64,000 nt of DNA. Origin: an uncultured Thermomicrobiaceae bacterium (lineage in GTDB: Bacteria > Chloroflexota > Chloroflexia > Thermomicrobiales > Thermomicrobiaceae). The position numbers and the translations under genes are program-made. Positions 1-64,000 of this stretch are shown here, in pieces. The stretch's first letter is position 1; the number at the start of each line of letters is the position of its first letter. The stretch lies in assembly GCA_938082375.1 (NCBI GenBank), contig CALKCJ010000001.1:62001-126000 (forward strand). The letters are read 5' to 3'. The notes under the pieces are model-generated. The model saw only the letters and a program-made list of their open reading frames with translations. It did not search any database and was not told the origin of the DNA.

Positions 1-2
1 TG

Positions 3-221
3 GGTCAAGATGTCCAATCGAAATGCCTGGCACGAAGTGTCGGACGAGCTGTCGAAGCCCCGCTCTCCAGCGAGGTGCTGATCGCCCTCGGCCTGGTGGT
101 CACCGAGCTCGCCCGCGCCGCCGGTATCCATCAGGCCGCCGGATTCGCTCCCACTCCTGACCCGACGTACTGCGGCTCCCAGCTTGGTGCTACGCAACGC
201 CGTAGACAAGCAAAATGGTGA
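3..221 (+). CDS. C-terminal tail of an unidentified protein, cut by the window edge
   Basis: An open frame runs in from the left edge and stops with TGA at 219-221. Only its middle (about 70-150), an alanine/leucine-rich helix with high GC at third codon positions, looks convincingly coding. The first 60 bases look more gene-like in another frame, where a tryptophan/asparagine-rich stretch ends at a TGA near 79-81. This would fit a frameshifted or decayed gene. I do not recognise the product. The stop overlaps a possible ATG (215) of the next gene. Confidence 0.3.
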   Translation, partial: GQDVQSKCLARSVGRAVEAPLSSEVLIALGLVVTELARAAGIHQAAGFAPTPDPTYCGSQLGATQRRRQAKW

Positions 222-289
222 GAGAAGCGGCGATGGTTCTCGCCTTGGCCTCGCGGTACGTGGTCAATAGGGAGACGTACAATTCCAGT

Positions 290-1345
290 ATGTGTCACGC
301 CACGATCAGCCTGCTCGCCCAGCGCATCCATGCTGGTGACCCACTCGATCAGGATGAAATCACCGCGATCTCCGGCTGGCAAGCTGAGGTCAGATGGCAA
401 TTCATCGATATCTTGTTTTTGTCGCCCTTAGGCCGCCGCTGGCTCCGTGCCCGGTTGCTCAATGTCCTGCCCGCCCCAGAGCGCGCTGCCCTCGCTGAAC
501 GGCTACTCGACTGGATCGAGGACTTCGACCCGCTCCACCGCGACCGGTCGATCCGCGAACTGGTGTCGGCCCTGCCGGAGGAGACGTTCGACCGTGTGCT
601 CGTCTGGCTCGCGGGCACCAATGCTGCTGGTGCTGTCTGGGAAAGGGTCGCCGGTACTAGCCGTGCCGCGCTTCGTGAAGCTGCTTTGCACGTGCTTCAC
701 CACGGCACACCTCTCGCACGCGAGACGATGATCTACTTACTCCTCCTCGACCCCGAGCATCCTGACCTGCTTTCGACCGAGGATCGCACCGCGCTGCTCG
801 TCGAGATGCTCGTCGATCCCGATCCGGAAGTGCGCGGCCACGCAGCCGAACTGGCCGCAGAGTCGGATCCTGAGCTGCTGCTGACGGAGCTCGACACCTT
901 CCTCTACGACGAGAGTGAGCGTGTACGCGCCGCCGCCTGGGCAACCGCTTTCGCTGCCGATCACGGAGCCGCCGCCGAGCGCGCGGCAAGACTTGTCGCC
1001 GATGAGGGTGCTCCCCTCTCCATACGGCGGAGCGCGCTCTGCGCGCTTGGTGAGCGGCTCTCGACCGAACAGATTGCGCCGCTCCTCGCGCTCCTGGTCA
1101 CCAACCCCGAGCGAACGCTGGCCGAGGACGCTGCTGAGCTGCTGTGGCGTCAACACCGCCACCCGCTCCCAGCCCAATCCGCGGTCCAGAGTCCGCATCC
1201 TGCGGTGCGTGAGATCGGCGAGCGGTTGCTCCACCCCACGCACGGCTCACCGGCCGCCGGTGGTGACCGCCCCGGTGCGCCCTCGTCCGCGTTTTACCGC
1301 AACCTGCTGGGGGTTAGAAAGAAGCTAAAAAGGAGCAAAGATTGA
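290..1345 (+). CDS. HEAT-repeat protein of unknown function
   Basis: The product is all-helical and made of tandem HEAT-like repeats, clearest from about residue 110 to 290, where units with the pattern D-P-(D/E)-x-x-V-R-x-x-A-A recur (for example DPDPEVRGHAAELAAE and DESERVRAAAWATAF). Such solenoids are protein-binding scaffolds, and nothing here points to catalysis. It ends with a basic tail (VRKKLKRSKD). The start is uncertain: in-frame ATG codons lie at 215, 233 and 290. The ATG at 290 begins where the helical domain begins and has a TACAAT -10-like element at 278-283, so a leaderless transcript is possible. The ATG at 233 has a weak GAGAG site. The gene converges on the aldolase gene downstream. 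The HEAT assignment is fairly sure and the role unknown. Confidence 0.8.
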   Translation: MCHATISLLAQRIHAGDPLDQDEITAISGWQAEVRWQFIDILFLSPLGRRWLRARLLNVLPAPERAALAERLLDWIEDFDPLHRDRSIRELVSALPEETFDRVLVWLAGTNAAGAVWERVAGTSRAALREAALHVLHHGTPLARETMIYLLLLDPEHPDLLSTEDRTALLVEMLVDPDPEVRGHAAELAAESDPELLLTELDTFLYDESERVRAAAWATAFAADHGAAAERAARLVADEGAPLSIRRSALCALGERLSTEQIAPLLALLVTNPERTLAEDAAELLWRQHRHPLPAQSAVQSPHPAVREIGERLLHPTHGSPAAGGDRPGAPSSAFYRNLLGVRKKLKRSKD

Positions 1346-1410
1346 CAGCACGACCACCCCCACGAGGATGGCCGCAACCGCGAGGAGCATACCTCCGAAG
1401 GGCTCGACGT

Positions 1411-2070
1411 TCAGCCTCCGGTGTGATAGACGCTCCGCCGCAGCTCCGCTACCGCCTGTTGGCCCATCCCGTGCAACCGTAGGCCAGCGGCGCGCGCTGT
1501 GACCACCATCCGGCACAAGAACTCGAGCGTTTCCATCCGGCGAAAGGATGTCAAGGGCGAGTCGCCGACCGTCACTGCCCCGTGATTGGCCATGAGCACA
1601 ACGTAGCGGTCATCTCCCAGCGCCTCGGCCACCGCTCGCGCCAGGTCCTCAGTTCCAGGCCTGATGTAGGGCACGCGAGCGATTTGTCCGAGATAGAGCG
1701 CTGTCTCTGGCACGAGATCTGTGGGCGGCTCCTGTTCGCTACAGGCGATCAGCGTGGTATAGAGCGGTGACAGGTGGATGACGCAGTGCACGTCAGGCCG
1801 GCGCTGGTAGATACGCCGGTGAAGCTGGACTTCGCTCGAGGCTTGCGCCGGCTGGCCGGGTTCACCGAGAAGTGGGCACAACACTAGGTTTTGCGGATCC
1901 AGTTGGTCGAGCCTGGTACCGCGTTCGGTTATGACAAAGTGCGCTTCGCTGTAGCGTACGCTGAGGTTGCCACCCGTGCCCCACAGCAGGCCGCGGCATC
2001 CTGCCAGACGCCCCAACGCGATCAGCTCTTCACCAGGTGCTGAATCGTTCGGCATGGTTCGGATACCCAT
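1411..2070 (-). CDS. Class II aldolase/adducin-family protein with an altered metal site
   Basis: The 219-residue product has the class II aldolase signatures: GGNLS at 33-37 (phosphate-binding loop), SSE at 78-80 (the catalytic glutamate position of L-fuculose-1-phosphate aldolase), a histidine at 99 and NHG at 162-164. The family (FucA, AraD, MtnB) cleaves or dehydrates phosphorylated sugars with a zinc ion held by three histidines, two of them in an HxH motif. Here that motif reads VIHLSP instead of the usual VVHTHSP, so the second histidine is missing. It is the last gene of a minus-strand run 55 bases after sucD. The alternative start ATG at 2055 would remove five residues. The substrate cannot be told: FucA, AraD or MtnB-like are all possible, and mtnA lies far away at 57 kb. 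Confidence 0.8.
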   Translation of the reverse strand: MGIRTMPNDSAPGEELIALGRLAGCRGLLWGTGGNLSVRYSEAHFVITERGTRLDQLDPQNLVLCPLLGEPGQPAQASSEVQLHRRIYQRRPDVHCVIHLSPLYTTLIACSEQEPPTDLVPETALYLGQIARVPYIRPGTEDLARAVAEALGDDRYVVLMANHGAVTVGDSPLTSFRRMETLEFLCRMVVTARAAGLRLHGMGQQAVAELRRSVYHTGG

Positions 2071-2125
2071 CCGCTCGTCCGCCGCGCATCGCGATCCACG
2101 CTGTGTGTCGCTGGCTGCCGAGAAC

Positions 2126-2995
2126 TCACCCGAGAGCCTTACGAATCAGCTCTGCCACCTGTGCCGGCCGCTCAGCCACGGGGACGCCCGCTGCCTCCAG
2201 TGCCGCGATCTTTTCGGCCGCTGTACCCTGGCCACCTGAGATGATGGCGCCAGCGTGGCCCATCCGCTTCCCCGGCGGAGCGGTACGTCCGGCGATAAAC
2301 CCCACCACCGGCTTGGTGACATGCTCCTTGATGTACGCGGCTGCAGCCTCCTCGTCAGTGCCGCCGATCTCCCCGATCAGCACGATCGCCTCGGTTTCGA
2401 GATCGGCCTGGAACATCTCGAGGACGTCGATGAACGACGTCCCAATGATTGGATCTCCACCGATGCCGACAGCGGTCGACTGCCCGATGCCTGCCCGTGT
2501 TAACGCCCATACGACTTCGTACGTGAGCGTGCCGCTTCGCGAAACGATCCCGACCGGGCCAGGGCGGTGGATGTAGCCGGGCATGATGCCGACCTTCGCC
2601 TGCCCAGGCGTGATCAGCCCCGGGCAGTTGGGACCGATGAGCCGGCAACCACGCGACCGCACGTGTTCGTAGACCTTCACCATCTCCAGCGTCGGAATGC
2701 CCTCGGTGATGCAGACGACCAGCGGGATCCCAGCGTCGACTGCCTCGTAGATCGCGTCTGGCGCATACGGCGCAGGCACGTAGATGATCGACGCATTGGG
2801 CGAGGTCACCTCGACCGCGGCGGCCACCGTATTGAAGACAGGTACACCGTGCACGTCCCTGCCACCGGCACCTGGTGTTACACCGGCCACCACCTTGGTG
2901 CCGTACTCGATCATCTGAGCGGTATGGAACGAGCCTTCGCGCCCGGTAATCCCTTGCACCAACAGTCGCGTCTCCAGCCCGACCAGTACGCTCAT
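2126..2995 (-). CDS. sucD: Succinyl-CoA synthetase alpha subunit
   Basis: This 289-residue protein is the alpha subunit of the ADP/GDP-forming succinyl-CoA ligase of the citric acid cycle (succinyl-CoA + NDP + Pi to succinate + NTP + CoA). The N-terminal CoA-binding Rossmann domain has [10 protein letters not shown] at about 16-25. The later ligase domain carries the phosphorylated histidine in [11 protein letters not shown] (about 247). Length and motifs are normal for the family. Its ATG overlaps the TGA of sucC by four bases (ATGA), which is typical translational coupling for a heterodimer. Function is certain. Confidence 0.97.
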
Positions 2996-4140
2996 GCCCG
3001 TACCTCCCGGCCCCGTGCTGCCGCGACCGCCCGTTGCGCTGCCTCTTCCATGGTATCCACGACAGTCAACCCCGCCTCGGCCAGCATCCGCCGCCCTTCC
3101 TCTTGCCTGGTGCCCACCAGCCGGATAACGACGGGCACGGGTACCTCGACGGTCTTCAGTGCCTCGAGTAGCCCCTCAGCCACGACGTCGCAGCGGGTAA
3201 TGCCTCCAAAGATGTTGATCAGGACGGCCCGGACATTCGGATCGGACAAGACGAGCCGGAGTGCGGTCGCCACCTGCTGGCTACTCGCACCCCCGCCGAC
3301 GTCAAGGAAGTTCGCTGGGGAGCCACCATACAGCTTGACCGCGTCCATCGTCGCCATGGAGAGGCCGGCACCATTGACGACACAGCCAATCGTGCCGTCC
3401 AGCCGGACGAAGCTGATGCCGGCCGCACGCGCCTCGCGCTCCAAGGGGTCTTCGGCCTCTAGGTCGCGCAGCGCCTCGTGCTCCGGATGCCGAAACAAGG
3501 CATTATCGTCGAGCACGACCTTGGAGTCGAGCGCTAGCCACGTCCCGCCAGACGTCAGCGCCAGAGGGTTGATCTCAGCGAGTGACGCGTCGACCGCCGT
3601 ATACGCAGCGAAGAGTTGGCGCGCGATCGCCGCGAACGGCCGCACGAGCTCCGGCTCTAGTCCGAGCGCAAACCCTAGCCGACGCGCTTGGTAGTCGTGC
3701 AGGCCAAGCAGCGGGTCAGCATGTTCCTGGACGATCTTCTCCGGCGTCTCCCGCGCCACTTCCTCGATGTCGATACCGCCGGCCGCACTGGCCATCACGG
3801 CGATACGGCGCCTGGCACGGTCGAGCACAACGCCGAGATAGTACTCACGGGCGATGTCGACTGCCGGTGCGACTAGCACCTTGTGTACCGTGGCGCCGCG
3901 GATGCTCATGCCCAGGATCTGGCGAGCAGCTTCCGCCGCCTCGCCTGGGTTCGTGGCCAGCCGGATTCCGCCGGCCTTCCCTCTCCCCCCGACGTGCACC
4001 TGCGCCTTGATCACGACCGGCACCCCGAGCTCTTCTGCCACCGCACGCGCCATCTCAGCAGTCGTGCAGACCTTCCCCTCATTGACCGGGATACCGAAGC
4101 GGCTGAAGATCTCGGCTGCTTGATACTCGTGGATGTTCAT
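2992..4140 (-). CDS. sucC: Succinyl-CoA synthetase beta subunit (ADP-forming)
   Basis: The 382-residue beta subunit binds nucleotide through an N-terminal ATP-grasp fold ([12 protein letters not shown] start, [16 protein letters not shown] near 43-58, where the grasp loop sits). The C-terminal half is a flavodoxin-like ligase domain ([12 protein letters not shown] and [10 protein letters not shown], which pins the succinate/phosphate site). It works as a heterodimer with SucD in the cytoplasmic citric acid cycle. It is the first gene of sucC-sucD-(aldolase). A promoter-like extended -10 lies 46 bases upstream. Nothing unusual was seen. Confidence 0.97.
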
Positions 4141-4185
4141 CCGGCGTCCCTATCGCTCGACCACCGCAATCGAACACTGCGCCCG

Positions 4186-4196
4186 ATCATAGCATA
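4186..4196 (-). promoter_or_regulatory. Extended -10 promoter element of sucC
   Basis: On the minus strand this reads TATGCTATGAT, that is TGC plus a TATGAT -10 box. The -35 is weak, as expected for an extended -10. It sits 46 bases before the sucC start. The same TATGCTAnnnT string precedes the DUF1028 gene, purF and mdh. Confidence 0.5.
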
Positions 4197-4356
4197 GCCG
4201 TCGCAGCGACCCTTTTTGCACCGCGGTCAACCGGTTTGGGACGGCACTTCCTACGATCCGTACGCTTGCTCGCCGGTGCTGAGAGACCACACGGCGGTGT
4301 TAAGCACCGCTCGGACGCCGGGCGAGCGTCACGCCGGCCGCCCTGACGACCGGCCA

Positions 4357-6030
4357 CTAGCCGCTCTCTTTCGGCCAGATGGGCACCTTTATCCGGTGGG
4401 CTCGCGCGTGCAGTACCGCTCGCTCATAGCCAGCGTCGACGTGGCGCAGCACCCCGATGCCAGGGTCGTTTGTCAGCACCCGCTCCAAGCGGCCTGCGGC
4501 GCGAGGCGTGCCGTCGGCGACGATGACCATACCGGCGTGGATCGAGAGCCCGATGCCGACACCGCCACCATGATGCACGGCAACCCAGGTGGCCCCCGAG
4601 GCGGTGTTCAGCAGCGCGTTCAGGATCGGCCAGTCAGCGACTGCGTCGGAACCGTCGCGCATCCCCTCCGTCTCCCGGTAGGGCGAAGCCACCGACCCGG
4701 CGTCGAGATGGTCGCGTCCGATCACGATGGGAGCCTTGACCTTGCCGGCACGAACGAGCTCGTTGAAACGCAGGCCAGCCAGATGACGTTCACCGTGTCC
4801 CAGCCAGCAGATCCGGGCCGGCAGCCCCTGGAACTTGACACGTTCTTCGGCCATCGAGAGCCAGCGGCGCAGTGACTCATTCTCTGGGAACAGCTCCATC
4901 AGCGCCCGGTCGGTGACGAGGATATCTTCAGGATCGCCGGAGAGCGCGACCCAGCGGAAGGGGCCCTTCCCCTCGCAGAACAAGGGGCGGATGTATGCCG
5001 GAACGAACCCGGGGTAGGCGAAGGCGTCCTCGACCCCGGCGAGGTAGGCCTGCCCGCGCAGATTATTGCCGTAGTCGAACACCACGGCGCCAGCCCGCTG
5101 GAACGCGAGCATCGCGCGCACGTGCTCGGCCATTGCCCAGCGCGCACGCTTCACGTACGTCTCTGGATCCCGCTGGCGCAGCAGTCGGGCATCCTCCAGC
5201 GTCATCTCGGGCACGATGTAGCCGTCGAGCGGGTCGTGCGCCGCCGTCTGGTCGGTGACGACGTCTGGCTGGAAGTCCCGCTTGACCAGCTCGGGCAGCA
5301 CCTCGGCCGCATTGCCCACGAGGCCGATCGAACGCGCCTCGCGGCGTTGCGCGTAGTCGCGCGCGCGTGCCAGCGCCTCGTCGAGTGAGGCTGTCGCCTC
5401 GTCGAGATAGCCGGTCTCGAGCCGCCGCTGGATACGCTCGGGATCGACCTCAACCACCAGGCAGACGCCACCGTTCATCGTGACGGCGAGAGGTTGGGCA
5501 CCACCCATACCGCCCAAGCCGGCGGTGAGGACGATCTTCCCCGACAGGGAACCGCCAAAGTGCTGGCGGGCTACTTCCGCGAACGTCTCGTACGTCCCCT
5601 GGAGGATGCCTTGCGTGCCGATATAGATCCAGGAGCCGGCAGTCATCTGCCCGTACATCGTAAGGCCGAGTCCCTCGAGCCGCCAGAACTCTTCCCAGGT
5701 TGCCCACTTCGGCACGAGCAGCGCGTTCGCGATCAATACGCGCGGTGCATCGGGAAACGTGCGCACGACGCCCACCGGCTTCCCTGATTGCACGAGCAGC
5801 GTCTCGTCGTTCTCAAGCTCCCGTAGGCACCGGACGATCGCGTCGAACGCCTCCCAGTTGCGCGCCGCCTTGCCCGTCCCGCCGTAGACGATCAGCTCCT
5901 CAGGGCGCTCGGCTACCTCGGGGTCGAGGTTGTTCATCAGCATGCGGAGAGCTGCTTCCTGCCCCCACCCTTTGCAGGAGAGCCTCGAGCCGCGGGAGGC
6001 ACGGATCAGTCGAGGTTGTGCGGTGCTCAT
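4357..6030 (-). CDS. hutU: Urocanate hydratase
   Basis: Urocanate hydratase (EC 4.2.1.49) adds water to trans-urocanate to give 4-imidazolone-5-propanoate, the second step of histidine degradation, using tightly bound NAD+ as electrophile. The 557-residue length is normal. The NAD-binding glycine-rich stretch GLGGMGGAQ lies near 170-180, and the conserved cysteine of the active site is in [10 protein letters not shown] near 405. I chose the ATG at 6030 because AAGGAG lies eight bases upstream; a GTG nine bases earlier has no such site. It follows hutH by 60 bases in the same direction, so the two steps are co-expressed. hutI and hutG are not in the window. Confidence 0.97.
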
Positions 6031-6090
6031 CGCTGTCACTCCTTCCTCGCCGCGTGGTCGCGCTGCACGGCGAGAAGTCCTTTGTTCAAC

Positions 6091-7662
6091 TCATTCCTCC
6101 AGTGTCTCCGCCACCAACCCACCCTCACGGAGTAGCGTCAGCAGGGCCGAGATGTCGTCGGCGACGACATGGTCATCCCGCTCGCGAAAGGGCACGCGTT
6201 CGCGGATACGCTCGTAGAGCGCCCGCAACGGGCTGCCGGAGGGCGGCACGCGCCCGGCGAGGTCGCAGGCCTGGGCGGCACAGAGTGCCTCGACGGCGAC
6301 GATCGTCTCGACGTTCGCCACCACCTGGCGGAAGGCCCGTGCCGCTGTCGCCCCCATGCTGTTGTAGTCCTCGACGTTCGCCGAGGTCGGGATCGAGTCG
6401 ACGCTGCTCGGATGAGCCAGCACGCGGTTCTCGGCAACCAGTGATGCAGCCAGGTAGTGCGCGACCATGGCGCCGCTGTTAAGGCCCGGCTCGGCGACCA
6501 AAAAGGGAGGCAAACCGTAGTCCTCAGCATCGACGAGCAGCGCGACTCGCCGCTCGATCATGGCCCCGAGCGAGGCGATCGCGATCTTCGTCGCGTCACA
6601 GCCAAGCGCCAACGGGTGTCCATGAAAGTTGCCACCTGACAGCACCACCGCATCACCAATCACAGCCGATGTGAAGACCAGGGGATTGTCGGTCGCGGAA
6701 TTCACTTCAATCTCAAGCGTTGTACGGAGCGGCACGAGGGTATCGTGGACGGCCCCGTAGACCTGCGGGATGCAGCGGATCGAGTAGGGATCCTGCACGC
6801 GCCCACCCGTGCGTTCCGGCTCCGGCACCGGCTCGAGGAGCGTCCGGACGCGCTCGGCGACTCGACGCTGGCCAGGGTGCGGGCGAACCGCGTGCAGGCG
6901 CGGGTCGAAGGGCGAACGCCGGGCACCCAGGGCGCAGGCTGACAGTGCCGCCATGGCGATCGCGGAGTCGAGCAGGCGTTCGGCGTCGAGCAGCGCCAAT
7001 GTGGCGAGCGCGGCCGTTATCTGGGTGCCGTTGATGAGCGCGACTGCCTCTTTGGGCTCGAGTTCGAGCGGCTGGATCCCTCGCACTTCGAGTGCCCGGA
7101 CCGCCGGAACGATCGTCCCGTCCAGCTCGACCCGTCCAAGACCGACTAGCGGGAGCGCCAGATGGGCGAGCGGTGCGAGGTCTCCACTCGCACCCAGTGA
7201 ACCCTGGCTTGGAACAACTGGATGGATGCGGGCGTTCAGCAGCGCAAGGAGCGCCTCGATCACAGCCGGGCGGACGCCGGAGTGGCCGGCGGCCAGGGCA
7301 TTGGCCCGCAGCAACAGTGCCGCACGGACGACTTCAGCCGGCAGCGGCTCGCCAGCACCAGCTGCATGGCTGCGAAGCACGTTGAGCTGGAGCTCCCGTA
7401 CCTGCTCAAGCGAAATCAGCCGATCAGACAGCGAGCCGACGCCCGTCGTCACCCCATAGACCGGCCGACCGGCCTGGGCCATGCGCGCGACCGCCGCGCT
7501 CGAGGTTTCGACACGGCCCCGTGCAGCGTCGCTCAGACGCACCGGCATCCCGTGCCTGGCAACGCGCACCACATCCTCCAGCCGCAGGTTCGCCCCGTCC
7601 ACCAGGACAACCCCGGGCACCGCCGAAGCTGCGCTACCCGGCTTCGATTCTGCTTTCGGCAT
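6091..7662 (-). CDS. hutH: Histidine ammonia-lyase
   Basis: Histidase (EC 4.3.1.3) removes ammonia from L-histidine to give urocanate. Its 4-methylidene-imidazol-5-one cofactor forms from an Ala-Ser-Gly triad, seen here at 158-160 in GSLGASGDLAPLAH. The catalytic tyrosine region VYGVTTGVG lies at 68-76. The 523-residue product has family length. Two starts are close together: ATG 7662 (GGAG nine bases upstream, chosen) and ATG 7677 (site too close). The frame stays open far upstream but without family sequence. It is first gene of hutH-hutU. Related MIO enzymes (phenylalanine/tyrosine ammonia-lyase) are alternatives, but the hutU partner makes histidase nearly certain. Confidence 0.96.
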   Translation of the reverse strand: MPKAESKPGSAASAVPGVVLVDGANLRLEDVVRVARHGMPVRLSDAARGRVETSSAAVARMAQAGRPVYGVTTGVGSLSDRLISLEQVRELQLNVLRSHAAGAGEPLPAEVVRAALLLRANALAAGHSGVRPAVIEALLALLNARIHPVVPSQGSLGASGDLAPLAHLALPLVGLGRVELDGTIVPAVRALEVRGIQPLELEPKEAVALINGTQITAALATLALLDAERLLDSAIAMAALSACALGARRSPFDPRLHAVRPHPGQRRVAERVRTLLEPVPEPERTGGRVQDPYSIRCIPQVYGAVHDTLVPLRTTLEIEVNSATDNPLVFTSAVIGDAVVLSGGNFHGHPLALGCDATKIAIASLGAMIERRVALLVDAEDYGLPPFLVAEPGLNSGAMVAHYLAASLVAENRVLAHPSSVDSIPTSANVEDYNSMGATAARAFRQVVANVETIVAVEALCAAQACDLAGRVPPSGSPLRALYERIRERVPFRERDDHVVADDISALLTLLREGGLVAETLEE

Positions 7663-7740
7663 ACTTCTGCGCTCCATCTCTCCTACCCGCGTTCTCGACC
7701 CTCGGCACGTTGTTCGCGAGATGAGGCTTCCACTTCTGCT

Positions 7741-7769
7741 ACTATATCGTGTATACAGAAAAGCAACGG
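7741..7769 (-). promoter_or_regulatory. Putative hutH promoter with overlapping TGTATACA operator
   Basis: On the minus strand a TATAGT -10 box (7741-7746) lies about 80 bases before the hutH start. The perfect palindrome TGTATACA (7750-7757) sits just upstream of it inside the spacer, where a repressor would block polymerase. HutC-type GntR repressors bind related TGTA-n-TACA sites. No regulator gene is adjacent, so the link to HutC is inference. The -35 is weak. Confidence 0.4.
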
Positions 7770-7839
7770 CCTCGCCGGATGATTCGACGACCCGATGCAC
7801 GGGAACCAGAGGGAGGTCGAGGAAAGGGAGGGTCGCACC

Positions 7840-8199
7840 ATGGGACGTCAGCTCCGGAGTTTCACTGCAGGGTTCGTCGGCGGAGCGCTGGTCGGTGCGG
7901 CGAGCGCCCTGCTCTTTGCCCCACGGCCAGGCCAACAAGTGCGCGAGCAGCTCCGTGAGCGCACGAGAACGCTCCAAGCGCAGGCCCAGACGGTGGTCGG
8001 GGAAATGCGCTCGCGCTCACAGGAACTCTTGACGCGGACCAAGGTTCTGGTGGAGAGCGCGGCCGAGACGGCGGGCCAGCGAGTACAGGAGATCGGTCAG
8101 CGTGTCCGGCCCCAGCAGCCGCCAGCCGCAGAGATGCCTTCTCCGGCGATGACCTTCCCACCAGCGGAGCAGCCCTCGGCATCCTCGCCGGGTAACTGA
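7840..8199 (+). CDS. YtxH-domain membrane-anchored protein
   Basis: The 119-residue product begins with a glycine/alanine-rich transmembrane helix (about 9-27, FVGGALVGAASALLFAPRPG) followed by a long charged helix and a proline-rich tail. The LLFAPRPG turn is the hallmark of YtxH-domain proteins, small general-stress-associated envelope proteins with no known enzymatic role. The helix from 28 to 90 looks able to form a coiled coil. The start is fixed by AAAGGGAGG eight bases before the ATG. A shorter relative follows 142 bases downstream. It is divergent from hutH. Confidence 0.85.
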   Translation: MGRQLRSFTAGFVGGALVGAASALLFAPRPGQQVREQLRERTRTLQAQAQTVVGEMRSRSQELLTRTKVLVESAAETAGQRVQEIGQRVRPQQPPAAEMPSPAMTFPPAEQPSASSPGN

Positions 8200-8341
8200 T
8201 ACCGCTGAGCCTGGCACAGGGCGCAGATGGAAGATGTGGGCACCGCTCGTGCCAACCTGTGATCGTCAAGCCTGAGGACGCTGAGCGTCATGCTGCTGGA
8301 CGACGGGTGAGTGATGTCGAACGATCGGAGAGCGGTACGAT

Positions 8342-8527
8342 ATGCTGGGCCGTGTGCGCACCGCATTGAAGTTCCTGACCTGGGGACTGTTGCTCGGCTT
8401 GCTCTTTGCGCCGCGAAGCGGCGCCGAGACCAGGCGCCGGGTAGTCCAGTGGATGACCTACCGTGTCGAGAGAGCGGCAGGGCGAGTCCTCCGCATCGGA
8501 GGGACAGCTCAGCCGATTCAACGGTAG
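8342..8527 (+). CDS. Short YtxH-like membrane protein
   Basis: A 61-residue protein with one transmembrane helix (about 8-23) and the same LLFAPRSGAETRR turn seen in the YtxH protein just upstream, then a short basic helix. It looks like a minimal, shortened relative of its neighbour. GGAG lies eleven bases upstream of the ATG. No function is known. Confidence 0.75.
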   Translation: MLGRVRTALKFLTWGLLLGLLFAPRSGAETRRRVVQWMTYRVERAAGRVLRIGGTAQPIQR

Positions 8528-8718
8528 ATCACGATCGATCGCCCGGGTCGCTCGGCTTGTTCGACGGGGACCGTGGCTGCGGAGTAACCGCCACCAGGTA
8601 CGCGCGACGGGCGAGGAGTGGCCTGTCGCTTCCTAGGAGCCGTGAGATGCAGCGTACCAGCACCTGCGGCCCGGTGGTCGAGTAGACTGCGCTGGAAGGG
8701 GTGAGAGGGAGAGGGCAG

Positions 8719-9474
8719 ATGTTCCCGATTGGGGACGACAACAGCGGCCGGCAATCATTCCCGTTCGTCAACGTCGCCTTGATCCTCGTCAACATTGCAG
8801 TCTTCCTGTATCAGCTCTCCCTCCTCGCCACCTCTCCGCAGGCGCTCGAGCACTTCGTCACAGCGTATGGCGCTATCCCAGCCGAGCTGACGACTGCTAC
8901 CGACCTGCCCCCACGGATCGGCATGCCGGTCTATCTGACCGTCATCACCTCGATGTTTCTGCACGGCGGCTTCCTGCACATCGCGGGCAACATGTGGTAC
9001 CTCTGGATCTTCGGTGACAACGTCGAAGACACGATGGGCCACCTGAGGTACCTGGTCTTCTACCTCCTGGGAGGCATCGCTGCCGCGGTCGCGCAGACGC
9101 TGGCCGCGCCCTCCAGCACCGTGCCGATGGTCGGCGCGAGCGGAGCGATATCAGCGGTCATGGGAGCGTACCTCGTGCTTTTCCCTGGAGGTCAGGTGCG
9201 CACGCTGGCCTTCATAGGCTGGATCCCGCTGGTTTTCTACTTGCCGGCGCTGATCCTCATCGGCTTGTGGTTCGTGATCCAGTTCTTCGCCGGTCTCGCT
9301 TCCTTCGGCATCGAGACCGCACCCACCGGCGGAGTCGCTTACTGGGCCCACATCGGCGGCTTCCTCACTGGCGTGTTGCTGGTCTGGCTCTTCCGGAACC
9401 CCGATCGGGTCGAGCGCCAGCGAGCCGCTCGCCGTGCCCACCGCGCGTTCCAGCGCGCCACCTCCCGCTGGTGA
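8719..9474 (+). CDS. Rhomboid-family intramembrane serine protease
   Basis: The 251-residue protein has about six or seven membrane helices. The rhomboid signatures are present: HGGFLHIAGNMWYLWIFG (around 75-95, the HxxxN that forms the oxyanion hole), the nucleophile serine in GASGAISAVMGAYL (about 143), and the catalytic histidine in AHIGGFLTG (about 214). Rhomboids cleave membrane protein helices within the bilayer; substrates cannot be predicted. I chose the ATG at 8719, preceded by GAGGGAGAGGG, over a GTG 18 bases earlier. A charged arginine-rich tail ends the protein. Confidence 0.94.
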   Translation: MFPIGDDNSGRQSFPFVNVALILVNIAVFLYQLSLLATSPQALEHFVTAYGAIPAELTTATDLPPRIGMPVYLTVITSMFLHGGFLHIAGNMWYLWIFGDNVEDTMGHLRYLVFYLLGGIAAAVAQTLAAPSSTVPMVGASGAISAVMGAYLVLFPGGQVRTLAFIGWIPLVFYLPALILIGLWFVIQFFAGLASFGIETAPTGGVAYWAHIGGFLTGVLLVWLFRNPDRVERQRAARRAHRAFQRATSRW

Positions 9475-9504
9475 GTAATCGTGGTCGAGGCTCGACCACG
9501 CACG

Positions 9505-10656
9505 TCAGTGCAGGTGGCCGTGGTGTTCATGGGGCAGGTGCTCCGGCGCGGTGCGGACTGCCAGCCAGCACGCGAAGCCGGTGGTCAACGGAACCGCGCT
9601 GATCAGCCCTAGGCTGCCCACGAGCGTGCGCACGATTTCCTCGGTCACGACTTCACGATTCACAACCTGGAGCAGTGGCTGGTCGAGCTGGGTGAAGAGC
9701 AACAGAAGCGGCAGCGCAGCCCCAGCGTAGGCGAGCACAAGGGTGTTGACCGTGGCCGCGATGTGGTCACGCCCGACGCGCACGCCACTGGCGAACAGTT
9801 CCCAACCGGTCAATAGCGGATTGGCCCGCCGCAGCTCGAAGACCAGCGAGCTCTGGCTGACGGTGATGTCGTCGAGCACACCCAATGCGCCGATGATCAT
9901 TCCGGCCAGCAGTAGCCCCTGCGGGTTGATCGCTTGCCCGCCAACGACCACCTGCAGGAACGAAGCCTCCTCCGACGCCAGCCCGGTCAGCGATGCCGCG
10001 CGGACGAAGAGCGCCGCCAGCAGCCCGGTCAGGATCAGGCTGACCGAGGTACCGGCGATAGCCGCCGTGGTCAGCTTGCCGATCCCGTGCGTCAGCAGCA
10101 TGGTGACGGTGAAGATGGCAAACGAGGCGACAATCGCTGTTGCCACCGGGTTAGCACCCGCCAGGATGCGCGGCACCAAGATCCAGATGAGCACGACAAA
10201 CGTGATCACCAGGCTGGCCAGCGCGCGCAGGCCTTTCCACCGCCCGAGGAGCAGGATCGCTACAACGAAGAGGAACGCCAGCACCAAGAGCGGCGTGCTG
10301 CGATCGCGGTCGATAACGAAGAAGACTTCTTGCCCGTGCGGACCGACGGTGCGTGAGAGGTAGACACGATCACCCGGCTCGTAGCGAACCCCGGCGGTAT
10401 TGAGATCGCGCACGCCGACCGAGACCTCGACTTCAGAACCTGCGCGCTCGCCGCTCGTGACCCGCACCAGCAATCGCTGGAAAGGCTGCGTCACCGGCCC
10501 GACCGTCGTCATGCCCTCCTCAAGGATGGCGACCACCTCACCGGTCTCATAGCTGGCCGTCCCCTGAGCCGGCTGTCCCCCCTGAGCGAGAGACCGCGGC
10601 GTCGTGAGCGCCCAGGTCAGGGCGACCAGCGCAGCCGCCAGGATCACCTTCCTCAT
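9505..10656 (-). CDS. YibE/F-family membrane protein with histidine-rich tail
   Basis: The 383-residue product starts with a signal-peptide-like helix (MRKVILAAALVALTWAL). An extracytoplasmic beta-rich segment of about 100 residues follows, then roughly eight membrane helices covering most of the rest. This is the layout of the YibE/F family (PF07907), whose biochemical role is unknown; GALGVLDDITVSQ near 270 is its conserved core. The last residues, HLPHEHHGHLH, are unusually rich in histidine and could bind metal. The start at 10656 follows GAGGCAGGG; the frame stays open further upstream but reads like noncoding sequence. Confidence 0.85.
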   Translation of the reverse strand: MRKVILAAALVALTWALTTPRSLAQGGQPAQGTASYETGEVVAILEEGMTTVGPVTQPFQRLLVRVTSGERAGSEVEVSVGVRDLNTAGVRYEPGDRVYLSRTVGPHGQEVFFVIDRDRSTPLLVLAFLFVVAILLLGRWKGLRALASLVITFVVLIWILVPRILAGANPVATAIVASFAIFTVTMLLTHGIGKLTTAAIAGTSVSLILTGLLAALFVRAASLTGLASEEASFLQVVVGGQAINPQGLLLAGMIIGALGVLDDITVSQSSLVFELRRANPLLTGWELFASGVRVGRDHIAATVNTLVLAYAGAALPLLLLFTQLDQPLLQVVNREVVTEEIVRTLVGSLGLISAVPLTTGFACWLAVRTAPEHLPHEHHGHLH

Positions 10657-10749
10657 CCCTGCCTCGCGAATCACCGTGCACCCTCCGCACTGCCCGCCGC
10701 TTCGCGCCGTCTCCCACCATACCAGGACGTGACGACGGGCGTCGTCCGA

Positions 10750-10760
10750 TATGCTAGAGT
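10750..10760 (+). promoter_or_regulatory. Extended -10 promoter of the DUF1028 gene
   Basis: The string TATGCTAGAGT gives a TGC-TAGAGT extended -10 box, 45 bases before the ATG at 10805. The -35 region is poor, as is usual with extended -10 promoters. Confidence 0.45.
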
Positions 10761-10804
10761 CCGAGCAAAGCAGATGCTTCACCGAGGCGTTGGGAGGGTA
10801 TACG

Positions 10805-11707
10805 ATGATCCATGCTCCCCAGTGTTGGCCGCCTGTCAGTACCTTCTCGATCGTCGCCCGCGACTCCGAGACCGGCGATCTCGGGATCGCAGTGCAATCG
10901 AAGTTCCTGGCGGTCGGCGCGGTCGTCCCCTGGGCGCGGGCCGGCGTCGGCGCGGTGGCCACCCAGGCGTGGGCCAACGTAACCTACGGCCCGCGCGGAC
11001 TGGAGCTCCTCGCGGCCGGCTATTCAGCCGAGGAGGTCGTCGCGCTGCTCACCGGCGAGGATCCCGGGCGAGCCGAGCGCCAGCTCGGCATCGTTGACAG
11101 CCAGGGGCAAGCGGCCACCTTCAGTGGAGAGCAGTGCATCCCTTGGGCTGGCGGAATTGTCGGGGATGGGTTCTGCTGCCAAGGCAATATCCTTGTGGGG
11201 CCGGAAGTAGTCAACGCCATGGCCGATGCTTACCGGTCGACGACGGGCACCTTCGCGCTCCGGTTACTGACGGCTCTCGAAGCCGGGCAGGCCGCTGGCG
11301 GCGACTCGCGCGGCCAGCAGTCGGCCGCTATCCTGATCGTACGGGAAGGCGGCGGCTACGGCGGCGGTAACGACCGCTACATCGACCTGCGCGTCGACGA
11401 CCACCCGACACCCATCGCCGAACTGCGCCGGCTAGTGATGCTGCACCGCGTCTACTTCCAGCTCGACGAGGCCGACTTGGTGCCGCTCGATCCACCGTTG
11501 GTGCGCTGGATCGGAAAGCAGCTCCACCAGCTGGGCTACCTGGCCGAGACGGAAGCAGACGCGCAGACCACGCTGGGAGCTCTGGAGCGCTTTGCTAGCG
11601 TGGAGAACCTGGAAGCCCGCTTCCGTACCGACGGCCAGGTCGACACCGTGCTGCTCGAGTTCCTGGAGGCCCGCAGCCAGGATCGCGCACCGGAGCTGAG
11701 CCCGTAG
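10805..11707 (+). CDS. DUF1028 Ntn-hydrolase-like protein
   Basis: The first ~215 residues match the DUF1028 family, a branch of the N-terminal nucleophile hydrolase fold. Key patterns are STFSIVARDSETGDLGIAV at 12-30, VPWARAGVGAVATQA at about 42-56 and GNILVGPEVV near 131. The last ~85 residues look like the peptidoglycan-binding-like helical domain often fused to it. The reaction is not established for the family; amidase or peptidase activity is a guess. GGGAGG lies nine bases before the ATG. It is divergent from the YibE/F gene and converges on the ABC permease. Confidence 0.88.
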   Translation: MIHAPQCWPPVSTFSIVARDSETGDLGIAVQSKFLAVGAVVPWARAGVGAVATQAWANVTYGPRGLELLAAGYSAEEVVALLTGEDPGRAERQLGIVDSQGQAATFSGEQCIPWAGGIVGDGFCCQGNILVGPEVVNAMADAYRSTTGTFALRLLTALEAGQAAGGDSRGQQSAAILIVREGGGYGGGNDRYIDLRVDDHPTPIAELRRLVMLHRVYFQLDEADLVPLDPPLVRWIGKQLHQLGYLAETEADAQTTLGALERFASVENLEARFRTDGQVDTVLLEFLEARSQDRAPELSP

Positions 11708-11710
11708 CCA

Positions 11711-14695
11711 TTACTCATAGCGCAGCGCTTCGACGATCGAGACGCGTGATGCCTGCCGCGCCGGCACGTAGGCCATCAGCAGCGCGACCGCCAGTGCCAG
11801 CCCCGCGAAGAACGCGATCTGCCCCCAGGGTACGACCAGCGACTGGAACTGGAACGACTCGTTGAATTCCTCGCTGAAGAGCACCAGCCGCGACAGCAGC
11901 AGCCCGAGCACCAGGCCTGAAAGCACGCCGAGCGTGGTGACCATGGTCGACTCCAGCAGGAAGCAGGCCGCCACCATCGACTGCCGGTAGCCGATGGCTC
12001 GCAGCGTGCCGATCTGGTGCCGCCGCTCGACCACTACCCGGAACGAGACGACGCCGAGCGCCGCGATACCCACCACCAGCCCCAGCGCCATGAAGCCCTG
12101 GATCAGCCGGATGAAGCCTCGGGCGATGCCGGTCTGCTTGGCGATCTCATCAGCAATGACCGCGGACTGCACCCCATACTGAATCAGGCCAGCTTCGATC
12201 TGTCGGCTCAGCGCCCGGGCGTCGACACCTGGAGCCACGTCGATGTAGTAGGTGATGCTCGCCGGCTCGGGAAACAGCTCTTGAAACGCCTGCTCACCCA
12301 CGTAGATGCCGAAAAGCATCGAGACCTGCGGGTCGATCACGCCGATGACCGTAAGCCGCCGTACTCGACCGTCGAGCGCGCTCCCCACCTCGATTGTGAC
12401 TGGCTGCATCGTCGAGCCTTGCCGTTGAACCCCCTTGAGGTGGAACTGCACTGGCCCGCCGCTGAACCCGCCCGTTTGAAGCGTGTTCGCGTCGACGACC
12501 GCCAGCGTCGGATCCTTGCTCACAGCCTCCCAGACGGCTTGGTCGCTCTCGTAACCGGCCGCCCGGAGCTGGAGCGGCGCCTCGCTCGCCTGAGCGAACA
12601 CGGCGTCGATGCCACTCACCGGGTAGTTCGACCACTCCACATCGCCCGGCTGGCGCGCCTGCGCCTGGAACGCTCCCACTTCCAGCACGCGACCGATCGC
12701 AGCCACATCGGTGATGTCGATCCCCGCATCAGCCAGCGCCTGCTGAAAGTCAGGGATCGGGTTCGTCGGGGGCTGGCTAGCGGTGATCTCCCAGCCGGCT
12801 CCGGCCCGCTCACTCGCGAAGAGCGCTATGAAATTGGCGTTGATGGTTGAGATCACCACCAGCGAGAAGATGATCAGGCTGAACATCGCGATGGTGAGGC
12901 CGGTGCGCCCCCGCTTAGCCTGCGGGTACGCCACCGCGATCTTCACCGCTGGCAGCCAGCGGCTGAAGGAGCGCCCAAAGATGCTGACCAGCGCGGTCAG
13001 CACGTCGACGTTCCAGACGATCAGCACCGTCGCGGCGGCCACCATCATGACGCCGGAAAGGAAGAACATCTCGATATCGCCCTGCATGCGGCCGAACAGG
13101 CGGTTATGGAGCCAGTCGGGCAACAGCCAGTAGGTAAGCACCAGCAAGGAGGCCACGCTGTAGAGTGGCCGGGCCGGCACGCCGAACCGGCGCAAGATAG
13201 CCGCTACGCTCAGCGGCAGCAGCGACATGCCGAAGGCGAACAGGAAGAGTCGATCGCTGGCCTTGCCACCCCAAAGCATCAGCCCGCTGAGCAGCAGGCC
13301 GAGGCTCCCGAAGACCAGCCAGCGCCGCCCGGCGCGCGGAAGCGTCGGCTCCGGCAGATCGCGCACCGCCGACACGATGTTCAGCCGGCTGACTCGCCAG
13401 GCCGCCACGGCGACGGTTAGGAACGTCACCACGACACCGAGGGTGTAGGCAACGATCAGATCGCGTGGGCGCCAGGCCGGCTCGATGACGAGGAACTCAC
13501 CGATAAGTTGTGCCATCACGCCCGCGATAGCGAAGGCCACCAAGACGCCCAGCACCGCTCCGACCAAAGCTGCGCTCAGGTTGTAGCCCAACCCCTCCAG
13601 CAAGAAGACGGCGACCAGATGGCGACGTTTCATTCCCAGCGCCCGCAGCATGCCCATCTCCGGCTTACGCTCGGCCGCGAGCAAGGCGAAGATCAGGAAG
13701 ATCAGGAGCAGGCCGGCCGCCACCGAGAAGAGGCCGAAGATGAGGAAGAAGCGGGCAAAGGTCTCGCCAGCCTGCTCCGCCTGCTCCACCGAGCGCTGCT
13801 TGACGGGGATAGCGCGGTACGGCGTGCCCTCGAGCGCCTGGTTGAGCCGCGCCGTCACCGCCTCGGAGTACTGGAGCCCCTCTCGTACGTCGCCGCGGTT
13901 GCTGACCGCGACGAAACTGATCTGGCCGGGACGCCCGAGTAGCTCCTGCGCCTGGGCCAGTGGCATCGCCATGCCACCCGCGCCGCCGGTGGAGAGGGTT
14001 CCGGTCAGCACCCAGTCCGGAGCGACCGCGGCCACGGTGACCACAGTCTGCCCATGCTGGAGGTAGAGCGCTAGTCGGTCGCCCACGCGGGCGTCAAGTT
14101 GCTCAGCCGTGCTCTGGCCGAGCACCACAGCGCCCTCGCTCAAAGAGGCCAGGTCGATCGGCCGGTTTTCGAGGTCGCGCAGGCCACCGATCAGCTCCAC
14201 CGCGGCTGGTTCCAACCCGATCAGGTTGACGACCGGCTCGCTCAGGCCCGTGCGCTCGTTGAGGGCCGGGACCGGCTGCCAGAGCGTCGCCACCACGGCA
14301 TCGATCGCTGGCTCGCTGGCCGCGACCTCGCGGATCGTCGCGGCGACTTCCTCGGGAAAGGTCACGCCCGGTGACGGGCCGGCGAATTCACTCTGTCCGA
14401 CGGAAGGCACGACCAGCTCGTCCACCTCGCCGCTAAGGCGGAAGACCTCCGCCGTGATGCTGCGGTTCAACGTGGTGCCGGTCGTCAGCGCCGCCGCGAA
14501 GATCAGGGTGCTGAGCATGAGGCCGAGGACGACGAGGAGGGTCTGCACCGGCCGTCGCGGTAGGTTCCGAATGCCGATACGCCCCAGGACCGGACGTCGC
14601 AGCCAGATGCCTCCGGCCAACGCCAGACAGGCCACAAAGGCGGCGATAAGTGCGACCATGAGGTCGGACATCGGTATACCGAATATTTTGTTCAT
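11711..14695 (-). CDS. FtsX/MacB-type ABC transporter permease
   Basis: This 994-residue permease has an N-terminal anchor helix, a large periplasmic MacB core domain (about 60-310), a block of membrane helices (about 320-560) and a second extracytoplasmic domain (about 640-850). Three FtsX helices near the C terminus end in VSIVEALRYE, the usual FtsX finish. This double arrangement is typical of long LolC/MacB-like exporters that use ATP-driven mechanotransmission rather than a classic substrate channel. The start at 14695 follows GGGAG by seven bases. The ATPase gene ends 13 bases upstream, so the two form one exporter. The cargo is unknown. Confidence 0.92.
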   Translation of the reverse strand: MNKIFGIPMSDLMVALIAAFVACLALAGGIWLRRPVLGRIGIRNLPRRPVQTLLVVLGLMLSTLIFAAALTTGTTLNRSITAEVFRLSGEVDELVVPSVGQSEFAGPSPGVTFPEEVAATIREVAASEPAIDAVVATLWQPVPALNERTGLSEPVVNLIGLEPAAVELIGGLRDLENRPIDLASLSEGAVVLGQSTAEQLDARVGDRLALYLQHGQTVVTVAAVAPDWVLTGTLSTGGAGGMAMPLAQAQELLGRPGQISFVAVSNRGDVREGLQYSEAVTARLNQALEGTPYRAIPVKQRSVEQAEQAGETFARFFLIFGLFSVAAGLLLIFLIFALLAAERKPEMGMLRALGMKRRHLVAVFLLEGLGYNLSAALVGAVLGVLVAFAIAGVMAQLIGEFLVIEPAWRPRDLIVAYTLGVVVTFLTVAVAAWRVSRLNIVSAVRDLPEPTLPRAGRRWLVFGSLGLLLSGLMLWGGKASDRLFLFAFGMSLLPLSVAAILRRFGVPARPLYSVASLLVLTYWLLPDWLHNRLFGRMQGDIEMFFLSGVMMVAAATVLIVWNVDVLTALVSIFGRSFSRWLPAVKIAVAYPQAKRGRTGLTIAMFSLIIFSLVVISTINANFIALFASERAGAGWEITASQPPTNPIPDFQQALADAGIDITDVAAIGRVLEVGAFQAQARQPGDVEWSNYPVSGIDAVFAQASEAPLQLRAAGYESDQAVWEAVSKDPTLAVVDANTLQTGGFSGGPVQFHLKGVQRQGSTMQPVTIEVGSALDGRVRRLTVIGVIDPQVSMLFGIYVGEQAFQELFPEPASITYYIDVAPGVDARALSRQIEAGLIQYGVQSAVIADEIAKQTGIARGFIRLIQGFMALGLVVGIAALGVVSFRVVVERRHQIGTLRAIGYRQSMVAACFLLESTMVTTLGVLSGLVLGLLLSRLVLFSEEFNESFQFQSLVVPWGQIAFFAGLALAVALLMAYVPARQASRVSIVEALRYE

Positions 14696-14708
14696 CGATT
14701 TCTCCCGG

Positions 14709-15455
14709 CTAGCCGCGCGCAAGCAAACCGTCGTCGATAATCAAACCGTCTTGCATCTGGACAATCCGGTCGCAAGCTGCGCCGATTCGCGGGTCGTGGG
14801 TGACGATCACGAAGGTCTGGCGGTTGCGGCGGTTGAGCTCGCGCATCAGCGCCAGCACCTCCTCGGCGTTTTGCGTGTCGAGGTTGCCGGTCGGCTCGTC
14901 GGCCCAGACGATCTCCGGCTGGTTGGCGAGCGCCCGCGCGATGGCGACGCGCTGCTGCTGGCCACCGGAGAGCTCGGCCGGCTTGTGCCCGGCCCAGGGT
15001 GCCAGGCCCACCTGCTCCAGCGCTTCCAACGCCCGGCGCCGCGCCTCAGCCGGCTTGACCCCGGCAATCAGCAAGGGCAGTTCGACGTTCTCCGCCGCCG
15101 TCAGAACTGGGATCAGGTTGAAGAGCTGGAACACGAAGCCCATGTGCCGCGAGCGGAACTCGCTGCGTTCGTTGTCCGAGAGCTTGGCCAGTTCACGCCC
15201 GGCGATCAGAATCGTCCCGGCATCGACCGTATCGAGGCCGGAGAGGCAGTTGAGCAGGGTCGTCTTGCCGCTGCCCGACGGCCCCATGATGGCCACCATC
15301 TCCCCGCGCCGAACCTGCAAATCCACGCCGCGGAGCGCGGGAACCCGGATCTTGCCGGTATCGTACGTCTTCTCGACTCCGCTCGCCTGGATGATCAGGT
15401 CAAGCGCCGTGTCGAGTGCGGATGCGCGGGAGGCTGGCTTGCGATCCGTCTCCAT
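14709..15455 (-). CDS. MacB/LolD-type ABC transporter ATP-binding protein
   Basis: The 248-residue ATPase carries Walker [10 protein letters not shown] near 57-65, the [15 protein letters not shown] signature near 160-174, Walker [12 protein letters not shown] just after it, and the switch histidine in IVTHDPR. The sequence [20 protein letters not shown] is typical of the LolD/MacB/FtsE class. It powers the FtsX-type permease encoded directly downstream. The start was set at the ATG at 15455, with GAGGAG 13 bases upstream; the spacing is a little long. The PadR gene upstream may control the pair. Confidence 0.95.
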
Positions 15456-15617
15456 GTCGCCATGTCTGCTCCTCAACCTGCACAACGTTCGCCCCGGCAC
15501 CTGCAAGAATCGTTGGTGCGCCATCCACTACCCTCCCCTGCCGAACATTGCGCCAGACACCTGTATTTCCGAGAACCGGCGGTGCGGCCGTGGCCTTCGA
15601 ACGCATCGCCCAGTTAC

Positions 15618-15649
15618 AAGGAACGCCACGGTCGTGGCCAGGGTTCCTT
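15618..15649. repeat. Inverted repeat between padR and the ABC exporter genes
   Basis: The arms AAGGAAC (15618-15624) and GTTCCTT (15643-15649) enclose a second, inner repeat (GCCAC/GTGGC). On RNA it would form a strong hairpin in the leader of the exporter operon. As DNA it could be an operator. No T-tract follows, so it is not a simple terminator. The rest of 15456-15736 holds nothing I can name. Confidence 0.4.
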
Positions 15650-15736
15650 CTCACCTCGTGTGATTCTGCCCTCTTGACAGATCGGTGCCATGACAGAACG
15701 GTTGCCACCAGGCCAGGTGGCGGCCAGGGCATTCGG

Positions 15737-16402
15737 TCACATTTCACCGCTCTCCCTGCGGGCACACAACCTGTGCTCAGCCGGCGTTGTCCCGCAATCA
15801 CTGGCGCCCGGTAGCGGGCAAGGCGGGCCGAACCTCAATTCCGTATCGCTCTCTGCGAGGGCACACAGCACCTCATCGACCCAGGCGATCGTCTCTCGCG
15901 CCTCGGCGATGCCCCGGCGCAAGACTAGTCGCCGGAACAGGGCTCGCTGGTCAGCACCGATCCTGACCTCGATGTCCAGGAACCGCGCCAGGTCAGCCTC
16001 GGCTCGCTGCCGCACCTCGCGGAGCCGCTCGAGCAAAATCTCTCTCGGTATCAGGTCGCCGAAGAAGAGAGCCAAGGTAGCCGGGCTTCGGATATCGTCC
16101 GGTGGAAGCGGCCGCCGAGCCAACCAAGCGCGCAGCGCCGCCTCGCCGGATGGCGTGACCCGATAGACCCGCTTGTCTGGCAAGCCAATCTGTTCCACCT
16201 CGCGGGCAGTCACGTAGCCGGCCCGTTCCAACTGGACGAGAGTGCGATAGACCTGGCTCCGCGACGGGCTCCAGTAGAAGTGACGTATGCTGTGATCGGC
16301 GATCTTCTTCAGCTCGTAGCCGCTGCGTTCGCCGAATACGGCCAGCAGCCCGAGGAGGGCGTAGGCGTTGTCCGAAAGAACCCGGCGTCGACCTTCGGGC
16401 AT
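15737..16402 (-). CDS. PadR-family transcriptional regulator
   Basis: The 221-residue protein has the PadR winged helix in the first ~90 residues: ALLGLLAVFGERSGYELKK, then SRSQVYRTLVQLERAGYV (recognition helix) and the wing KRVYRVTPSGEAALRAWL. A C-terminal dimerisation helix region follows (RLREVRQRAEADLARFLD). PadR proteins usually repress neighbouring exporter or stress genes and respond to small molecules. It stands in front of the MacB-like ABC exporter in the same direction, so regulation of that exporter is likely but inferred. Confidence 0.93.
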   Translation of the reverse strand: MPEGRRRVLSDNAYALLGLLAVFGERSGYELKKIADHSIRHFYWSPSRSQVYRTLVQLERAGYVTAREVEQIGLPDKRVYRVTPSGEAALRAWLARRPLPPDDIRSPATLALFFGDLIPREILLERLREVRQRAEADLARFLDIEVRIGADQRALFRRLVLRRGIAEARETIAWVDEVLCALAESDTELRFGPPCPLPGASDCGTTPAEHRLCARRESGEM

Positions 16403-16794
16403 GGCTCCCGCCTAGAACTCTGGTAGGCGGTGGCCAATCGGGCGACCGAGTGTCCTGCCAGGTTTTGGGCGACCGCCACCGTACGCTGGAATAGCTCCGA
16501 GAGGACTATCTCCCTTGCACATAGGGGAGAGCATACCTGATGGCCGAGTCCGTGACAAGGTTATGGCGACGGGGAGCCGAGTAGTTTCAACCGACCCTTC
16601 CTCGTCGCCTGCGCCGTAGCTCTGGATAGGCCTGGTGATGGCAACACGTGCTGTGTCCACACTGCGTGACGTCGCGCGGGAGTGAAGCCAGCGGCGGCCT
16701 GAGCCGGACGGAGGTAAGGGAGAACGATGCGGCGTCGCGGCGTCCGCCAGTGCGGGCGCCGGAATAGCCGTCACCGACGAGGGTTGTCCTCAAC
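16403..16794. other. Gene-free interval between padR and gcvPA
   Basis: Nearly 390 bases lie between gcvPA and padR. A minus-strand frame (16412-16774) is open but has proline/arginine-rich composition typical of noncoding high-GC DNA. I found no gcvPB sequence, no clear riboswitch and no T-tract terminator. It should contain the padR promoter. Confidence 0.6.
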
Positions 16795-18141
16795 CTAGCG
16801 CATCGTCGCCAGTACGGACACGAAGTGGTCGATCTGCTCGCGGGTGTTCTGCTCGGTGGCGCAAATGAGCATCAAGTGGCTCAGGCGCGAATCGACCTCG
16901 CCGAGCGGATAGCCGCCGATGATGCCCGCCGCGAGTAGCCGACGGTTGACCTCCTGGGGCGGCAACGGCGGCCGTACGGCGAACTCGTTAAAGAACGGGC
17001 CCTGGCCGACGATCTCCCAACCGTCGAGCTCTCCAATCCGCTCGGCCAGGTAGTGGGCCTTGTGGTAGCAGAGCTCGGCCACGCGCCGGAGACCCTGCTT
17101 CCCCAGCGAGGAGAGGTAGACGGTCGCAGCCAGCGCCATCAGTCCCTGGTTGGTGCAGATATTACTGGTCGCCTTCTCGCGGCGGATGTGCTGCTCGCGG
17201 GTCTGTAGCACCATCACGAAGCCGCGCTTGCCCTCGCTGTCCTGCGTCATCCCGATGAGACGTCCCGGCAGCTGGCGCACCAGCTCGCGCTTGGTCGCGA
17301 GCAAGCCGAGGACAGGCCCTCCAAACGACTGGGGTATCCCCAAGCTCTGCCCCTCGCCGGTCACGATATCAGCGCCCAGCTCCCCCGGAGCCCGAAGCAG
17401 CCCGAGAGCGATCGGGTATGCCGAGACAAGCAAGCGAGCCCCACTCTGGTGAGCCAGCTCTGCGAGCGCAGCGATGTCCTCGATGCGACCGAAAAAGTTC
17501 GGGTACTGCACCACCAGACAGGCAGTGTGCTCGTCCAGGTGCGGAGCCACCATGTCCGGGCCCGTCAGCAACGTGTCGTACGGCAGGGGGAGTTCGTCTA
17601 CCGTCACCGCTAGTCCACGGGTATACGTGTTGAGGACCGAACGGTAATACGGATGGACTGTCCCCGCGACGACGATCTTCGTCCGTTGCCGAGGCACCGA
17701 CACCGAAAGCAGCGTCCCCTCCGCCAGGGCCGTCGCCCCGTCATACAGCGACGCGTTGGATACTTCCATGCCGGTAAGGAGGCAAACCAGTGACTGGAAC
17801 TCGTAGATCGCCTGGAGCGTGCCCTGGGCAACCTCTGGCTGATACGGGGTATAGGCAGTGTAGAACTCGCCCCGCCATAAGATCTGCTGGACGCTCGCTG
17901 GCACGTAGTGGTTGTAGGACCCTGCCCCCAGAAACGTGATCGCCGCACCTGCGTGCAGATTGCGTTCAGCCAAGCGGGTCAGCTCGCGGAACGCGTCAGC
18001 CTCCGATAGGCGCGGCGGAAGGTCGAGCGATGGGAACCGGTGCGCTGGCGGGACGACGTCGAACAGCTCCTCGACACGGTCAACACCGATCGCCTCCAGC
18101 ATCGCCTTGCGATCCTCAGGGGTATGAGGATTGAACGTCAT
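16795..18141 (-). CDS. gcvPA: Glycine dehydrogenase (decarboxylating) subunit 1
   Basis: This is the N-terminal half (448 residues) of the two-subunit P-protein (EC 1.4.4.2), which with subunit 2 binds PLP and decarboxylates glycine, passing the aminomethyl group to the GcvH lipoyl arm. The start FNPHTPEDRKAMLEAIG is the family N terminus. GAGSYNHYVPASVQ and TPYQPEVAQGTLQAIYEFQ are diagnostic. The ATG at 18141 has AGGAGAG nine bases upstream. The frame stays open to a GTG at 18303 that overlaps the gcvH stop, giving a possible 54-residue extension. The PLP lysine resides in subunit 2, whose gene (gcvPB) is not next to it, so this enzyme is incomplete from this locus alone. Confidence 0.95.
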   Translation of the reverse strand: MTFNPHTPEDRKAMLEAIGVDRVEELFDVVPPAHRFPSLDLPPRLSEADAFRELTRLAERNLHAGAAITFLGAGSYNHYVPASVQQILWRGEFYTAYTPYQPEVAQGTLQAIYEFQSLVCLLTGMEVSNASLYDGATALAEGTLLSVSVPRQRTKIVVAGTVHPYYRSVLNTYTRGLAVTVDELPLPYDTLLTGPDMVAPHLDEHTACLVVQYPNFFGRIEDIAALAELAHQSGARLLVSAYPIALGLLRAPGELGADIVTGEGQSLGIPQSFGGPVLGLLATKRELVRQLPGRLIGMTQDSEGKRGFVMVLQTREQHIRREKATSNICTNQGLMALAATVYLSSLGKQGLRRVAELCYHKAHYLAERIGELDGWEIVGQGPFFNEFAVRPPLPPQEVNRRLLAAGIIGGYPLGEVDSRLSHLMLICATEQNTREQIDHFVSVLATMR

Positions 18142-18303
18142 CGCTCGCTCTCCTGACCGAAACGCCACTAGACGGATCGGCAACCCCGCGGCACGGCAGC
18201 GCCAGTGCCTTGGCCACCGCTCTGTCAGCTCCCTCGCTGCAGCGCGCCACTCCCCGTACGGCTTGAGTTCGCCATCTGGGCCTTGGCCAAATTGCTCGCT
18301 CAC
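18142..18303 (-). other. Open 54-codon stretch between gcvH and gcvPA
   Basis: From a GTG overlapping the gcvH TGA (GTGA) an open frame leads without a stop into gcvPA. It is rich in tryptophan and arginine and has no counterpart in normal GcvPA proteins. Because a good ribosome binding site precedes the inner ATG (18141), I treat this stretch as untranslated or as a coupling leader rather than part of the enzyme. Confidence 0.4.
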
Positions 18304-18701
18304 GAGTGCGCCGCCGCCTCTTCGGCGAGGAACTGCTCGTACGCGGCGGCATCCATCAGCTTCTCAACTTCTGTCGGGTCGCTCAGCCGAATCCTGACGA
18401 GCCAGGCCTCGCCGTACGGCGACTGGTTCACCTTTTCCGGCGCGTCGACGACGGCCTGGTTGGCCTCGATCACCTCGCCGCTGACCGGCGAATAGATATC
18501 CGACGCTGCCTTAACCGACTCGATGACACCCATCGGCTCACCCCGCTTTACCTGGGTACCCGGTTGCGGCAGCTCGAGGTACGTAATGTCGCCGAGCTCG
18601 GACTGGGCGAAGTCGGTTACCCCGACCGTGGCGACATCCCCCTCTACCTTTACCCACTCATGCGTGCGCGTATACCTCAGCCCCTGCTCTACTTGAACCA
18701 T
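18300..18701 (-). CDS. gcvH: Glycine cleavage system H protein
   Basis: GcvH (133 residues) is the lipoyl carrier that shuttles the aminomethyl intermediate between P, T and L proteins. The lipoylated lysine is K64 in ESVKAASD, and YTRTHEWV near the N terminus is typical. I chose the ATG at 18701 with GGGGAGG eleven bases upstream; the GTG at 18710 is too close to that site. It lies 27 bases after gcvT in the same operon. Confidence 0.97.
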   Translation of the reverse strand: MVQVEQGLRYTRTHEWVKVEGDVATVGVTDFAQSELGDITYLELPQPGTQVKRGEPMGVIESVKAASDIYSPVSGEVIEANQAVVDAPEKVNQSPYGEAWLVRIRLSDPTEVEKLMDAAAYEQFLAEEAAAHS

Positions 18702-18728
18702 GTCGACCACGACCTCCCCTTCTGTCGA

Positions 18729-19841
18729 TTACCGCGTCCGCTTGTAGAAGGGCGTCTTCACCTGCGCCGCCCGCACCGGTCGGCCGCGGATCACTACGTC
18801 GAGTGGCCGACCGATCCCGGCATACTCTCGGCTGATCAGCGCGAGTCCGATGTTCTCGCGAAGCGTCGGAGAGGTGGTGCCACTGGTCACAAAACCGACC
18901 GTCTTGCCCTCCACCTGCACCTCACAGTGCGAGCGTGGCACACCACCTCGCTCGACCATCTTGAACCCGACCAGCTTACGGGGAACCCCCGTGGCCTTCT
19001 GCTCCAGGAGCGCCTCGCGGCCGATGAAGTCGCCTTTGTCGAACTTCACTACCCAGCTCAGTCCCGCCTCCAGCGGCGTAATCTCGGGAGAGAGCTCGTT
19101 ACCGTAGAGGGGCAAGCAAGCCTCGAGGCGCAGGGTATCGCGTGCCCCGAGCCCGATCGGCAGCAGGCCGTGCGGCGTACCCGCTTCGAGCAGCCGATCC
19201 CACAGCGCAACGACGGACTCGATCGCACAGTAGAGTTCGAAGCCGTCTTCACCGGTGTAACCAGTCCGAGCCACCATGGCTGGTATGCTGGCGACCTCCG
19301 CCTCGATCGCGTGGAAGTACTCAACAGCCGCGAGCTCGCTGGGTGTCAGCCGCTGGAGAATCGCTTCAGCCATCGGGCCTTGGATGGCGAGCATGCCGGT
19401 GTGGCTCGATACGTCCGTGACTTCAACCTTCAAGTCGGAGCGCCGCTCGCGCTGTTCCCGGAGCCAATCAACATCCTTTTCGGTATTGGCAGCGTTCACC
19501 ACGACGACGTAGCGGTCACCAGCCGGATGGTAATAGATGAGGATATCGTCGACGACACCGCCGCTCGGATAGAGGAGCATCGAATACTGGGCCTCACCTG
19601 CCCTCAGCCAGCTCACATCATTGGGAGTGACGTACTGCAAGAAGGCGAGAGCATCGGGCCCTCGGATCTCGAGCTGGCCCATGTGGCCGAGATCGAATAG
19701 CCCGGCGATGGTGCGTACGGTCTGGTGCTCGACGATGATCCCCTTGTATTGGACGGGCATGTACCATCCAGCAAACTCGACCATCTTGGCGCCGAGCTGC
19801 CGGTGCCGCTCCGCCAGGGGAGTCTGTTTCAGCCCACTCAC
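18729..19841 (-). CDS. gcvT: Glycine cleavage system T protein (aminomethyltransferase)
   Basis: GcvT (EC 2.1.2.10) transfers the methylene group from aminomethyl-lipoyl-GcvH to tetrahydrofolate and releases ammonia. The 370-residue length fits. LKQTPLAERHRQLGAKMVEFAGW is the family start, and the conserved GEDGFELY lies near 195. I use the GTG at 19841, six bases after GGAAGGGGG. An ATG at 19889 lies between the -35 and -10 boxes of the promoter described next, so it cannot be the start. It is first gene of gcvT-gcvH-gcvPA. Confidence 0.96.
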   Translation of the reverse strand: MSGLKQTPLAERHRQLGAKMVEFAGWYMPVQYKGIIVEHQTVRTIAGLFDLGHMGQLEIRGPDALAFLQYVTPNDVSWLRAGEAQYSMLLYPSGGVVDDILIYYHPAGDRYVVVVNAANTEKDVDWLREQRERRSDLKVEVTDVSSHTGMLAIQGPMAEAILQRLTPSELAAVEYFHAIEAEVASIPAMVARTGYTGEDGFELYCAIESVVALWDRLLEAGTPHGLLPIGLGARDTLRLEACLPLYGNELSPEITPLEAGLSWVVKFDKGDFIGREALLEQKATGVPRKLVGFKMVERGGVPRSHCEVQVEGKTVGFVTSGTTSPTLRENIGLALISREYAGIGRPLDVVIRGRPVRAAQVKTPFYKRTR

Positions 19842-19878
19842 CCCGAGCCCCCTTCCGGCCGCAGGCCGCGACCAGCCG

Positions 19879-19908
19879 ATTCTAGTCATGCGGATTGCAT
19901 GCGGTCAA
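19879..19908 (-). promoter_or_regulatory. Promoter of the gcv operon
   Basis: On the minus strand TTGACC (19903-19908) and TAGAAT (19879-19884) are separated by 18 bases, a strong sigma-70-type promoter. The predicted transcript has only about 30 bases of leader, too short for a glycine riboswitch. Confidence 0.7.
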
Positions 19909-19961
19909 CAGGATCGACCACATCCAGCTACGCGAGACCGATCTGCTTCGCAGACTGCCGG

Positions 19962-21410
19962 TCACAGCACGTAGGAGGTGTAGGAGGCCATTGCGGCCAC
20001 GGTGGCAAGCCAGAACGTCCGACGCCCGTACCGGCCGGACGCTAATGCCAGCCCGATCGGTACGAGAAAATACCAGGTATGAATACGCGGCCAGACCACC
20101 AGGAACGCAAGGAGAAGCTGGCTCCAGGCAACCAGGTGGTCGTGCACTGTCCAGCTCGGCAGCGATCTCAACTGACGCCGGAAGATCAGGAGCAGCCAGA
20201 GCAGGAAGAGCGCCACCGCCATCCCCACTGCGCCTGCCGGCCCGAGTGCGTCGATCCGGCCACCGGTCACTTCAGTGACAAACCAGCCCAGCCCGCGGAT
20301 CAAGAGATTGTTGATCCCCCGCCCCGGCTCATTGAGCGTGCTGGTGAGCACCTCGATGCCGACCCAGAACGGGGCGAAGGCGAGAACGATCAACCCGAGC
20401 AGCACGCCGCCAAGGCGCAGCGCGAGGCCCAGCCGCCGTAACTGGGGGGCTTGGGACAGCACGGCTAACCCTGCCAGGCCGAGAATCGGCAGGGTCGAGT
20501 ACTTGACGAGGGCAGAGGCGGTCAGGCCGAGCATGCCCAGCACTGGCTGTGCACTCCTCAGGAGCAGCCAAGCGCCGATGAGCAGCAAGGCGAGTACCAC
20601 CGTGTCGTTGTGCCCCGCAATCAGCCCCTCGACCAAGACCAGTGGATTCCAGGTAAACGCGAGGTAGGCCCAGGTGGCATGCTCTGGCCAGCGCTCCTGT
20701 ACCAGTCGGTAGACCAGCCAACCGCTCAGCACAGAGGCGCCGAGTGACAGGAGCTTGAAGCGAATTGCCAGTTCCAATGGCGTCGCGTCGCCACCGGCGG
20801 CCACGATCGTCGAGACGATCGTCCACAAGGGGCCGTAGGGGGACGAAATGTCGCGCCAGTACAGGTACGCAAGCAGCGCATCGCTTCGGGGGAGGTCCGC
20901 GGCAGTGGCGAGGTATGGGTTGAGGCCATACACCGCGGCAAGGCGCCCGAAGAGCGCATACGAGAAGATGTCGGTCGAGAAGACTGGTGGGATAGCAAGA
21001 CCCAGGAGCGCGAAGCCGGCCGTCCAGGTGACGGTCGCGCGGAGATCGAGCGGGCGCCCGGTCAGTCCGAGACAGAGCAGGACATAGACAACCCAAAGGA
21101 AGGCGACACAGCTCCAGGCAATGACCGCGAACACCGGTGAGGGGAGGACCACGGCTGCCGGGAAAACTTCGTGAAAGAGCTGTGCGTTTCGCACCATTTC
21201 GCGCAACGACTTGAACGTCGACGTCGCGGCATCGCTGCGCGGTACGGTGACGAGAAGCACCGTCAGGATCGCGAGCATGGACATCGTCCCTGCGAGCACG
21301 ATCGCCGACTCAGGAGCGGCTTCGGGCCACAGGCGGCGCCGTGCGGCCAGTGTGGCCGGACGGGAGCGACCCGTCGGATCGTCTTCGGGAGTCCTGATCG
21401 ATATCGTCAT
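19962..21410 (-). CDS. GT-C fold glycosyltransferase, MptB-like polyprenol-phosphate mannosyltransferase
   Basis: The 482-residue protein has about twelve membrane helices. After the third or fourth helix comes STDIFSYALFGRLAAVYGLN, followed by PY. This D-I-x-x-Y plus GLNPY pattern is shared with actinobacterial alpha-1,6-mannosyltransferases (MptA/MptB) and GT87-like enzymes, where the aspartate is catalytic. RIHTWYFLVPIGLAL near the end is also typical. It probably adds mannose from a polyprenyl-phosphate donor to a lipid or glycan outside the membrane; the acceptor is unknown. The start ATG 21410 has AGGT seven bases upstream and is weakly supported; an ATG at 21452 is possible. It sits alone between the purine and gcv operons. 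Confidence 0.8.
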   Translation of the reverse strand: MTISIRTPEDDPTGRSRPATLAARRRLWPEAAPESAIVLAGTMSMLAILTVLLVTVPRSDAATSTFKSLREMVRNAQLFHEVFPAAVVLPSPVFAVIAWSCVAFLWVVYVLLCLGLTGRPLDLRATVTWTAGFALLGLAIPPVFSTDIFSYALFGRLAAVYGLNPYLATAADLPRSDALLAYLYWRDISSPYGPLWTIVSTIVAAGGDATPLELAIRFKLLSLGASVLSGWLVYRLVQERWPEHATWAYLAFTWNPLVLVEGLIAGHNDTVVLALLLIGAWLLLRSAQPVLGMLGLTASALVKYSTLPILGLAGLAVLSQAPQLRRLGLALRLGGVLLGLIVLAFAPFWVGIEVLTSTLNEPGRGINNLLIRGLGWFVTEVTGGRIDALGPAGAVGMAVALFLLWLLLIFRRQLRSLPSWTVHDHLVAWSQLLLAFLVVWPRIHTWYFLVPIGLALASGRYGRRTFWLATVAAMASYTSYVL

Positions 21411-21527
21411 GCCACGAACCTGTTGAGACTGGGAGAAAGCCCGCACAGCCATCGAGAGCTCACGCCATCGGCCCGTGCGCATAGCGCGCTCTCGCTTCCC
21501 CCAGGCGGTGGCACAAACCAGCCCCGC

Positions 21528-22925
21528 TTACCTGCTCGCAGTAGTGCAGGCGGCTTCGGGGACGGGGAGAGGGTATTGGCCAGTCAGACATGCAGTGCAG
21601 AAGCGGTCGCGCGGCAGCCCGATCGCTCGCAGAAGACCTTCGAGACTGAGGTAGCCGATTGAGTCCGCGCCAATAGCCCGACCAACCTCCTCGATCGACA
21701 GGCGCGCGGCAATCAACTCGTCTCGTGTCGCCATGTCGACACCCAGGTAACATGGCCACATGATTGGTGGCGCGTGCACGCGCATGTGCACTTCCCTGGC
21801 GCCGTTCTGGCGCAGCAGCTCGACGATCGGCCGGCTCGTAGTTCCGCGGACGATGGTGTCGTCTACCAAGACAACCCGTTTCCCTTCCAGTACCTCGGGT
21901 AGCGCGTTGAACTTCAGCTTCACGCCCTGTTCGCGCAGGCGCTGGTCAGGCTGGATAAAGGTTCGGCCGATGTACCGGTTCTTGATCAGCGCTTCGGCAT
22001 ACGGAATACCCGACGCCAGCGAGTAGCCGATCGCCGCAGGCACTGCCGAATCGGGCAGTGGTACGACCAGGTCAGCATCGGCCGGGTGCTCGCGCCAAAG
22101 CTCTCTGCCCATCCGTTGCCGGACGATGTGCAGTCTCCTATCCATGATCTGGCTATCCGGCCGGGCAAAGTAAATGAACTCGAAGATACAGGTGGCCTGC
22201 CGCTCGGCCAGTACAGGGGCCGGGTAACTGTGGAGACCGGCGGCGTCGATCACCACAACTTCACCGGGCTCGACCTCGCGCTCGTAGGTGGCCCCGATGG
22301 TCGCCAGCGCACAGCTCTCGGATGCGACCACCCAACCCGCCCCCAAGCGACCCAAGCAGAGCGGTCGGATACCGAGCGGGTCGCGCACGGCTGCCAGCGC
22401 CCTCGGCGTCAGGATCGCCAGGCTATAGGCGCCGAGAAAGCGTGTCATCGCCTCCCGGATGCGCGAGGCCAGGTCGGGCCCGGGCGTCAGCGCCAGGATC
22501 CAGGCGAGCGCCTCGGTGTCGGTCGTACCAGCAAGTTGCACGCCTTGTTCCAGCAGCTCCCGTCGGAGCTGCTCCGAATTGACGAGGTTCCCGTTGTGCG
22601 CGACTGCGACTGGCTCGACACCGCCACGGACGAGAAACGGCCCAGCGTTGACGACGACGCTGCTCCCGGTCGTGGAGTACCGCGTATGGCCGACCGCAAT
22701 ATAGCCGGGCAGGCGCTGCAGGTCGTCTTCCGTAAAAGCCATGCTCACCAGCCCCATGCGGGTGTGCAGGTAGAGCTCCCGGCCGTCGCTGGTCGCAATT
22801 CCTGCGCTCTCCTGCCCACGATGCTGCAGCGCGTAGAGGCCGAAGAACGTCAACCGAGCGACGTCCTCACCAGGAGCGTAAATGCCGAAGACGCCGCACT
22901 CTTCACGCGGGCATTCCCACTGCAC
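21528..22925 (-). CDS. purF: Amidophosphoribosyltransferase
   Basis: PurF (EC 2.4.2.14) makes 5-phosphoribosylamine from PRPP and glutamine, the first step of purine synthesis. With the GTG at 22925 as start (AGGAG six bases upstream) the product has 465 residues. A nine-residue propeptide precedes the nucleophile Cys10 in EECGVFGIY, as in the B. subtilis-type enzyme. The PRPP loop VVLVDDTIVRGTTS lies near 345. Cysteines in ATCIFEF, MWPCYLG and FCTACLTG match the four [4Fe-4S] ligands of that class, so the enzyme is probably oxygen-sensitive. A TTG at 22955 is a weaker alternative. It is last of the pur operon and also has its own promoter. Confidence 0.97.
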   Translation of the reverse strand: MQWECPREECGVFGIYAPGEDVARLTFFGLYALQHRGQESAGIATSDGRELYLHTRMGLVSMAFTEDDLQRLPGYIAVGHTRYSTTGSSVVVNAGPFLVRGGVEPVAVAHNGNLVNSEQLRRELLEQGVQLAGTTDTEALAWILALTPGPDLASRIREAMTRFLGAYSLAILTPRALAAVRDPLGIRPLCLGRLGAGWVVASESCALATIGATYEREVEPGEVVVIDAAGLHSYPAPVLAERQATCIFEFIYFARPDSQIMDRRLHIVRQRMGRELWREHPADADLVVPLPDSAVPAAIGYSLASGIPYAEALIKNRYIGRTFIQPDQRLREQGVKLKFNALPEVLEGKRVVLVDDTIVRGTTSRPIVELLRQNGAREVHMRVHAPPIMWPCYLGVDMATRDELIAARLSIEEVGRAIGADSIGYLSLEGLLRAIGLPRDRFCTACLTGQYPLPVPEAACTTASR

Positions 22926-22959
22926 CGTTTGCTCCTGACCGGTGTCTATTCCCAAGCAC

Positions 22960-22970
22960 AGTGTAGCATA
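22960..22970 (-). promoter_or_regulatory. Internal promoter of purF
   Basis: The minus strand reads TATGCTACACT, a TGC-TACACT extended -10 box, in the 86-base gap between purL and the chosen purF start. Transcription would begin near 22953, leaving about 28 bases of leader with the ribosome binding site. This would let purF be made without the rest of the operon. Confidence 0.5.
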
Positions 22971-23011
22971 CTGGGCCGAACGTACATCCGATATCCTTCA
23001 CCGGGCGAGAC

Positions 23012-25219
23012 TTAGCTCAGTCCACTCGTCCAGGCGGCGGCCAACTCGCGGAGCGAGACTCGCAGTAGATCCTCGATGATCAGCATGTCGCCCGCAGTCT
23101 CGCCCAAACGCAGGTAGGGCAACCTGTAGCCGCGAAGGAGCGCAACGAGCGTCGACTCACTCTCCGCCGCGACCTGGACAAGTACCCGCGAGCCCGCCTC
23201 GCCGAAGAGTGCCCGGTCGATCCGCCCCCCGTTGGCCTCCACCAGCGTCCCGACCTCGAAGCGCCCGCCGATCTCGCCAGCGATGCAGCTCTCAGCGAGC
23301 GCGACGGCCAAGCCCCCCTCGCTACAGTCGTGTGCCGCCAGCACGATCCCGCGAGCGATACCCTCGCGCACCGCTCGTTGGACTCGCTGCTCCAGCTCGA
23401 GATCTAGCGAGGGCGGTATACCGGCCGTCAGCCCATGTAATCGCGCGAGATACTCGCTGGCTCCCAGGGTCGCTTCAGCCGGGCCCACCAGGTAAACCGC
23501 GCCCTGCCCCGCGAACGCGAGCCCCACCCGCGTGCGCACGTCGTGAAGCAGGCCCACGATCCCGATCGTCGGCGTCGGCAGGACGGCCCGGCCGCCTGTC
23601 TCGTTGTACAGGCTGGCGTTACCGCTCACGATCGGGATCTCGAGCGCCTCGCAGGCTATCGCCATCCCCTCGATGGCACGCGAGAGCTGATAGTAAACCT
23701 CGGGGCGCTCTGGATTACCGAAGTTCAGGCAGTCCGTAATCGCTACTGGCTCAGCCCCGACGCACGACACGTTGCGCGCCGCCTCAGCCACTGCGTGTTG
23801 GGCTCCGAGGTACGGGTCGAGCAGGCAGTACCGCGGGTTGCAGTCGGTCTTGACAGCAAGTCCCAGTCGGGTGCCTTTGATACGGATTACCGCGGCGTCG
23901 CCCTCGCCTGGCGCAAGGACCGTATTCGTGAGGATCGTGTGGTCGTACGTCCGGTAGACTGGGCGGCGGCTGGCGATGTTTGGCGAGCGCAGCAGTGCCA
24001 GCAAGGCCTCCCCGGCACCGATCCCGTCGTCGACTGAGCGCGCGAGATCCGGGAGCGTCGCGAGGTCACGGTTGCGCAACGCGGCGATCTCGGGATCTTC
24101 AGTTCCATCGCGGATATACGTCGGCGCCTCCGTCAGCAGGTGCACCGGCACCTCGGCCACCGGCCGACCATTGTCGAGCACTCGCAGCATGCCGTCGTCG
24201 GTGACCCGGCCGATAACGGCGACGTGCAGCTCCCAGCGGCGGAAGATCGCCTCCACGACCTCCAGCTTCGACGGCTCGACGATCACCAGCATCCGCTCCT
24301 GGCTTTCGGAGAGCATCACCTCGTAGGGTGTCATGCCGACCTCGCGACGCGGCACCTTTGCTACGTCGATCTCGACACCAACGTTGCCGCGCGCTGCGGT
24401 CTCGGCTGTCGAGCTGGTTAAGCCGGCCGCGCCCAGATCCTGCATCGCCACTACACAGCCGCTCTCGAGGGCCTCGAGGCAGGCCTCGAGCAGAAGCTTC
24501 TCCAGAAACGGGTTTCCCACCTGCACGACGCCGCGATGCGACTTCTCCGGATCCTCGACCGAGGCGAAAGTCGCTCCATGGATACCGTCGCGGCCGGTAT
24601 CAGCCCCGACGAGGAGCACGAGGTTCCCCGGCCCTGAGGCGCGCGCGCGTACCAGCGCGTCCCGGCGCGCCACGCCCACGCACATCGCGTTCACCAGCGG
24701 GTTCGCGCTGTAGCCAGGGTCGAAGAAGATGTCTCCCGCCACCGTCGGGATTCCCAGGCAGTTGCCGTACCAGCCGATGCCACCCACCACGCCGTGGAAG
24801 AGGTAGCGGTTGCGCGGTTCCTCCAAGGGCCCGAATCGGAGTGAGTCGAGGATCGCGACCGGTCGCGCTCCCATGGTGAAGATGTCACGCACAATGCCAC
24901 CGACCCCAGTAGCCGCGCCCTGGAACGGCTCGACCGCGCTCGGGTGGTTGTGAGATTCGATCTTGAGCACCGCGACGAGACCGTCACCGATCTCCACCGC
25001 CCCAGCGTTCTCACCTGGACCCTGCACCACCCGCGGGCCGCTGGTCGGTAGCCGTTTGAGGAGCGGCCGCGAGTTCTTGTAGCCACAGTGCTCGCTCCAC
25101 ATTGCGCCGAACATGCCCAGCTCGACGGCGTTCGGCTCGCGACCCAGCCGCTCCACAATCAGCCGGTACTCGTCCTCAGTCAATGCGACTTCAGCCAGGA
25201 TCTCCGGCGTGACCTGCAT
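23012..25219 (-). CDS. purL: Phosphoribosylformylglycinamidine synthase subunit II
   Basis: PurL (735 residues, the small form) is the ATP-dependent synthetase part of FGAM synthase (EC 6.3.5.3), working with the PurQ glutaminase and PurS. Signature stretches are [19 protein letters not shown] (about 37-55), [20 protein letters not shown] (about 90-109, ATP/Mg site) and [15 protein letters not shown] (about 275). It has family length and order of domains. GGAG precedes the ATG at seven bases. It follows purQ by 39 bases. Confidence 0.98.
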
Positions 25220-25258
25220 CTGCTCCTGCCTTCGCGGGAGGTTCGCTCGTCCCCTGCG

Positions 25259-25996
25259 TCACCGATCGCCATACCCATTCCCGATACCGCGCGGCGCGCT
25301 CGCCACCTCGACTCCCACCCGCAGCACGGCCGACAGCACGCGCAGGCCGTCGTCCCCACCCACTAGCCGGTCATAGGCACGCTCGGGGTGCGGCATCAAG
25401 CCAACCACGTTGCCGCACTCGTTGCACACCCCCGCGATATTGTTGAGCGAACCGTTTGGGTTCGCCTCCGGGGCGACCCGGCCATCGGCATCGACGTAGC
25501 GGAAGACGACTCGCCCCTCCCGCTCGAGCTGCGCGAGCGTGGCGGTATCGGCGTAGTAGCGCCCCTCCCCGTGGGCAATCGGCAGCCGCAGGAGCGTACC
25601 GGGCGCCAGTGTCTGCGTCCACGGCGTGCGGTCGTTCTCGACGCGAACGAACACCCAGGCGCACTCGAACGAGAGCGAGGCGTTGCGCAGCAGGGCGCCC
25701 GGCAGGAGTCCCGCCTCAGTCAGGATCTGAAACCCGTTACAGATGCCGAGGATGGGGCCACCCGCTTCGGCGAACGCGCGCACGGACTCCATGACCGGCG
25801 CGAAGCGGGCGATGGCGCCAGCGCGCAGGTAGTCCCCGTAGGAGAACCCACCGGGGATGATCAGGCAGTCGAACCGAGAGAGATCGGTCTCGGTATGCCA
25901 GACCAGCTCCACCGGCTGGCCCAGCCCCATCTCGACCGCCATCAGCGCGTCGTGGTCGCCGTTACTACCAGGGAACGTGATGACTCCGAAGCGCAT
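25259..25996 (-). CDS. purQ: Phosphoribosylformylglycinamidine synthase subunit I (glutaminase)
   Basis: PurQ supplies ammonia from glutamine to PurL. The class I amidotransferase triad is visible: nucleophile cysteine in [13 protein letters not shown] (about 87) and the His-x-Glu of MPHPERAYD near the C terminus. The start [14 protein letters not shown] is typical. The ATG at 25996 follows GGAG by six bases; a GTG twelve bases earlier is less likely. A ~20-residue tail after the PHPE motif is slightly longer than usual. Confidence 0.97.
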
Positions 25997-26032
25997 ATCC
26001 GGCTCCACTCACTCGGATCTCGGTGACCCGTG

Positions 26033-26296
26033 TCAATCCCGCGCCAGCTGAAATCGGTACTCCTCGATCACTGGGTTCGCCAGCAGCCGCTCGCACATTT
26101 CGCGGACGCGCGTGGCAGCGGTCGCCTCATCTGGTGCTTCCAGCCAGACCTGGATATAGCGCCCTACCCGCACTCGAGCTACCTCGTCGTACCCAAGCCG
26201 GTGCAACCCGTCTCGCACCGCGAGACCCTGTGGGTCATTCACACTCGGCTTCAGCGCGACGTAGACATCAGCTCGCCATCCCTGCTTGCTGCGCAT
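26033..26296 (-). CDS. purS: Phosphoribosylformylglycinamidine synthase subunit PurS
   Basis: An 87-residue protein that bridges PurL and PurQ in the three-protein FGAM synthase complex found in Gram-positive-type bacteria and archaea. It has the PurS pattern: VYVALKPSVNDPQGLAVRDGLHRLGY, then VRVGRYIQVWLE and a C-terminal MCERLLANPVIEEYRF. It lies 9 bases after purC and 36 before purQ, so co-translation at equal level is expected. Confident from sequence and position. Confidence 0.96.
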   Translation of the reverse strand: MRSKQGWRADVYVALKPSVNDPQGLAVRDGLHRLGYDEVARVRVGRYIQVWLEAPDEATAATRVREMCERLLANPVIEEYRFQLARD

Positions 26297-26305
26297 CTCG
26301 CTCGC

Positions 26306-27214
26306 TTACTCCTCGTCCGGGAGCCGGAGTTCCTGTCCGGTCAGCCGTTCGTAGGCTTCAACATAGCGTCGCCTGGTGGCCTCCACCACATGCTCCGGCA
26401 AGGCCAGGCCTGGCGGCTCACGGTTCCAGCCAGACGCCAGCAGCCAATCGCGGACGAACTGCTTATCGAACGAGGGCTGTGCCCGGCCGGGTGTGTACCG
26501 CTCAGCGTCCCAGAAGCGCGAGCTATCGGGCGTCAGCAGCTCGTCGATCACCGCCAGCTCCCCGTCGATCCAGCCGAATTCGAGCTTCGTGTCGGCGATG
26601 ATGACCCCGCGTTCGAGCGCGTAGCGCTCGGCCGCTTGGTAGATCGCCAGCGTCTGGTCTCGCAGCTCAGCGGCCAACTCCTCGCCCACCAGGTCGGCCA
26701 GCTCGGCGAACCGGATGTTCTGGTCGTGCCCACTCTCGGCCTTGATTGCCGGTGTGAAGATCGGCTCGGGTAAATGATCGCTCTCCGCCAGGCCTGCGGG
26801 CAGGCGCTCGCCTGCGACTGTACCGCTCTCACGGTACTCGGCCCAAGCTGAGCCGCTGAGGTACCCGCGGGCCACGCACTCGACATCGATCCGCTCGGCG
26901 CGCCGGACGACCATCGAGCGCCCCTCCAGCTCCGCGCGGTGCCGCTGTACAGCCGGAGGTAGCCCACTCAGGTCGGTGGTGACGTAGTGCGAGCGGATGC
27001 GCTGGCCGAACCACTCGAACCAGAAGCGCGACAGCTGGGTTAGGACGATCCCTTTGTCGGGAATGCCAGTCGGGAGCACAACGTCGAACGCGGAGATGCG
27101 ATCGGTCGCGACCATCAGCAGGCGATCCCCCAGCTCAAAGGTCTCCCGAACCTTGCCACGCCGGTACAGCGGCAGTTCCGGGATCTCGATCTCCACGAGG
27201 GCTCGCCTGCTCAT
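26306..27214 (-). CDS. purC: Phosphoribosylaminoimidazole-succinocarboxamide synthase
   Basis: SAICAR synthase (EC 6.3.2.6) joins aspartate to CAIR using ATP. The 302-residue product is of the longer form. RRGKVRETFELGDRLLMVATDRISAFDVVLP (17-47 region) holds the nucleotide loop and the DRISAFD signature, and IIADTKLEFGW near 210 is the second signature. The ATG overlaps the purB stop by four bases. Nothing unusual. Confidence 0.97.
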   Translation of the reverse strand: MSRRALVEIEIPELPLYRRGKVRETFELGDRLLMVATDRISAFDVVLPTGIPDKGIVLTQLSRFWFEWFGQRIRSHYVTTDLSGLPPAVQRHRAELEGRSMVVRRAERIDVECVARGYLSGSAWAEYRESGTVAGERLPAGLAESDHLPEPIFTPAIKAESGHDQNIRFAELADLVGEELAAELRDQTLAIYQAAERYALERGVIIADTKLEFGWIDGELAVIDELLTPDSSRFWDAERYTPGRAQPSFDKQFVRDWLLASGWNREPPGLALPEHVVEATRRRYVEAYERLTGQELRLPDEE

Positions 27215-28530
27215 GCGCTCGTGGCCTCCGGCACGCTAACCGGCAGCCCCACACGGCGGAACGTCTCGTCGACATGCCGTAGGTGAGCCTCTAGATCGAA
27301 AATGCTGTCGATCTGCTGCGGAGAGAGATGCGCCCGCACGCGCTCGTCGGCCAGCAGCAGCTCTCGGAGATGGGTACCGGTCTCCCAGGCCTTTCGAGCC
27401 AACCGCTGGATAATGCGATACGCCTCCTGTCGATCGAGTCCGGCTTCGACCAGCCGGAGCATCGCCTGCTGCGAGAAAACGGCGCCCGCCGTCGCGTCCA
27501 GATTTCGTCGCATCCGCTCCGGGTAGACGACCCAACCCTCGACGATGTCCGTCATCTGGGCCAGAAGGTAGTCTAGCAGGATGCAGGCGTCTGGCAGCAC
27601 GACGCGCTCGACCGAGCTATGACTGATGTCGCGCTCGTGCCAGAGGACGATGTCCTCCAGCGCCGGCCCCACATAGCTTCTGAGGAGCCGGGCCAAGCCG
27701 CTCACCCGCTCGCTCTCGTGCGGGTTGCGCTTGTGCGGCATGGCCGAAGAGCCCATGTTGCTTGGGTCGAATGGCTCCTCGAGTTCACGCACCTCAGTCC
27801 GCTGCAAATGGCGGATCTCGGTCGCGAACCGGTCGAGCGTCGAGCCGAGGATCGCTAGCGTCGCTAGGAAGAAGGCGTGACGGTCGCGCGAGACGACCTG
27901 CGTCGAAGCCGGATCGGGGCGAAGCCCCAGCCACTGGCATACCTCCTCCTCGAGATCGGGAGGTACTGTGGCATGCGTACCGACCGCGCCGGAAATCTTG
28001 CCGACCCGAACCTCCTCGCGGGCCGCTTCCAGTCGCTCACGTGCTCGCTTGAGTTCCGCGTACCATCCAGCGAGCTTGAACCCCAAGGTGATCGGCTCGG
28101 CATGTACCCCGTGAGTGCGGCCAATCATGACCGTGTGCCGGTGCCGCACCGCCTGCCGGCCGACGGCCTCGATCAGGCGGTCGAGGTCCATCAGCAGCAG
28201 GTCGGCTGCTTCGACCATCTGGAGCGCCAGCGCGGTGTCGACCACGTCGGAGCTCGTCAGACCCAGGTGAATGAATCGAGCGGCTTCGCCGGCCGATTCT
28301 CCGGTCGCACGGAGGAAGGCGATCACGTCGTGATCGACCTCCTTCTCGATCTCACGCATCCGCTCGAGGTCACAGCTCGCCTGACGGATCCGCTCCATCG
28401 CCTCCGATGGGATCACGCCACGGGCCGCCCACGCCTCAGCCACCTCAATCTCAACCCGCAGCCAGAGCCGGATCTTATTTTCCTCACTCCAAATGCGGGC
28501 CATCTCGGGCCGGGTGTAGCGAGGAATCAC
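27211..28530 (-). CDS. purB: Adenylosuccinate lyase
   Basis: PurB (EC 4.3.2.2) acts twice in purine synthesis: it releases fumarate from SAICAR and from adenylosuccinate. Family patterns are IHLGLTSSDVVDTA (about 87-100), RTHGVHAEPITLG (about 130, catalytic histidine) and the flexible loop with catalytic serine GSSAMPHKRNP (about 256). I start at the GTG 28530, seven bases after GGAGGGG; an ATG 24 bases earlier has no site. First gene of the pur operon, giving 439 residues. Confidence 0.97.
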   Translation of the reverse strand: MIPRYTRPEMARIWSEENKIRLWLRVEIEVAEAWAARGVIPSEAMERIRQASCDLERMREIEKEVDHDVIAFLRATGESAGEAARFIHLGLTSSDVVDTALALQMVEAADLLLMDLDRLIEAVGRQAVRHRHTVMIGRTHGVHAEPITLGFKLAGWYAELKRARERLEAAREEVRVGKISGAVGTHATVPPDLEEEVCQWLGLRPDPASTQVVSRDRHAFFLATLAILGSTLDRFATEIRHLQRTEVRELEEPFDPSNMGSSAMPHKRNPHESERVSGLARLLRSYVGPALEDIVLWHERDISHSSVERVVLPDACILLDYLLAQMTDIVEGWVVYPERMRRNLDATAGAVFSQQAMLRLVEAGLDRQEAYRIIQRLARKAWETGTHLRELLLADERVRAHLSPQQIDSIFDLEAHLRHVDETFRRVGLPVSVPEATSA

Positions 28531-28804
28531 CGCTCTGCCCCTCCGATTGCGCATACGGTGGATCGCTCAACACGCGTAAGCTGGTTTGTACCGTCTGCTT
28601 CGGCCGACCCAGCAGGCGAAATGCAGGAAGGCTCAGCCGTTCGCAGGGTATGAGCCAGCCACAACCTGCGATATCGCCTGAAGCGTGTTCGTTCTCGCAT
28701 CCGCTCGCCGCTCGCACCCACCCCGTCTCTCCAAACCGATTATACGAGATCGCGAGATGGCGCATAAGAACGCGGGTAGGCTCACCTCTGGGAGGGATGT
28801 CCCC
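28531..28804 (-). promoter_or_regulatory. Promoter and leader of the purB operon
   Basis: A perfect TATAAT -10 box (minus strand, 28739-28744) with a weak TTATGC -35 18 bases upstream gives a leader of about 200 bases before purB. The leader contains a stem with arms GGCTCA and TGAGCC around 28630-28656 on the minus strand. It does not match the purine, PRPP or ZTP riboswitch consensus as far as I can see. A small cysteine-pair reading frame here is judged noncoding. Confidence 0.5.
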
Positions 28805-28829
28805 CGGCCTGCACTTGGGGCACAGGCCG
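28805..28829. repeat. Inverted repeat between the divergent purB and glmS promoters
   Basis: The arms CGGCCTG (28805-28811) and CAGGCCG (28823-28829) are a perfect 7-base inverted repeat with an 11-base centre. It lies between the purB -10 and glmS -35 boxes, a typical operator position. No regulator is assigned. Confidence 0.35.
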
Positions 28830-28861
28830 TCCAAATAGTGGTTCTTACCCCCGGCAGCGAG

Positions 28862-28891
28862 TTGTCAGTATGCCATCCCACACGGTATAGT
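28862..28891 (+). promoter_or_regulatory. Promoter of the glmS ribozyme-glmS transcript
   Basis: TTGTCA (28862-28867) and TATAGT (28886-28891) are 18 bases apart, close to consensus. Transcription should begin near 28898, about 50 bases before the ribozyme cleavage site. Confidence 0.65.
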
Positions 28892-28947
28892 GTCCCTGGC
28901 CTGTGCAGCAACGCGGGAGAAAGGGAGGTCGAGCGAGCGGATTCGAG

Positions 28948-29098
28948 TAGCGCCCGGACTCGCCGGGGGAGGCGGCGAGTCGACGAGGAGGAGGCCGGTC
29001 GAAAGATTCGGCGGATGGCCTCCCGGCTGGCACGGTCGTCACGGCCAGAGCAAGGGCGTCGAGCGATCGGCGAGGCAAAGGCTGGCCGGCGTGCACGC
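28948..29098 (+). ncRNA. glmS self-cleaving ribozyme (glucosamine-6-phosphate responsive)
   Basis: The leader of glmS contains the conserved core of the glmS ribozyme. AGCGCC (28950-28955) holds the cleavage site, expected between A28950 and G28951. P1 pairs GACTCGCC (28958-28965) with GGCGAGTC (28975-28982). The invariant GACGAGG follows directly. P2 pairs GGAGGCC (28991-28997) with GGCCTCC (29018-29024), enclosing the catalytic pseudoknot strand with TTCGGCGGAT. P3 pairs CTGGC (29028-29032) with GCCAG (29045-29049), and a P4-like element extends to about 29098. In this class (RF00234) glucosamine-6-phosphate acts as the catalytic coenzyme; cleavage exposes the mRNA to decay and so lowers GlmS when its product is abundant. 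The 3' limit is approximate. Confidence 0.94.
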
Positions 29099-29101
29099 TT
29101 A

Positions 29102-29122
29102 ACCCTCCGAATCGGAGGGTTG
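29102..29122 (+). other. Strong hairpin after the glmS ribozyme
   Basis: AACCCTCCG and CGGAGGGTT form a perfect 9-base-pair stem with a 3-base loop, right after the ribozyme and about 115 bases before the glmS start. No T-run follows, so it is probably not a terminator. It may cap or insulate the ribozyme fold or stabilise the 3' cleavage product. Confidence 0.55.
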
Positions 29123-29238
29123 AGCAGAGTCCCGATTCCCTGCACAGCACAGGCTTCGATATAGGCGTGAGTCACCAGTTGAGGCGGACAGCGTGGCTCC
29201 GGGGGGGTCAGGCTGCCGCTCAAGGGGGACGCTGTGCG

Positions 29239-31020
29239 ATGTGCGGCATCTTCGGATACGTCACAATGCGTGAAGAGTGCGCCCGAACTGTCGTGGACTC
29301 GCTGCGCAAACTCGAGTACCGAGGATATGACTCCTGGGGAGTCGGCGTCGGGCTGAACGGCCACATCCGCGTCGTCAAGCGCGCCGGCCGGATTCCGCCG
29401 ATCTCGCCCGATCTTCCCGCGACCGCGATCGCGTTCGGCCATACGCGATGGGCGACACACGGTGGCGTGACCGATGCCAACGCGCATCCTCACCTCGACT
29501 GCACCGGGCGGCTGGCGGTGATCCACAACGGCATTATCGAGAACTTTCGCACGCTTCGGGCGCAGCTGGAGGGAAACGGTCATCGGTTCGCGAGCGATAC
29601 CGATAGCGAGGTCTTCGCCCACCTCGTCGAACAGGTGCTGCACGCGGGCGACGAGGCGGATCCGGATGCTGTGGTGGAAGCGGTGCGGTCAGCCTTCGCG
29701 TGTGTCGAAGGTCTCAACGCCTTCATCCTGCTCCACCACTGCACGCAGCAGTTGATCGCAGTCAAGTCGATCTCACCGCTGGTCATCGGCGCAGGCGCGG
29801 GCGGTACCTACGTCGCTTCCGATGCCGTCGCCCTGGTCGGCCTGGCCGATCGAGTGCATTACCTCGGAGACGATGAACTCGCTGCTATTCGGGCTGACGG
29901 TCTACACCTGTACGACCGCGCCGACGGGTCGGAGCGGCTGCCCCGCTGGGAACGGCTGACGCTCCAACCCACCGATACGTCGCTGGGAGGCTTTCCACAC
30001 TACCTCATCAAGGAGATCCACGAGCAGCCACGCGTTTTGGAGCGGATCCTCCGTGAGCACCCTCCACAGGCCCGCGAGCTGGCGAACTTGATCACGCGCT
30101 CATATGGCACCTTCCTCGTCGGCTGCGGAACCGCGGGCTACGCGGCCCTCGCTGGCTCTTATCTCTTTTCCCGGATCACTCGCCGACACGTCAATTCAGT
30201 CGTCGCGTCAGAGTTCAAGTACCAGGAGCATTTCCTGACCGATCGGAGCCTCGTGATCGCCCTCTCACAAAGTGGCGAGACCGTCGATGTCATCGAGGCA
30301 GCGCTGGCTGCAAAGCGACGCGGGGCACGGGTCGCCGCGCTGGTGAACGTGACCGGTTCCACGCTCGACCGGCTGGCAGACTTCACGATCCCGTTGCTGG
30401 CAGGCCCTGAGCTGAGCGTGCTCTCGACAAAGGCCTACACCGCAAAGCTTGCGCTGTTGCTTCTCACCGCCCACGTCATCAACGGCAGCGAACATGTCGG
30501 CCTTGACCTGCTCTGGCGTGCGATCGACGGCATCGTGCGGGCGCTCACCCCGGACTTCCAGGATCGCGTCAAAGCCATCGCCGACCACATCGCTGACCAC
30601 CAGCACTGCTTCGTTATTGGGCGGGGCCTCTCGTATCCGACGGCGCTGGAGGCAGCACTGAAGATCAAGGAGGTCAGCTACCTACACGCCGAGGGCTTTG
30701 CAGGTGGCGAGCTGAAGCACGGGGTCATCGCGCTCGTGGAACCCGGGGTACCGTGCATCGTCTTCTCCCCACTCGACGAGACCCGCGCTGACATCCTCTC
30801 CGGCGCCATGGAGCTGCGTAGTCGCGGCGGCTGGATCATCGGTGTTTCTCCCGAATACGAGGCGGTTTTCGATGTGCATCTGCCGGTGTCGGAGGTCGGC
30901 GACGCCGCTCCGTTGGTCAATGTCGTCCCTGCCCAGCTTTTAGGCTACTACCTCGCGGTGCGCAAGGGGTTCGATCCGGACAAGCCGCGGAACCTGGCCA
31001 AGAGCGTAACGGTGAAGTAA
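29239..31020 (+). CDS. glmS: Glucosamine-fructose-6-phosphate aminotransferase (isomerizing)
   Basis: GlmS (EC 2.6.1.16) makes glucosamine-6-phosphate from fructose-6-phosphate and glutamine, the entry to UDP-GlcNAc and cell-wall sugars. With the ATG at 29239 the product is 593 residues and begins MCGIFGYV, leaving Cys2 as nucleophile after methionine removal. HTRWATHGGVTDANAHPH marks the glutaminase domain. Two SIS isomerase domains follow (GCGTAGYAAL, SQSGETVDVI, then GRGLSYPTALEAALKIKE), and the end KPRNLAKSVTVK is the family C terminus. AAGGGGGA lies upstream. Its mRNA leader carries the ribozyme described above. Confidence 0.97.
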   Translation: MCGIFGYVTMREECARTVVDSLRKLEYRGYDSWGVGVGLNGHIRVVKRAGRIPPISPDLPATAIAFGHTRWATHGGVTDANAHPHLDCTGRLAVIHNGIIENFRTLRAQLEGNGHRFASDTDSEVFAHLVEQVLHAGDEADPDAVVEAVRSAFACVEGLNAFILLHHCTQQLIAVKSISPLVIGAGAGGTYVASDAVALVGLADRVHYLGDDELAAIRADGLHLYDRADGSERLPRWERLTLQPTDTSLGGFPHYLIKEIHEQPRVLERILREHPPQARELANLITRSYGTFLVGCGTAGYAALAGSYLFSRITRRHVNSVVASEFKYQEHFLTDRSLVIALSQSGETVDVIEAALAAKRRGARVAALVNVTGSTLDRLADFTIPLLAGPELSVLSTKAYTAKLALLLLTAHVINGSEHVGLDLLWRAIDGIVRALTPDFQDRVKAIADHIADHQHCFVIGRGLSYPTALEAALKIKEVSYLHAEGFAGGELKHGVIALVEPGVPCIVFSPLDETRADILSGAMELRSRGGWIIGVSPEYEAVFDVHLPVSEVGDAAPLVNVVPAQLLGYYLAVRKGFDPDKPRNLAKSVTVK

Positions 31021-31021
31021 G

Positions 31022-31861
31022 GTGGACGAGTTGATCCTGGTTGACACCCACTGCCACCTCGACCTTGAGGCGTTCGACGCCGACCGACCCGCGGCTCTCG
31101 ACCGTGCGCGCTCGGCCGGTGTCCGCGCCTTCGTCGTGATCGGCTTCGCCCCCGAGCGCTGGCGTACAGCCCTCGAGCTCGCGGAATCCACCCCAGGCAT
31201 CTTCGCCACCGTCGGATTGCACCCGACCGAGGCAGCTCGCTACGACGACGAGCTGGAGTGCACGCTGCTCCAGGCGGCCCAGCACCCACGGGTGCGTGCC
31301 ATCGGCGAGATCGGCCTCGACTACTACCGTGACGCCGCCCCGCGCTCGCTCCAGCGTGAGGTCTTCTGGCGGCAGATCCGGCTAGCCAAAGAGTTAGATC
31401 TGCCGTTCGTCGTCCATCAGCGCGACGCCGCCGAGGACGTGCTCGCCGTGCTGCGCGAGGCCGGGCCACCACACCAGGGCGTCATGCACTGCTTTACCGG
31501 CGATCTCGACTACGCCCGCGCCTGCCTGGAGCTCGGCATGCATCTCGGCGTCGGCGGGATCATCACCTACCCCAAGGCCAACTCCTTGCGCGAGGCGCTG
31601 CGCTGGGCGCCGCTTGACCGGTTGGTACTCGAGACAGATTCGCCCTATCTACCGCCGGTGCCATATCGCCGCCAGCGGAACGAGCCAGCGTACCTTCCAG
31701 CTATCGCCGCAAAGCTTGCCGAGGTCCGAGGTGTGCCGCTGCACGAGATCGCCCGGATTACCACCGAGAATGCGGTCCGCCTGTTCGGCTTGAGCCCGGA
31801 TCGTATCGGTGCTGGAAGTGTCGAGGCACGACCTCGATCGCTCGAATTGAGAGGACTATGA
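31022..31861 (+). CDS. TatD-family metal-dependent hydrolase
   Basis: A 279-residue TIM-barrel hydrolase of the TatD/YcfH family, metal-dependent DNases or exonucleases acting on 3' ends, with possible roles in DNA repair. Metal ligands are visible: DTHCHLD (8-14), GEIGLDYYRD (about 97-106), VHQRDA, HCFTGD (about 157) and LETDSPYL (about 206). It starts with GTG two bases after the glmS stop and overlaps rdgB by four bases, so glmS-tatD-rdgB-Mur ligase are probably one transcript. Confidence 0.94.
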   Translation: MDELILVDTHCHLDLEAFDADRPAALDRARSAGVRAFVVIGFAPERWRTALELAESTPGIFATVGLHPTEAARYDDELECTLLQAAQHPRVRAIGEIGLDYYRDAAPRSLQREVFWRQIRLAKELDLPFVVHQRDAAEDVLAVLREAGPPHQGVMHCFTGDLDYARACLELGMHLGVGGIITYPKANSLREALRWAPLDRLVLETDSPYLPPVPYRRQRNEPAYLPAIAAKLAEVRGVPLHEIARITTENAVRLFGLSPDRIGAGSVEARPRSLELRGL

Positions 31862-32526
31862 CGACCCGACGCGTCGTGCTCGCGAGCGCCAACCCCGGAA
31901 AACTGCGCGAGCTGCAGGCGTTGCTATCACCGGACCTAGGAGTGGTCCTCGCGGACGAAATGGGGGTAACCCTGCCACCTGAGACGGGCTCCACGTTTGC
32001 CGAGAACGCGTTGCTCAAAGCGCGTGCGGCTGCCCAGCAGACAGGATTGGTCGCCATCGCGGACGACTCTGGGCTCGAGGTCGACGCGCTCGGCGGCGAG
32101 CCGGGCGTGCACTCAGCCCGCTACGCGGGCCCAGAGGCGAGCGACGACGACAACATCGCTCTGCTGTTGAGGCGGCTCGCAGGCGTCCCTCCCGAGCGTC
32201 GCACGGCCCGCTTCCGCTCGGTCGTGGTCGTGGTGACGCCGGATGGGACAGAGTTCGTCGGCGAGGGTACGCTCGAGGGCCGGATTACCAGCGAGCCGAG
32301 GGGTGGTGGTGGGTTCGGCTACGACCCAGTCTTTCAGCCCCTCGGCGAAACCCGGACACTTGCCGAAATGACTCTCGAGGAGAAGAACCGTATGAGCCAC
32401 CGTGCGCAGGCGTTACGCCAGGCAGTGGAAGCCCTGTACCGGTGGTTCCAGCGTACGGATGGAGACACTGGAGTCTCTCGGCAGTGTGGTAAACAATTTG
32501 GTCGAGAAGAGAGGCAAGAGACGTGA
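31858..32526 (+). CDS. rdgB: Non-canonical purine NTP pyrophosphatase (RdgB/HAM1)
   Basis: RdgB (EC 3.6.1.66) hydrolyses dITP, ITP and XTP to monophosphates and so keeps deaminated purines out of DNA. SANPGKLRELQALL (9-22) binds triphosphate, and the core DDSGLEVDALGGEPGVHSAR is at 68-87. The conserved GGGGFGYDPVFQP is followed by a normal family end near 195. About 25 further residues with no family match form an extra tail. It overlaps both neighbours by four bases. Confidence 0.95.
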   Translation: MTTRRVVLASANPGKLRELQALLSPDLGVVLADEMGVTLPPETGSTFAENALLKARAAAQQTGLVAIADDSGLEVDALGGEPGVHSARYAGPEASDDDNIALLLRRLAGVPPERRTARFRSVVVVVTPDGTEFVGEGTLEGRITSEPRGGGGFGYDPVFQPLGETRTLAEMTLEEKNRMSHRAQALRQAVEALYRWFQRTDGDTGVSRQCGKQFGREERQET

Positions 32527-33737
32527 CTGAGACAGGCGCTGTACCATCGACAGCCCTAGCGACCGGTACTGATCGCCCAGGTATGCCTCCCTCCGCACCG
32601 GTACCGGTTGTCGCAGTGGCCGGTACACGAGGCAAGTCGACGACCGCCTGGTTGCTGCACGATATCCTGAGCGACCGGGGCTGGCCGCTCGGGCTGTGGT
32701 GTTCGAGCGGCGTCTTCGTCAACGGTCGGCGACAGCTCGGCGAGCTCCAGCCGTGGGCTGAAGTGCTCTATGCGGTACAGCGTGGAGAGCTTGCACTTGC
32801 GATCCAGGAACTGGAAGCGCCGGTGGTTGCGAGCGTCGGGTTGCCGCCTCGGGCGTACAGTCTGGCCGCCATCACGACGATTTGTGGTAACAACGAGGCC
32901 TGCCTGATTAGCCCTGAAGCTCAGCATGCCGCCAGAGCGCAGCAGATTGTGGCTCGAGCCGTCCACCCGTCCGGCCGGCTCGTCCTCAACGCTGATGACC
33001 TTGATGTTCTCGAAGTAGCGAGGGAGACAGCGGCGGAAATCGTTCTGTTCGCGCTTCATCCCGAGAACCCAGCGTTGCGTCGGCACCTTGAATCGGGTGG
33101 GCGTGGCGTGTGGGTCGAGGAGGGGGTCGTCGTCGGCGGTACCGGTCGTGAACGAACACCTATCTTAAGTGTGCAGGACACCGCGTTCACGCTCGGGGGT
33201 GCCCTCGCCTTCCAGGTGCAGAACTTGCTCTGTGCCACCGCCCTCGCGCTCTGCCTCGGGGTACCGCCCAGCATGGTGCAACGCGCGGCACGGCGCTTCC
33301 TCCCTGAACCGCACGTCCTCCCTGGCTCGTGCAACTTGATCGAGGTCCGGGGTGTGACCATCGTCCTCGATAGTTCGTGCCAGCCGTGGACACTGCGCCA
33401 GCTCATCCGCGGCATTCGCCAGCAGCCTCACCGCCGGACGGTAATCGTCAGTCATGCCTTCGAGGATCTCGGCAGTCAGCAGACCATCGAAGTGGGTAAG
33501 CTGCTCGGGCGACTCGGAGGGGTCGTCATTCTTCACGGTCGCATATCCGATGCGCACCTGGACCTGTTGAAGACCGGCATGGTTCGGAATCTAAGACCCC
33601 CCTTGATCGTCACCCAGCCCGACGAGCCGGCTGCGATCATGCACGCGCTCCAGTTGCTGCGAGAGGGCGACCTCTGCTTAGTGATCACGCGCGCCGTCGA
33701 GCAGGCGCTGCAGACGCTGGGACGCAAGCAGATGTGA
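32523..33737 (+). CDS. Stand-alone Mur-ligase-like protein related to the C-terminal half of cyanophycin synthetase
   Basis: The 404-residue product has a P-loop VAGTRGKSTTAWLLHDIL (GTRGKST at 34-40) followed by GVFVNGRR and LVLNADDLDVL. These patterns resemble the Mur-ligase domain of CphA and PgsB/CapB (poly-gamma-glutamate synthase). The usual N-terminal ATP-grasp half of CphA is absent. The stretch that in CphA reads N-x-x-x-D-H-L-G is changed to CGNNEACLISPEA, so metal or substrate binding may differ. A Mur-ligase C-terminal domain seems to follow (ILSVQDTAFTLGGALAFQV, VLDSSCQPWTLR). It would form an amide bond via an acyl-phosphate; the substrate is unknown. The GTG start overlaps the rdgB stop by four bases. 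Confidence 0.72.
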   Translation: MTETGAVPSTALATGTDRPGMPPSAPVPVVAVAGTRGKSTTAWLLHDILSDRGWPLGLWCSSGVFVNGRRQLGELQPWAEVLYAVQRGELALAIQELEAPVVASVGLPPRAYSLAAITTICGNNEACLISPEAQHAARAQQIVARAVHPSGRLVLNADDLDVLEVARETAAEIVLFALHPENPALRRHLESGGRGVWVEEGVVVGGTGRERTPILSVQDTAFTLGGALAFQVQNLLCATALALCLGVPPSMVQRAARRFLPEPHVLPGSCNLIEVRGVTIVLDSSCQPWTLRQLIRGIRQQPHRRTVIVSHAFEDLGSQQTIEVGKLLGRLGGVVILHGRISDAHLDLLKTGMVRNLRPPLIVTQPDEPAAIMHALQLLREGDLCLVITRAVEQALQTLGRKQM

Positions 33738-33843
33738 ACACTGCCACCTGAGAACAGTACGTGGCCACGATCTCACCGGGGTAAGACGGCGCGCACTGTC
33801 TCTGGACGGCAGGGCACGCGGGGCCGCGGGCATGCTGCGAGCC

Positions 33844-33873
33844 TTGACAGGACGGCCGAAGATATGGCATCCT
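33844..33873 (+). promoter_or_regulatory. Promoter of tRNA-Asp
   Basis: A perfect TTGACA -35 (33844-33849) and a CATCCT -10-like box (33868-33873) are 18 bases apart, putting the transcription start about eight bases before the mature tRNA. Confidence 0.55.
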
Positions 33874-33888
33874 AGGCATCGTGACAAT

Positions 33889-33962
33889 GGAGGCGTGGTG
33901 TAGAGGCCTAACACGCGGCCCTGTCAAGGCCGAGATCGCGGGTTCGAATCCCGTCGCTTCCG
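33889..33962 (+). tRNA. tRNA-Asp (anticodon GTC)
   Basis: A complete cloverleaf of 74 bases. The acceptor stem pairs GGAGGCG with CGCTTCC. The anticodon stem CGGCC/GGCCG encloses the loop CTGTCAA with anticodon GTC, and the T arm contains GGTTCGAATCC. The 3' CCA is not encoded (GCCT follows), so it must be added after processing. Confidence 0.97.
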
Positions 33963-33981
33963 CCTAACAGTGATGATTTGC

Positions 33982-34004
33982 GGCGCCCGCGCGGCGTCGT
34001 TTTT
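33982..34004 (+). terminator. Intrinsic terminator after tRNA-Asp
   Basis: GGCGCC (33982-33987) pairs with GGCGTC (33993-33998) across a 5-base loop and is followed by GTTTTT (33999-34004), a Rho-independent terminator. It isolates the tRNA from the next gene. Confidence 0.75.
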
Positions 34005-34154
34005 CTTTGTCCGCGCACGCTGCTCCACCCAATCCGGCGTGAGAACCACTGTCTTCCCATGCCCTTCCTACTCTAGTCTCGTCAGTGGACTGACAACACG
34101 CGTCAGTTCTGAAGGCAGGACTCGCGACCATCCCATGAACGAGAGGAGTGCACC

Positions 34155-34874
34155 ATGCCAGCAGGCTCGAAGCCAGAAGAATGGCCGCTCCCCTGCTTCG
34201 TCTCGCCCTTCGATTTACTCGTCCAGCGTGCCCTGATGGACGACCCGCCACGCAGGCACGCCGGTTCCGGCGCGCGAGTCGACGACCAGGTGCCGCCTGC
34301 TGGGCAGCCGCAGCCCGGAGAAGACGAACCGCGCTCGGTCTCGATCGAGGAGATCATGGCGGGATGGGTTCCGGTAATTACGCCGGAGGCCTTTCTCGAG
34401 GAACAGCTCATTCAGGCATTTCAGCGCACTGAGATTCACACCTTCTGGCTCGCCCTCGGGGCTGTCTCCCTCCAGCAGCAGGCGGCCTCAGTGCTGGTAC
34501 CCGCCGAGGTCGTGAGCCGGGCTGCCCGGCTCGCGCGGGTGCCCGATGACGTGCTCGCCTCTATCGAGGCCCAGCCGCCGACGTCACTCCTGGGCTGCTT
34601 CGAGCGTGTGGGACGGCGGCTGACTCGAGTGGAGCCAGCCGCTGGCCTCCGGGGCATGGAGCTCACGATGTTCCTGCCAGCCCTGATCGGCGCCGCGCTC
34701 CACGCCGGGCTGGCCGACTCACTGGTCGTGCCGACCACGCTCGCCCTCGAGGTCGCGGAATGGCTCTCGCTTCCCCAGGGAACTGCAGGCTGGCTGCGTG
34801 GCCAATCACCGACGACGGTTCGTGGTTGGGTCGACCGCCTGCGCGCCCACTACGGCTTGCCGGACACGCAGTGA
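34155..34874 (+). CDS. Orphan protein of unknown function
   Basis: A 239-residue protein with a clear ribosome binding site (GAGAGGAG six bases before the ATG). The first ~25 residues (WPLPCFVSPFDLLVQRALMD) and a proline-rich linker lead into a mostly helical domain from about 65. Between 90 and 115 there is a moderately hydrophobic helix (IHTFWLALGAVSLQQQAASVL), and near 170 another (GMELTMFLPALIGAALHAGL), which may be buried rather than membrane-spanning. The C terminus, TTVRGWVDRLRAHYGLPDTQ, looks helix-turn-helix-like. I recognise no family. Confidence 0.75.
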   Translation: MPAGSKPEEWPLPCFVSPFDLLVQRALMDDPPRRHAGSGARVDDQVPPAGQPQPGEDEPRSVSIEEIMAGWVPVITPEAFLEEQLIQAFQRTEIHTFWLALGAVSLQQQAASVLVPAEVVSRAARLARVPDDVLASIEAQPPTSLLGCFERVGRRLTRVEPAAGLRGMELTMFLPALIGAALHAGLADSLVVPTTLALEVAEWLSLPQGTAGWLRGQSPTTVRGWVDRLRAHYGLPDTQ

Positions 34875-34998
34875 GCCGCGCTCTTGGGTGACCCTCGCTC
34901 GAGGTCTCGAGCCGCGAAGGATAGCAACCGGCGAAGGCACCCGCTGAAAGCGTCGTCGAGGCGGCGCGGCGACGGTTCCGCAGGTGCGCCCCCTGTGC

Positions 34999-35028
34999 TT
35001 GCCTCAACTACCCCGACCTGTACAGAAT
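34999..35028 (+). promoter_or_regulatory. Possible promoter of the NERD-helicase gene
   Basis: TTGCCT (34999-35004) and CAGAAT (35023-35028) with 18 bases between, about 70 bases before the chosen ATG. Confidence 0.35.
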
Positions 35029-35097
35029 ACGGTCGTCAGCACTTGCACTGTCGCCGAGAACCTCTTCTCACCGTGCTCTACGCCCGGGAGGCCGACC

Positions 35098-36786
35098 ATG
35101 GCGAAGATGTATCCGCCACACCCCGCCTATTGCCGCTTCGAAAGCGATGCCGAGCGTGTGCTCTACCACGAGTTGAAGCAGCAGCTCCCCGATAGCTTCG
35201 TCGCAATGCACGGCGTCCCAATCCTGTTGCGCCCGGGCGAGCGCAAGGAGCTCAACTGCGAGATCGACTTCGTCGTCATCGACCCTGACCGTGGAGTCCT
35301 CGTCCTTGAGGTCAAAGGCGGCGGGGTCTCACGCGACTCGCGCACCGGCCAGTGGCACTCCATCGACGCCGACGGGAACAAGCACGAGATCGACGACCCG
35401 TTCCAACAAGCGCAGCGGAACCGGTATGCTCTCGTAGAAAAGCTGAAGGAAGCGCCGCGCACGACAACGTTCAAATACCGCATCCGGCATGCGGTCGCCT
35501 TTCGTGATATCACCGTCGGTAACCGGTACCTGGGGCCGGGCTCGGATCCCGATATCGTGATCGATGGCCCGGCGCTCCAGAACCTGCCCAGAGCCGTCGA
35601 GCGCGCCCTTGGCACGCCGGCAGCAGACGCCCGCATCGGGCCGCTGGCTCTCGATGCCCTTATTCAAGCCCTGAGCCCTGGCATCGACGTCCGCCGTCCC
35701 AGTCTCGGCTCCGCTCTGCGTCAGACCGAGAGCTTGATTGTCCAGTTGACGGAGACACAATACCGGATTTTGAGCCTGCTCGGCCGGCAGCGCCGGGCCA
35801 AGATCGCCGGATGCGCTGGCTCGGGCAAGACCATGCTCGCGATCGAGAAGGCTCGCCGGCTCACCGAGCAGGGCTTGAGCGTGCTGCTGACCTGCTTCAA
35901 CGCGAACCTGGCAAACTGGATGCGGTATAACTTCTCACCCAGGGAAATCTACGGCTGGCCGTCCGACTCGACCGACTACCACCTCGTCGTGCTGCATTTC
36001 CACGAGCTGGCTCGGCGGCTCTGTACCCGTGCAAACATACCCTTTCCCGAACCATCTGAATGGGACTCGCAGGCAGCGGCAACGCGCTTCTACCGCGAGG
36101 AAGCGCCCGACCTGATGCTGGAGGCGCTCGATCGCGTTCCCGATCGTTTCGACGCAGTCATCGTGGACGAAGCACAGGACTTCGCGGACGAGTGGTGGGT
36201 AACCCTGCTCGCGCTGCTTGCCGATCCCGACCAGGGCATTCTCTACGCCTTCTACGATAACAACCAGCTCCTCTACCAGCAGGACGTCAGTATCCCAATC
36301 GAGGGCGAGCCTTACGTCCTCAGTGAGAATATCCGCAACACGCAGCAGATCTTTCAAGCGTTCAGCCCGTACTATCGAGGATCGGAGCCACCCGTCTGCC
36401 TCGGCCCAGACGGGCCAAAAGTCGAGCAGATTTCGCTCCGCGACACCGATCTACCCACCGCTCTCCGGAGGACGTTCGAGTACCTCTTTGAGGAAGAGCA
36501 GATCGCGCTCAGCGACGTCGTGGTCTTGACACCCGTGCGCAAGGAGAGTCGGCTCAACACGCTGGAGAGAGTCGGCAAGTGGCGACTCTCGTGGGATCGG
36601 AGCGGCAGTCAACCGGATCGTGTCCAGGTCTCGACCATCCACGCGTTCAAAGGGTTGGAGAAGCCTGTTGTCATTCTCACCGAGCTCGACCGGGCCTATC
36701 CCGGAAACGTCAAGCAACTCCTCTACGTCGGCCTGTCACGAGCCCGCTCGCACCTAATTTTGCTCGGCGACCTGCCTGTTTTGTAG
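35098..36786 (+). CDS. NERD nuclease domain fused to a UvrD/Rep-like helicase
   Basis: The 562-residue product begins with a NERD (nuclease-related) domain. The active-site-like pattern E55-x-D57 and EVK at 71-73 (NCEIDFVVID, LVLEVKGG) resembles the PD-(D/E)xK nuclease core. From about 220 a superfamily 1 helicase follows: Walker A GCAGSGKT at 238-245, Walker B VDEAQD at 356-361, VSTIHAFKGLE and YVGLSRAR near the end. The helicase part is shorter than full UvrD, as in other NERD helicases. A role in DNA repair or phage defence is plausible but unproven. GGGAGG precedes the ATG by six bases. It has no partner genes nearby. Confidence 0.9.
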   Translation: MAKMYPPHPAYCRFESDAERVLYHELKQQLPDSFVAMHGVPILLRPGERKELNCEIDFVVIDPDRGVLVLEVKGGGVSRDSRTGQWHSIDADGNKHEIDDPFQQAQRNRYALVEKLKEAPRTTTFKYRIRHAVAFRDITVGNRYLGPGSDPDIVIDGPALQNLPRAVERALGTPAADARIGPLALDALIQALSPGIDVRRPSLGSALRQTESLIVQLTETQYRILSLLGRQRRAKIAGCAGSGKTMLAIEKARRLTEQGLSVLLTCFNANLANWMRYNFSPREIYGWPSDSTDYHLVVLHFHELARRLCTRANIPFPEPSEWDSQAAATRFYREEAPDLMLEALDRVPDRFDAVIVDEAQDFADEWWVTLLALLADPDQGILYAFYDNNQLLYQQDVSIPIEGEPYVLSENIRNTQQIFQAFSPYYRGSEPPVCLGPDGPKVEQISLRDTDLPTALRRTFEYLFEEEQIALSDVVVLTPVRKESRLNTLERVGKWRLSWDRSGSQPDRVQVSTIHAFKGLEKPVVILTELDRAYPGNVKQLLYVGLSRARSHLILLGDLPVL

Positions 36787-36874
36787 AAGTGTTAGCGCAG
36801 AAAAGCGCTGCATCTCCTCGAGTGGGTACGTGCTGGCTGGTACAGCTCCGTCGCTAAGAGGAAACGCGATGGGT

Positions 36875-36903
36875 TTGACATTCAGGATAACGTGCCGGAT
36901 CGT
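36875..36903 (+). promoter_or_regulatory. Possible promoter of the sugar-acid dehydratase gene
   Basis: A perfect TTGACA (36875-36880) is followed after 17 bases by GATCGT, a weak -10. It lies about 130 bases before the GTG start at 37035. An AGCGC/GCGCT stem at about 36793-36808 lies upstream. Confidence 0.35.
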
Positions 36904-37034
36904 GAGGGGCGTGCTCGACGAGCGATCATGTTTCGCCTGGCCCGAGCCTGAGCCACCAATGGGAATGACTGCGATAGGTTAGAGCAAGAGACCGAGGTCA
37001 CCGCGCTCCATATCGCTGTGAAGGAGGTGGCAGC

Positions 37035-38195
37035 GTGAAGATCACCGCGGTCAAGGGATTCCCGGTACGCTGCGGACACCGCAACATCTTTATTGTGAAA
37101 GTCGAGACCGACGCTGGCATCGCTGGCCTCGGTGAGGGCGGCATGTCCGGGCGCGAGCTGGCCATGCAGGGCGCTCTCGAGCACTACGCCCGCGTGCTGG
37201 TCGGCATGGATCCCCGCCGCATCGAGCACATCTGGCAGCGGCTGTACCGCAGCCAGTACTTCGAGGGCGGCAAGATCTTCGGTGCGGTCATCTCCGCCAT
37301 CGACATCGCACTCTGGGACATCCTCGGCCAGGCGCTCGGCGTGCCGGTCTACCAGCTCCTCGGCGGCGCCTGCCGCAACCGCATCCAGTGCTTCGTCACG
37401 CCCGGCGCGCTCACCGGCCCAGAATGTGTCGAGCGAGCCACGGCGGCCGTCGCCCAGGGCTGGCGCTCGCTCCGGTTCACCACCGGCATGGCCGAGCCCG
37501 GCTGGAGCGGCGGCCACGGCTCGGTCTACGAGCCGCTCGAGTCGATCGAACTGGCGGCCCACTGGATTCGGGAAGTGCGCAAGGCCGTCGGGCCAGGGAT
37601 CGCGCTCAGCATCGACTTCCACCACCGGCTCACGGTGGCCGAAGCCGCCCTCTTCTGCCAGAAGGTCGAGGACGTGGGCCTGCTGTTCCTCGAAGAGCCG
37701 ATCCGTGCTCAGAACCCGAAGGCCTACCGGCAGCTCCGCGAGATGACTCGAATCCCCTTCGCCATCGGCGAAGAGTTTTCGAGCAAGTGGGAGTTCCTGC
37801 CTTTCATCGAGGACGGGCTGCTGAACTACGCCCGCATCGATGTCTGCAACGTGGGCGGCTTGACTGAAGCAAAGAAGATCGCTGGCTGGTGCGAGGCCCA
37901 CTACATCGACGTGATGCCCCACAACCCGCTGGGCCCAGTCTCGACTGCCGCCTGCCTTCACCTGTGCGCGTCGATCAGCAACTTCGCCCAGCTCGAGTAC
38001 TTGCGCCAGGTGGCCGAGCAGTACCCGCACGACCTGTTTCCGTCTTTCCCGACCATCTCAGGCGACAGCTTCCCGCTGCCGGACGTCCCAGGGCTCGGCG
38101 TGAGCTTCGACGAAGAGGCAGCAGCGCGCTATGCCTTCGAGTTCTGGGAGGCTCCCCACTGGTACCGACGCGACGGATCCGTCACCAACTGGTGA
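37035..38195 (+). CDS. Enolase-superfamily sugar-acid dehydratase, D-galactonate dehydratase-like
   Basis: The 386-residue protein belongs to the mandelate racemase group of the enolase superfamily, which abstracts the proton alpha to a carboxylate. Its residues match the D-galactonate dehydratase (DgoD) pattern. Metal ligands are D194 (in IDFHHRL, with catalytic H196), E220 (LFLEEPI) and E246 (GEEFSSKW). The general acid/base is H296 (MPHNPLGP), and E321 follows. Dehydration of an aldonate would give a 2-keto-3-deoxy sugar acid. AAGGAGGT lies six bases before the GTG. It heads the sugar-acid island, transcribed alone and converging on the ManD-like gene. Exact substrate is uncertain. Confidence 0.85.
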   Translation: MKITAVKGFPVRCGHRNIFIVKVETDAGIAGLGEGGMSGRELAMQGALEHYARVLVGMDPRRIEHIWQRLYRSQYFEGGKIFGAVISAIDIALWDILGQALGVPVYQLLGGACRNRIQCFVTPGALTGPECVERATAAVAQGWRSLRFTTGMAEPGWSGGHGSVYEPLESIELAAHWIREVRKAVGPGIALSIDFHHRLTVAEAALFCQKVEDVGLLFLEEPIRAQNPKAYRQLREMTRIPFAIGEEFSSKWEFLPFIEDGLLNYARIDVCNVGGLTEAKKIAGWCEAHYIDVMPHNPLGPVSTAACLHLCASISNFAQLEYLRQVAEQYPHDLFPSFPTISGDSFPLPDVPGLGVSFDEEAAARYAFEFWEAPHWYRRDGSVTNW

Positions 38196-38280
38196 CCTGC
38201 TTGCGCTACGGCCGTGACCCTAGGTCGGCATCGCGTGGTGCCAAATCGACTGGCAGGGGGCGCACTCGTTTCCGCCCAGA

Positions 38281-39549
38281 TCACGGCCGGACGACGGTTC
38301 CGTCTAGGCGCCGGACAGGTGCCCAGCCGCCGTTCAGCGGGTGCTCGGGGAACGGGTACTTGGCCGCCAGCCCCTCATCGATGTCGATCCCCAGCCCGGG
38401 CTTGTCGTTGGCCCAGAGCATCCCGTCTCGGATCTCCGGGCATCCGGGGAAGACCTCGCGCGTCCGCTCGCCAAAGACATGCTGCTCCTGGATGCCGAAG
38501 TTGTAGCAGGCCAAATCCAGGTGCAGGTTGGCCGCATGACCGACTGGTGACACATCGCCCGGCCCGTGCCAAGCAGTGCGCACGCCGAAGAACTCGCAGA
38601 ATGCCGCCAGCTTGCGCGCCATGCTCAGCCCACCGATGTCCGAGAGGTGCACCCGGATGAAGTCGATCAACCGATCCCGGATCAAGGGTACGTACTCAGC
38701 CGGGTTGACGAACAGCTCACCCATCGCGATCGGTGTCGATGTCTGCTGCCTGAGGATACGGAAATACTCGATGTCCTCTGGAGCGAAGGGGTCTTCAAGG
38801 AAGAAGAGGCGATACGGCTCGAGCTCCTTCGCGAGCTGGATCGCTTGGATTGGTGGGACTCGCTCGTGCACATCGTGCAGTAGCTCCACCTCCTCGCCCA
38901 GCCGGCTCCGCAGGTACTCGAAGAGCCGAGGCACCAGCCGGCAGTAGGTACTCGGTTCCCAGACCTCGCGCTCCCCGCCGTCACCGCGCACGCCGTAGGT
39001 GGCCTGGCCGGGAACGGCAACCTGGCAGCGGATGTACCGGTACCCCTGCTCCAGGTAGCGATGAACCTCTTCCTCGACTTCCTGGAAATCTCTCCCGCTC
39101 GCATGGGCATACAGTGCCGCTGCCTTTCGGCAACGGCCTCCGAAGAGCTGGTAGAGCGGCATGTTGGCGAGCTTTCCCTTGATGTCCCACAGCGCCATGT
39201 CGATGCCGGAGAGCGCATTGTTCAGCACCGGCCCGCTGCGCCAGTAAGAGCTGACGTACGCCCCTTGCCAGATGTCTTCGATGTCGTTGGGGTCACGGCC
39301 GACAACGAACGGCTTGAGATACTGCTCGATCGCAGCGACGACGGCCAGCGGCCGCTGAGTGAAGGTCGCACATCCGAGCCCGTAGAGCCCCGGCTCGCTG
39401 GTCTCGACCTTGACGACCACCAGCCGGATGCCGTCGGGAGCGGTGCAAATCGCCCTCACATTGGTGATCCTGATGCGCGGCATCCCTCGAGTCGGCTCCC
39501 ACGGCGGGGCTGTCGGGGACATCGGCGCTCGACTCGGCGTCGCTTCCAT
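38281..39549 (-). CDS. D-mannonate dehydratase of the enolase superfamily (ManD/RspA type)
   Basis: The 422-residue protein has the ManD pattern. It shows RCQVAVPGQATYG (the Arg and Tyr of the catalytic loop), LLHDVHERV (metal Asp and catalytic His), FFLEDPF and AMGELF (metal Glu), and TAWHGPGDVSPVGHAAN with the second catalytic histidine. ManD enzymes dehydrate D-mannonate, and some members D-gluconate, to 2-keto-3-deoxygluconate. GGGGAGGAG lies before the ATG at 39549. It is downstream of the oppF-like ATPase gene and transcribed toward the galactonate dehydratase-like gene. A short N-terminal extension of ~25 residues precedes the domain. Substrate choice between mannonate and gluconate cannot be read from sequence. 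Confidence 0.88.
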   Translation of the reverse strand: MEATPSRAPMSPTAPPWEPTRGMPRIRITNVRAICTAPDGIRLVVVKVETSEPGLYGLGCATFTQRPLAVVAAIEQYLKPFVVGRDPNDIEDIWQGAYVSSYWRSGPVLNNALSGIDMALWDIKGKLANMPLYQLFGGRCRKAAALYAHASGRDFQEVEEEVHRYLEQGYRYIRCQVAVPGQATYGVRGDGGEREVWEPSTYCRLVPRLFEYLRSRLGEEVELLHDVHERVPPIQAIQLAKELEPYRLFFLEDPFAPEDIEYFRILRQQTSTPIAMGELFVNPAEYVPLIRDRLIDFIRVHLSDIGGLSMARKLAAFCEFFGVRTAWHGPGDVSPVGHAANLHLDLACYNFGIQEQHVFGERTREVFPGCPEIRDGMLWANDKPGLGIDIDEGLAAKYPFPEHPLNGGWAPVRRLDGTVVRP

Positions 39550-39705
39550 CAGACTCCTCCCCTTCCTACACACGGCCTGGTCTAGGGAACCCACGTGTCA
39601 TCGAGCGACGGTTGTACGGCGAGCGCTCCTGAGAACGGGTACACCGCTATCCCACCGTCGCCACTGCGGCCATGCCGACCGCATGCGGCAGTCGATCACT
39701 GGCAG

Positions 39706-40779
39706 TCAGTTTGTCTCGCCATCCAGCGCGGACTCCGTCGCTGCCGCCTGCTGACGATGGCCGTTCGCGAAGATCGTCACCAACTCCTCCGCTTGGAGGG
39801 CTGGCGCCTCCCGGTACAAGTAGCACGCCGTCACTCGGCGGCCACTGGTCTGGAACAATGGCGGCGCCTCTTGGACGCAGAGCGGCATCGCATAGGGGCA
39901 GCGTTGTTGGAATTTGCAGTACGACACGCTGGTCGGCGCCAACTCCGCCACAGGACGGCCCAGCACACGCTCTCCTTGCCACGCTCGGTCTGGGTTCGGG
40001 AGCGGGATCGACCCGACCAACAGGCGGGTGTAGGGATGCTGCGGATCGCGCACCACCTGCTCGACATCGCCCGCTTCAACCACCGAGCCACGGTAGAGGA
40101 CGATGATGTCCTGGCTCACCTGGTAGGCCGTGGTGAGGTCATGGGTGATGTAGATCAGTGAGATCCCGAACTCCTCGTTGAGTTTGAGGAGGCTCCCTAA
40201 GATCGTCGCGCGCAGGGAGGCATCGACCATCGAAACCGGCTCGTCGGCGATAATCAGGCGGGGCCGGAGCAACAACGCGCGGGCAACCATGATGCGCTGG
40301 CGCTGTCCCCCGCTGAGCTGATGCGGGTAGCGCCCCAAAGTCTCCTCAGGACGCAGCCCGACAGCGTGCAACGCTTCTTCGACCATCGCCCGGCGCTCGC
40401 GGCGGCTCTGGGCGAGCCCGAAATTCTTGATGGGCAGCTCCAGAACGTGATCGACCTTGTAGAAGGGGTTGTACACCTCGAACGGATCCTGGAAGACCGC
40501 TTGCACATCGCGCAAGAAGGAGCGGCGCTCCTCGCCGGAGAGCTTTTGGAGATCCTTCCCTCGATAGAGGATCTCCCCCGTGGTCGGCGTCACCAGCCCA
40601 AGGAGGAGACGCGCCAGCGTGGTCTTGCCACTGCCACTCTCTCCCACGATCGCCGTGATGCGCGGCACCTCTCCGCTCACCTGGAAGGAAAAGTTCTCAA
40701 GAGCCACCGTCTGCGTCTTGCGGAGCAGGCCACCGCCGAAGACTTTAGTGACGTGCCGGGCTTCAAGCAGCGCACTCAT
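39706..40779 (-). CDS. Opp/Dpp-type ABC transporter ATP-binding protein (OppF-like)
   Basis: The 357-residue ATPase has Walker A GESGSGKTT near 45-53, signature LSGGQRQRIMVARAL, Walker B LIIADEPVSMVD (methionine where serine is more usual) and the switch histidine in YITHDL. A C-terminal oligopeptide-type domain contains CKFQQRCPYAMPLC plus a later cysteine, the [4Fe-4S]-binding motif known in this class. It pairs with the OppD-like ATPase directly upstream. With the permeases at 44-46 kb it should drive uptake of the sugar-acid oligomer. Confidence 0.94.
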   Translation of the reverse strand: MSALLEARHVTKVFGGGLLRKTQTVALENFSFQVSGEVPRITAIVGESGSGKTTLARLLLGLVTPTTGEILYRGKDLQKLSGEERRSFLRDVQAVFQDPFEVYNPFYKVDHVLELPIKNFGLAQSRRERRAMVEEALHAVGLRPEETLGRYPHQLSGGQRQRIMVARALLLRPRLIIADEPVSMVDASLRATILGSLLKLNEEFGISLIYITHDLTTAYQVSQDIIVLYRGSVVEAGDVEQVVRDPQHPYTRLLVGSIPLPNPDRAWQGERVLGRPVAELAPTSVSYCKFQQRCPYAMPLCVQEAPPLFQTSGRRVTACYLYREAPALQAEELVTIFANGHRQQAAATESALDGETN

Positions 40780-40788
40780 ACCACCACC

Positions 40789-41742
40789 CTAGTGCAAGTG
40801 ACACGCTACCCAGTGTCCAGGCCGAATCTCCTGTAGCTTCGGCTCCTCGGTGCGGCATCGTTCCATTGCGAACGGGCAACGCGGATGGAATGGGCACCCA
40901 GGCGGAGGGTTCAATAACGAGGGTGGGAGGCCGGGGATGCCACGCAGGTCACCTTTCCCATCGAGCGACGGCAAGCTTGCGATCAGGAGCTGAGTATACG
41001 GATGCAATGGCTCCCGAAACAGTTCTCGAGTGGGGGCGATCTCGACCAGCTTGCCGGCGTACATCACGCCGATACGGTCGACGGTCTGAGCCATCAAGCC
41101 CATGTCATGCCCGATCAACAACACCGAGGCGCCGAGTTCTTCTTGAACCCGGCGCAGTGTGTCGATGACCTGCCACTGCACGACGACATCGAGCGCGCTC
41201 GTCGGCTCGTCCGCCACAATGACCTGCGGCTCCAAACTGATTGCAATGGCGATGCACACCCGCTGCTTCATCCCGCCGCTCAGTTCGTGGGGAAACATGT
41301 CGCCCACTTCGGGCCGCAGGCCGACTCGCTGGAGCAGCTCTGCCACGTAGCGGTCGAGCTCGCTCCGTGACATCTGCACGCCATGGTCGCGCAGAGCCAA
41401 GGAAATCTGCTCCCGGATCCGCTTCACCGGGTTGAGCGAGTTCATGGCCCCCTGCGCGACCAGCGCTATCCGTGCCAAGCGCAGGCGACGCATCTCTTCC
41501 TCATCGAGGGTCAGCAGGTTGAGTCCGTCGAGGAAGACCGCACCCCCTTCGATGCGACCAGGCGGTCGGATTAGTCGGAGTAACGCCAGCGCGATCGTCG
41601 ATTTGCCACTACCCGACTCGCCAACCAGTCCGAAGCGCTCGCCGGGCTTGAGAGAAAACGTCACGCCGTTCACCGCCTTAACAGGGCCGGCCTCGGTGTG
41701 ATAGTAAACTCGCAAGTCCTCGACCCGGAGCACATCAGTCAT
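40789..41742 (-). CDS. Opp/Dpp-type ABC transporter ATP-binding protein (OppD-like)
   Basis: The 317-residue ATPase carries GESGSGKSTIALALLR (Walker A), ELSGGMKQRVCIAIAI (signature), VIVADEPTSALDVVV (Walker B) and LIGHDMGLMAQ (switch histidine). The C-terminal region PGCPFHPRCPFAMERC is the cysteine cluster typical of Opp ATPases. I use the ATG at 41742 with GGAGGAG upstream. It is first of the minus-strand oppD-oppF unit and divergent from the binding-protein gene, sharing the 215-base control region. Confidence 0.95.
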   Translation of the reverse strand: MTDVLRVEDLRVYYHTEAGPVKAVNGVTFSLKPGERFGLVGESGSGKSTIALALLRLIRPPGRIEGGAVFLDGLNLLTLDEEEMRRLRLARIALVAQGAMNSLNPVKRIREQISLALRDHGVQMSRSELDRYVAELLQRVGLRPEVGDMFPHELSGGMKQRVCIAIAISLEPQVIVADEPTSALDVVVQWQVIDTLRRVQEELGASVLLIGHDMGLMAQTVDRIGVMYAGKLVEIAPTRELFREPLHPYTQLLIASLPSLDGKGDLRGIPGLPPSLLNPPPGCPFHPRCPFAMERCRTEEPKLQEIRPGHWVACHLH

Positions 41743-41792
41743 TCGCTGGCTCTCCTCCCTCGTGGTCGATGCCTCGACAGCGAAATGCGTGC

Positions 41793-41822
41793 TTGACAGC
41801 ACGGAGAGCTCAAGGCTACACT
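41793..41822 (+). promoter_or_regulatory. Promoter of the binding-protein/permease operon
   Basis: TTGACA (41793-41798) and TACACT (41817-41822) with an 18-base spacer. The gene starts at 41958, leaving a leader of about 125 bases. The opposite strand carries TATGAT near 41850, perhaps the oppD promoter. Confidence 0.6.
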
Positions 41823-41957
41823 AAAAGCGCGAGGTCACAAGATCATCATACAACACAATACTGCCCACAGTCGGAGGTGAGCGGCATACCTAGGTGATTG
41901 GGGCTATCGGGCGAGCCCTCGGGTCAGACCCAAGGGCGGTACGGTGAGGAGGAGGCA

Positions 41958-43823
41958 GTGACTGACAGGTTCTCTGCCAAGCTTACGCGGCGTGACCTCT
42001 TGCGGGCCAGCCTAATTATGGCCGGGGCTTCGGCTCTCCTGGCCGCCTGCCGCCGTGAGGCGGCTACTCCCTCACCAGGCGTAGCGACTCCCGCCCCGGG
42101 CGCAGCAACGCCCGGCGCCGTCGCGACGCCTACAGTAGTCGCCAGTCCCGCACCGGCCGGTCGGTTGAAGGAAGTGCCCCGCAACCGCACACTGATCCTT
42201 CGCTGGGGCGGGCAGGAAGGGCGTCACGTCGACTGGGAGCTCTGGAACGGCTACGCCATCGGCGCCAACCATCAGAATGGTCTGGGCATCCTGTATGAAC
42301 CGCTGGCCTACTACTCCGCTTTCGCCGACAAGTGGTATCCCTGGCTGGCGGAAAGCTGGGAGTACAACCGGGACTTCACCGAGCTGACCATCAAGACCCG
42401 TGCCGGGATCACCTGGAGCGATGGGACACCGTTCTCCGCGCAAGACGTGGCGTTCACCCTCAACTCGCTGCGCGACCTCGGTCCAAAAGTGCGGTGGGGC
42501 GTCGATGTGCAGCAGTTTGTGGAGGAGGCAACCGCCGAAAACGACACGCTGGTGCGCGTGAAATTCAAAGTTCCGGCGCCGCGTTTCTTCTACTTCATGA
42601 CCTATAAGTACGACATCGGCGTCTATATCGTTCCCAAGCACATCTTCGAGGGTCAGGACTGGACGACCTTCACCGCCTACGACCTGGATAAGGGCTGGCC
42701 GGTCACGACCGGGCCGTGGAAAGTCGTCTTCTCATCGCCCGAGCAGAAGGTGATCGATCTCCGCGAGGACGAATGGTGGGCCGTCAAGCAGGGACTCGTC
42801 CGCCAGAAGCCGCGGGTTGAGCGCGTCATCTATCTCCCGTTCACCCAGGAGACCCAGGTAGCCCAGCAGTTGATCGCCAACGAGATCGACTGCTCGCTCG
42901 ACTTACGGCCGCTGACCATGGAGACGATTCTCGCCCAAAACCCAGCCATCATTACGCACACCTTCAAGGATCCCCCATATGGCTACGAGGACTGGTGGCC
43001 CACGTCCCTCTACGTGAATAACGAGCGGGAGCCGTACAACGACAAGGACGTCCGCTGGGCGCTGAGCTACTTCATCGACCGCAAGCAGCTCATCGAGGTG
43101 GCCCTCGGCGGTGCAGGCGAGCCAGCCGTCCTGCCGATGCCCACCTATCCAGGCCTGTTGCCCTTCTTCGACGCCGTCCAGGATCTTCTCCAACAATACC
43201 CGACGAACGAGTTCAACCCGGCGAAGGGTGCCGCGCTGCTCCAAGGCAAGGGCTGGCAGAAGAACGCCCAGGGGTTCTGGGAGAAGAACGGCAAAGTCCT
43301 CGACGTGCCGATCGAGAGCTTTACAGTGATGGCCGATATCGGCCCGGTGATCGCCGAGATGCTGCGGCGCCAGGGCGTCCAGTCGTCTTATGCCATGCCG
43401 CCTGACTTCTTCGACCGCTTCGGCAAGGGCGATTACAACGCATCGCTCTTCGGCCATGGCGGGAGCATCGGCGTCGATCCCTACTTCACGCTGCGTCTTT
43501 ACCAGTCGGTGACGGAGGCGGTGCCTGGTGGCCACCAGGTCAACTTCTCGCGCTGGCACAACGACCAGTTCGACAAGATCGTCGACGAGATGGCCGTCAC
43601 GCCGCCAGAGCAGACCGACAAGATCATGGATCAGTGGCGTCGGGCTATGGAGATCTGGCTCCCGGAGCTGCCGGACATCCCGATCCAGAAGTGGTTCCAC
43701 CGGATCCCGATGAACACGACCTACTGGAAGAACTGGCCGACCCGCGACAACCCGTATGTCAATGGTGCCTTCTGGCACCTGACGTTCCAGCTCATTCTCA
43801 ACGAACTAGAACCGACTCAGTAG
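41958..43823 (+). CDS. Extracellular solute-binding lipoprotein of an Opp/Dpp-type ABC importer
   Basis: The 621-residue SBP (family 5) starts with a twin-arginine-like TRRDLLRAS (10-18), a hydrophobic helix and the lipobox LLAAC, with Cys31 as the lipid anchor. A threonine/alanine/proline-rich linker (about 35-65) holds the domain off the membrane. The body has the family signatures (GWPVTTGPWK, DVRWALSYFIDRKQLIEVALGG). In thermophiles such proteins often bind oligosaccharides rather than peptides. Placed among uronate genes, it probably binds a uronate-containing oligomer; that is inference. GAGGAGGAGG lies just before the GTG start. Confidence 0.93.
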   Translation: MTDRFSAKLTRRDLLRASLIMAGASALLAACRREAATPSPGVATPAPGAATPGAVATPTVVASPAPAGRLKEVPRNRTLILRWGGQEGRHVDWELWNGYAIGANHQNGLGILYEPLAYYSAFADKWYPWLAESWEYNRDFTELTIKTRAGITWSDGTPFSAQDVAFTLNSLRDLGPKVRWGVDVQQFVEEATAENDTLVRVKFKVPAPRFFYFMTYKYDIGVYIVPKHIFEGQDWTTFTAYDLDKGWPVTTGPWKVVFSSPEQKVIDLREDEWWAVKQGLVRQKPRVERVIYLPFTQETQVAQQLIANEIDCSLDLRPLTMETILAQNPAIITHTFKDPPYGYEDWWPTSLYVNNEREPYNDKDVRWALSYFIDRKQLIEVALGGAGEPAVLPMPTYPGLLPFFDAVQDLLQQYPTNEFNPAKGAALLQGKGWQKNAQGFWEKNGKVLDVPIESFTVMADIGPVIAEMLRRQGVQSSYAMPPDFFDRFGKGDYNASLFGHGGSIGVDPYFTLRLYQSVTEAVPGGHQVNFSRWHNDQFDKIVDEMAVTPPEQTDKIMDQWRRAMEIWLPELPDIPIQKWFHRIPMNTTYWKNWPTRDNPYVNGAFWHLTFQLILNELEPTQ

Positions 43824-43964
43824 CTGGGAGCGTGGACGAAATCGTTCGGAAGGAACGACTCACACGTCATCTTCTGCAGAGAGTGCGAGAACAACGGAGC
43901 GGCGGCGAGTGCTCACGGCCTCTGAGAGCCGGTGGGTTGGGTCGCCCCTGGGGTAGGGTAAGCG

Positions 43965-44969
43965 ATGCGCCTCGATTACATCGTGAGACGGCTGGTTCTC
44001 TTCGTCATCGTCGTCTGGGCTGCGGCCACCCTGAACTTTTTCCTCCCCCGGCTCTCAGGCAAAGATCCGATCCGTGACAAGCTCATCCAGCAGGCGGCGG
44101 CCGGTGGCTACGTCCACACCGGCATTCAGCAGATGGTCGAGGAGTACGAGCAAAAGTTCGGTCTCGATAGGCCGCTCTGGGTGCAATACCTGACCTACCT
44201 CGGCGACGTCGCGCGCTTAGATTTCGGCTATTCCATCGCGAACTACCCCCGAACGGTGATGGGCATTATGGCCGACTCGATCCCGTGGACGGTCGGCCTG
44301 TTGCTCACGACGACCCTGCTCGCGTTCGTGATCGGCTCGATCCTCGGCGCGCTCCTCGCCTGGCCTCGCTCGCCGCGCTTCGTCCAGTACCTTTTCCCCC
44401 CGCTCCTCACCCTCTCGGCCATCCCGTACTTCCTGCTCGGGCTGTGCTTGATCTACCTCTTCGCGTTCCGGCTCAAGCTGTTCCCGCTCTTCGGGGGTTA
44501 CACGCCGGGCACGTTCCCAGCGCTGACCCTGAACTTCGCCTTGGACGTGCTCAAACACTCGATCCTGCCTGCGCTCTCGATCCTGCTCGCCTCGCTCGGT
44601 TTCTGGGCACTGGGCATGCGCGGGATGATGGTGACCGTCGAGGGGGAGGACTACATGACCTTCGCCGAGGCGGCCGGCCTCAAGAGCAGCACCCTCTTCT
44701 TTACCTACGCGATCCGCAACGCGTTGCTCCCGCAGACCACCTCCCTCGGCCTGGCGCTTGGCCATGTGCTGTCGGGTGCGCTATTGGTCGAGGTGATCTT
44801 CTCCTATCCTGGGATTGGTACCACGCTCTACCACGCGATCCGGCAGTTCGACTATTTCCTAATCCAGGGGATCGTTTTCACCATCGTGCTCGGGGTGACC
44901 CTGGCCACACTGGTTTTGGATCTGATCTACCCACTACTCGATCCGCGCATCACCTACCAGCGCGCGTGA
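43965..44969 (+). CDS. ABC transporter permease (OppB/DppB-like)
   Basis: The 334-residue permease has six membrane helices and the binding-protein-dependent permease EAA-type loop (EDYMTFAEAAGLKSSTLFFT, about 226-245) that contacts the ATPases. The N terminus MRLDYIVRRLVLFVIVVWAA is typical of OppB. It follows the binding-protein gene by 141 bases and precedes the OppC-like permease by 15. Confidence 0.94.
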   Translation: MRLDYIVRRLVLFVIVVWAAATLNFFLPRLSGKDPIRDKLIQQAAAGGYVHTGIQQMVEEYEQKFGLDRPLWVQYLTYLGDVARLDFGYSIANYPRTVMGIMADSIPWTVGLLLTTTLLAFVIGSILGALLAWPRSPRFVQYLFPPLLTLSAIPYFLLGLCLIYLFAFRLKLFPLFGGYTPGTFPALTLNFALDVLKHSILPALSILLASLGFWALGMRGMMVTVEGEDYMTFAEAAGLKSSTLFFTYAIRNALLPQTTSLGLALGHVLSGALLVEVIFSYPGIGTTLYHAIRQFDYFLIQGIVFTIVLGVTLATLVLDLIYPLLDPRITYQRA

Positions 44970-44984
44970 GACGGAGACTGAGCG

Positions 44985-45824
44985 ATGCTACGCTACATGC
45001 GCCGTAACCGAAGCCTGGTCGTCGGGCTGTGCTTGCTGCTGCTCGTGTTGCTCTTCGCTGGCCTGGGCCGGCTGCTCTGGGACACCTCTCTCGCAGCACC
45101 GCTCTCCGCACCGCCGAACCGCCCGCCGTCCTGGGAACATCCGCTCGGTACCGACCGACAGGGGCGCGACCTGCTGGCAGTGATGATTGTGGGCACGCCG
45201 CTCACGCTCTACATCGGGTTGCTAGCCGGCTTCATCGGGGTTGCCATCGGCACAGTCTTAGCTCTTACCAGTGCCTACTACGGCGGCGTGGTGGATAGCG
45301 TCATCCGCGGACTCGTCGATGTTGGGCTGACAATCCCCACGCTTCTCGTGCTGATTCTCCTGGCTGTCTCCGTCCGCTCGAGCCTATCGGTCAGCCAGAT
45401 GGCACTGGTAGTCGCCTCGCTCTCCTGGCTCTGGCCCACGCGTACGATCCGGTCCCAGGTTCTCTCTATCAAGGAGCGCGCCTATATTCAGGTCGCCCGC
45501 CTGTCCGGCGCGAGCAACCGGCAGATCATCTTCTTCGAAATCATGCCCAACCTCTTGCCCTACCTGGCGGCAACCTTCGTGGGGGCAGTGGGCGCCGCTA
45601 TCCTTGCTTCGATCGGCCTAGAAGTCATCGGCTTGGGGCCAATCGAGGCCAATACGCTCGGCATGACGATCTACTGGGTCACCTACTACGCAGCACTGCT
45701 TCACGGCATGTGGTGGTGGTTCATGCCACCCGTCGTCATCATTATCATGGTCTTCGTCGGGCTGTTCGCCATCTCGGCCGGGCTGGACGAACTGGCTAAC
45801 CCGAGGACGCGGCGGGGTGTTTAA
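44985..45824 (+). CDS. ABC transporter permease (OppC/DppC-like)
   Basis: The 279-residue partner permease has the OppC N-terminal helix, a periplasmic loop with the OppC hallmark HPLGTDRQGRDLLA (about 49-62), and a cytoplasmic coupling loop (RAYIQVARLSGASNRQIIF). It completes the importer with the OppB-like permease, the binding protein and the two ATPases encoded divergently. Confidence 0.94.
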   Translation: MLRYMRRNRSLVVGLCLLLLVLLFAGLGRLLWDTSLAAPLSAPPNRPPSWEHPLGTDRQGRDLLAVMIVGTPLTLYIGLLAGFIGVAIGTVLALTSAYYGGVVDSVIRGLVDVGLTIPTLLVLILLAVSVRSSLSVSQMALVVASLSWLWPTRTIRSQVLSIKERAYIQVARLSGASNRQIIFFEIMPNLLPYLAATFVGAVGAAILASIGLEVIGLGPIEANTLGMTIYWVTYYAALLHGMWWWFMPPVVIIIMVFVGLFAISAGLDELANPRTRRGV

Positions 45825-45999
45825 CCAGTGCGCGTCATAGGCACTGCTGGATCCGCCCAAGGCCAGCGCCCGCGTTACCGGTCGAGCAGGAGACTGGCAG
45901 AAGACGATCGCGTGCCGCATTCTGCGGTCACAGGCAGCAGGCGAACTGTGGTTCTCCTGCGTATGCTGGAGCAAGACGACAGCAGGAAGGGAGAGGTCG

Positions 46000-47172
46000 T
46001 TGCGCATTACAGACGTTCGCACCGCGGTGATCGCTGGCAATTTCGATTGGGTGCTCGTCCGCGTCTACACCGACGAAGGCTTAACCGGCCTCGGAGAAGC
46101 ATACTGGGGCGCTGGTGTCGAGGAGCTGGTTCACGCCGCCAAGCGGCTGATCATCGGCGAGAACCCGTTCAACATCGCACGGCTGTACGAGAAGATGATC
46201 CGCGGACTCTCCGGCGCGGGCTCGCTGGCCGGCGCGACGGTGACCGCTATCAGTGGGATCGAGATCGCGCTCTGGGATCTGGTCGCCCGCGCGCTGGAGA
46301 CCCCGATCTACAACCTCTTCGGTGGCCGGTTCCGAGACAAGATCCGCGTCTACGCCGACTGTCACGCCGGTGAGGAAGGGACACCGGAGTCCGACGCCGA
46401 GAAGGCGCGCCGGGTAGTCGCCGCTGGCTTCACCGCGCTGAAGTTCGACCTGGACATTCAGAACCCGTATACCCGCGATATCTCAGACGATCCCGATCCT
46501 CGCCGCTGGTGGTACGAGCCGTACAACCGGACGATCTCCACAGCGGAGCGCCGGTTCATGGAGGCCCGCGTGGCTGCTATCCGGGAGGCAGTCGGCCCCG
46601 ACGTCATGCTGGCCATGGACTGCCATTGGAAGTACAACGTCAACGATGCGATCCTGCTGGCCCAAGCCCTGGAGCCGTATGACCTGCTCTGGCTCGAAGA
46701 TCCCGTTCCGCCGGAGAACATCGACGCGCTGGCCAAGGTCACGGCCAGTACTCGCACGCCGATCTGCACTGGCGAGAACCTCTACCGAAAGCACGGTTAC
46801 CGCGAGCTCATTCAAAAACAGGCCGCCGACATCGTCGCTCCCGACATCCCGAAGATGGGTGGCTTGCTCGAGGGCCGCAAGGTCGCCGACCAGGCCGACA
46901 CGTACTACATCCCGGTCGCGCCACACAACGTCTCCAGCCCGATCGGCACCGTCGCTGCGGCCCACGTCTGCGCGGCGATCCCGAACTTCCTCGTCATCGA
47001 GTTTCACGCTCTCGATGTCCCCTGGTGGGACGACCTCGTGCTCGACGGGCCGGTAATCCGAGACGGCTTCATCCAGCTCAGCGACAAGCCCGGGCACGGA
47101 CTGGAACTCAACGAGGACGTCGCACGCGCCCATCTCAAGCCGGGTTCGACATTCTTCGGCGAGGTCTCTTGA
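46000..47172 (+). CDS. Enolase-superfamily (mandelate racemase group) sugar-acid dehydratase of unknown specificity
   Basis: The 390-residue protein has the barrel motifs of the mandelate racemase group: ALKFDLD near 150 (proton-abstracting lysine region), AMDCHWKYNV (metal Asp, then His), WLEDPVPPEN (metal Glu), CTGENLYRK (metal Glu) and VAPHNVSSPIG (catalytic His near 308). It is distinct from the other two dehydratases in the island. Starts with TTG, three bases after GGGAGAGG. It is 15 bases before uxuA in the same direction. Aldarate or aldonate dehydratase is likely; the substrate is unknown. Confidence 0.85.
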   Translation: MRITDVRTAVIAGNFDWVLVRVYTDEGLTGLGEAYWGAGVEELVHAAKRLIIGENPFNIARLYEKMIRGLSGAGSLAGATVTAISGIEIALWDLVARALETPIYNLFGGRFRDKIRVYADCHAGEEGTPESDAEKARRVVAAGFTALKFDLDIQNPYTRDISDDPDPRRWWYEPYNRTISTAERRFMEARVAAIREAVGPDVMLAMDCHWKYNVNDAILLAQALEPYDLLWLEDPVPPENIDALAKVTASTRTPICTGENLYRKHGYRELIQKQAADIVAPDIPKMGGLLEGRKVADQADTYYIPVAPHNVSSPIGTVAAAHVCAAIPNFLVIEFHALDVPWWDDLVLDGPVIRDGFIQLSDKPGHGLELNEDVARAHLKPGSTFFGEVS

Positions 47173-47187
47173 GGGAGGTCGACCAGC

Positions 47188-48240
47188 ATGGAACTCGCGC
47201 TGATTCTCCCACCCTTTCCGCACGAGCGCTGGCGGCTGGCGCTCCAGCTCGGAGTCACCCATGCAGTGACGACGCTGCCGTTTCCCGTCTCCGGCGCACA
47301 TCTGGCCTGGTCGCAGCCGGGTGCGCCGCAGCCGATTGTGCCACGCGACATCCCGCCACCCGAGCATCGCCCCTGGGACTTTTTGCCGCTCCTGCACATG
47401 CAGCAGCGCTTCGCCGACGCCGGGCTGACCATCAGCGTGATTGAGTCGTCGCCGCCGCTGCACCGGGCTCGGCTCGGCCTACCCGGCCGCGATGAGGAGA
47501 TCGAATGGTTTCAGACGCAGATTCGCAACATGGGCCGGCTCGGCATCCCGGTGTTGTGCTGGAACTGGATGGCGGTGATCAACTGGGCGCGCACCTCAAC
47601 GACCACCCCCACACGTGGCGGCGCGCTGGTCACGAGCTACGACCACGAGCTGATGCAACGGGCAGGATTAACCGAGGCTGGCGAAGTCAGCGCCGAGCGG
47701 CTCTGGGATACGCTCACCTACTTCCTGAAGGCGGTGGTGCCGGTAGCCGAGGAGGCCGGCGTCCGGCTTGCGCTCCATCCGGACGACCCACCAGTTCCCT
47801 CGCTGCGCGGCATCGCCCGGATCCTGGTCACGCCCGAAGCCATGCAGCGCGCCATTGAACTGGTCCCGAACCCGTGCAACGGCATGACCTTCTGCCAAGG
47901 CACGTTCTCGACGATGGGGGTCGATATCCCCACCTGGATCCGGCACTTCGGCCGGCGCGGCGCAATCCACTTTGTCCATTTCCGCGACGTCCGTGGCCGG
48001 CCGGAGAAGTTTGTCGAGACCTTCCACGATGACGGCCAGACCGATATGTTTGAGGCGATGCGTACCTACAACGAGGTGGGCTTCACCGGTGTGATGCGCC
48101 CCGACCACGTGCCGACCATGGAAGGCGAGCCGAACGACCAGCCTGGCTATCAGATGCTGGGTCGTCTCTACGCGATCGGCTACATGCGCGGCCTGCAGGA
48201 GGCAGTGCGGGCACTGGCCCGCGGCCAAGCGGCAGTTTAG
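47188..48240 (+). CDS. uxuA: Mannonate dehydratase (UxuA family)
   Basis: UxuA (EC 4.2.1.8) converts D-mannonate to 2-keto-3-deoxygluconate in the glucuronate pathway. The 350-residue length fits the Gram-positive-type form. The Mn2+ ligands of the family are visible: H197 (ALHPDDPP), C236 (TFCQGTF), H264 (FVHFRDVRG) and D306 (MRPDHVP). It is unrelated in fold to the ManD-like enzyme at 38 kb but can carry out the same reaction. It ends the plus-strand transport/dehydratase run. Confidence 0.93.
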   Translation: MELALILPPFPHERWRLALQLGVTHAVTTLPFPVSGAHLAWSQPGAPQPIVPRDIPPPEHRPWDFLPLLHMQQRFADAGLTISVIESSPPLHRARLGLPGRDEEIEWFQTQIRNMGRLGIPVLCWNWMAVINWARTSTTTPTRGGALVTSYDHELMQRAGLTEAGEVSAERLWDTLTYFLKAVVPVAEEAGVRLALHPDDPPVPSLRGIARILVTPEAMQRAIELVPNPCNGMTFCQGTFSTMGVDIPTWIRHFGRRGAIHFVHFRDVRGRPEKFVETFHDDGQTDMFEAMRTYNEVGFTGVMRPDHVPTMEGEPNDQPGYQMLGRLYAIGYMRGLQEAVRALARGQAAV

Positions 48241-48411
48241 TCTGCTCCCCGTGCTCTCTAGGCGGCGCGGCAAACATTTCGAGCAACGCTGTCGTCGATG
48301 CGCGAGAGCGCATGACGAGTGGCTTCCACGCGTCGTTCTTTCTTTCGTCTCGACCATAGGTGCGAGCGCGTAGATGCTTGCGCTGCTATGTGGATCCAGG
48401 ACGTGAACCCC

Positions 48412-49137
48412 TCACTCCGGCGCGAAGTACCGCTCCGCGTCGTCCTCCGGGCGGTAGCCCAGCTTCTCCATGGTGTCAGTGATGTCCCAGTGGCGCTGCG
48501 AGTTAGCGGAGATAGCGTAAAAGATGCCGAAGCCCAGATCGGTCTCGATGGCACGCCAGATCACCTGGGCACAGTCGCGCGGGCTCAGCCACATCCACCG
48601 GCTAATCTCGTCCCTCGGCTCCGGTAAGAACCAGCCGATACGCAGGCAGATGACCGAGATCCCGTATCGATCGGCATAGTAGCGCCCGAGAGCCTCTCCG
48701 AATGCCTTGGAGACACCGTAGAGCGAGTCGGGCCGAACCGGCTGGTGAGAGTAGACCGGCCACTGCTGGTCGCGGTCGTACATGCCCATCACGTGGTTCG
48801 TCGAGGCGAAGACGATCTTGCGCACACCCGCCTGCCGTGCCGCCTCGAAGACGTTATAGGTCCCGATGATGTTCGCGTGCAGCACGCTCTCCCAGGGGGC
48901 GAACGTGCGGGGGTCAGCGGCCAGGTGGACGACAGCGTCCACCCCCTCGAACGCTGAAGCGATCGAGTCGTAGTCGGCAACATCGCCGACCACGTGCTCG
49001 AGGTGCCGTAAGTCGTCAGGGACGACGCGGTGAAAATGTAGGCGTAACTCGTAGCGGTCATGTAACCGAGAGGCCAGGTCCCGCCCGATCCGCCCAGCCG
49101 CGCCGGTGATCAGCACCCGCTTCTTCCGCTCCGCCAT
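48412..49137 (-). CDS. NAD-dependent uronate dehydrogenase-like short-chain reductase
   Basis: The 241-residue extended-SDR protein has the NAD loop GAAGRIG (12-18), DVAD (51-54), the catalytic Y140 and K144 in SLYGVSKAFGE, and FASTNHVMGMY (110-120). The combination VVHLAADPRTFAPWESVL, NIIGTYNVFEAAR and ASTNHV matches bacterial uronate dehydrogenase (Udh, EC 1.1.1.203). That enzyme oxidises glucuronate or galacturonate to the aldaro-lactone. Its setting beside an SMP-30 lactonase and dehydratases supports this. The partner gene at 49143 lies five bases upstream. Confidence 0.85.
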   Translation of the reverse strand: MAERKKRVLITGAAGRIGRDLASRLHDRYELRLHFHRVVPDDLRHLEHVVGDVADYDSIASAFEGVDAVVHLAADPRTFAPWESVLHANIIGTYNVFEAARQAGVRKIVFASTNHVMGMYDRDQQWPVYSHQPVRPDSLYGVSKAFGEALGRYYADRYGISVICLRIGWFLPEPRDEISRWMWLSPRDCAQVIWRAIETDLGFGIFYAISANSQRHWDITDTMEKLGYRPEDDAERYFAPE

Positions 49138-49142
49138 GGCTT

Positions 49143-49388
49143 CTACCCCGATGTCCGCTTCCAGGCGCCGACCTCTACTCGCTGCTGCCAGATCTGTTCC
49201 AGTTCTCGACGCGCCTCCGTTAGCGCTCGACCTGCCGCCTCGATCGCCGCCCGATCTTCAGGCGCTATCCTCACGCGGAACCGGTAGTGCTCCAGCCGGC
49301 GCTCGAGCTCGGCGAGCGTGGCAACCACGGGCCGCAACAAGGCCGCCGCATACTGCTGGTCTAGGTGGTACAGTTCGGCTTCGTGCAT
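49143..49388 (-). CDS. Small helical protein of unknown function
   Basis: An 81-residue, mostly helical protein rich in alanine, leucine, glutamate and arginine (ATLAELERRLEHYRFRVRIA, then EAAGRALTEARRELEQIWQQ), probably a two-helix coiled coil. GGAGGGAGCG stands just before the ATG. It is transcribed with the uronate dehydrogenase gene, five bases away. No family recognised. Confidence 0.65.
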   Translation of the reverse strand: MHEAELYHLDQQYAAALLRPVVATLAELERRLEHYRFRVRIAPEDRAAIEAAGRALTEARRELEQIWQQRVEVGAWKRTSG

Positions 49389-49448
49389 CGCTCCCTCCGC
49401 TTCGCTCCCTCCTCACCGCGCAGGTGCGCTACAACGCTGCCAGGGTGC

Positions 49449-49454
49449 GATAAT
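49449..49454 (+). promoter_or_regulatory. Possible promoter of the SMP-30 gene
   Basis: TGC-GATAAT, an extended -10 box, lies about 65 bases before the GTG start at 49518. No clear -35. Confidence 0.4.
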
Positions 49455-49517
49455 AGCACAGCCGCTCCTGGGCATCGTCGCGCTCAAGCGAGGACTGAGA
49501 GAATGGAGGATTCCGCC

Positions 49518-50381
49518 GTGCAGGAGCTCGAACTGATCGCCGACTACGCGTGCGTCGTTGGCGAGGGGCCGATGTGGCACCCACTCGAGGGGCGTGTCTA
49601 CTGGGTCGACATCCCGACCGGTCGGCTCTTCTGTTACGACCCTGTCTCCGGCCAGCACGAGCAGGTCTATGAAGCTGGGGAGGCGATCGGGGGTTTTACT
49701 GTCCAGGCCGACGGGGCTCTGCTCCTGTTCATGGCCCGCGGCGCGATCAAGACCTGGCAAAATGGCCGCCTGACCACACTCATCGACGAGATCTCCGAGG
49801 AGCGCCACACCCGCTTTAACGACGTCGTCGCAGATCCGCTCGGCCGCGTCTACGGCGGCACCATGGCGACACCTGACCGGCCAGGCCGCCTCTACCGCCT
49901 CGACCTCGACGGATCGCTGAGCGTCGTGCTCGATGCCGTCGGCATCCCCAACGGCATGGACTTCACTCCCGACCTCAGGCAGATGTACTTCACCGACTCG
50001 GTGCGCCGCAGCATCTACCTCTTCGACTACGACCAGGCCACGGGAGCATTGACGAACCAGCGAGTGTGGGTCGAGACGCCTCCTGACCGCGGTGTGCCCG
50101 ATGGCCTGACCGTGGATAGCCAGGGGTATGTCTGGTCAGCACGCTGGGATGACGGCGCGCTCTACCGCTATACCCCCACTGGCGAGGTCGACCGGCGCAT
50201 CGCGTTTCCCGCTCGGAAGGTCTCCAGCGCCATCTTCGGTGGGCCGGACTACTCCGATCTCTACGTCACCACCGCTGGCGGAGACAACAAGCCGGCCGAG
50301 GGGCCCGGCGCTGGCGCCCTCTTTCGGCTCCGCCCGGGCGTCCGTGGAAGAGCGCCTTTCCTCTCCAAGATAAGGCTGTAG
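49518..50381 (+). CDS. SMP-30/gluconolactonase-family lactonase
   Basis: The 287-residue six-bladed beta-propeller hydrolase opens sugar-acid lactones. Metal-site residues typical of the family are visible: GEGPMWHP (glutamate, about 16-23), RFNDVVADPLGRVYGGTM (asparagine), GIPNGMDFTPD (asparagine) and VPDGLTVDSQG (aspartate, about 200). It could hydrolyse the aldaro-lactone made by the uronate dehydrogenase next door. The start is the GTG at 49518, eight bases after GGAGG; an ATG 15 bases earlier has no site. The last ~10 residues diverge from family sequence. Confidence 0.92.
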   Translation: MQELELIADYACVVGEGPMWHPLEGRVYWVDIPTGRLFCYDPVSGQHEQVYEAGEAIGGFTVQADGALLLFMARGAIKTWQNGRLTTLIDEISEERHTRFNDVVADPLGRVYGGTMATPDRPGRLYRLDLDGSLSVVLDAVGIPNGMDFTPDLRQMYFTDSVRRSIYLFDYDQATGALTNQRVWVETPPDRGVPDGLTVDSQGYVWSARWDDGALYRYTPTGEVDRRIAFPARKVSSAIFGGPDYSDLYVTTAGGDNKPAEGPGAGALFRLRPGVRGRAPFLSKIRL

Positions 50382-50529
50382 AGGCATCCGCTGCCCCACC
50401 CTCTTCCGCCAAAGTTGCACGCTCGGGCGGAGAGCCTGCCCCGCAGCGAGCACCTCCGCAGCAGGCGCGGCGGTAAACTTCTCATTGTGTGCGGTCGGAT
50501 GCGCGGCGCAAAGGTTTGCAGGAGTGGTG

Positions 50530-51816
50530 ATGGACTCGCATCAGGGTGGCACGACGCGACGTCGCCGTATCGCGCTTTTGTCCTCCCCGACGAGCTACCG
50601 CACGCCAGCATTCCTCGCTGCGGCCGAACGGTTGGGGCTCGAGGTACTGCAGATCGTGGACACTCCAGAGGCTTTGGCGCGTGAATGGCGCTGGCCAGAA
50701 GCAGTCGACTTCAGCCAGCCACAAGCGGCTACGGCGCGCATCGTCGAATTGGTGCAGCAGCGACCCGTCGCTGCCGTGGTACCGGTCGACGACAGCGCCA
50801 CGCTGTTGGCAGCGCTCGTCGCGTCGCGGCTGGGACTGGCTCACAACGACCCGGATGCTGCGCTGGCCGCCCGTGACAAGCTGTGCATGCGCGAACGACT
50901 CCACGCCTGTGATGTACCGGTACCGTCGTTCACGCCCTATCCGGCTGCGGCTGACCCCCGCCCTCTCGCCCATCAGATCGAGTACCCGTGCGTGGTGAAG
51001 CCGACGTTGCTCTCTGGCAGCCGAGGAGTGATCCGCGCCGACGACCCGGAGCAATTCATCGCGGCGTTCGAGCGCGTGCAGCGGATCATCGCGAGTGACG
51101 GCGCCGACCTGGAGAGGGCCGTGATCCTGGTCGAGTCCTATGTACCAGGTTTCGAAGTGGCACTCGAAGGATTGCTGACCGGGGGAGAGCTCCAGGTGTT
51201 AGCGCTCTTCGACAAGCCCGACCCGCTCGATGGTCCCTTCTTCGAGGAGACGATTTATGTTACCCCTTCCCGCCTGCCCGAGCAGACACAGCAAGCGATC
51301 GCCGAGTGCACGGCTCGTGCCGCTGAGGCGCTCGGCCTGCGCACCGGCCCTGTGCATGCGGAGCTGCGGATCAACCAGGTGGGACCCTGGCTGATCGAGG
51401 TCGCTGGTCGTTCGATCGGTGGGCTGTGCTCAACGATCCTCGAGTTCGGGACTGGCATGTCGCTCGAAGAGCTGATTTTGGCACACGCCATCGGCGAGCC
51501 GATCGATTCCTTCGAGCGGCGAGGCGAAGCTGTCGGGGTGATGATGATCCCGATCCCTGGCGCTGGCATCCTCCGCCGCGTCGAGGGAATCGAGGCGGCG
51601 CGTCGGGTACCCGGCGTGACAGGGATCGAGATCACGGCGAAGCTGAATCACCCGCTGGTACCTCTGCCGGAAGGTGCGAGCTACCTTGGCTTTATCTTCG
51701 CCCGCGGCCAGACGCCTGCCGACGTCGAAACGACGCTCCGTACCGCACACCGCTGCCTGTCGTTCCGGATCACGCCGGAAATCCGGCTGCATCCGGTCAC
51801 GGCAGCGAGACGCTAG
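50530..51816 (+). CDS. ATP-grasp ligase, L-amino-acid-ligase-like
   Basis: The 428-residue protein has the three parts of an ATP-grasp enzyme. An N-terminal Rossmann-like domain is followed by the ATP-binding lid PCVVKPTLLSGSRGVIRA (about 153-170), then a core with HAELRIN and WLIEVAGRSIGG (Mg-binding Glu/Asn). The C-terminal part VMMIPIPGAGILRRVEG matches the extra domain of L-amino acid ligases and carnosine synthase-like enzymes. It probably joins two small acids or amines by an amide bond; the substrates are unknown. AGGAG lies six bases upstream of the ATG. It is transcribed alone. Confidence 0.85.
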   Translation: MDSHQGGTTRRRRIALLSSPTSYRTPAFLAAAERLGLEVLQIVDTPEALAREWRWPEAVDFSQPQAATARIVELVQQRPVAAVVPVDDSATLLAALVASRLGLAHNDPDAALAARDKLCMRERLHACDVPVPSFTPYPAAADPRPLAHQIEYPCVVKPTLLSGSRGVIRADDPEQFIAAFERVQRIIASDGADLERAVILVESYVPGFEVALEGLLTGGELQVLALFDKPDPLDGPFFEETIYVTPSRLPEQTQQAIAECTARAAEALGLRTGPVHAELRINQVGPWLIEVAGRSIGGLCSTILEFGTGMSLEELILAHAIGEPIDSFERRGEAVGVMMIPIPGAGILRRVEGIEAARRVPGVTGIEITAKLNHPLVPLPEGASYLGFIFARGQTPADVETTLRTAHRCLSFRITPEIRLHPVTAARR

Positions 51817-51830
51817 GGCGAGCTCGAAGC

Positions 51831-52145
51831 TTACTTTTTACGAGCAGGAGCCCCTTTGGTCGGTGCGCCGCCGCGGGCGCCTTCCGGCACCCAGCCCTCG
51901 GGCATCGCGGCGGCTTCACCAAAGAAGAACTCCTCCATCTCAGCGCGGAGCAGCTTCCGGTCGTCGGGATCGGCGGGATTCAACCCATAGTGGTTGATGA
52001 TGATGGTCTGGTATTCGCGCCACATCTCCCACGCTTGCTGAGAGATCTCATTGTAGATCCGCTCACCCAGCGGTCCGGGAAATGGCGGCTTCTCCAGGCC
52101 GGGCAACAACCGACCGAGCTTGGCACACTGAACCATGCGGGGCAT
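51831..52145 (-). CDS. YggX-like Fe(II)-trafficking/oxidative damage protection protein
   Basis: The 104-residue protein resembles YggX. Its VQCAKLGRLLPG (cysteine conserved), PGPLGERIYNEISQQAWEMW, INHYGLNPADPDDRKLLRAE and EMEEFFFGE line up with the YggX pattern of LGKRIYNEIS, AWxxW and LNxxxxxxRKLLxxEMxxFLF. YggX protects Fe-S enzymes and helps handle Fe(II) under oxidative stress. A glycine/proline/lysine-rich tail of ~20 residues is extra. Start ATG 52145 with GAGG upstream. Confidence 0.85.
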   Translation of the reverse strand: MPRMVQCAKLGRLLPGLEKPPFPGPLGERIYNEISQQAWEMWREYQTIIINHYGLNPADPDDRKLLRAEMEEFFFGEAAAMPEGWVPEGARGGAPTKGAPARKK

Positions 52146-52207
52146 CGACGTCACCTCGCAAGCTCACATTCCGGCAACCACCGCAAGCCTAAAGGAGCGG
52201 TAATCAG

Positions 52208-53140
52208 GTGTCAAACAGCAATGCCCTGGCTCATCCGCCTCTACTACCGAGAGTCCTGTTCTTTGGCCGGAGCTGTCGCCTCAGCGCCCTGCCGCTCCGG
52301 GCTTTGCTGGCAGCGGGATTCCCGGTCGCCGCGATCGTCACACCTGCTCCACCACACCGCAGCGACCAGCCGTTGCCGATCCGTGCACGGGCACTGCTTC
52401 CCATCGTGACCGCGGTGGCCGAACCGACGCTCGAGCAACTTGCCAGCGCGTACCGCGTACCCGTCCTCGAGACCGGTACCGTGCGGCATCCGCAGGTACT
52501 CGAGGCCCTGGCCGACCTCGCCCCTGACATCCTCATCGTCTCCTGTTTTCCCTGGCGCATCCCAAAGGAGCTCGTCGCCCTGGCTTCTCTGGGCGGGCTC
52601 AACGTGCACCCTTCGGCACTGCCGGCGTACCGTGGCCCCGACCCGCTCTTCTGGGTATACCGACATGGACGCCTGCGCACCGGGGTCACCGTCCATCAGA
52701 TCACGCCCGAACTGGACGCAGGCCCGATTCTGGAGCAGGCCCGCTTCGACGTACCACTCGGGCTTCCAGGTGACCACCTGGAATGGCAAGCTGCTGCCAT
52801 CGGGGCAAGGCTGCTGGTGCGGGCGCTCGAGCGTATGGCTCGTGGACAGGCGCAGATGCTCCCGCAGGTTGCGGAAAGTGCGAGCTATTTCTCCTGGCCT
52901 CGCACACGCGACCTCGAGATCACGCCGGAATGGGTTGCCTGGCGCGCGGTGCATTTCCTCAGGGGTGTGATCCCCCTCGGCTACCGGCCGGTCTATGCTT
53001 CACCTGGCCAGCCGCGGGTCACCGTTCGCCGGCTGCTCCGCTGGTGTCGCGCTGCTACAGAGGCGCGTGCCCGTTCGCAGCCGCGGGCTGTCGGGCTTCC
53101 GGTGCGTGACGGCGTCTTGCTAGTAGAGGTCGAACCGTAG
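52208..53140 (+). CDS. Formyltransferase-family protein (Fmt-like, not clearly housekeeping Fmt)
   Basis: The 310-residue protein has a formyltetrahydrofolate-dependent transferase domain. NVHPSALPAYRGPDP (about 137-151) gives the catalytic Asn and His, and LDAGPIL (about 175) the Asp. In the true methionyl-tRNA formyltransferase the loop reads SLLPRWRGAAPI; here PAYRGPDPLFWVYRHG resembles other formyl- or carbamoyl-type transferases. The C-terminal ~90 residues (SYFSWPRTRDLEITPEW onward) have an Fmt-C-like look but are short. Neighbours do not decide it. Amino-sugar or amino-acid formylation is the main alternative. Confidence 0.75.
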   Translation: MSNSNALAHPPLLPRVLFFGRSCRLSALPLRALLAAGFPVAAIVTPAPPHRSDQPLPIRARALLPIVTAVAEPTLEQLASAYRVPVLETGTVRHPQVLEALADLAPDILIVSCFPWRIPKELVALASLGGLNVHPSALPAYRGPDPLFWVYRHGRLRTGVTVHQITPELDAGPILEQARFDVPLGLPGDHLEWQAAAIGARLLVRALERMARGQAQMLPQVAESASYFSWPRTRDLEITPEWVAWRAVHFLRGVIPLGYRPVYASPGQPRVTVRRLLRWCRAATEARARSQPRAVGLPVRDGVLLVEVEP

Positions 53141-53177
53141 GTCGGGCGTGTTGGTGGCGGTCTGGGGCGGCGAGGCA

Positions 53178-54149
53178 CTACGGGCGCTCGCTACCACTAC
53201 GGCAGCGGCGTATCGTCTTCCTCCAGTAGTCGAGCGTGTCGGCGAGCGTTTGCTCTAGCGGTATCTCCGGCGCCCAACCAATCGCCTCTCGCAGCGCAGT
53301 CGCGTCGCCGCGCAGCACCGCGATGTCAGCCGGACGCAACCGCGCCGGATCCTGGCGGACTTCGATCGGCACCGCAGCCAACCCACGCAAGCGCTCAACG
53401 ATCTCCCTCAGGCGCCAGGAGCGGCCGCTGGCGATGTTGAAGACGCGCCCCGCCAAGTCGGACCGCGCGACCATCTCATAGGCTCGCACCACGTCGCGCA
53501 CGTCGAGCAAGTCACGCTCGACGTCCAGGTTGCCAACCAGCAAGACTGGTGGAGCCAAGCCCGCCTCGGCCTCAGCGATCTGGCGAGCGAAGCTCGCGAT
53601 GGCGAAGCGGTCGCTCTGCTCCGGCCCAATGTGGCTGAACGGCCGCACGCGGACGATCGGCATCCTGTAGCTCAGGTGGTACTGCAGCCCGAGCATGTCC
53701 TGCGCCACCTTGCTGACACCGTACGGGCTGATCGGGCGGAACGGCTGCGCTTCGGTCACCGGCAGCTCTTCCGGATGAACCAGTCCGTAGACGTCGGATG
53801 AGCTCACGACGAGTACTGTCGGCATCGGGTCGAGCAGCCTGGCACCTTCCAGCAGGTTGATCTGCCCGACGGCGTTGTTCACCAACGTGCCCGCAGGATC
53901 AGCGAAGGAGCGCGGCACGTAGCTGGCGGCAGCGAGGTGGAAGATCACGTCAGGACGCCAGTGTGCGAGTGTCCGGCGGGTGAGGTCACTGTTGAGCAAG
54001 TCACAGGCGAGGTGGTGGTGGAGCTCGGGGCCAGGCGTGTGCGGGCGGGCCGAGAGGCCGATCACCTCCCAGGCACCGGACGATGCCAGCCGACGGGCAA
54101 GGTGCCGCCCGGCAAATCCCGAGGCGCCGGTGATCAGTGCGCGGCGCAT
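53178..54149 (-). CDS. NAD-dependent epimerase/dehydratase, GDP-4-keto-6-deoxymannose reductase (RMD)-like
   Basis: The 323-residue extended SDR has the NAD loop TGASGFAGRHLA (7-18), the active-site serines VVSSSDVYG (114-122) and YGVSK (143-147). VRVRPFSHIGPEQSDRFAIA then RQIAEAEAG is the pattern of GDP-6-deoxy-4-keto-mannose reductases, which make GDP-rhamnose, a precursor of surface glycans. GDP-mannose 4,6-dehydratase would be a needed partner and is not in the window. It lies 35 bases after metK on the same strand, away from the fmt-like gene. Confidence 0.8.
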   Translation of the reverse strand: MRRALITGASGFAGRHLARRLASSGAWEVIGLSARPHTPGPELHHHLACDLLNSDLTRRTLAHWRPDVIFHLAAASYVPRSFADPAGTLVNNAVGQINLLEGARLLDPMPTVLVVSSSDVYGLVHPEELPVTEAQPFRPISPYGVSKVAQDMLGLQYHLSYRMPIVRVRPFSHIGPEQSDRFAIASFARQIAEAEAGLAPPVLLVGNLDVERDLLDVRDVVRAYEMVARSDLAGRVFNIASGRSWRLREIVERLRGLAAVPIEVRQDPARLRPADIAVLRGDATALREAIGWAPEIPLEQTLADTLDYWRKTIRRCRSGSERP

Positions 54150-54184
54150 GGCCTAGCCCTCCGCCCAGCGTCCGGAGTCACCAC

Positions 54185-55408
54185 CTAGACACGGGTCTGT
54201 GCGAGGCCTGCCTCGTACCGCAACACCTCGACCTTGTCCAGTCGTTCCCACGGGAGATCCAAATCCGACCGGCCGAAATGGCCGTATGCGGCCACCTGGC
54301 GATAGATCGGGCGTAGGAGATTGAGGTTGTGAATGATCGCTGCCGGCCTGAAGTCGAAATGTCGCCGCACTAACTCGTCGATCCGCTCCTCCTCGATGTG
54401 AGCCGTGCCGAAGGTCTCGATGTGGATCGCCAGCGGGTGAGCGACACCGATCGCGTAGGAGACCTGGATCTCGAAGCGGTCAGCGAGACCAGCAGCCACC
54501 ACGTTCTTGGCCACGTACCGCGCGGCATAGGCGCCAGAGCGGTCGACCTTCGTCGGATCCTTCCCTGAGAAAGCCCCGCCACCGTGGCGGGCCATCCCGC
54601 CATAGGTATCGACCATGATCTTCCGCCCAGTCATCCCAGCGTCGGCCATCGGCCCACCGACGACGAAGCTGCCACTGGGGTTGATCAGGATGCGGGTCTC
54701 ACGGTCGAGTAGGTGAACCGGGATCACCTCGCGGATGACGACCTCCATGAGGTCGTCTTGGAGGCGCTTGGGCGGGATGTCCGGATCGTGCTGCGCGGAG
54801 AGGACGACGGTATCGACACGGGCAGGCACCCCGTGCCGATACTCGACGGTGACCTGGCTTTTCCCGTCCGGTCGCAAGTAGGGCAGTATCCCGAGCTTGC
54901 GCACCCGGGCCAGACGCCGCGTCAGCCCGTGCGCAAGAGCGATCGGCATCGGCATCAAATCCGGTGTCTCGGTGCATGCGAAGCCGATCATCATCCCCTG
55001 GTCGCCGGCTCCGATGCGATCGAACGGGTCAGTAGCGCGGCCAGCTCGCGTCTCGAGGGCCTGTGCGACTCCCCTTGCGATCTCGTGCGCCTGCTCTTTG
55101 ATGGACGTGATCACTCCCATGGTACGGCCGTCGAGGCCGTACTCCGAATCGGTATAGCCTGCCTCCAAGACGACGCTGCGAGCGATCTGGGGGATATCGA
55201 GCGCTGCCGTGGTGGTAATCTCGCCGATCACGATCATCAGCCCGGTCGTCGTCGCCGTCTCGCAGGCCACGCGCCCATCGGGATCGGCGGCCAGAACCGC
55301 ATCGAGGACGGCATCCGAGACCTGATCGCAGAGTTTGTCTGGATGTCCCTCGGTCACTGACTCTGACGTAAAGAAGGTTTTGGCAGCTCGCACCATGCTC
55401 GTCGTCAC
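54185..55408 (-). CDS. metK: S-adenosylmethionine synthetase
   Basis: MetK (EC 2.5.1.6) makes SAM from methionine and ATP. The product has 407 residues. [16 protein letters not shown] (near 14-29) holds the ATP histidine, [16 protein letters not shown] (about 130) is the methionine/ATP loop, and [16 protein letters not shown] the second nucleotide motif. I start at the GTG at 55408, seven bases after GAGGG; an ATG 12 bases later is the alternative. Last of the riboswitch-controlled mtnA-ahcY-metK operon, so SAM should repress its own synthesis. Confidence 0.96.
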
Positions 55409-55484
55409 GGCCGTTCCCTCACTCTGGCACGCACGCTCACTGCTCATCCTTCGTGAGCGACCGCTGCGCCGCTTGTCACACCAC

Positions 55485-57894
<2,410 letters not shown>

Positions 57895-57911
57895 GACTTG
57901 CCTCGCCACAC

Positions 57912-57936
57912 AAAAATGGCTTCCCCGAGAGAAGCC
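57912..57936 (-). terminator. Riboswitch-controlled intrinsic terminator before mtnA
   Basis: On the minus strand GGCTTC pairs with GAAGCC (57918-57936), followed by A and five T. The 5' arm can alternatively pair with AGGAGCC in the P1 strand of the SAM-I riboswitch (57947-57953), seven base pairs, so it is the expression platform. Confidence 0.85.
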
Positions 57937-57947
57937 GTAGAATCGCG

Positions 57948-58112
57948 GCTCCTACTCATCTCCCGACGGCGCCAGCGCGGCTCCTCGGCTCTACCCCGCG
58001 CCGTACGCGTCCTCCAGACGACCGCCGCCGGCGGACTTGGCACCGTGCAGCACCGCTGCCGGTTGCCGGGCTTCCTCGGGCCGTTCCCTCCACCACTCTG
58101 GATAAGAGGAGC
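57948..58112 (-). promoter_or_regulatory. SAM-I (S-box) riboswitch controlling mtnA-ahcY-metK
   Basis: On the minus strand the conserved S-box core is present: CTTATCCAGAGTGGTGGAGG, then GAACGGCCCGAGGAAGCCCG followed by GCAACC, and GGTGCCAAGTCC. P1 pairs GCTCCT-CTTATC with GATGAG-(T)-AGGAGC at the far end (58112 and 57948 are the limits). An extended P4 arm lies between. SAM binding should stabilise P1, free the terminator's 5' arm and stop transcription before mtnA. The whole synthesis/recycling operon would then shut down when SAM is high. This is one of the clearest RNA features in the window. Confidence 0.96.
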
Positions 58113-58130
58113 CCTATTCGCTTTTCCGCG

Positions 58131-58159
58131 ACTATACCATACCGTCTGTCCGTGGACAA
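58131..58159 (-). promoter_or_regulatory. Promoter of the SAM-riboswitch operon
   Basis: TTGTCC (58154-58159, minus strand) and TATAGT (58131-58136) with a 17-base spacer. The start would lie close before the riboswitch P1. The -35 directly abuts the aroKB stop codon. Confidence 0.7.
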
Positions 58160-58160
58160 T

Positions 58161-59825
58161 CTACGCCGTCCGGCTGGCCCGCACGAGTTCAGCGAGCGCG
58201 CCGAGTACTTCCTCACGCGGGACATCGCGCGTGACGATCACCTCGCCCGGACGAACCGGCAGGATCCAGGTCAACTCTCCGTGTACCGCCTTCTTGTCGT
58301 AGGCCAGGCGCTCGAGCACCTCCTCCACGCTGCCCTCGAACGAATGCGGCAGACCCAGTCGATCTAACAGCCGATCTTGGCGCTCCACCAACCCCTGATC
58401 GGTATAGCCGAGCGCGGCCGCCATCCTCGCGGCCGCCCGCATCCCGAGCGCCACCGCTTCGCCGTGCCGGTACCGGTATCCAGCAGCTTCGATCGCGTGA
58501 CCTAAAGTGTGTCCATAGTTGAGGATCCGGCGCAGGCCGGCCTCCCGCTCATCCGCCTGGACGACCGCCGCCTTGATCTCGATGTTCCGCCCGACCACAC
58601 GCGCAAGCCAGCTCGGCTCGAACTCGACCTGCTCGAGGCACGCCCCTTCCAGCAACGAGAGTAAGACGCCCGGGCGTTGTCCGGTCGCGGTGACCTCGAT
58701 CATCGCATGCTTGACGATTTCAGCCCACCCGGAGCGGAGCTCGGCGTCCGGCAGTGTGCGCAGCACCAGCGGATCGGCGACGACGAGGTGCGGCTGGTAG
58801 AAGGTGCCGATCAGGTTCTTCCCTCGCGGGTGGTTCACCGCAGTCTTGCCTCCCACACTGGCATCGACCATGGCCAGCAAGCTCGTCGGTACCTGCACCA
58901 GGCCAACCCCACGCAGAACCAGCGATGCCACCAGTCCGCCGAGGTCTCCGACGACCCCGCCGCCGACCACGACGACGATGTCTCCTCGGTCGATCCGGTG
59001 TTCGAGCAGCCAGTCCAGCAGCCGCTCCGCCTCCGCTAGCGATTTGCTTGCCTCGCCAGGCGGGACCGTCGTCGAGCGAACCTCGAACTCGTGCGTTTCC
59101 AAGGCCTGGCAGACCGCCGTTCCCCAGTGCTCCCAGACCGCCGCGTCGCCGACCACGAAGGCAGCCCGCGCAGCGGGCCAGCGCGATCGCGCCAGCCGGC
59201 CCAGTTCGGCCAAAAGGCCCGGCGCGACGTAGATATCAGATCGGCCAGTGGCGCCCCCGATCGAGGCGACTGGCACCGTCCCCATCCCTGCGCGCGACCG
59301 GACAGCCGCTTCGAGCTCGTGCACGATCGCTTCGAGCGACATTCCGTCCGTCTGTACCGCGAGGTCGGCTCGAGCGTAGAAGGCAGCGCGTTCCCGCCAG
59401 AGCGTAGCGATCCGCTGCGCCGGATTGTCGCCGCGAAGCAAAGGGCGCACCACGCGAGGGTCACTCTCCAATTGGCGTTGTAGCCGCTCAGCGATCGTCT
59501 GTGGACTCGCACGCAGGTGGACGATCACGCTCCCGGGCCGCATGGCTACCCAGTTCGCCTCGTCTAACACGATGCCACCTCCGGTGGCAACGACGACGTG
59601 ATCTCGCGCGCATGCAGCCAGTAGCACCTGCCGCTCGGCAGCACGAAACACCGGTTCGCCGAAACGCTCGAAGATCTCCGGGATCGAGCACCCGAAGCGC
59701 GCCTCGACCATTGCGTCGGTATCGATCGACGCGAAACCGAGCCGCTCCGCAAGCAGAGGCGCAAGGCTCGACTTTCCCGTCCCGCTAAGGCCGATCAAGA
59801 TGACACGGCGTGGGAGAGCCTCGAT
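58161..59825 (-). CDS. aroKB: Bifunctional shikimate kinase/3-dehydroquinate synthase (AroK-AroB fusion), probable ATC start
   Basis: A 554-residue fusion. Residues ~8-170 are shikimate kinase (EC 2.7.1.71): P-loop GLSGTGKS at 12-19, DTDAMVEARFG, ATGGGIVLDE. Residues ~190-550 are 3-dehydroquinate synthase (EC 4.2.3.4): GGGVVGDLGGLVASLVLRG (NAD site), QVPTSLLAMVDASVGGKT, LNYGHTLGHAIE and the zinc histidine in HGEAVALGM. Both act in chorismate synthesis, as steps 2 (AroB) and 5 (AroK). The first usual start codon, TTG at 59798, would cut off part of the first strand of the kinase fold. An ATC at 59825, seven bases after a perfect AAGGAG, gives IEALPRRVILIGLSGTGKS, a complete N terminus. A TAG lies further upstream, so ATC is the best start unless the base is a sequencing error. 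Confidence 0.93.
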   Translation of the reverse strand: MEALPRRVILIGLSGTGKSSLAPLLAERLGFASIDTDAMVEARFGCSIPEIFERFGEPVFRAAERQVLLAACARDHVVVATGGGIVLDEANWVAMRPGSVIVHLRASPQTIAERLQRQLESDPRVVRPLLRGDNPAQRIATLWRERAAFYARADLAVQTDGMSLEAIVHELEAAVRSRAGMGTVPVASIGGATGRSDIYVAPGLLAELGRLARSRWPAARAAFVVGDAAVWEHWGTAVCQALETHEFEVRSTTVPPGEASKSLAEAERLLDWLLEHRIDRGDIVVVVGGGVVGDLGGLVASLVLRGVGLVQVPTSLLAMVDASVGGKTAVNHPRGKNLIGTFYQPHLVVADPLVLRTLPDAELRSGWAEIVKHAMIEVTATGQRPGVLLSLLEGACLEQVEFEPSWLARVVGRNIEIKAAVVQADEREAGLRRILNYGHTLGHAIEAAGYRYRHGEAVALGMRAAARMAAALGYTDQGLVERQDRLLDRLGLPHSFEGSVEEVLERLAYDKKAVHGELTWILPVRPGEVIVTRDVPREEVLGALAELVRASRTA

Positions 59826-59877
59826 GGCTCGGCTCCTTTCCTAGCGGCGACCCGCAGCACCACCTGCTACTCTCAGG

Positions 59878-59883
59878 ATTCTA
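59878..59883 (-). promoter_or_regulatory. Possible -10 box of aroKB
   Basis: TAGAAT on the minus strand, about 53 bases before the ATC start. The -35 is weak. Confidence 0.35.
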
Positions 59884-59926
59884 CCGGTCAGACCGGGGAA
59901 GTGTGAGAGTCCATTCACTCCGGTAG

Positions 59927-60919
<993 letters not shown>

Positions 60920-60932
60920 CTCGGAGACCGAG

Positions 60933-62252
60933 ATGACCAGCCCCCGTGGCCCATCGTCACCGCATGCCCGAGCCGACCGCCTCTGGGAAAACGTGGAAAC
61001 GCTCCTCTCCGTGGACGAGGCGCGGGAGCGCATCCTCGCTGCGGTCTCGCCGCTGCCTGCAGCGCGCGTCCCGCTCCTCGAGGCTCTGGGCCTCGTGCTC
61101 GCCCAACCGGTCGTCGCCGGCCACGACGTGCCCCCCTTTACGAACTCGGCTATGGACGGCTACGCCGTGCGGGCCGAGGATACAGCCGCTGCGAGCTATG
61201 AGCGACCAGTGAGCCTCAGCGTGGTTACCGAGGTGGCGGCCGGTTCCCGCCCGGCGGTCGCCGTCGGGCCAGGGCAGGCTGCCCGTATCATGACCGGCGC
61301 GGTTTTGCCCGAGGGCGCGGACGCCGTGGTTCGCTTCGAGGAGACCGACGAGTGGGATGCCGGGCCGCGCCCGGTGAGCGCCAGGCAACCGGCCGCAATC
61401 CGCATCTTCCGTCGTGTCAAAACGGGCGAGAACGTGCGGCTCGCGGGCGAGGATATCAGGGCTGGGCAGGAAGTACTGCCTCCCGGTACCGTCCTGCGAC
61501 CCGCCTGTATCGGTTTGCTGGCCTCGCTGAACCTGAGATGGGTCACCGTGCATCGGCGGCCGCGGGTCGCCATCCTCGCCACCGGCAACGAAGTTGTCGA
61601 CCTCGGCCCTGAGCTGCTCCCCGGCCAGATCCGCAACAGCAACAACTACACCTTGGCAGCGCTGGTCAGGCAGAGCGGCGGCGAGCCGGTCTTGCTCGGT
61701 GTGGTCCGCGATGAGCCAGACGAGATCCGGCTTCGCCTTCAGAGGGTACATGGTGTCGACTTGATACTGACGTCGGGCGGGGTCTCGATCGGCGACTACG
61801 ACCTGGTCAAGCACGTGCTGCAAGCCGAAGGCCGCATCGACCTCTGGCAGGTCCGCATTAAGCCCGGGAAACCGATGGCCTTCGGCTGGATCGGCGAGGT
61901 GCCGCTGCTTGGCCTCCCGGGAAACCCGGTCGCCGCCTTCGTCGCATTCCTCCAGTTCGGCCGGCCGGCGATCCTCAAGATGCTCGGTTACCGCGATTGG
62001 GCACCGCCGATCGTGCGCGCCCGTTTGCTCGCCCCGTGCGAGAATCGCGGGCAGCGGCGCCACTTCGTCCGCGTGCTGCTCGAGCGTGCGGGTGAGGAGT
62101 ACGTCGCTCGCCCAGTCGGCGAGCAGGGGTCAGGCATTCTCAGCTCGGTCGCCCTGGCGAACGGCCTGGCAGTCATCCCGGAGCAGTGGAACGAGGCGCC
62201 CGCTGGCGCGCTCGTCGACGTCCAGCTCCTCGATGCCTCCTGGCTACCGTAA
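60933..62252 (+). CDS. moeA: Molybdopterin molybdenumtransferase
   Basis: MoeA (EC 2.10.1.1) inserts molybdate into adenylated molybdopterin to make molybdenum cofactor. The 439-residue product is slightly long at the N terminus (~20 residues before LLSVDEARERI). NSAMDGYAVRAEDT, PGQAARIMTGAVLPEGADAV and ILTSGGVSIGDYDLVKHVL are family signatures, and LLGLPGNPVAAFVAF is another. The C-terminal beta-barrel domain is complete. GGAG lies six bases before the ATG. Other Mo-cofactor genes are not in the window. Confidence 0.96.
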   Translation: MTSPRGPSSPHARADRLWENVETLLSVDEARERILAAVSPLPAARVPLLEALGLVLAQPVVAGHDVPPFTNSAMDGYAVRAEDTAAASYERPVSLSVVTEVAAGSRPAVAVGPGQAARIMTGAVLPEGADAVVRFEETDEWDAGPRPVSARQPAAIRIFRRVKTGENVRLAGEDIRAGQEVLPPGTVLRPACIGLLASLNLRWVTVHRRPRVAILATGNEVVDLGPELLPGQIRNSNNYTLAALVRQSGGEPVLLGVVRDEPDEIRLRLQRVHGVDLILTSGGVSIGDYDLVKHVLQAEGRIDLWQVRIKPGKPMAFGWIGEVPLLGLPGNPVAAFVAFLQFGRPAILKMLGYRDWAPPIVRARLLAPCENRGQRRHFVRVLLERAGEEYVARPVGEQGSGILSSVALANGLAVIPEQWNEAPAGALVDVQLLDASWLP

Positions 62253-62264
62253 CACACTGATGAC

Positions 62265-63191
62265 TCAGCGGAGCAGGACAACCAGTATGCCGGCCAGCAT
62301 CACCGCGGCACCGATGAGCGCATTCATCGACGGCGCTTCACCCAGGACCAGCCAGGCGAGCAGGATAGCGCCGGTAACTTCTTGAGTAAAGAGGACGTTG
62401 GCGACCGCCGCATTCAACCGACGCACACTCGCGTTGTACAGTGTATGCCCGATCGCGTTCGGGATCAGCCCCAATGCCAGCAGCGAGAGGATGACCGGGA
62501 GCGAATAGCGCGAGCCGACCGTCATCCCCTCACCAAACGCCGACCAGGCCGCGAGAACTGCTGGCGGTGCCGTCCACAGCGCCGCCGTCGCGTACACACC
62601 GACCGCATAGCCGAACAGCGGCACCCGCTGCCGCTGCTGACGGCCCACCATCGAGTACAGCGCGAACGTCACCGCCGACAGGAGCGCAAACCCATCTCCC
62701 AGCAACACACGCTCGTTGAGCTGCGGCTCGAACCCGGCGAGAATGCCCGCGCCGAGGATGACGACAGCGATGCCGACGAGCTGTGCCCGCCGGAGTGGCT
62801 CCCGCAGCACGACCGCGGACAGGACGGCAATAAAAATGGTGGACGTGTAGACCAGTGGCAACACGTGCGCGACGGGTGCGTAGCGGAGGCCCAGGTTGTA
62901 CGTGACGAAGTGAGCGGCAAGGATGGCCCCGTACAGGGCAAAGCGCTTGAGGCCCACGGCTCGAATCGATGGCCATGAGCGGGTGATCCAGACGAGAGGA
63001 GCCAGCACCGCTGAGGCAATCGCCAGGCGCCAGAACGCGATCTCGAAGGGACTGACCGGTCCCGCCAGTCTGATGAAGACAGCGCTGGTCGCAACGCTCA
63101 ACACCGCCACCAGCGCCAGTACGACACCCACCGGACTGACTCGCGCGGGCGTCACTGTTCGAGTGACTGCGACCGTTTCCCCCTCGACCAT
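62265..63191 (-). CDS. EamA-family (DMT superfamily) transporter
   Basis: The 308-residue membrane protein has ten predicted helices in two EamA repeats, the first from about 18 to 140 (FEIAFWRLAIASAVLAPLVW, LPLVYTSTIFIAVLSAVVLR) and the second to the end (NVLFTQEVTGAILLAWLVLGE). DMT transporters export or import metabolites such as amino acids or nucleosides; the cargo cannot be told. The start at 63191 has GGAAGG eleven bases upstream and is not certain; the frame is open further upstream without family sequence. Converges on moeA with 12 bases between stops. Confidence 0.9.
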   Translation of the reverse strand: MVEGETVAVTRTVTPARVSPVGVVLALVAVLSVATSAVFIRLAGPVSPFEIAFWRLAIASAVLAPLVWITRSWPSIRAVGLKRFALYGAILAAHFVTYNLGLRYAPVAHVLPLVYTSTIFIAVLSAVVLREPLRRAQLVGIAVVILGAGILAGFEPQLNERVLLGDGFALLSAVTFALYSMVGRQQRQRVPLFGYAVGVYATAALWTAPPAVLAAWSAFGEGMTVGSRYSLPVILSLLALGLIPNAIGHTLYNASVRRLNAAVANVLFTQEVTGAILLAWLVLGEAPSMNALIGAAVMLAGILVVLLR

Positions 63192-63354
63192 CGGAACGAC
63201 GACCTTCCGAGCTCTCGAAGCACGATCGGGTATCATCCTACCGCGCAGCCGCCTCGAAAGCGGGCTGAACCCGTCCATCTCCGTGCTACAATGCGTAGCT
63301 CGCCGTCGAACACCTGGCGGCGACATGAGAACGGGCCGGTGGGTGAGGTAGGCC

Positions 63355-64000
63355 GTGGTAGAGGTCAGCGTCAGCCGCTTCTGGCGCCGTCCGCCAGCAC
63401 TCGACCTGCTTGTGCTCGGGATCGAGATCGGTGGCCATGGCCAGCGCGTTGTGGTTGCCGATGGAAGCGGGCACATACGGGGACAGGCACACGCCCCCGA
63501 CGGAAGAGTGGACGCGCTGACGGCCGTGCTCACGGTACAGCATCTCGCTGAGCGGGCCTGCGAGCAGGCCGGCGTCCCGCTCTCGGCGATCGAAGCTGCC
63601 GGCATCGCCTTCGGCGGGCCGGTCGATCCCCAGCGAGGCCTGACCCTGCTGTCACACCGGGCGCCAGGCTTCGAGCAGTTTCCACTGGCCGCCCTCCTCG
63701 AAGAGCGGCTGGGTCTGTCGGCCACTCTCGACAACGATGCGCGTGCGGCGGCGCTCGGCGAGGCGGCCTTCGGAGCCGGTCGCGGTTGTCAGAACCTCGT
63801 CTATGTCCACCTCGCCACCGGCGTCGGCGGAGGGATCGTCGTCGACGGCCGCCTCCTGTACGGGGCCAGTAATACTGCGGGAGAGATCGGGCACATGGTT
63901 GTCTCGACCGGCGGCCCACTCTGCTCCTGTGGCAAGCCGGGCCACTTGGAAGCCTACGCCGCAGCCCCATCGATCCAGGCTCGGGTGCGTGAACGCCTCG
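63355..64000 (+). CDS. ROK-family sugar kinase or repressor, cut by the window end
   Basis: The open frame starts with GTG at 63355 (GAGG six bases upstream) and runs off the edge after 215 codons. It shows the ROK pattern: IEIGGHGQRVVVAD (degenerate first phosphate motif), GIAFGGPVDPQRG, LDNDARAAALGEAAFGAG (catalytic Asp) and VYVHLATGVGGGIVVDG. GEIGHMVV and the zinc motif CSCGKPGHLEAY follow. No N-terminal helix-turn-helix is present, so a glucokinase-like or N-acyl-hexosamine kinase is likelier than a repressor. It is divergent from the EamA transporter. Confidence 0.92.
   Translation, partial: MVEVSVSRFWRRPPALDLLVLGIEIGGHGQRVVVADGSGHIRGQAHAPDGRVDALTAVLTVQHLAERACEQAGVPLSAIEAAGIAFGGPVDPQRGLTLLSHRAPGFEQFPLAALLEERLGLSATLDNDARAAALGEAAFGAGRGCQNLVYVHLATGVGGGIVVDGRLLYGASNTAGEIGHMVVSTGGPLCSCGKPGHLEAYAAAPSIQARVRERL

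Follow-up and report, generated by a model that had tools for sequence, protein, structure and literature searches.

A glmS ribozyme of the known RF00234 family precedes glmS in a Thermomicrobiaceae bacterium and is the normal state in Thermomicrobiales

The described glmS ribozymes closest to the element analyzed here are those of Bacillus subtilis (Bsu) and Thermoanaerobacter tengcongensis (Tte), in which the active-site guanine is numbered G42 and G40, respectively (PMC11602151). In B. subtilis, the glmS mRNA is degraded by RNase J1 after self-cleavage (PMC3997798). For the internal loop IL4, the B. subtilis A116G mutant was found to cleave at 20% of the rate with a yield of 57%, and mutants altered at positions 114 and 139, inactive at 37 °C, became active again at 50–60 °C (PMC11602151). 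The locus compared with these systems here lies in a window of 64,000 nucleotides, the whole stretch of DNA that was analyzed, from an uncultured Thermomicrobiaceae bacterium; all coordinates are those of the window, on the plus strand (+) unless stated otherwise.

A preliminary description of this DNA had proposed a glmS ribozyme upstream of glmS and an Infernal search with RF00234 as a check. This search (cmscan) revealed a match at 28938–29098 (+) with a score of 76.4 bits and an E value of 8.6e-16, above the gathering score of 37. The alignment is untruncated, spanning model positions 1–167 of 167, and all of the core helices (P1, P2, P2.1, P2.2, P3, P3.1 and P4) and the GNRA tetraloop were found in the leader, so both the sequence match and the original proposal are established. 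An order-specific covariance model scored the window ribozyme at 150.7 bits, the window being one of its 30 training sequences. The GC content of the match is 72%, and 140 bases separate its 3′ end from glmS, which starts with Met-Cys, placing the ribozyme in the 5′ leader of that gene. This leader is almost certainly a canonical RF00234 glmS ribozyme, in which glucosamine-6-phosphate would trigger self-cleavage and thereby exert feedback on GlmS. Within this known family, the element is an ordinary representative; two minor oddities are local to it, a downstream hairpin and a double change in IL4.

In the cleavage motif AGCGCC, which is identical in 30/30 order-level sequences, residue 28949 is A(−1) and residue 28950 is G1; cleavage, as predicted from the family, is therefore expected between the two and would leave the 5′-hydroxyl end at 28950. 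The cut had previously been put at 28950/28951, with the 5′-hydroxyl at 28951, which is one base late. The P2.2 pseudoknot (28951–29013) pairs C28951–C28954 and G28956 with C29009–G29013; all five pairs are invariant and paired in 30/30 sequences (assignment from PMC7125110). P2.1 (28984–29001), which forms the cofactor pocket by pairing of C28984–A28986 with T28999–G29001, is likewise invariant in 30/30 (assignment from PMC7125110 and PMC11602151). The active-site guanine corresponds to G28988, which is identical in the 30 order-level sequences and G in 83/83 aligned ribozymes.

The remaining helices were assessed in an order-level alignment of 30 sequences, the window among them. P1 (28957–28981) consists of eight pairs, 28957–28964 with 28974–28981, and seven of the eight show two-sided changes. 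P2 (28990–29023) consists of seven pairs, 28990–28996 with 29017–29023, and is 100% paired, with two-sided changes at 5/7; the four pairs of P3 (29024–29038), 29024–29027 with 29035–29038, are also 100% paired. Two-sided changes were found at 13/13 pairs of P4 and its distal stem (29042–29088), in which 29042–29048 pairs with 29082–29088 and 29057–29062 pairs with 29067–29072. The distal stem is capped by the GNRA tetraloop GCGA (29063–29066), whose G29063 and A29066 are identical in 83/83 ribozymes. In the P3.1 pseudoknot (29030–29094), the L3 sequence GCAC (29030–29033) pairs with the 3′ GUGC (29091–29094); 90.8% of cells are paired, part of the mispaired cells being MAFFT gap shifts, and two of the four pairs show two-sided changes. 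Every pair of P1, P2, P3, P4 and the distal P4 stem is Watson-Crick or G-U in the window.

Across the 30 sequences, 97.7% of cells pair under the drawn structure, a percentage biased toward the window because that structure was drawn from the known fold of the family and the sequence of the window itself. This bias does not touch the two-sided changes, which were observed at 28/44 pairs as compared with 17.1 in shuffles. The covariation score was 0.431 against 0.175 for shuffled alignments and 0.035–0.107 when partners were slid. P2.1 and P2.2 are invariant, and covariation is therefore uninformative there; support for these helices comes from conservation and the known structure. The intact fold and core are thus established, and the pairing of P1, P2, P3 and the pseudoknot, which had been proposed by eye, was confirmed along with all of the other core helices.

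Inspection of the flanking sequence supported the gene context. The open reading frame at 29239–31020, regarded from the outset as a true glmS, was identified as glutamine-fructose-6-phosphate transaminase (isomerizing) by TIGR01135 (578.7 bits; cut-off 418) and is the sole full-length copy in the genome. It begins with ATG-TGC-GGC (Met-Cys-Gly) at 29239, and a Shine-Dalgarno-like AAGGGGGA (29222–29229) is positioned 9 bases before the ATG, with GGGGGA conserved in the congeners. A Met-Cys-Gly start is required in the GlmS family for the N-terminal nucleophile. An in-frame GTG extension of glmS was also noted at 29167–29238, in which GGCGTGAGTCACCAGT is conserved in congener G003; translation is unlikely to begin at the GTG, since in GlmS a Cys must follow the initiator Met. 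The promoter noted earlier with the ribozyme was found as a putative sigma-70-type element, TTGTCA-18-TATAGT (28862–28891), which has 10/12 consensus bases (0.1 expected in shuffles), ends ∼60 bases upstream of the cleavage site and is kept in both congeners that possess the leader. Two further pairings in the leader were rejected. A stem ACAGCGT/ACGCTGT (29185–29238) that would sequester the Shine-Dalgarno sequence is not preserved, by eye, in congener G003. Pairing of the leader 5′ end GCCTGTGC (28899–28906) with GCACAGGC (29147–29154), which would enclose the ribozyme, has a duplex energy equal to the shuffle mean (p = 0.46) and is also broken by the sole congener change. Elsewhere in the window, a SAM-I riboswitch (RF00162, 57.0 bits) is present at 58004–58108 (−), and the open reading frames that follow it resemble, by eye, mtnA (methylthioribose-1-phosphate isomerase) and adenosylhomocysteinase.

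The mechanism proposed for the locus is modeled on the family, from which cleavage, cofactor dependence and the route of decay are all drawn. Abundant glucosamine-6-phosphate, the product of GlmS, would bind as cofactor in the P2.1/P2.2 pocket, and the cofactor-bound leader RNA would self-cleave at the A28949/G28950 junction. With a 5′-hydroxyl end left by this cut, the glmS mRNA downstream of it would then be degraded, probably by the genome's own RNase J. The resulting loss of mRNA would lower GlmS synthesis, amounting to negative feedback. The presence of an RNase J homologue in the genome is established by a TIGR00649 match of 514.2 bits (cut-off 400).

The ribozyme was detected in 54/61 genomes of the order, in all 54 above the family cut-off, and in 28/28 of the good assemblies (≥90% complete, ≤5% contaminated); the seven order genomes without a match have fragmented, incomplete or contaminated assemblies. 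At the level of the class, matches were obtained in 101/150 genomes (89 above the cut-off), and in the phylum in 125/400 sampled genomes (111 above the cut-off). Matching relatives include Thermomicrobium sp. CFH 73360 (L033) and Sphaerobacter sp. Bu17 (L042), in agreement with a position of the window in or close to Thermomicrobiaceae, and control genomes outside the phylum with a match are those of Bacillus subtilis and Deinobacterium chartae. Order-wide conservation is thus established, and a glmS ribozyme is the normal state in this order rather than a curiosity. The element had been considered notable in a Thermomicrobia-like genome; with its order-wide presence, its frequency in the phylum and its occurrence in the control Deinobacterium, the “non-Firmicute” surprise falls away. 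Self-cleaving feedback on glmS would accordingly be the usual arrangement in an entire non-Firmicute order and frequent in its phylum, and the mainly Firmicute image of the ribozyme would be due, at least in part, to sampling. A literature search yielded no paper joining glmS, ribozyme and Thermomicrobia; the main family survey (McCown 2011) was outside its scope, and absence from the literature is not claimed.

Two observations were made on the wider distribution. Five Chloroflexota genomes of a single family, f48 (G227, G256, G366, G397 and G409), contain two RF00234 matches each, which suggests two ribozyme-controlled genes or loci. In addition, the glmS genes of three Candidatus Gottesmanbacteria (Patescibacteria) are preceded by RF00234 matches of 50–58 bits (L045, 1226–1450; L053, 1179–1447; L068, 220–391), two of which carry large insertions. 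None of the remaining Patescibacteria glmS loci in the scan, among them Gottesmanbacteria L047 and L088, gave an RF00234 match, and a literature search found no paper on Gottesmanbacteria glmS ribozymes.

The first local oddity is a hairpin at 29097–29125, which begins three bases past the final base of the P3.1 strand. It comprises 13 pairs, including one G-U, and a 3-base loop, is not followed by a U-tract, and has a predicted energy of −23.8 kcal/mol (z = −5.2). When the 151-base stretch 29095–29245 was shuffled 2000 times with its dinucleotides preserved, only a fraction of 0.001 reached 13 pairs, which is beyond chance. The preliminary description was right to report a hairpin here, outside the usual ribozyme, but its perfect 9 bp fall short of the observed length. 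A stem is preserved in congener G003 with several substitutions, including, by eye, a compensating A-T to G-C exchange, and is largely lost in congener G001; nothing comparable was found in other genera, z-scores being near zero in most relatives. These observations argue against a general family feature and indicate that the hairpin is a recent genus-level feature. A dispersed repeat was also rejected, because the hairpin occupies one genome site (both-strand reads of the same palindrome) and has no copy in 20 relatives. Strands of the ribozyme are complementary to the 5′ arm of the hairpin. The best guess, weakly supported, is that the hairpin may serve as local insulation, holding its C-rich arm away from the G-rich ribozyme strands. 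Elsewhere in the window, at 62063–62097 and 63427–63462, are two more long hairpins that are perfect over 15 pairs when G-U is allowed.

The second oddity lies in the IL4 strands that flank the distal P4 stem (29052–29079). Position 29054, equivalent to B. subtilis A116 when counted from the GNRA loop, is A in 82/83 aligned ribozymes and G in the window only. At position 29075, opposite to it by the same count, 73 of the 83 have A, 8 have C and 1 has T, and G is again found in the window only. Five of the six adenines of the IL4 adenine stack are kept (29052, 29053 and 29077–29079), the sixth being 29054. That both A-to-G changes occur in one sequence at opposed sites hints at compensation, albeit in one genome, where an assembly error is possible. 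In its fullest form, a G-G would replace the A-A that docks P4 onto P2.1, perhaps at high temperature only, and the hairpin would be a genus-specific protector of P3.1; this combination is considered unlikely. If compensation is true, it would represent a natural solution at a site considered nearly fixed, and the double change provides a small testable case of drift in the ribozyme periphery.

The same two changes could instead belong to a decaying glmS ribozyme that folds but, because of them, cleaves poorly, leaving glmS regulated weakly or otherwise. Consistent with decay, G29054 and G29075 are unique among the 83 ribozymes, and the Rfam score of 76.4 bits is below the 89.0 and 86.0 bits of the two congeners. 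Decay is nevertheless very improbable, given that the core, pocket and pseudoknot residues are all intact and that the changes are opposed, resembling mutual adjustment rather than decay. Thermophiles, moreover, occur in the family. The reduced rate and yield of B. subtilis A116G favor decay, and on this basis the window copy may be slower than average, but the recovery of the 114 and 139 mutants at 50–60 °C points the other way (PMC11602151).

A role of the hairpin as a functional switch partner is very improbable. Here, the 5′ arm CCTCCGAATC would pair with GATTCGGCGG (29005–29014) and block the pseudoknot, and hairpin formation would free the ribozyme. The two segments are complementary at 9/10 bases, and the potential pairing is preserved by eye in congener G003 with one G-U. 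A 9/10 match between GC-rich stretches of this size is, however, expected about once by chance (a rough estimate), the hairpin is highly stable on its own at the energy given above, and its loss in G001 and restriction to the genus do not favor a switch. There is still less to recommend an intrinsic terminator that adds attenuation to the ribozyme: although the leader does contain a strong GC-rich stem, it is followed by AGAGTCCC and no U-tract, which argues that it is not a terminator, the terminator scan returned 0 terminators, and the hairpin is not conserved in the family. That the RF00234 match itself arose by chance or from the composition of a leader with 72% GC has a negligible probability in view of its E value, the right gene and orientation, and a core conserved order-wide, and is ruled out by covariation and phylogenetic distribution.

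The canonical ribozyme in the window thus shares with the RF00234 family P1, P2, P2.1, P2.2, P3, P3.1, P4, the GNRA L4, the AGCGCC motif, the active-site G and a site before glmS, and differs in its GC-rich composition, a short P3 and A-to-G changes at two opposed IL4 positions. Gene context and fold are also shared with the ribozymes of other Thermomicrobiales, of which those of Thermomicrobium sp. CFH 73360 and Sphaerobacter sp. Bu17 possess neither the 29097–29125 hairpin nor the IL4 double change. Relative to the T. tengcongensis and B. subtilis ribozymes, for which the two papers cited below refer to structures and mutational maps, the host belongs to the Chloroflexota and B. subtilis A116 is replaced by G at 29054. 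Core residues are common to the window and the T. tengcongensis and B. subtilis glmS ribozymes (PMC11602151 and PMC7125110), and glucosamine-6-phosphate-dependent cleavage would be expected likewise.
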